Virus record (IMG/VR): IMGVR_UViG_3300030451_001970
Location: 1 to 22,400 of that record
Direction: 5' to 3' (one strand)
DNA length: 22,400 nt
Source of the DNA: a virus
The notes under the pieces were generated by a model. That model did not search any database. It was not told the DNA's origin and saw nothing but the letters and a program-made list of their open reading frames with translations. The translations under genes were made by a program, and so were the position numbers. Positions 1 to 22,400 of the stretch are shown piece after piece (the first letter of the stretch is position 1; every line of letters starts with the position of its first letter).

Positions 1-412
1 CTACTTCGAATCCTTCAGAAGGTCTTACTGTTTCCTTACTATCATTATTGAGTGTCAACATTGCTATGTCTTGGTCATCCAATATAGCATGCAAGAATGT
101 CATAGCGTCTGGTGATGCGTGGTCTATCTCGTTGATAACCAACCTACCGCCATTACGCCATGCTTGTATTGCAATACCGTCATGCCATTCGAACTGACCT
201 GTACTTGAAGGCTTATAAAAACCTTCTAAGTTTGCAGATGCAGTATCTTCTGTCATTGTAACCTGATACACATTAGGTGTACCGTCTGCATTAAGTGGTG
301 CAGTTTGTTTGACTGCACTGTATGTTTTACCTGTACCTGGTGGGCCGTATAATAATACACGTCTAGTCTTACCTAGTACAGCTTGTATTTGTTTCCAACA
401 ATCGTTTTCCAT
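1..412 (-). CDS. MoxR-type AAA+ ATPase (C-terminus beyond window)
   Basis: The reading frame starts at ATG 412-410 and is still open at base 1, so about 137 N-terminal residues are visible. A Walker A motif GPPGTGKT lies at residues 23-30, and a Walker B-like segment RLVINEID lies near residues 88-97, followed by a sensor-like LTLNN stretch. This order matches the AAA+ subgroup of MoxR, CbbQ and dynein-related ATPases, which hydrolyse ATP to remodel protein complexes, often together with a von Willebrand A-domain partner. No partner is visible here. It may lie to the left. The start codon overlaps the stop of the upstream gene as TAATG, so translation is probably coupled. The ATPase call is secure; the substrate is unknown. 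Confidence 0.88.
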   Translation of the reverse strand, partial: MENDCWKQIQAVLGKTRRVLLYGPPGTGKTYSAVKQTAPLNADGTPNVYQVTMTEDTASANLEGFYKPSSTGQFEWHDGIAIQAWRNGGRLVINEIDHASPDAMTFLHAILDDQDIAMLTLNNDSKETVRPSEGFEV

Positions 413-870
413 TAGTCGTTCCTTTCTATATTTTTGAGGAAATCATCAGCTTCATCGCCAATGTTTTCCATCATATGGTTTATGTTTGTAGTAGTCATAT
501 CTAACAACTTACCTTCGTCCTGTGTAAGGTGGCATTGTATAGATGTAGGTTCTATCTCTAACCATTGTCTAAATGTACCTGTTTCTTCGGCATGTTGTCT
601 GATTTGTTCTATCTCATCAAGAGTAAATGTCTTATCTTTATCAGGATAACCTGACATAAAGTTAGTCATTATCTCTGCTTTAGCAGACATAACAATATGC
701 ATAGCTCTTGTAATAGCTTGTATATTATCAGCTGCATGTACCATTATTTTCCATACATCTGGTTCATCATCTGGATAACCTTTCTTATCCCCATGACTAT
801 CGAACTCTGCATATGCTATTACAACTGTAAAGCATTTATGTTCTCTTGGTACTTCTTCTATTAAGTTCAT
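412..870 (-). CDS. Hypothetical protein, 152 aa
   Basis: I do not recognise this protein. It is acidic, soluble-looking, and has no signal peptide or membrane segment. I chose ATG 870-868 (MNLIEEVPREH) rather than an in-frame ATG seven codons upstream, because AGAAAGGAAG sits just before it. The stop overlaps the ATPase start as TAATG, so the two genes form a coupled pair and the product may work with the ATPase. The ribosome-binding site and two bases of the start codon lie inside a long hairpin (869-915), which suggests translation is controlled by RNA folding or processing. That is inference. The frame is well supported by the RBS and coupling. Confidence 0.8.
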   Translation of the reverse strand: MNLIEEVPREHKCFTVVIAYAEFDSHGDKKGYPDDEPDVWKIMVHAADNIQAITRAMHIVMSAKAEIMTNFMSGYPDKDKTFTLDEIEQIRQHAEETGTFRQWLEIEPTSIQCHLTQDEGKLLDMTTTNINHMMENIGDEADDFLKNIERND

Positions 871-915
871 ATCTTCCTTTCTGTAAAGCAAAGGCAGTAC
901 AGAAAGGAAAGATAT
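869..915 (-). promoter_or_regulatory. Hairpin burying the RBS and start codon of the 152-aa gene
   Basis: Arms 869-885 and 898-915 pair over 17 base pairs with a single bulged base (910) and a 12-nt loop. In the leftward transcript the 3' arm contains AGAAAGGAAG and the first two bases of the AUG. The pairing is far longer than expected by chance in so short a span. A ribosome would be blocked unless the stem is opened or cut, or the gene is reached by coupling from upstream. The structure is seen directly; the regulatory role is inferred. Confidence 0.7.
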
Positions 916-1230
916 CTTTACCTATCCACACCTCTCTACACAGGACCGCACCTATGCACTCCTCGCCTTTAACTAAAACTAAATTATGTGTAACCTTACC
1001 AAGCCATTCCAATGCGAGGCTAACATGACCCCACCTATCCTGACCGCAAATTAAAAACTTAAATGATGCTTGCCTTGCCTTTCACGACCTAACCTTACCC
1101 AAGCGGTTCATAACTTGCCAGGCCTCTATCCTCCTCACCACAAAAAAACTTTAATGTACCTTACCTTGCCTCTGCGTGCCCGTCCCAAGCAGACAGCACC
1201 TCAGCCTTGCAAGCCAGGGCAAGCCAATGG
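916..1230 (-). repeat. Gene-free gap with three imperfect G-rich repeats
   Basis: No convincing gene is present in this gap. Read on the minus strand it is unusually G-rich and contains three related blocks at 1170-1123, 1079-1032 and 1005-949. Each begins with a GGCAAGGTAAGG-like motif, continues through an AT-rich TTTAAGTTTTT-like stretch, and ends with an AGGATAGGTG-like motif. The first two blocks are both 48 bases, and repeat starts are about 83-91 bases apart. Further GCTTGG and GGCAAG words fall between them. The strand asymmetry (C-rich on plus) is unlike the coding DNA nearby. Protein-binding iterons, an origin-like region or an untranslated RNA are all possible; none can be chosen from sequence alone. 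Confidence 0.55.
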
Positions 1231-1971
1231 CTATAAGCCTTTACGTATCCTTGACCATGTGTTAACAAGTTGGTCCATAAGTTTAATAAATGTTGTATCT
1301 TCATCTTTCATAGCACCAGCTTCTAAGTATTGATTAAGTAATCTAGCATACACAGTAGCACTTTGACCTATCCATTTGTTGTTAAGTGCTTCTTGTTTCT
1401 TTGTTATTCTACTTTGATTTAGATGACCTAGACCTTTCTTTAATGCTACAGTATTACCTGATGCAGTGATACCGAACCCTTTAATCATGGTCTGTACTTT
1501 CTTTTCAGGTTTATTTATATCGTCAGCAATTTGTTTGATAGACATGCCTAGTTCTTCTGCTGTCTTAACATACTGTTTAATTTCTATTGATGAGTATGGT
1601 AAGCCATGTTCTACATTGAGTAGATATGATTGACGTACAGCATCAAGCTCTGTATCACATTCTACTAACTTAACTGGTATTTGTTTTTTGTTAAGTTTAA
1701 GATGTGCTTCGTATCTGTGCCAACCATCTAGTATTCTACCTGTTGGTCGTTCGTTCTTGCTTTCTACTATAATTGCTGGGAATACTACGCCAACTTTGAT
1801 TGCATCTGCATATGCATTGACTTTATTCTCTACAATATTACGTCTTGGATAGATACTTTTATCTTGTATTAATGTATCTAAGGGCAAATACATATCACCC
1901 TTAGATAACTTAAGTATCTTGTCTTTGTTAGCAGATACTCTCTGCTTTACTTTAGTTTGTCTGTTAGACAT
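1231..1971 (-). CDS. ParB/RepB-like nuclease-domain protein, 246 aa
   Basis: The N-terminal half matches the ParB/sulfiredoxin-type fold: a PRR motif at residues 42-44 and LDGWHRYEA at 81-89, which corresponds to the conserved G-x-x-R nucleotide-binding box of this family. A helix-turn-helix-like segment follows (about 137-163, GMSIKQIADDINKPEKKV). Known members bind DNA and may bind or hydrolyse CTP. Phage versions occur as partition proteins, DNA-binding regulators or nucleases. No ParA gene is seen here, so plasmid-like partition is not supported. The start overlaps the upstream stop as TAATG (1973-1969), pairing it with the 201-aa gene. Family confidence is good; function is open. Confidence 0.8.
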   Translation of the reverse strand: MSNRQTKVKQRVSANKDKILKLSKGDMYLPLDTLIQDKSIYPRRNIVENKVNAYADAIKVGVVFPAIIVESKNERPTGRILDGWHRYEAHLKLNKKQIPVKLVECDTELDAVRQSYLLNVEHGLPYSSIEIKQYVKTAEELGMSIKQIADDINKPEKKVQTMIKGFGITASGNTVALKKGLGHLNQSRITKKQEALNNKWIGQSATVYARLLNQYLEAGAMKDEDTTFIKLMDQLVNTWSRIRKGL

Positions 1972-2576
1972 TATAACTCCTTCGCATCTGTGATAACATA
2001 CCTACCGAAGTTACCACCTTTTTGTGGACGATAGTCGCCTATGCCTTGCTTCTTACCTGCATCTGCAAGTATGGATGTCAATGCATCTAGACCAGTGTCC
2101 TTGAAACTAGCTGTCATTAAACTTTCGTCAGCCACAATAGTAAATGTTAGTTGCCATTCTCTAACTACTGGACGAGTGCGTATAATACCAGCTCTTGATA
2201 CTACGACCCTGCGTTCGTCTGTATCATATGTTTTAATAGGCCTGTTCTTATGTGACTTAAGTTCTATTAAGTCGAACGGTTCTATTTGTATGTGATTAAG
2301 TACAGTTTTAGCTGAACTTCTACCTAGCTTAAACATCTTAGACGCTTCTAAGAATGAAGCTCTAATTTGTGTAGCAGGAACACAGAGATTACCTGCGTCA
2401 TTTCTATATGTACGCATCTCTGCTTCGTCATCTTTGTTGTACTGTTTCTTACCAACAGTCATAGTACCTGTGTCTAACGACATCATTGCTGGATTGTTAA
2501 ACATAATACCTGGTTCTTTACCTTGTATTGTAAATTGGTACATTACATCTGTTGATACATATGTAAGTGTTGCCAT
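1971..2576 (-). CDS. Conserved-looking protein, 201 aa, with possible Cas7/RAMP-like features
   Basis: I do not recognise a named family with certainty. Three motifs stand out: VPATQIRASF at residues 66-75, RTRPVVREW at 133-141 and GIGDYRPQKGGNFGRY at 178-193. A basic helix after a pre-helix motif, and a glycine-rich loop near the C-terminus, recall the RRM-like RAMP fold of Cas7 backbone proteins. No other CRISPR gene or repeat array is visible. The Cas7 idea is inference only. Alternatives are a phage nucleic-acid-binding or regulatory protein. The start is well supported by AAAGGAAAGGAAAT just upstream, and the stop overlaps the ParB-like start, so the two are co-translated. Confidence 0.75.
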   Translation of the reverse strand: MATLTYVSTDVMYQFTIQGKEPGIMFNNPAMMSLDTGTMTVGKKQYNKDDEAEMRTYRNDAGNLCVPATQIRASFLEASKMFKLGRSSAKTVLNHIQIEPFDLIELKSHKNRPIKTYDTDERRVVVSRAGIIRTRPVVREWQLTFTIVADESLMTASFKDTGLDALTSILADAGKKQGIGDYRPQKGGNFGRYVITDAKEL

Positions 2577-2599
2577 TATATTTCCTTTCCTTTCTTATA

Positions 2600-2676
2600 T
2601 AGATAGCTTGATAAGTACCTCCACCTATCCACAGCACGCTATGGCGTACAGTTCTTGATACCTATCAAGCTACCTA
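2600..2676 (-). other. Long hairpin A, upstream of the 201-aa gene
   Basis: Arms 2600-2613 and 2663-2676 pair at 13 of 14 positions, with an A-C mismatch at the fourth pair. A small GTAC/GTAC and CACGC/GCGT inner pairing is possible. The ends (TAGATAGCTTG and CAAGCTACCTA) are identical to those of the next hairpin at 2721-2847. It lies 24 bases upstream of the 201-aa start codon and is not followed by a U-run. Confidence 0.6.
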
Positions 2677-2720
2677 CTTTCAGGTGTTAGGACAACAGGG
2701 GTTAACCTAACTCTTACTTA

Positions 2721-2847
2721 TAGATAGCTTGTAACCTACTGTGTACGAATACTGTTTGTGCTACTGGTAATTATTGCTAATTACTTTCAACCGCACTCAT
2801 ATTTCTCAGTACTACTTTACCAAGCACAATAGGCTACAAGCTACCTA
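2721..2847 (-). other. Very long nested hairpin B, candidate structured RNA
   Basis: Arms 2721-2743 and 2825-2847 pair at 20 of 23 positions. Inside are three more nested pairings in order: TACTG 2750-2754 with CAGTA 2807-2811, GTGC 2758-2761 with GCAC 2793-2796, and GTAATTA 2767-2773 with TAATTAC 2778-2784 closed by a TTGC loop. The whole 127 bases can therefore fold into one rod. It carries no gene. The strand of any RNA is assumed from the surrounding leftward genes. Confidence 0.6.
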
Positions 2848-2858
2848 CAACAGGGACA

Positions 2859-2903
2859 TGCAATGTATTAGCATGGCTAGCAATTATTGGGACTAGCATT
2901 GTA
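2859..2903. other. Small bulged hairpin in the same gap
   Basis: GCTAG (2876-2880) pairs with CTAGC (2893-2897), and TGCAATG (2859-2865) can pair with CATTGTA (2897-2903) around a large one-sided bulge. It sits between hairpin B and the stop of the 48-aa gene. It is weaker than the neighbouring structures. The remainder of the 2577-2934 gap (2677-2720) also contains a short GTTAGG/CCTAAC inverted repeat. Confidence 0.35.
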
Positions 2904-2934
2904 AGTAGCTTCGTTCATTACAGTGTGGCTGCAA

Positions 2935-3081
2935 TTAACTAATCATGTATTCTATATTCTCTAGTGCTTCTAGTTTAGCTACAATAGCTTTGTTAAATTC
3001 GCCTTGAGTTTCTATAGCAGTCACTATGTTTTGTAGTGTACTCATTATATCATTCAATGCTTTGATTGTATCTTTATCCAT
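2935..3081 (-). CDS. Small hypothetical protein, 48 aa
   Basis: ATG 3081-3079 opens a 48-codon frame (MDKDTIKALNDIMSTL...) that ends with TAA at 2937-2935. The start overlaps the stop of the upstream 86-aa gene as TAATG, the same junction used by other pairs in this arm, which is the main reason to believe it. The sequence has regularly spaced hydrophobic residues and looks like one or two amphipathic helices, possibly a coiled coil. I do not recognise a family. It is probably co-translated with, and may bind, the upstream product. Confidence 0.65.
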   Translation of the reverse strand: MDKDTIKALNDIMSTLQNIVTAIETQGEFNKAIVAKLEALENIEYMIS

Positions 3082-3341
3082 TATTCTTCCTCCATATAAT
3101 CGTCATCAGTTGGATTGTCTTTCAACCACTGGTTCCAATTCCTATCTTCGTGAACAGTTTGTTTGAATGCTTTATCTATCTGATATCTGACAGCTTCAGC
3201 TAACATAGCACACCAACCCTTGATTTTATCGTCAAGTTTTTGGTAGTTGCTTGATGTAGCTGCATTATCTAAATCATTTAGCGTCCACACTATAATCTGT
3301 TTTAATTGATTTCTGTTTAATTCATCTAGTTTATCTATCAT
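3081..3341 (-). CDS. Hypothetical protein, 86 aa
   Basis: The frame begins at ATG 3341-3339 (MIDKLDELNRNQLKQ) behind an AAAGGAATAT ribosome-binding site. The protein is predicted mostly helical, with an acidic C-terminus ending in DDDYMEEE. Single Cys and Trp residues give no recognisable metal site. It is the first gene of a coupled pair with the 48-aa gene, and a perfectly formed hairpin (3357-3396) separates it from the gene upstream. I cannot assign a function. Confidence 0.75.
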   Translation of the reverse strand: MIDKLDELNRNQLKQIIVWTLNDLDNAATSSNYQKLDDKIKGWCAMLAEAVRYQIDKAFKQTVHEDRNWNQWLKDNPTDDDYMEEE

Positions 3342-3356
3342 ATATTCCTTTCATAT

Positions 3357-3396
3357 GTTGGCTGTCGCTGATGTAAAAGTAACAGCGACAGACAAC
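3357..3396 (-). other. Intergenic 14-bp hairpin
   Basis: Arms 3357-3370 and 3383-3396 pair at 13 of 14 positions (core GCTGTCGCTG against CAGCGACAG) around a 12-nt loop. It starts 10 bases past the stop of the 70-aa gene and ends before the RBS of the 86-aa gene. No U-run follows on either strand, so it is not a typical intrinsic terminator. It fits the hairpin-between-genes pattern of this arm. Confidence 0.65.
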
Positions 3397-3406
3397 AACT
3401 AGGATT

Positions 3407-3619
3407 TTAGAAGGGCAAATCCTCATAGTCAGATTGGTCAACATCAAGCTTCATATCAATATTCAAATAACTTAGGTCATTTGTATATCGTTTTTCGCCT
3501 TCGTTTTGACGATAGTCTATGATTGCACTTCCAACAGTCCTTTTGACTTGTTCAAAGTCCATAGGTTCTAGTATGTCCTTGAGTGTTTCAAGTGCACACT
3601 TTACTTTATCTATGTCCAT
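3407..3619 (-). CDS. Small protein (70 aa) with SSB-like acidic C-terminal tip
   Basis: ATG 3619-3617 follows AGAAAGGATAAACAA. The N-terminal two-thirds is helical and charged (MDIDKVKCALETLKDIL...). It is too short and has no visible OB-fold pattern to be a single-stranded DNA-binding protein. The last residues are DQSDYEDLPF. Bacterial SSB proteins end in an acidic segment closing with a Pro-Phe pair (DDDIPF in E. coli), which docks many replication and repair proteins. The resemblance suggests the product either mimics that tip to recruit or block host SSB partners, or is a replication accessory factor. The tip is seen; the role is inferred. Confidence 0.75.
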   Translation of the reverse strand: MDIDKVKCALETLKDILEPMDFEQVKRTVGSAIIDYRQNEGEKRYTNDLSYLNIDMKLDVDQSDYEDLPF

Positions 3620-3650
3620 TTGTTTATCCTTTCTTTAGACAATTTCAGTA

Positions 3651-3708
3651 CAGGCGTTAGCTAATTCCAGGAGTAAGCACTCCCCTGGGCTAATTCACTA
3701 ACGCCCTG
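3651..3708 (-). other. Two-stem nested hairpin with internal direct repeat
   Basis: Outer arms CAGGCGTTAG (3651-3660) and CTAACGCCCTG (3698-3708) pair with one extra base. Inner arms CCAGGAGT (3667-3674) and ACTCCCCTGG (3679-3688) pair with two extra C. The internal loop carries CTAATT on one side and GCTAATTCA on the other. It lies 32 bases upstream of the 70-aa gene start. Confidence 0.6.
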
Positions 3709-3770
3709 AGTTTATAGTTTACATCAATTCATACTGGTACTATCACCTTTCTTGCTTCATTGATATCTCT

Positions 3771-3850
3771 TGCTACATCAGTCATTACCTACTAACCTAC
3801 TTCATACTCCAATGGTATGGCTACTTAAGCGTTTGGTTCATGATGTAGCA
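3771..3850. other. Wide inverted repeat with inner hairpin
   Basis: TGCTACATCA (3771-3780) is a perfect reverse complement of TGATGTAGCA (3841-3850). Between them CATAC (3803-3807) pairs with GTATG (3815-3819), and AACC/GGTT can also pair. The 3620-3962 gap otherwise has only an 18-codon open frame lacking a convincing RBS. Meaning unknown. Confidence 0.45.
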
Positions 3851-3914
3851 CTCTCTTTTTATTAACGCAGTGTGCTATCTGCGAAAGTATGTAGCTATCA
3901 TTATAGCAACAGAC

Positions 3915-3952
3915 TTTACTCTCCCTACATTATACAATATAGGGAGTGTAAA
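3915..3952 (-). other. 13-bp hairpin downstream of the 92-aa gene
   Basis: Arms 3915-3927 and 3940-3952 pair at 12 of 13 positions (TTTACTCTCCCTA against TAGGGAGTGTAAA) around a 12-nt AT-rich loop. It starts 10 bases past the stop of the 92-aa gene. The expected U-run is absent in the leftward transcript, so termination is doubtful. 3'-end protection or processing is equally possible. Confidence 0.6.
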
Positions 3953-3962
3953 ACCTATCGGT

Positions 3963-4241
3963 TTAAAAGGCTGCTGTACCTTCAAGCACATCAGTGCTTT
4001 TAGTTTCAGCAGTTTCTGATACTTCCTCAGTATCAGTTGCAGCTTCCGCTGCCTTAGCCTCTTTCTTGGCTAAGTATGTTTCGCTTTGCTTATGCAATGC
4101 GATTACCTCGTTGATATCGAGATAAAGTGGAATGGTTTGCAAAGAACCATTAATGTATCTTTGCACGAATGTGCGTTCACGCCATTCGGTAAGTGTTTTA
4201 CCTGTAATTCCACACACTACAGGTTGCATTGGTTTTGACAT
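3963..4241 (-). CDS. Hypothetical protein, 92 aa, acidic Ala/Glu-rich tail
   Basis: ATG 4241-4239 is preceded by AGAAAGGATACT. The first 55 residues look folded (MSKPMQPVVCGITGKTL...), with one Cys and a CGITG turn. The rest is a low-complexity Ala, Glu, Thr and Lys tail that is probably disordered (KKEAKAAEAATDTEE...). I do not recognise the family. Hairpins flank the gene on both sides (3915-3952 and 4297-4353). A weak GACATA/TATGTC pairing (4237-4242 with 4263-4268) spans its RBS. Function unknown. Confidence 0.75.
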   Translation of the reverse strand: MSKPMQPVVCGITGKTLTEWRERTFVQRYINGSLQTIPLYLDINEVIALHKQSETYLAKKEAKAAEAATDTEEVSETAETKSTDVLEGTAAF

Positions 4242-4296
4242 AGTATCCTTTCTATAATCGCTTATGTCTCATAATATATATTATTATCTTACATAA

Positions 4297-4353
4297 TATA
4301 TATCAGTCATCTTTCTGACTTCAAGAAGTCTGAAGAAAGATGAGTGATATATA
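4297..4353 (-). repeat. Bulged hairpin H1 (family of six)
   Basis: Outer arms 4297-4316 and 4334-4353 pair with one mismatch. A three-base bulge TGA (4331-4333) lies on one side only. The inner stem is GACTTC (4317-4322) with GAAGTC (4325-4330), and two bases AA lie between. It directly abuts the stop codon of the 27-aa gene (4354). Confidence 0.8.
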
Positions 4354-4437
4354 CTATCCTGTGTGATACACATGATAGAAATAATCAGCAGTATGTTCTA
4401 CGCCACATTCGTGGCAGTAAATTGTTTCAACAATCAA
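4354..4437 (-). CDS. Mini zinc-knuckle-like protein, 27 aa (TTG start)
   Basis: A TTG at 4437-4435 sits behind GAAAGGTATAAA and opens a 27-codon frame ending with TAG at 4356-4354. The product (M)IVETIYCHECGVEH... contains a CHEC knuckle followed by two or three His residues (GVEH, FYHVYH) that could complete a zinc site. No ATG is available in frame, so the start is inferred from the RBS. It follows the 26-aa gene by 14 bases with no hairpin between, so the two probably form one unit. The small size and non-ATG start keep confidence moderate. Confidence 0.5.
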   Translation of the reverse strand: MIVETIYCHECGVEHTADYFYHVYHTG

Positions 4438-4451
4438 TTTATACCTTTCAG

Positions 4452-4532
4452 TTATTCATAGCAGTGGCAGTCTTTATCCCATTCGGGTAATTCACACCAC
4501 ATGCAATAGTTATCTACACCATACTTAATCAT
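4452..4532 (-). CDS. Mini cysteine-rich protein, 26 aa
   Basis: ATG 4532-4530 is preceded by AAAGGAATATAT, the same RBS form as its larger neighbours. The product reads MIKYGVDNYCMWCELPEWD followed by KDCHCYE. The CxxC and CxC pairs about nine residues apart could bind one zinc ion, as in rubredoxin-like knuckles. It is far below normal annotation length, but the RBS, the cysteine pattern and the position between hairpin H2 and the next gene support a real gene. Function unknown; nucleic-acid or protein binding is a guess. Confidence 0.55.
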   Translation of the reverse strand: MIKYGVDNYCMWCELPEWDKDCHCYE

Positions 4533-4552
4533 ATATATTCCTTTCAATATAT

Positions 4553-4593
4553 AATTACTGTCCTGAACTCAAGAGTTCGGAAGGACAGTAATT
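4553..4593 (-). repeat. Bulged hairpin H2 (family of six)
   Basis: Outer arms 4553-4564 and 4582-4593 pair perfectly over 12 bp. The one-sided bulge GGA is at 4579-4581. Inner stem GAACTC (4565-4570) pairs with GAGTTC (4573-4578), with AA between. It begins 7 bases past the stop of the 74-aa gene and ends before the RBS of the 26-aa gene. Confidence 0.8.
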
Positions 4594-4600
4594 TATTTGA

Positions 4601-4825
4601 TTATTTAAATAGTGCCAGCTTTAGCTGGTCTATCTTGGTTAGTTCCTGTTTAGAAACTTCCCAAGCATTATCCCCATTTAAATACACTTTGGTGCTACAC
4701 GCACCATAATGTATATTAAGGGGATATGTCATACCATTTTTAGCTGGTTTCCAGTATGCATCTTTCTTAAAAACGATTTCGCTTTTACATACTCTACATA
4801 CTTTTTTATTTTTAAATTTATCCAT
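4601..4825 (-). CDS. Small CxxC protein, 74 aa, possible zinc finger
   Basis: I placed the start at ATG 4825-4823 (MDKFKNKKVCRVCKSEI), not the upstream in-frame ATG, because AAAGAAAGGAATAAAA directly precedes it. CRVC at residues 10-13 plus His39 and Cys43 (NIHYGAC) could form a treble-clef type zinc site. HNH-type proteins share that fold, but no HNH catalytic signature is evident. The product is lysine-rich and could bind nucleic acid. It lies between bulged hairpins H2 and H3 and is the longest of three consecutive tiny cysteine-containing genes. Confidence 0.7.
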   Translation of the reverse strand: MDKFKNKKVCRVCKSEIVFKKDAYWKPAKNGMTYPLNIHYGACSTKVYLNGDNAWEVSKQELTKIDQLKLALFK

Positions 4826-4861
4826 TTTTATTCCTTTCTTTAAATAGATAAGATACATAAG

Positions 4862-4910
4862 TATCAGTCAGTATTCTGACCACAAGTGGTCGGAAGAATA
4901 CTGATTGATA
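4862..4910 (-). repeat. Bulged hairpin H3 (family of six)
   Basis: Outer arms 4862-4877 and 4895-4910 pair over 16 positions, one being G-T. The bulge GGA is at 4892-4894. Inner stem GACCAC (4878-4883) pairs with GTGGTC (4886-4891), with AA between. The inner stem differs from H1 and H4 on both sides together, so pairing is kept while sequence changes. It lies upstream of the 74-aa gene. Confidence 0.8.
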
Positions 4911-4920
4911 ATTACACACT

Positions 4921-5028
4921 GCGACACTCTGGTCATGCTCAGCTTGTTGTGTCGCTGGGTTTGTACCGATGGTTGCCATACATACTCGTATCATGAACTC
5001 TCTACTTACTCGTATGTATCATTGCAAC
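4921..5028 (-). other. Gene-free cassette with two further hairpins
   Basis: GCGACAC (4921-4927) pairs perfectly with GTGTCGC (4949-4955) around a 21-nt loop. ATACATAC (4978-4985) pairs with GTATGTAT (5012-5019), extended by GTTGC (4972-4976) with GCAAC (5024-5028) across an uneven bulge. No credible gene lies here. The stretch sits between H3 and H4 where a gene would be expected. Confidence 0.5.
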
Positions 5029-5057
5029 TAAATACTCATTAAGATTAACTCCTTTCT
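5028..5057 (-). other. Strong RBS followed by a three-codon frame
   Basis: AGAAAGGAG (5057-5049) with nine bases of spacing precedes ATG 5039-5037, but that frame reads only Met-Ser-Ile and stops at TAG 5030-5028. It may be the relic of a lost gene start, a minimal leader frame, or a ribosome-docking site. A strong RBS without a gene is unusual in this compact arm. Confidence 0.4.
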
Positions 5058-5063
5058 AATAAG

Positions 5064-5112
5064 TATCAGTCAGCATTCTGACTTCAAGAAGTCGGAAGAA
5101 TGCTGAATGATA
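5064..5112 (-). repeat. Bulged hairpin H4 (family of six)
   Basis: Outer arms 5064-5079 and 5097-5112 pair at 15 of 16 positions. The bulge GGA is at 5094-5096. Inner stem GACTTC (5080-5085) pairs with GAAGTC (5088-5093), with AA between. It ends one base from the stop codon of the 47-aa gene. Confidence 0.8.
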
Positions 5113-5113
5113 A

Positions 5114-5257
5114 TTACTTTTTAAGATATTTTTCCCTTAAAGTTGGAACCTCGCTATAAATATCTTTATTCCAATTACGCAAGGCTATATATCTTACACG
5201 CCATTTCCATACTTTATAAGTCTGGAATGGCACTAACCAATATCTTAATTTATTCAT
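5114..5257 (-). CDS. Small basic protein, 47 aa
   Basis: ATG 5257-5255 (MNKLRYWLVPFQTYKVW...) follows CAGAAAGGATATT. The longer in-frame version starting at 5329 would read through hairpin H5 and lacks an RBS, so I reject it. The product is rich in Lys, Arg and aromatic residues (KVWKWRVRYIALRNW), consistent with a small nucleic-acid- or membrane-associated peptide. No family is recognised. It is the first gene of the leftward arm and is bracketed by H4 and H5. Confidence 0.65.
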   Translation of the reverse strand: MNKLRYWLVPFQTYKVWKWRVRYIALRNWNKDIYSEVPTLREKYLKK

Positions 5258-5269
5258 AATATCCTTTCT

Positions 5270-5310
5270 GTCGGAAGGTTCGAACTCAGAAGTTCGAGAA
5301 CCTTCTAGAC
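5270..5310 (-). repeat. Bulged hairpin H5 (divergent member)
   Basis: Inner stem TCGAACT (5280-5286) pairs with AGTTCGA (5291-5297) around CAGA. A two-base bulge GA (5298-5299) follows. The outer stem (5273-5279 with 5300-5306) then continues imperfectly to 5270/5310. The layout matches H1-H4 but the bulge and loop differ. It ends 12 bases before the start of the 47-aa gene. Confidence 0.65.
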
Positions 5311-5384
5311 ATAAAGATATATAATTCATAAGACTGTATAGGTATCTTAAATAACTATATATCTCTATATTTTAATGTACTAGG

Positions 5385-5429
5385 AAGCCAGACTGTCTGA
5401 CTTCAGGAAGTCTGAAGACAGTCTGTCTT
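5385..5429 (-). repeat. Bulged hairpin H6 (family of six)
   Basis: Outer arms 5385-5398 and 5416-5429 pair at 13 of 14 positions. The bulge TGA is at 5413-5415. Inner stem GACTTC (5399-5404) pairs with GAAGTC (5407-5412), with AG between. It lies in the leader of the leftward arm with no gene immediately on either side. Confidence 0.8.
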
Positions 5430-5452
5430 ACTCTGTACAAAAATTAGAGATA

Positions 5453-5499
5453 CAGTATCTACGATACTGGTCATACAAGGTATGACTACCAGATGTCAA
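5453..5499 (-). promoter_or_regulatory. Candidate leftward promoter overlapped by two hairpins
   Basis: On the minus strand a perfect TTGACA (5499-5494) is followed, 18 bases on, by TATGAC (5475-5470), a 4 of 6 match to a -10 box. The -10 and spacer coincide with a bulged hairpin: CTGG 5467-5470 with CCAG 5489-5492, and TCATAC 5471-5476 with GTATGA 5480-5485, with bases CTA unpaired. A second perfect hairpin, CAGTATC 5453-5459 with GATACTG 5463-5469, lies next to it. This could be a promoter with an operator or simply another RNA structure. Confidence 0.35.
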
Positions 5500-5524
5500 T
5501 CTGTATGTCCTACATATAGTACGT

Positions 5525-5615
5525 AAGGTTTATAAAATATGCTGGTAATTCGGTAGGAAACCCAGTAAGAATGGGCGTTAGCGGGCATATGGTTTTTTAA
5601 AGCTAACTAAACCTT
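5525..5615. other. Folded intergenic segment, candidate leader RNA
   Basis: AAGGTTTA (5525-5532) closes with TAAACCTT (5608-5615). Inside, ATATGC (5537-5542) pairs with GCATAT (5585-5590), and CCCA (5561-5564) with TGGG (5572-5575). GTTAGC (5577-5582) could instead pair with GCTAAC (5602-5607), crossing the ATATGC stem as a pseudoknot or competing fold. No gene is present. If leftward transcripts start near 5740, this lies in their leader. The rest of 5616-5728 shows nothing I can identify. Confidence 0.4.
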
Positions 5616-5728
5616 TTCTTAAGTCCTTGGGTACTGCCTTTGTCTTTCTAGTGTACTGTCTTGCCAGTCAGCAGCTTTCTGCATCCCGATTGCACCTTCA
5701 CCTGTAACAGATTACTTGTGTTTAGTGT

Positions 5729-5757
5729 TTGTAATTAACATGACTATAGCATATAAT
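5729..5757 (+). promoter_or_regulatory. Candidate promoter for the packaging/virion arm
   Basis: TTGTAA (5729-5734, four of six matches to the -35 consensus), a 17-base spacer and a perfect TATAAT (5752-5757) form a sigma70-type promoter. It lies about 40 bases upstream of the terminase start and points rightward. Confidence 0.6.
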
Positions 5758-5770
5758 TCTCACTATACAA
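5743..5770 (-). promoter_or_regulatory. Candidate leftward promoter overlapping the rightward one
   Basis: On the minus strand TTGTAT (5770-5765), a 16-base spacer and TATAGT (5748-5743) form a weaker sigma70-like promoter. It overlaps the rightward -10 region, so the two polymerases would compete. It would serve the leftward arm through a ~480-nt leader. The -35 match is poor, so this is tentative. Confidence 0.3.
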
Positions 5771-5795
5771 ACATCTAAAGAAAGATAGTGAAATA

Positions 5796-7718
5796 ATGGT
5801 AGATACTACCAATAATGTTATCTGTATAGCAGAGGGCTGTAGGAAGAAACTTAAGGGCAAACAACGTAAATTCTGTTCTCCTACATGCCAAAAACGTCAA
5901 TTTGCAAGAGATAAGTACTATAACAAGAAAGTTGACACAAAACCTATTAATATAGAACGTAAGTCTGACGAGGGCGACTACGCTTCCGTTAGGCGAGGAC
6001 AGTATTACCGAGCTTTCGTAAGCGAAGGAATAGCTGAACAAGTGGCCACTGGCGATATGGCAGTAGCTGACGCAGCTTCACTCCTTGGTTGCACTTCGGC
6101 TACTGTCAGTCGCATGCTTGCTGCATTCAAAATAGATACACGAAACGAAATAGCTGCAGAAGAATGGGAACTATCCAAAGAAGCAAAGGCTGCATTAGAA
6201 AATTTTTCAAACTTCCGACAAAGATACTTTAGAACAGAACTAGGAGAAATATACGACACCGCAGATTTTCATACTAACTGGATAAATAACATTATAGATA
6301 GTATTGATAACGGTAAAGAATTACTGATACTGTCACCCCCACGACATGGAAAGACTGAATTATTAATACACTTTGCTGTATATCAAATATGCAAAAACCC
6401 TAACACAAGAATTATGTGGGTAGGTGGTAACGAAGACATTGCTAAGAACGCACTATCTGCTGTACTTGATGTATTAGATACTAATGAAGAATTACAAGAA
6501 GACTTTTGTTTACCAGGTACATCTTTTAAGCCAGACAATAGGTCAGGAAAGAACTGGTCACAAAATCAATTTACTGTAGGTACTAGAACTGTTGCAGGTA
6601 TTAAATCACCTACTATGGTTGCTGTAGGTAAAGGTGGCAAGATATTATCTCGTGACTGCGATATTATTATTGCTGACGACATTGAGGACCATCAAACAAC
6701 TATGCAACCTGGTGCAAGAGAATCTACAAGACAATGGTGGACTACAACATTATCAAGTCGTAAAGAGGAACATACAGCTGTTATTGTTATAGGTTCTAGA
6801 CAACACCCTGATGATTTATATAATCATTTACTTGACTCAGATAATTTTACAAGCATAGTAGAAACAGCACATGCTATTGAATGCGATAAACCAGAACATT
6901 TAGAAGATGAACATGTTGATTGTATGTTATGGCCTAAGAAAAGAACTTTTAAATGGTTACAATCTAGATTAAATTCTGCAGAGTCAACAGGTGGTAGACA
7001 AACTTTTGAAATGGTTTATTACAACCAAGCATATGTAGAAGGTACGCAAATATTTACTATGAACATAATTGACCAATGTATGCGTAGCGATTTAGTATTA
7101 GGACAGGTATACAAAAATCTTTACCTTGTTGCTGGTTTAGACCCTGCATCAAGTGGTTACCAAGCAAGTGTATTGTGGGGTATAGACCAGTACAGGGGAG
7201 AGTTATATCTAGTAGATTTAGAAAATAGACGTGGAGGTGGAATTAGGGCTGCGTTAGACCAAATGGCTGATTGGTTACATACCTATGATTGTAGACATTG
7301 GATAGTAGAAGAAAATGGTTTTCAATCTGCTATTAGACAAGATGCAAGTATAAAAGAATTTACACTACGTACAGGTATAACAGTACAAGGTCACATGACA
7401 GGTAAAAACAAACATGACCCACTATATGGTGTAGGTGCTATGGCTGATTTGTTTGAAGATAGAAGAATACATTTACCTACTGGTGATGGAGAATCTAATG
7501 CTAAAGTACAGAAATACAGACAACAACTGTTATACTTTGATGGAAAACCTGTTTCTAAAAGAAACAAAGAGAAGACCGATATAGTTATGGCTAGTTGGTT
7601 TCCAATGAAAGTTTTTAGGCGTATGCAAAAAGAGCATGCTGCTGATATAGGGTTAGACTATAACCCTAGTTATGGAGATTACAAGATTACAGAAATGAAT
7701 GAGGCACCGTGGGGATAG
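5796..7718 (+). CDS. terL: Terminase large subunit with N-terminal zinc-ribbon-like and HTH regions
   Basis: This is the packaging motor that cuts concatemeric DNA and pumps it into the procapsid. The ATPase half has Walker A SPPRHGKT at residues 180-187, Walker B DIIIADD at 289-295 and a coupling-like motif GSRQHPDD near 333-340. The nuclease half (RNase H-like) shows the expected acidic residues: Asp449 in AGLDPA, Glu506/507 in VEENG and Asp595 in KTDIVMA. The N-terminus is unusual: Cys10, Cys15, Cys27 and Cys31 form a zinc-ribbon-like cluster, and residues about 86-112 (VADAASLLGCTSATVSRML) look like a helix-turn-helix. Small terminase subunits normally supply DNA recognition, and none is seen here, so this region may do that job. 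The gene ends 10 bases inside the portal gene. Confidence 0.95.
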   Translation: MVDTTNNVICIAEGCRKKLKGKQRKFCSPTCQKRQFARDKYYNKKVDTKPINIERKSDEGDYASVRRGQYYRAFVSEGIAEQVATGDMAVADAASLLGCTSATVSRMLAAFKIDTRNEIAAEEWELSKEAKAALENFSNFRQRYFRTELGEIYDTADFHTNWINNIIDSIDNGKELLILSPPRHGKTELLIHFAVYQICKNPNTRIMWVGGNEDIAKNALSAVLDVLDTNEELQEDFCLPGTSFKPDNRSGKNWSQNQFTVGTRTVAGIKSPTMVAVGKGGKILSRDCDIIIADDIEDHQTTMQPGARESTRQWWTTTLSSRKEEHTAVIVIGSRQHPDDLYNHLLDSDNFTSIVETAHAIECDKPEHLEDEHVDCMLWPKKRTFKWLQSRLNSAESTGGRQTFEMVYYNQAYVEGTQIFTMNIIDQCMRSDLVLGQVYKNLYLVAGLDPASSGYQASVLWGIDQYRGELYLVDLENRRGGGIRAALDQMADWLHTYDCRHWIVEENGFQSAIRQDASIKEFTLRTGITVQGHMTGKNKHDPLYGVGAMADLFEDRRIHLPTGDGESNAKVQKYRQQLLYFDGKPVSKRNKEKTDIVMASWFPMKVFRRMQKEHAADIGLDYNPSYGDYKITEMNEAPWG

Positions 7719-9487
7719 AAAACCTAGACATTAAAAATTATCAAGAGATAGTTAGAAACGCAGCTGAACTTACATCAGGTAAGTTAGTTCAAGAAAGACA
7801 AGTACAAAAAGCTAGAATCAAAGCAATTCTTAATGGTGGTGCTGATGGTATAAAAGCATTACTAGGTAATACAATGGAAACAAGTGATGCTGATTTATTA
7901 CCAGCTCCAAACATGTTGCAGTCTGGTATTGACCGACTTGCACAAAAAGTATCTGGAATACCTCAAGTTAGAGTAGATGTACCTAACGATAATGATTCAA
8001 GTAGAAGTAAACAACGTGCAGAAAAACTAGAACGTATTGTTACTAGCTATGATGAAAAACAAAACCTACTAGGTCAATTACAACAAGCAGCTAGATGGCT
8101 ACCTGGTTATGGTTTTTGTGCATGGGTAATTACAACTAAACAAGATAAGAATGGTCATTACTATCCTAGTGCTGAACTACGTGACCCTTATGATACATTC
8201 CCAGGTAACTTTGGTCCTGACCAACAACCTAGAGAAATGGCAGTACTAAGACGTGTGCCTAGATATAAACTAGCTCAAATCTATCCTGAGTTTGCAAAAG
8301 AAATTTTAAAACAAGATGATGATGAAGAATCAACACCAGATACTGCAACTCCATTTATGTCTTATGAAAATAACAGAGAACAAGGTTGGGAAGACAATAC
8401 CTACTCTGGTGTAAGAATTATTGAATACTACGACATGGGTGGTACTTATGTAGTGTTCCCAGAAAAAAATATGATTCTTGACTTTATACCTAACGTATTA
8501 TCTACACCACCTTTTGTATTCATGAAGAAAGTTTCTTTTGACCAACTTAAAGGTCAATACGACCATGTCATAGGATTAATGGCTATGATGGCAAAAATTA
8601 ATATAATGTCTGCGATTGCAATGGAAGATTCTGTTTTTACAGAAACTAACATATCTGGAGAAATAGAATCAGGACAATATAGAAAAGGTAGATTTGCTGT
8701 TAACTATCTAGCTCCAGGTACACAAGTTTCTAAACCAATGAATAATATTCCGTATCAATTGTTTCAACAAATAGATAGGTTGGAAAGACAATTGCGTATG
8801 GTAGGTGGTTATCCTGTAACTGACGATAGTCAATCACCAAACAGTTTTGTTACTGGTGCTGGATTATCAGAATTAAATAGCACAATGTCATTAATGATAT
8901 CTGAATACAGAGATATTATAAAAACAGGCATGGTAGCTATGGATGAGAAGCGTTTAGAAATGGACGTTGTATTATCTTATTCAACAGGTGTAACTAAGAA
9001 ACCTATTGTAGGTTTTTATCAAGGCTCTGCATTTAGTGAGAATTATCAACCACTAAACGACATAGGTGGCGACTTTAGAACAAGACGTATCTATGGTGTT
9101 ATGGCTGGTTTTGATGAACCACAGAAAATTGTAACTGGGTTGCAATTGTTACAAGCAGGTGTTATAGACGTAGAAACATTACAAGACAATATTGATGGTT
9201 TAGAAAATATAGCAAAAGTACAAGAACGCATTAGAAAGAATAAAGCAGAAGGTGTTTTATTTGATAGTATTTTAGCTAGGTCTGCACAAGGTGACCCTGC
9301 AGCTACAATGGCTGCTATAGCTATTTACGAGTATCCAGGAGCTGTAACAGAAATTATGAAACAGTTCTATACTCCACAAGAGCCACAGATGTCACCAGAA
9401 GAAGAAGCTATGATACAACAACAAATGATGCAACAACAGTTAGGTGGTAACAATGTTCCAACAATGGCACAAGCATTCGGATTATAA
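7709..9487 (+). CDS. Portal protein, 592 aa
   Basis: The GTG start (7709) follows GAGG with short spacing and overlaps the end of the terminase gene. Position directly after the large terminase, size, and sequence style (PNMLQSGIDRLAQKVSG at about 67-83, followed by a mixed alpha/beta region and YDTFPG near 161-166) fit a dodecameric portal, the ring through which DNA enters and leaves the capsid. The C-terminus is Gln/Met-rich (SPEEEAMIQQQMMQQQ), a feature common in portal tail ends. I see no exact named subfamily. The downstream neighbours suggest that internal virion proteins assemble onto it. Confidence 0.88.
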   Translation: MGIENLDIKNYQEIVRNAAELTSGKLVQERQVQKARIKAILNGGADGIKALLGNTMETSDADLLPAPNMLQSGIDRLAQKVSGIPQVRVDVPNDNDSSRSKQRAEKLERIVTSYDEKQNLLGQLQQAARWLPGYGFCAWVITTKQDKNGHYYPSAELRDPYDTFPGNFGPDQQPREMAVLRRVPRYKLAQIYPEFAKEILKQDDDEESTPDTATPFMSYENNREQGWEDNTYSGVRIIEYYDMGGTYVVFPEKNMILDFIPNVLSTPPFVFMKKVSFDQLKGQYDHVIGLMAMMAKINIMSAIAMEDSVFTETNISGEIESGQYRKGRFAVNYLAPGTQVSKPMNNIPYQLFQQIDRLERQLRMVGGYPVTDDSQSPNSFVTGAGLSELNSTMSLMISEYRDIIKTGMVAMDEKRLEMDVVLSYSTGVTKKPIVGFYQGSAFSENYQPLNDIGGDFRTRRIYGVMAGFDEPQKIVTGLQLLQAGVIDVETLQDNIDGLENIAKVQERIRKNKAEGVLFDSILARSAQGDPAATMAAIAIYEYPGAVTEIMKQFYTPQEPQMSPEEEAMIQQQMMQQQLGGNNVPTMAQAFGL

Positions 9488-9488
9488 T

Positions 9489-9650
9489 ATGCAAGATTAT
9501 TTTGATTCAGAGTTTTGGGATTTGATGTACAACGAATATGGTGTAACAGATGAGATAGATATTCTATCTGAAGAAGTAACTGAAATTATTACTCCTATGC
9601 CAGGCATAATAGTTTTAATTACTAGGGAGTTTTATGGCAAAGAATCGTAG
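9489..9650 (+). CDS. Small acidic hypothetical protein, 53 aa
   Basis: The likely start is ATG 9489 (MQDYFDSEFWDLMYNEYG...), just after the portal stop. A GTG at 9444 inside the portal gene is possible but has no RBS either. The product is strongly acidic with a hydrophobic PGIIVLIT stretch near the end. It ends 17 bases inside the next gene, in the packed style of this arm. Lack of a clear RBS lowers confidence. Translation could be coupled to the portal. Function unknown. Confidence 0.5.
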   Translation: MQDYFDSEFWDLMYNEYGVTDEIDILSEEVTEIITPMPGIIVLITREFYGKES

Positions 9651-10020
9651 AGGTGGGTATAGACAACCAAAAAAACCTGCAGCTGTAGCTACACCGCAAG
9701 GAGGACAAAGAACTGATGGTGGCCCAGGAAGTAGTAAACAACCTCTTAGAAGGCTACCTAACGCTGATTATGGTGCAAATAAAGCATTTGTAGAACAACA
9801 ACAGGCTGCTCCGTTACCAAAACAAAATCCAATGCCTGTAGCACCCAATGTGTTTGCACCAACAGAAAGACCAGGGGAACCTGTTACACAAGGACAACCT
9901 ATAGGAGCTGGTGCTGGACCAACTGTTATAGCTGATAATACTGATGCTATACTGCAAGCTTTGTATCAAATTAATCCAACACCTACATTATTGGAGATTA
10001 TTAACAATAGGAATATATAG
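9634..10020 (+). CDS. Pro/Gln-rich small virion-associated protein, 128 aa
   Basis: ATG 9634 follows AGGGAG with good spacing. The N-terminus is very basic (MAKNRRGGYRQPKKP), followed by a Gly/Pro/Gln-rich, probably disordered middle (GGPGSSKQPLRRLPNADYG) and a short helical C-terminus. From memory, similar basic GGPGS-x-KQP proteins lie next to portals in other tailed phages without a defined role. I could not check this. The disordered basic start suggests DNA or capsid-interior binding. Its TAG stop overlaps the GTG start of the giant gene (TAGTG). Confidence 0.7.
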   Translation: MAKNRRGGYRQPKKPAAVATPQGGQRTDGGPGSSKQPLRRLPNADYGANKAFVEQQQAAPLPKQNPMPVAPNVFAPTERPGEPVTQGQPIGAGAGPTVIADNTDAILQALYQINPTPTLLEIINNRNI

Positions 10021-13000
10021 TGGCATTTATACTCAATGATAGAAATGAGTATTATGACATACTTAATTCACGTAGACAACTAGAACAACAAGCAAGTCAA
10101 TATAATGCTTTATTACAAACTAATCCAGAACAAGTATTAGAAAATCTAGAAAAATATCCTACTGAATTAGATACAGGTACTGCATTAGGTATGAGTATTT
10201 TAGGAATACCACCTGAATATCAAGCTGTTAAAGAAATAGCACAGTCTAGTAGAACTAATAAACTTTATAACGAAGCTAAGTTATGGCAAGAATTACAACA
10301 AAGATATCAATATGACCATGTAGAAAACAATATGAAGATGACATGGGGTGACTTATGGACAGGTGGACTAATGCCAGGAGGAGCTAAACCAGGAGATGTT
10401 CAGTATGGTGTATGGGCATTTGCTGCTTTAGATGCTTTCTTTCAAACAGTTGGTCCATCAGGTAAATGGTCTGTTATAGGTTCTGCTGTAAATGCATTAT
10501 CACCTGGACAACCTATGAAAGTAGGTAGGTCACAAGCATATCTAAGAGATTTAAGGTCATACGATAAATTACTTAAAAAAGGTTATACACCACAAAAAGC
10601 ACAAGATATGTTGCAAATAGACCTTAGTGGCACTCAAGTATCTGGATTAGGACAAGAACTTGGAACAATAGATGAACTTAGACAACAAATTGATATGATA
10701 CAAGAAGCACATAAGATGGGTGGAGAACCTGTACTTGCTGCTATGTTTAGAGCTGTATCAGAAGGTAAACCATTAAACTTTGATAGAAGTACAAAAATTA
10801 CATTAGAATCTGTAAAAGCAGAAAAAACACCTTACTATGTTGCATTAACTACAGATTATGGAATGTCACCTGACCAAGCTAGAGATTTTATTTATAGCAA
10901 TATAGGAGCTCCATTAAAGAATTTTGATGAAAATGGCGAAATACATTACACTTCTGCATTTAATCCTAATAAAATTAATTTCTTTGCAGGTAGAGCACAA
11001 CAAAGATTCTTTTGGGCAGGACAATCAGAACAAGATTACTTTAGACCTGAGTGGGCAGATAGAGATATATTGCTTGAGTACTCACCAGGTAGAGTAACTG
11101 CAGCTGAAGTTTTCGCACCTGGCTCTAAAGCTTTTAATGTTATGTCAGGTTTAACTGATGCTGCATACCAAATTGCACCAGAATTATTAGCTGGTAAAGG
11201 TATTAAAGGAGTTAAAAACATTAGTAAAGGATTACGTAGAGTTAATCCTGCTATGGAACTATTAGATGAAGGTGCATTAGTTAAAGGTACTAAGTTTAGT
11301 AAAAAACGTGTACGAGTAAGTAGCAAAAACTTAGCAGATAATATTTTAGAAGAAGTAGGACCAGAAATTGATGGAGCTACTGGTACAGGTAATTTAAGTA
11401 AATTAGTTAATAATGCAGGTCAATTGATAACAAATCAAACAATTGGTAAAGATATAAGCACTACTAAGAAAGCTCTTAGAAAAATTAAAAAAGAACATAC
11501 TTTATTTGGTAGAGTACCTAAATTCTTTCAAACTACAAAAGATGAGATATTAAACAACAATACTAATATTGAGTTCTTTAAAGCATTAGCAGAAGAAGAT
11601 AACCTGTATTTAATTAGTAATAATCCAATTACTAGACATTTACCTGCACAAGTTCAGTCAGATATCGTAGCAGAAACTGATTGGAGAAAAGTACAAGGTA
11701 TGTTTGATGACATGATTTCATCATCAGGTTATGCAATACGTAATGATGTAGGACAAATGGTACCTTATACATTACCTGGACGTATGTTACCTAAGACTGG
11801 TTCACTTGCAGTAAATAAATTTTTACAATCTACTGGTTTAAACCCTAATGCTAACTACAGAACATTTGGTAGTTGGGCTGGTGAAAAAACAAGAAAACTA
11901 CGTGAAGGTGTATTTCCTATAAGAAAATCTAGAAAAGAACCTACTAAGTTAGTAGAAGTTGGTAATGAAGCTGTTATTGACACTATGGATGCAGTATCTG
12001 ATAAAGCATCAGCATTAGCTAAGTTAGAAAACGTTACACCATCATATGCATTAGAAAAATTAGATTTAGCAGGTGCACCTAAGTTTGAAAGATATTTAGG
12101 TTTTAGTTCTAACTTTAACTCTACATACAATCCTTATTACAGAAAGTTATTAGGAGTTGTTCCTGACATGGGAATACCTCTTAATAATTTAAATGTTGGG
12201 TATAAACAATTGTCATCTCATTTGCAAATTAATGGTTATGACGCAGATACTGCTAATAAAATTATGAAAGATTTTATGGCAATTAATCCATTAGATAAAC
12301 CTGCATATAGAGATTTTGCTTTTCAACAAGCTTCTAGAGATTTAAAGATGGTAAGAGCTAGAGGTGGTAATCATGAATATATAGCAGACTATGCAGCTCA
12401 AATGTTTGAAGGTCTTAATAAAATGAAAATATATGCAACTGATGCAGACAAAAACATACTTCCTAATATTGGTTCTAACTATAGAGGATTTGAAATAAAT
12501 GAATTAGGTTATGCAACAGATGAGTTAGGTAATGCTGTAACTACTATGAGTGGTTCTATGTTTAGTGAAATGCAAGACAATATTGCACCATTGTTAGATT
12601 ATAGATTGTTAGAACGTGCATTAGGACCTTTGTTTAAAGCATATCCAGAAAATCAGTTTAAAGCTACAAGTATTCTTTCTGATACAAAAAAATATGTTAA
12701 ATATAAAACACAACATTTGTCTTGGAATAAAGCAGAAGATGCTATTCCTAATCCTTTTGATGATGGAATATTAAATGTTAAAAGATTAGAGAATAACTTT
12801 GTAAGCAATGTTATGTCTTTTTATACAAGAAATTTATTTAAACCTTTTGTATTAATGAGAGCTGCTTTCTTTACTCGTGTATTTATGGAAGAACAAGCAC
12901 GTATAGCAGTTAAAGGATTATCTAGTATTTACAACAGACCATACGAATACTTTCAATGGTTAGCTGCACATAATCCTAATTCACGTGTGGGTAAAATATT

Positions 13001-15797
13001 AGAATCTTTACCTTTTAGTAAATACAAAGGAGCACAATACAATCCAGATGCTGTTAATTTCCTAATGCAAGAAGAAGTAATGGAAGCTATGCAAAAAACT
13101 ATGCGATATGAAGATATAGCTGGTGGTGCAAATAAAACTAAAAATAATAAATACATTGAATATTTAGGTAGAAAAACATCAGAATTAACAGAACCACAAA
13201 TAGTAGAATCTGTATATCACGAACTTAGATTATTAAGAAGTGACCCATTAGCAGTAGCAGTAGCTAGACATGGTTATGGTTCAGACGAATTAGCACAATG
13301 GATTGCTAGTCCTGCAGGTAGAGAAGCAAGATTACAATTTATAAGATACAAAGGTAAAAAAGCTGCAAACTTTATAGATGATAACCATAGAGATTTAGAC
13401 CAACATTTACAATACTTAGAATCTAGAATCAGAATTATATCTGGTGGTACATTTGATATTGCTAAAGATGCAGTTAAAAATAAAAAAGGTGTATTTACAT
13501 ATGCATTACGTAAAGGTGGTAATGGTGGCAACTCTGCTATAAGAACAATGATATCTGAAGGTAAACTTACAAAGTTTGGTACAACAGGTAGTAATAAAAA
13601 AGACATTGTAGAATTTTTTAGTACAGAAGATGTATTTCTTAAAAAGTTTAAAAAATCAAAAATTACTGATGAATTAGCTAAATACTATAACAAAACAGAT
13701 GGTATTGACCCAGGTACTCTTACACAAATTGTAGATAAAGCTGAAGACATGACACCACAAAACTTTTTAGGACAAGTAGAAGATATGATGGATAATGCTT
13801 ATCAAGCAATATTTGATAGATTAATGACAAAACCTATTGGTTATTTAAACCGTTCAACTACATTTAAACAATTTAGATGGATGTATATCCAAGATAGATT
13901 TAAAGATTTTGATAAAGGATTAAGAAGTAAATTTATAAAAGAAGCTAAAGAAGCTGGTGTACCTCAAGATATTATAGACGAAATGGTTGGACTTAATAAA
14001 TTATATAAACCAGGAAAAATATCAAATTATGAAGTAATGAATACAGAATCTAAAGCTTATGCATTAGCTGGTGTTAAAGAATTATTATACGATACAAAAC
14101 AAAGACATACACTATCTGACAAGCTTGTGAATATATTTCCATTTATTGAAGTATGGTTTGAGGTATTTCAAACATGGGGACAGCTATTTGGAGAAAACCC
14201 TTATGTATTAAGAAAAGCTCATTTAGGTGTACGTGGTGGTGGAGCAGCAGATGCTTTAGGTTCTAGCTCAGAAGATGGATTTATATCACCTGACCCTATG
14301 GACCCAACTAGAGATGTCTTTATATATCCATTTGGTGGCTTTATGTCTAACTTAATATTTGATGATGAGTTAACAGATGGAGAACAAAATGTACAAATAT
14401 CACCTAGAGGACAATTACAAGGAGTTAACTTACTAGCACAAGGATTTGTACCTGGTCCTAACTCATTAGTTGCATTTGGTATAGACAAAGTATTACCAAA
14501 AATAGAAACAGCTTCAACAAAATTAGGTGCTAAATATGGTTGGGCAAATGATTTTGAAAAGTTTTTGTTTGGTGATTTTCCACCACCAGAAGAATTATCT
14601 GATGTATTTGCTGTATCTCCTGTTTATAAAAAAGGTAGAGCAATGTTATTAGACCCAGAAGACTTTGAATATATTACAGAAAATAGTAGCGAAGTAGAAA
14701 AAATGCGTGCTAAGAAAACTATTGATGTATTTAGATGGGGTGTGTCTGCAGGAGAACCTAAAAGATTATATGAAGCTGGTAAGTTAGATAAGTATTTAGA
14801 TATAGTTGCACCTAATACAACTAAAGCTAACTTAAATCAAGGACAAATAGAACTTGCTTATTTAGAGTTTGCTAAAGAAAAATCAGGTACTTTGTTTGCA
14901 TTTGAGTTTATGGTGCAGTTCTTTGGTCCTACTGGGTTTAAACCTGAGTTTTTTGTAGAAGATAAACAAGGACACTTGTGGGGACAAGCTGCTTTGTATG
15001 AAGAATATATAAGAATTAGGGAAAAAAATAATGGTAATGATATAGCTACATACAATGAATATCTAGAACTATATGGATTAGAACATCCATACATGATGAG
15101 CCCTAGGTCACAATCAGAAGTAGGTAAACAACCTTCAAGTGTTAGAGTACAAACATTTCAAAAAGAAAATCCAGAAATATTTGATAGTTTAAAAATTAGT
15201 GGTTATTACTTAAACATAGATAATCCTTATGAAGAAAAAAATTATGACGATATTGTTGTAGAAAAAACACTGCTAAGTCCTGACCAATATCGTAGAGCTG
15301 TCAATGATACATTAGGTTTCTTCAGATATAAAACATTTACAAAAAAAATAGATGCATTAGAAACATTAACTGCACAACAAAAAACTATATTTAAACGTAG
15401 TTATAGAAACGAATTAAAACTTGCATTACCTGGTTTTCAATCAGAAGAATATGGTCAAATGAATCCACCTTCTACACAAGATATATTTGATGAAATGAAA
15501 GAACAATGGTTGGTTAATCCAGCAATATTAGAGCTTAACTCTGGTAAAGGTTTTGCTGCTATAATGCAACATTGGGATTATGCAACAGCATTATCTACTG
15601 AATACTCTAGTACTAAGAATCCTGATTGGTGGTTACAATCAGATGACCCTAGAGCTAAAGCTTTAAGGATTTATGTTGCTAATGCAGCTAATGGAATAAT
15701 TGAAGAATACCCTGAGTTCTGGGGTGTATGGACAGGAGTTCTGTTAAAGTTATATAGAGATGACCAGGAAGTATTAGACTACTTCCCAGAAGGATAA
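10020..15797 (+). CDS. Giant virion-associated protein, 1925 aa, probable internal/ejected protein
   Basis: This single frame occupies a quarter of the window. It starts with GTG overlapping the previous stop. Residues 128-160 (VQYGVWAFAALDAFF...) and about 931-960 (FYTRNLFKPFVLMRAAFF) are hydrophobic or amphipathic and may contact membrane. A FPFIEVWFEVFQTW motif lies near 1372, followed by a glycine-rich stretch. I see no lysozyme, transglycosylase, protease or RNA polymerase active-site motif. From memory, giant proteins with FPF-x-x-W and LMRAAF-like motifs recur in other phages as unassigned virion proteins. Its place between portal and capsid fits an internal protein ejected with the DNA, as in T7-like and N4-like phages, or a minor capsid protein. 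It is not tape-measure-like: no long coiled coil or repeats. Confidence 0.85.
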   Translation: MAFILNDRNEYYDILNSRRQLEQQASQYNALLQTNPEQVLENLEKYPTELDTGTALGMSILGIPPEYQAVKEIAQSSRTNKLYNEAKLWQELQQRYQYDHVENNMKMTWGDLWTGGLMPGGAKPGDVQYGVWAFAALDAFFQTVGPSGKWSVIGSAVNALSPGQPMKVGRSQAYLRDLRSYDKLLKKGYTPQKAQDMLQIDLSGTQVSGLGQELGTIDELRQQIDMIQEAHKMGGEPVLAAMFRAVSEGKPLNFDRSTKITLESVKAEKTPYYVALTTDYGMSPDQARDFIYSNIGAPLKNFDENGEIHYTSAFNPNKINFFAGRAQQRFFWAGQSEQDYFRPEWADRDILLEYSPGRVTAAEVFAPGSKAFNVMSGLTDAAYQIAPELLAGKGIKGVKNISKGLRRVNPAMELLDEGALVKGTKFSKKRVRVSSKNLADNILEEVGPEIDGATGTGNLSKLVNNAGQLITNQTIGKDISTTKKALRKIKKEHTLFGRVPKFFQTTKDEILNNNTNIEFFKALAEEDNLYLISNNPITRHLPAQVQSDIVAETDWRKVQGMFDDMISSSGYAIRNDVGQMVPYTLPGRMLPKTGSLAVNKFLQSTGLNPNANYRTFGSWAGEKTRKLREGVFPIRKSRKEPTKLVEVGNEAVIDTMDAVSDKASALAKLENVTPSYALEKLDLAGAPKFERYLGFSSNFNSTYNPYYRKLLGVVPDMGIPLNNLNVGYKQLSSHLQINGYDADTANKIMKDFMAINPLDKPAYRDFAFQQASRDLKMVRARGGNHEYIADYAAQMFEGLNKMKIYATDADKNILPNIGSNYRGFEINELGYATDELGNAVTTMSGSMFSEMQDNIAPLLDYRLLERALGPLFKAYPENQFKATSILSDTKKYVKYKTQHLSWNKAEDAIPNPFDDGILNVKRLENNFVSNVMSFYTRNLFKPFVLMRAAFFTRVFMEEQARIAVKGLSSIYNRPYEYFQWLAAHNPNSRVGKILESLPFSKYKGAQYNPDAVNFLMQEEVMEAMQKTMRYEDIAGGANKTKNNKYIEYLGRKTSELTEPQIVESVYHELRLLRSDPLAVAVARHGYGSDELAQWIASPAGREARLQFIRYKGKKAANFIDDNHRDLDQHLQYLESRIRIISGGTFDIAKDAVKNKKGVFTYALRKGGNGGNSAIRTMISEGKLTKFGTTGSNKKDIVEFFSTEDVFLKKFKKSKITDELAKYYNKTDGIDPGTLTQIVDKAEDMTPQNFLGQVEDMMDNAYQAIFDRLMTKPIGYLNRSTTFKQFRWMYIQDRFKDFDKGLRSKFIKEAKEAGVPQDIIDEMVGLNKLYKPGKISNYEVMNTESKAYALAGVKELLYDTKQRHTLSDKLVNIFPFIEVWFEVFQTWGQLFGENPYVLRKAHLGVRGGGAADALGSSSEDGFISPDPMDPTRDVFIYPFGGFMSNLIFDDELTDGEQNVQISPRGQLQGVNLLAQGFVPGPNSLVAFGIDKVLPKIETASTKLGAKYGWANDFEKFLFGDFPPPEELSDVFAVSPVYKKGRAMLLDPEDFEYITENSSEVEKMRAKKTIDVFRWGVSAGEPKRLYEAGKLDKYLDIVAPNTTKANLNQGQIELAYLEFAKEKSGTLFAFEFMVQFFGPTGFKPEFFVEDKQGHLWGQAALYEEYIRIREKNNGNDIATYNEYLELYGLEHPYMMSPRSQSEVGKQPSSVRVQTFQKENPEIFDSLKISGYYLNIDNPYEEKNYDDIVVEKTLLSPDQYRRAVNDTLGFFRYKTFTKKIDALETLTAQQKTIFKRSYRNELKLALPGFQSEEYGQMNPPSTQDIFDEMKEQWLVNPAILELNSGKGFAAIMQHWDYATALSTEYSSTKNPDWWLQSDDPRAKALRIYVANAANGIIEEYPEFWGVWTGVLLKLYRDDQEVLDYFPEG

Positions 15798-15798
15798 A

Positions 15799-17181
15799 AT
15801 GAATTTAGCATTATTTAAAAGACTTTGGACATCATTACAAATGGATAAAGCTGTTGGTGAAGATGCTCCTATATCTTTTTTAGAGTTTTTAGAAGTAGCT
15901 TTAAGAGATATGCCTGAACCACCATCATTAGGTGTATCTGATGAAGAAGCACAAGAAATAGTAGATTGGTGGAATAGTAAACCATTTACTCAAAAAGCAG
16001 TTGCTTCAGAGGTTGTTGCTACTGTAGAAGAAAGAGTAGAAGCAGCTAAACCTATATCTAAACCAAGTAAACAAGAGTTTCAATCACAAGTTCCTGCAGC
16101 TGTATCTGGTAGAGATGCACAAACAAAAGATTTAGAAACATATGGTATAGACCAAGCAATATATAACGAGTTAAATACAATATTTGGTTTTGCTCCTACA
16201 GAAGAAGATATATTTAATTGGGTTGCAAGTCAACCTGAAGACGAACAATTAGAAGCAAACATACAAGCTTTGGCTTACTTTAACTTAATGACAGGTGAAA
16301 CAGTACTTAGACCTGCATACAATGATGATGGTACTAAAGTTTTAATTAATGGTAAGCAACCTCTTATGCCATTTGCTGGTCACTTTAAAGGTACAAAAGT
16401 AAGTGACATACTTGATAATTATGCTACAACTGACGAAATACTACAGTTTCAAAACTTTTTAACTAACAATAATTTAGTACCAAATAATTATTTTGCTGAA
16501 AGTCAAGGCGAAATGTCTGAGAAATTACGTGCATCAATAATGTATGTAATGAACTGGGCAGATAAAAATATGCATGCTGTACCAGGCACTGAATTATATG
16601 AATCAATATCAGCAAAAGAACCTGTGTATTTTAGTGAATCGCAAAACCTTTATGGTGAATGGAATATACATAGAAATATATTTAACGAAGCATTAAAAGA
16701 ACTTGCTAAGAAACAAGATACTTTAGATGAAGTACAAGAAGCAGAGATAGCTAGAGAGTTAGCTAAAGAATTTATACCACCTAGTAAATCTGCATTAGAA
16801 GATATGGTTGATGCATACTTTGAAAATAAACTAGGTAGAAGTGCAACTGAAGAAGAATTAGATGAATGGTCAACTAACTTTGCTGATAGTTACTCTATAG
16901 CTTTTGCACAAGCTAGGAGTAAAGCACAACAATTACAAGATGCAAACTTTATGCAATCACAACCAGAATATTTAGAATTAGATTCAGATAGACAAGCATT
17001 AGCTAACCAATATGGTGCAGAAAAAGTAATAGACTTATCTATGTTTAGTACAGATTCTCCACAAGAAATAATGGCCCAACAGGTAGAAGATGAATTTGGT
17101 AAGCAAATAGATGCTGTAGAACAGGGTAGAAAGGTTAGACAAATGCAAAATGATATGGTTGCATATATGTTTGGAGGATAA
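15799..17181 (+). CDS. Virion-associated protein, 460 aa, unassigned
   Basis: ATG 15799 follows AGAAGGATAAA directly after the giant gene stop. The sequence is acidic and mostly helical. A DEILQFQNFLTNNNLV segment near residue 212 resembles the short helical repeat used by peptidoglycan-binding-like domains and some phage structural proteins. Near residue 348 KLGRSATEEELDEW resembles a LGR-x-(A/P)T-x-x-E motif that I associate with phage virion proteins. The C-terminal third is rich in Gln, Ala and Glu. The stop overlaps the next start (TAATG). Internal virion or ejection protein is the best guess; no enzyme motif is visible. Confidence 0.75.
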   Translation: MNLALFKRLWTSLQMDKAVGEDAPISFLEFLEVALRDMPEPPSLGVSDEEAQEIVDWWNSKPFTQKAVASEVVATVEERVEAAKPISKPSKQEFQSQVPAAVSGRDAQTKDLETYGIDQAIYNELNTIFGFAPTEEDIFNWVASQPEDEQLEANIQALAYFNLMTGETVLRPAYNDDGTKVLINGKQPLMPFAGHFKGTKVSDILDNYATTDEILQFQNFLTNNNLVPNNYFAESQGEMSEKLRASIMYVMNWADKNMHAVPGTELYESISAKEPVYFSESQNLYGEWNIHRNIFNEALKELAKKQDTLDEVQEAEIARELAKEFIPPSKSALEDMVDAYFENKLGRSATEEELDEWSTNFADSYSIAFAQARSKAQQLQDANFMQSQPEYLELDSDRQALANQYGAEKVIDLSMFSTDSPQEIMAQQVEDEFGKQIDAVEQGRKVRQMQNDMVAYMFGG

Positions 17182-17237
17182 TGGAAGAAAATAATGTAGA
17201 GTACGCAGGTAATCCTAATTGGGCAGGTGATGATTGA
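17181..17237 (+). CDS. 18-aa micro-gene coupled on both sides
   Basis: ATG 17181 overlaps the preceding stop (TAATG, with GGAGG just upstream), and its TGA (17235-17237) overlaps the next start (TGATG). The product is MEENNVEYAGNPNWAGDD. It is either a real tiny virion or assembly peptide, or a coupling frame that carries ribosomes to the next gene. The GGAGG spacing of three bases is short. I list it because both junctions fit the coupling pattern used elsewhere in the window. Confidence 0.4.
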   Translation: MEENNVEYAGNPNWAGDD

Positions 17238-18199
17238 TGGAAGAAGAAGCATTACATCCTTTAGACCAATTAATAGCAGCTGCACGTAAAGCTGACGCAG
17301 ATAAATCTGAACCAGTATTTACTGTAGATGAAAAAGGTCGAATGACAGAAAATCGTGGCAAGCAAGAGTCTACAGCTACTACACGTAAAAAAAATACTGA
17401 TGTTGTTTTTAAACAAACTTCTACTATGCCTGGTAAAGGATATAGAAAAGTACCTGGAAAACAAGTATTAAGATTACTTGATGATGGTGTTACTTCATTT
17501 AATCCTAGAGTTGTTAATGAAAAAGGTAACTTTGTTAAATCAAAACAAACTTTAGAAATAGACCCAAATGTTTTGTATTGGTGGAAAGATGATAAAAGAA
17601 TGGTACACAGTATGGTTGATACTGACTTACAAGCTGCTTTGTTTGAAGCACAACGTTCTGATTTACAAGGAACTGGTAAAAATGTAAGTGCTACTGGTGC
17701 TGTAAGAGGTGAAGAAGGTATATTACCAAAAGGTGGTAATGATATAGCTGCTGTTAAAGTTGTAGCAGATAAATACAATGTCCCTGTTAAAAGTGCTGTA
17801 AAAACTTTAGGTAATATGCTTGGTAAAATAATAGACCCTATAGAAACAGCAATTGTAAGTACTTTAACAGCTCTTGGTTTAGGTGGTTTAGCACTTAATT
17901 ATGCAAGATATGAAGCTGCAAACTTTGCTGGTAATATGATTATAGGTGCAGGTAGAGCAAGTGCAAGAGCACAGTTAGCACAATCAGCTATTATTGGAGA
18001 AGGTCTTGGTCTTGATATAGATTCTAAAGATTATACAGAAGGTATGGAAATAGATATGTTAATAGATTTTGTAGACCAAATAGGAACTGCAACTACTATG
18101 TCACCTTCTATGCAAGGAGAAGAAGTAATTGTTAATTTTTATCAACAATATCTTGCACCTAAATTAAAAGCAACTATGGGAGCATTTACAGATGGATGA
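17237..18199 (+). CDS. Virion-associated protein, 320 aa, with a long hydrophobic segment
   Basis: I chose ATG 17237 over the TTG one codon earlier: it overlaps the previous stop as TGATG and has AGGTGA six bases upstream. The N-terminal half is basic and probably extended (KGRMTENRGKQESTATT). A strongly hydrophobic, glycine-rich stretch lies at about residues 199-240 (ETAIVSTLTALGLGGLAL, then FAGNMIIGAG) and could insert in a membrane. Such a segment would fit a protein ejected to help the genome cross the host envelope. No family is recognised. It overlaps the next gene by 8 bases. Confidence 0.72.
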   Translation: MEEEALHPLDQLIAAARKADADKSEPVFTVDEKGRMTENRGKQESTATTRKKNTDVVFKQTSTMPGKGYRKVPGKQVLRLLDDGVTSFNPRVVNEKGNFVKSKQTLEIDPNVLYWWKDDKRMVHSMVDTDLQAALFEAQRSDLQGTGKNVSATGAVRGEEGILPKGGNDIAAVKVVADKYNVPVKSAVKTLGNMLGKIIDPIETAIVSTLTALGLGGLALNYARYEAANFAGNMIIGAGRASARAQLAQSAIIGEGLGLDIDSKDYTEGMEIDMLIDFVDQIGTATTMSPSMQGEEVIVNFYQQYLAPKLKATMGAFTDG

Positions 18200-19466
18200 G
18201 TTAACAGTAGATACAGTAGAAGAAGCTAAAACTGGTTTTGATTATTCAAATTTTGCTAGTGATTATGATGGTCAAGAAATAATTTATGTAACTGGAGAAG
18301 GTTACAAGTTAGCTATAGATATGGGTAACTACACCTACATATTAGATTTACCAGATACATTTTTACTAGGAGATATATCTAACTCACCTAAAAGAGATAC
18401 AGGTAAACATGGTGATGATACAGAAGCTAAAGCAAGAGTTGATGCAGGTATAAGACCTGACATATCACAAGAAGATTTTAATAAAGGTTTCTTAGATAGT
18501 GATATATTAGTTAGTGTTCCTGTTGGTGCATTAGATTTACCTGAAGGTGCAGATGCAGTAGAAATAGCACAAAACTTTGCAGAATCTGTTAAAAGAAATA
18601 GAAAAAGAATTACTTCTAGGTTGTTATCTAATGATGAGTATGTGTCATTATTAACTGCAGAATTAATTGGTACTGGTGGAGATATGAAAGCTGCTATATC
18701 TAATGTAGAAGATTTAAATGCATACGGTGTTATATTACGTGATTTAGGTGTAACACAGAATCAAATTGATTCTGAAAGAATGGAATATACTGACCCAGTA
18801 CAATACCAAAAGAATTACAACAGTTACTATAATTTATTTACAAAGACAGCTGCTAAATCTTATGGCAGTGAACTACCTGAATCTGTTATAGATTATTTAG
18901 CAACACAAACAAATAAAGGATATTTTTCACAAGCAGAAGCATTAGAACAAATGAATGGAATATTTGACCCATCTGCAAATATTGTGTTAGATAATGGTGT
19001 ATTAAATGCATTAGAAGGTATATCAGTAGCTACTACTAAAGTAGGAGAAAGTGATGTACAAGATTTATTAGACCAATATTTACCAGAACATTTACATTTT
19101 TCACAAGAAGATATAGCAAAAGAAGCTGGTAAGATACGTAACAATGCTGGTGCAAGAGAAAGTTTAATTAAAAGATTAAAGAAAACTAGATTTCAATTTT
19201 ACAATATGTATGATGAAGATATATCTTGGCAACAAATTATACAATCTAAACAACAAATGGCTAAATCTGTATTAGGACAAGACTTAAAATCTAATGACCC
19301 ATTACTTGACGAGATTATAAAAATGAATGATAGTAGTAAAGAACTAGAACGTTTAAGAAATTATGGTTTAAAAACTGGTAATCAAAAAGTTAAAAATGAT
19401 TTAGCAGGTGCAATGATGGATACATTTGGTAAAGGTATAGTAGCTAGTAGGAGTTATGTAGGATAA
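18192..19466 (+). CDS. Virion-associated protein, 424 aa, unassigned
   Basis: ATG 18192 lies inside the end of the previous gene. The product is acidic and helical. Near the C-terminus, RFQFYNMYDEDISWQQI followed by a Gln/Lys-rich helix recalls a region I associate with unassigned structural proteins of other tailed phages, particularly from actinobacterial hosts; this is unverified memory. No signal peptide, transmembrane helix or catalytic motif is evident. The stop overlaps the next start (TAATG). Tight packing with its neighbours suggests production in fixed ratio as part of one virion sub-assembly. Confidence 0.75.
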   Translation: MDELTVDTVEEAKTGFDYSNFASDYDGQEIIYVTGEGYKLAIDMGNYTYILDLPDTFLLGDISNSPKRDTGKHGDDTEAKARVDAGIRPDISQEDFNKGFLDSDILVSVPVGALDLPEGADAVEIAQNFAESVKRNRKRITSRLLSNDEYVSLLTAELIGTGGDMKAAISNVEDLNAYGVILRDLGVTQNQIDSERMEYTDPVQYQKNYNSYYNLFTKTAAKSYGSELPESVIDYLATQTNKGYFSQAEALEQMNGIFDPSANIVLDNGVLNALEGISVATTKVGESDVQDLLDQYLPEHLHFSQEDIAKEAGKIRNNAGARESLIKRLKKTRFQFYNMYDEDISWQQIIQSKQQMAKSVLGQDLKSNDPLLDEIIKMNDSSKELERLRNYGLKTGNQKVKNDLAGAMMDTFGKGIVASRSYVG

Positions 19467-20491
19467 TGGCGTTTGATACATTAGGAAGACCAACAAATAA
19501 ATCAGTAGATAATGTTAATATCTTTAAATTAAGACCAGGACAAATAGTAGAAAGTGATGTTTATTTAGACCCTGGTGATTACATTAACCCAGGACAAGAT
19601 GCTAATGGTAATCCAGGTATTGCTAAACAATATACAGGAGAAACAGCTAATAATATGGCTAAACCAGAAGATAGTGGAAGGTCAATAGCAGAAGGTACTA
19701 CTCTTGCACAATCTTTATATAATTTTTTACCTGATGAAGTTATAGATGAATTTGCAAAAGCATGGGTAAAATCAGGTGACCCTGACGTTGCTATAGGTAC
19801 TACTAGACAAACTAAAGCTTGGAAAGATAATTTTGGTAAATTAATGCGTGATGATGGAACATTAGTTATGGATGAAATGACATTTTTAAGTACTAAAGCT
19901 TCTTATAAACAAACATTAGCAGAAGTAGGTATAAATGATTTTTCAGATTTTGAAGATGAATTTGAAGATATGGCTACAGGTTTTGATACTAATGACCCTG
20001 TATCTGCTGAAGAGTTTCAAGCTAGAATTGATATGGTATATGGTGGTGTTAAAGACCAAATACCTGAAGTAGAAAAACTATTTAGAGAAAGATTTAATAT
20101 TAACCTTGATGCACCTACTATATTTGGTGCTTTAATTAATCCTAAGATACAAGATAAAGTATTAGCTGGAGAAATAGCAACATTACAGTTACAAGCTGAA
20201 GCATCATCTAGAGGATTTACTACAACATTTGGTAGATTCCAAGAGCTAAGAAACCTTGGACTTACACAAGAACAAGCTAAAGGTGTTTACAGTTCAGCTT
20301 CTAGCTTTATATCACAAGCTTCATCTGTTGGTAGAGATTTAGATATAAGTACTCTAGAAGACGCTGCATTAGGTGATACATCTGCACAACAAAGATTACA
20401 ACGTATACAAGCAGAAGTTCAATCTTCAGGTGGATTAGCATTAGGTGCTGCTAAAAAAGGTGATGAAGTAATTGGACTTACAGCTGATTAG
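19466..20491 (+). CDS. Virion-associated protein, 341 aa, unassigned
   Basis: ATG 19466 overlaps the previous stop as TAATG with AGGA upstream. A segment AIGTTRQTKAWKDNFGKLM, then a TFLSTKASYKQTLAE helix, followed by an Ala-rich helical C-terminal half, resembles a widespread type of phage structural protein with an R-x-T-x-(A/Y)-x-x-x-F signature that I recall from actinobacterial and aquatic phages. That comparison could not be checked. The last residues are Gly/Ala-rich. The gene ends just where a promoter and leader RNA begin, so it closes the upstream block. Confidence 0.75.
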   Translation: MAFDTLGRPTNKSVDNVNIFKLRPGQIVESDVYLDPGDYINPGQDANGNPGIAKQYTGETANNMAKPEDSGRSIAEGTTLAQSLYNFLPDEVIDEFAKAWVKSGDPDVAIGTTRQTKAWKDNFGKLMRDDGTLVMDEMTFLSTKASYKQTLAEVGINDFSDFEDEFEDMATGFDTNDPVSAEEFQARIDMVYGGVKDQIPEVEKLFRERFNINLDAPTIFGALINPKIQDKVLAGEIATLQLQAEASSRGFTTTFGRFQELRNLGLTQEQAKGVYSSASSFISQASSVGRDLDISTLEDAALGDTSAQQRLQRIQAEVQSSGGLALGAAKKGDEVIGLTAD

Positions 20492-20499
20492 TGTATAAT
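20472..20499 (+). promoter_or_regulatory. Candidate promoter for scaffold and capsid genes
   Basis: TTGGAC (20472-20477), a 16-base spacer and a perfect TATAAT (20494-20499) straddle the end of the 341-aa gene. Transcription would start near 20506, so the following folded leader would be the 5' end of the scaffold-capsid mRNA. This would allow extra capsid expression. Confidence 0.5.
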
Positions 20500-20511
20500 A
20501 AGTTTAAGCGT

Positions 20512-20690
20512 TGCGTGGTCCGCTAATAGACCTGCACTCAGCTTTCGAAGCCTACGTTGAAAGCTCGTATTAAAACCGTAGAGTAATGGACTTATAGCTT
20601 GTAGCTACCAGAGAGATAAGTCAAGTGTTTAAGGTAGCACCACGGCAAGATGCCTATGGTCTTGTCTGATAGGTTAATACATAGTGGAGG
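20512..20690 (+). ncRNA. Folded leader RNA upstream of scaffold, with pseudoknot
   Basis: Four stems lie in order. P1 20512-20520/20529-20536 has an 8-nt loop. P2 AGCTTTC 20540-20546 pairs with GAAAGCT 20559-20565. P3 GACTTA 20589-20594 pairs with TAAGTC 20617-20622 and encloses TAGCT/AGCTA. P4 ACCA and GGCA (20639-20647) pair with TGCC and TGGT (20651-20660). Loop bases CTACG (20552-20556) of P2 are complementary to CGTAG (20577-20581), which would make a pseudoknot. P4 competes with a CAAGA/TCTTG hairpin (20646-20650 with 20660-20664), so two folds are possible just before the GTGGAGG RBS. The region has no gene. A regulatory leader, protein-binding RNA or cleaved small RNA are all possible. 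I recognise no known riboswitch class. Confidence 0.6.
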
Positions 20691-20696
20691 TACAAA

Positions 20697-21167
20697 ATGG
20701 AAGAATTTGATGCACCGCAAGAACATGGTGTAAAACAAATGAGAGAAACAATTGATAGAAAAGATGAAACTATCAAGAAACTTGAGGCAGAACTAGCTTC
20801 TTATAAAGATAAGGAAATAGATAATGTCTTTGGTAGTTTAGGATTATCTACTGACAAGGGTTTCGGTAAGGCGTTAAAACAAGTGTATGATGGGCCTGTT
20901 GATACAGAATCTATCTCACAGTTTGCTAAAGACGAGTATGGTTGGGAACCAACTGGTCAAGTACAGGAAGTAACACAACCTGAACCTGCACCACAAGTTC
21001 AAGATGATGCTAGGTCTAGAGTAGCTGCACTTGATGCAAATTCTAACTCAGATGTACCAATGAATATCAATGATGAATTAGTTGCTGCTTTAAAAGGAGC
21101 TTCAGTAAAAGATTCTCTTAGAGCTAAATTAGCCATCATGGATAACGAAAAAAAACAAAATAAGTAA
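20697..21167 (+). CDS. Scaffold-like protein, 156 aa
   Basis: ATG 20697 follows a strong GTGGAGG. The first 45 residues form a probable coiled coil (VKQMRETIDRKDETIKKLEA), the middle is Pro/Gln/Glu-rich and probably disordered (EVTQPEPAPQVQ), and the C-terminus is a basic helix ending KKQNK. Acidic, helical proteins with a basic C-terminal helix directly upstream of the major capsid gene are typical scaffolds, which shape the procapsid and leave before DNA packaging. Sequence identity to a known scaffold is not claimed; the call rests on position, size and composition. Confidence 0.75.
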   Translation: MEEFDAPQEHGVKQMRETIDRKDETIKKLEAELASYKDKEIDNVFGSLGLSTDKGFGKALKQVYDGPVDTESISQFAKDEYGWEPTGQVQEVTQPEPAPQVQDDARSRVAALDANSNSDVPMNINDELVAALKGASVKDSLRAKLAIMDNEKKQNK

Positions 21168-21201
21168 AAGAATTTAATACGACAATACACGGAGGTAAAT
21201 C

Positions 21202-22338
21202 ATGGCAGGTATATCCCTGACTGGTGACACACTTTACTCCCAAAAGATTAATAACTTTGCGGGAGAGCTATTTCGTGTAGGTGGTCAAAGAACTCCTTTC
21301 TTATCTGCAACAGGTGGCTTGAACGGAGGTAAGGTTTTACAATCTACTTTCTGGCAAATCCAAGCTGCTGACGGACACACTGTAACTTCTAAACCAACTG
21401 CTGGTAAAGAAGGTGACGCACCAACTGAATATCTTGGAAGAGATAGAGTTGCGTACACAGGTGTAACACAGATATTCCATAAAGGTGTCAAGATGACTTA
21501 CACAGCTATGGCAACATATCAAAATCAGAATCCATTTTCTGTTAATGCAGCTGGCGGTCCAATTAATACCGTTAACTCATCTGATGGAGATGGAACAACT
21601 ACTGCAGGAACTTTATTAGCTTCCTTTGGTAGCAACCCGATAGTTGATGAATTTGCAGAGCAAATGTCTTTAGCTCTTGAAAAAGTAGCTAGAGAAGTAG
21701 AATACTTTGCTTTCAAAGGTACTTTTGCAGATGGAGCTCACGCTACACCTGGACAAGGTACTAGAGAAATGCGTGGTATCTCTGAATACACATCATTGAA
21801 TGCAAATGCAAACAACTCTGTTGCTCCTGACTTTATAGGTGGAAACATCTATTGGAACGGTACAACAGGTAACGGTGCTACAGGTTCAAACCAAGTTTTA
21901 TCTTGGGATGCTATCGCTAACTCTCTTAAGAGATTGTATGATGCACATGCTCCAATGGTACAGCCTGTTCTTTGCGTAACTCCAAAACAACTTTTGGACC
22001 TTAACAAAGAACTATTAGCTGGTTCTGTTGGAATCACAGGTGCTATCTTACCTAGAGATAGAAACCTTGCAGGTATTGATATTGACGTAATTGTTACTCC
22101 ATTCGGACAGATTGGAATGATGGTTATTGACCCTAATATCATGCCTGATAACAATGCATTTATTTTAGACTTTGCTTTTATACAGCCAGTCTTTACAAAT
22201 ATCCCTGGATACGGAACAGTATTCGTAAGAGATATTGACCAAAATGCAGATGCAAAGGTTGCTAAAGGTATCTATATGGAAATGGGATACGACTTCGGTC
22301 CTCCTTCATACCATTTGAAGATAGCTAAAGTAGCTTAA
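21202..22338 (+). CDS. Major capsid protein (HK97-fold type), 378 aa
   Basis: ATG 21202 follows GGAGG with six bases of spacing, one of the strongest ribosome-binding sites in the window, as expected for the most abundant virion protein. The N-terminus (SQKINNFAGELFRVGG, then TPFLSATGGL) resembles the start of the capsid group often labelled SU10-like. Middle and C-terminal segments (LCVTPKQLLDLN, GIDIDVIVTPFGQIGMMVID) match the alternating beta/alpha pattern of the HK97 fold, including the peptide that contacts neighbouring subunits. Length is normal and no protease-cleaved prodomain is obvious. It is followed by a probable terminator. Confidence 0.93.
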   Translation: MAGISLTGDTLYSQKINNFAGELFRVGGQRTPFLSATGGLNGGKVLQSTFWQIQAADGHTVTSKPTAGKEGDAPTEYLGRDRVAYTGVTQIFHKGVKMTYTAMATYQNQNPFSVNAAGGPINTVNSSDGDGTTTAGTLLASFGSNPIVDEFAEQMSLALEKVAREVEYFAFKGTFADGAHATPGQGTREMRGISEYTSLNANANNSVAPDFIGGNIYWNGTTGNGATGSNQVLSWDAIANSLKRLYDAHAPMVQPVLCVTPKQLLDLNKELLAGSVGITGAILPRDRNLAGIDIDVIVTPFGQIGMMVIDPNIMPDNNAFILDFAFIQPVFTNIPGYGTVFVRDIDQNADAKVAKGIYMEMGYDFGPPSYHLKIAKVA

Positions 22339-22352
22339 CAAATTTGAAGATT

Positions 22353-22381
22353 AGGGTGGGAATCCACCTCTCACCCTTTTC
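22353..22381 (+). terminator. Probable intrinsic terminator after the capsid gene
   Basis: AGGGTG (22353-22358) pairs with CACCCT (22372-22377), followed by TTTCTTCT. An alternative inner stem GGTGG/CCACC with a GAAT loop is also possible. The U-run is interrupted. It starts 14 bases past the capsid stop and would limit readthrough from the highly expressed capsid gene. Bases after 22381 hold no identifiable feature. Confidence 0.55.
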
Positions 22382-22400
22382 TTCTGTTATAGTAAGGAAG

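Follow-up and report, generated by a model that had tools for sequence, protein, structure and literature searches.

In the early mRNA of bacteriophage T7, the RNase III sites are bulged or internal-loop hairpins that lie between early genes and precede ribosome-binding sites. The attC sites of integrons conserve structure over sequence, mark the strand by extrahelical bases and occur as one site per small gene. In the mycobacteriophages of cluster K, the extended start-associated sequences (ESAS) are 17-bp inverted repeats upstream of starts, with a per-genome consensus that differs between subclusters, an adjoining 13-bp SAS (GGGATAGGAGCCC) and an unknown function (PMC3203893; PMC7302621). 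Start-linked inverted repeats are also found in clusters O and EG (PMC3203893; PMC7302621). The promoter early stem-loops (PeSLs) of T4-type phages are described, as cited in PMC4503421, as composite promoter–terminator motifs. Here, we analyse six bulged hairpins (H1–H6) from a viral genome; Rfam, searched at gathering and permissive thresholds, yielded no family for them, and no account of such bulged hairpins was found in the literature at the level of titles and abstracts.

Architecture and layout of the hairpin zone

The window analysed is 22.4 kb in length and represents most of a 22.7-kb virus record. An independent scan for an inner stem of at least 5 bp, a one-sided bulge and an outer stem of at least 7 bp matched exactly six sites in the window (4307–4343, 4553–4593, 4862–4910, 5070–5106, 5273–5306 and 5389–5425), all within 4293–5432, compared with 0–2 sites (mean of ~0.2) in 40 dinucleotide-shuffled windows. 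The scan thus recovers the six hairpins that the original prediction had placed in a leftward operon. All six share one orientation with the bulge on the same side; as first described, the bulge reads TGA or GGA in five of the six and GA in H5 on the plus strand, and on the mRNA (minus) strand it is a 5′-side UCC or UCA. Folding of the leftward RNA returned the expected structure in every case (z of −2.8 to −6.9). In the sense direction (leftward, minus strand) the unit consists of an outer arm, the UCC/UCA bulge, an inner stem (GAC...GUC or GAA...UUC), a short loop, with a C(UU)G tip in four hairpins, and the second outer arm; the stem comprises roughly 18–26 bp and the bulge on the mRNA 5′ arm 2–4 nt. 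A feature that had not been listed previously is common to H1, H3, H4 and H6, in which a 10-bp middle stem is followed by a 1×1 mismatch and a basal stem.

All of the hairpins are given here on the minus strand. H1 (4293–4357; core 4307–4343) has the inner stem GACUUC/GAAGUC, a 5′ UCA bulge and a C·C mismatch. H2 (4553–4593) has a UCC bulge and a 12-bp outer stem, and is located 7 nt after the stop of a 74-aa ORF and 8–10 nt before the Shine–Dalgarno sequence of a 26-aa ORF. H3 (4858–4914; core 4868–4904) combines a UCC bulge with the inner stem GACCAC/GUGGUC and an A·C mismatch, and H4 (5058–5117; core 5070–5106) a UCC bulge with a U·C mismatch. H5 (5268–5309) is a shorter form whose bulge has 2 nt; it precedes the start of a 47-aa ORF by 15 nt. 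H6 (5382–5432; core 5389–5425), with a UCA bulge and an A·G mismatch, is the first hairpin of the operon. Both H6 and the hairpins at its position in relatives L051, L055, L062 and L073 allow two alternative folds with the bulge on either arm (GACUUC/GAAGUC or CUUCCAG/CUGGAAG) and may thus be two-state hairpins.

The leftward ORFs of this zone are tiny and have no assigned function, and most begin behind a GAAAGGA-like Shine–Dalgarno sequence. They include the 47-aa ORF (5114–5257, minus), the 74-aa ORF (4601–4825, minus; zinc-ribbon-like, with a weak Pfam match), the 27-aa and 26-aa ORFs between H1 and H2 (4354–4532, minus) and a conserved 92-aa gene (3963–4241, minus), at which the zone of bulged hairpins ends. 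The position between genes is as predicted: the basal arm of H1 contains the stop of the 27-aa ORF and the 47-aa ORF stops at the foot of H4. Likewise, none of the six stems is followed by a U-run, and a list of terminator-like structures includes none of the six hairpins; only a small alternative stem inside H4 is on it. A unit of hairpin plus Shine–Dalgarno sequence fills almost every gap from the operon start to the 92-aa gene, standing 7–14 nt behind the stop of any preceding gene and, in most cases, immediately ahead of the next Shine–Dalgarno sequence; H5 and H6 precede the first gene, at the 5′ end of the transcript. A noncoding stretch of ~150 nt between H3 and H4 (4911–5057) has inverted repeats of its own and is missing in L010, L002 and L037, as if lost by recombination between H3 and H4.

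The layouts of 22 loci follow one plan. An H6-like hairpin comes first, at a near-constant distance from terL, and bulged units occupy the gaps up to the 92-aa gene, after which the core-type bulged unit is absent. The earlier statement that almost every small transcription unit is bracketed by such hairpins holds only close to the promoter, ahead of the 92-aa gene; the downstream gaps carry different, plain hairpins. In five relatives (L066, L071, L051, L062 and L027) the 74-aa gene is placed after the 92-aa gene and has a plain hairpin behind it, or, in L062, no hairpin within 62 nt; position, and not the gene, therefore decides the kind of hairpin. At equivalent gaps after orthologous genes, sister lineages have stable plain hairpins or a hairpin with a U-run, the latter as canonical terminators in, for example, L036, L052, L042 and L076.

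Among close relatives the gene changes while the hairpins around it stay as they are, and some relatives retain the hairpins on either side of the 47-aa ORF but have ORFs unrelated to it in its place. No sequence difference separates L033 from L037 before the first start codon; beyond it their genes are unrelated, and identity returns (94 and 100%) only over islands of ~70 nt that correspond to the hairpin and the Shine–Dalgarno sequence. In the alignment, L037 also has a hairpin whose body is of the H4 type and whose downstream flank is that of H3, and the units of one genome are ~75–90% alike. The hairpins resemble punctuation marks that can be reused for plug-in genes.

Other noncoding stretches of the window may also be structured. 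Between terL and H6 lies a candidate structured leader RNA of 122 nt (5606–5727, minus, i.e. leftward), which contains no ORF and is conserved in about 50 relatives. In 36 diverged sequences its 22 pairs are paired in 98.1% of cells, 14 of the 22 pairs have double changes (114 double-change cells versus 30 in shuffles) and G–U pairs are present. It has no match above chance in Rfam and looks, from this alignment, like a new structured leader RNA, which could be riboswitch-like or related to packaging. At ~5735–5775 (minus) the stretch TTAGATGTTTGTATAGTGAGAATTATATGCTATAGT is conserved in nearly all aligned relatives; within it, TGCTATAGT resembles an extended −10 element and is perhaps the leftward early promoter. 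Three noncoding gaps of ~350 nt each (872–1230, 2577–2934 and 3620–3962) fold strongly and are possible structured RNAs, the second with the repeated long-range arms AGATAGCTTG...CAAGCTACCT.

Covariation and G–U pairs in relatives

At least 599 stretches in IMG/VR encode a related TerL, and this group of marine phages is apparently common. Its TerL is ~26% identical to those of Streptomyces phages and its major head protein ~26% identical to those of Mycobacterium and Propionibacterium phages. The phage is not T7-like; its closest structural proteins, at ~25% identity, are those of actinobacteriophages. Two relatives are contained in an Actinomycetota MAG, and MAGs of other groups contain other relatives. 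An actinobacterial host is therefore likely for this marine phage. A search for tRNA and tmRNA genes found none.

More than 45 further distinct hairpins with the H1–H6 architecture were found in the IMG/VR relatives, and a sequence-pattern scan of IMG/VR added several more members with 3–5 hairpins each, most of which score well. Many more copies thus occur in related viromes. In sister record G001 (35.9 kb) the matches of a covariance model cluster at 10465–11585 only, which is the early zone, with none elsewhere in the record; at E values of up to 0.1 there was no match in eight of 16 related records. In an alignment of 29 distinct hairpins, chosen partly by their pairing, 98.5% of cells are paired, 14 of the 15 pairs have double changes and double-change cells number 98, compared with 24.5 in shuffles; slid-structure controls are at most 36% paired. 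In an ungated test, stretches after the stops of orthologous genes were taken by protein homology alone, and these contain strong hairpins in most lineages. Judged from the alignment, shape is kept over sequence in the bulged hairpins, as had been predicted, since pairing is nearly complete and almost every pair has changed on both sides. The bulge is near-uniform within a genome and differs by clade (UCC/UCA, GCU or UUCC), and the inner stem almost always starts with GA.

The bulged class treats G–U as a mismatch. The 66 bulged-core hairpins in gaps have 34 G–U pairs in the sense and 33 in the antisense direction in ~1500 pairs (2.2%), and those bulged hairpins that follow the 74-aa and 27-aa genes together have four in the sense and two in the antisense direction in more than 350 pairs; all G–U counts come from related sequences and carry no probability. 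Where the sites were defined by gene homology, the hairpin that follows the 92-aa gene (3906–3960, minus), which is similar in length to the bulged class, has 78 sense versus one antisense (~16% G–U) and is clearly a true sense-strand RNA hairpin with the opposite behaviour to H1–H6. The plain hairpins after the 74-aa gene have 17 versus two, and in the neighbouring leader RNA ~10% of cells are G–U (83 of 791). Hairpins in coding regions made up most of what a loose survey of local folds over 3 kb upstream of terL picked up, and the survey was hence limited to gaps; the sense G–U excess of plain hairpins in this gap survey is partly ascertainment, as coding hairpins behave alike, and only the comparison at orthologous sites is free of this effect.

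The near-absence of G–U on both strands weakens a simple RNA-stability reading, and would fit a structure at the DNA level, a protein that demands regular helices or homogenization of the arms by template switching. Correction of quasi-palindromes by template switching (PMC3820800) could change both arms together even if the RNA were not under selection. Such an origin is conceivable for the hairpin arms here, but it leaves unexplained both the ~16% G–U of the similarly long hairpin after the 92-aa gene and the persistence of the bulge.

Proposed transcript punctuation and its alternatives

The reading that we favour, with moderate confidence, is that H1–H6 are intercistronic punctuation units of the leftward early transcript, at which the RNA is cut or trimmed. 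They would be double-stranded RNA processing sites or would set 3′ ends, with host RNase III, acting next to the bulge, as the likeliest enzyme. Each small gene would then yield a separate mRNA, capped by a hairpin at its end, and would be expressed independently of its neighbour; by analogy with T7, the bulge may direct cutting of a single strand. Six copies where ~0.2 are expected by chance, the covariation and the clustering of covariance matches in the early zone all argue for this reading. It is preferred because the strict order of stop, hairpin and Shine–Dalgarno sequence, together with the 3′-end elements (plain hairpins or hairpins with U-runs) in the equivalent gaps of sister lineages, points to transcript ends. 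RNase III is favoured because of the T7 analogy and because the Actinomycetota MAG that holds two relatives encodes this enzyme (227 bits); Pfam and PHROGs scans of phage genes, which covered part of the sister-record ORFs, found no phage-coded RNase III. Against punctuation, plain selection on RNA should tolerate the G–U pairs that are equally rare on both strands, and a nuclease blind to sequence would not require a bulge that is uniform within a genome and specific to a clade.

The strict Watson–Crick pairing on both strands would be expected of DNA-level palindromes, in which hairpins of single-stranded DNA or cruciforms serve as exchange joints for small gene cassettes and the bulge marks one strand. 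The ~70-nt islands between unrelated genes in L033 and L037, the hybrid H4/H3 unit of L037 and the likeness of units within a genome also suit such joints, on which a phage annealing protein could act; a weak Rad52-like match is present in G001. This alternative is nevertheless unlikely: in sister lineages plain RNA hairpins or terminators take the equivalent gaps, the fixed placement of the units after a stop and before a Shine–Dalgarno sequence suits mRNA, and homologous recombination between repeats may be all that the exchange requires.

The clade-specific bulge would be accommodated if the units are operators for a phage or host RNA-binding protein that recognizes the inner stem together with the 5′ bulge and regulates the early genes as a single regulon. 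The bulge motif changes together at all positions, the inner stem nearly always starts with GA and the stem pairing is strict, all as such a protein might demand. However, no RNA-binding protein was recognized among the phage genes examined, and recombination between units could also explain concerted change, so that we regard an operator as rather unlikely. It is distinctly improbable, in our estimate, that the units combine roles as structure-defined, strand-marked exchange joints, built as bulged palindromes with strict Watson–Crick arms, that also separate messages; if true, they would provide a recombinase-free parallel to integron cassettes, with unrelated small genes plugged between constant punctuation. 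Intrinsic terminators can be rejected for H1–H6, which have no U-runs, and terminators or attenuators without a U-tract, as proposed for some actinobacterial terminators, are very improbable: the canonical terminators at equivalent sister-lineage gaps would suit them, but sigma-70-like sites for restarting transcription are not in excess (20 found versus 22.3 expected, with a consensus that may not be the promoter type of the host) and H5 and H6 precede the first gene.

Comparison with known systems

The nearest known kinds are the ESAS, the PeSLs of T4-type phages and the T7 RNase III sites, and we claim membership in none of them. Integron attC sites resemble the bulged hairpins in keeping structure over sequence, in marking the strand by extrahelical bases and in their association with single small genes. 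The attC core sites GTTRRRY/RYYYAAC were not noticed at the arm ends when these were read by eye, and no integrase or recombinase was recognized among the genes examined.

The T7 sites are closest in shape and place: H1–H6 are also long imperfect hairpins of the predicted RNA between early genes. The phage group is unrelated, however, G–U pairs are almost absent here and cleavage is putative. In evolutionary behaviour the PeSLs, as far as the citing article describes them, are closest, being intergenic stem-loops that form constant joints among shuffled small genes; the layouts and the L033/L037 pair reveal the bulged hairpins as constant joints in just such a zone. Compared with that description, the hairpins here show no excess of sigma-70-like promoter sites and no U-runs. 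The ESAS are closest in place and host group, as inverted repeats before the starts of non-structural actinobacteriophage genes, in one orientation and many per genome, with a consensus that varies by subcluster. Their arms share a sequence consensus, whereas the outer arms of H1–H6 vary with pairing kept; H1–H6 carry a strand-specific bulge and have no SAS, the motif GGGATAGGAGCCC being absent near the hairpins, with three-mismatch matches only at chance level.

Several actinobacteriophage clusters are reported to have inverted repeats linked to starts, with no known function. The bulged family offers a clear architecture, seen in dozens of diverged copies, direct cases of genes exchanged between hairpins that stay constant, and an internal control in the plain RNA hairpins of the same operon, which show the opposite G–U behaviour. 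The choice between RNA processing, a protein operator and a DNA exchange joint is therefore a testable question.
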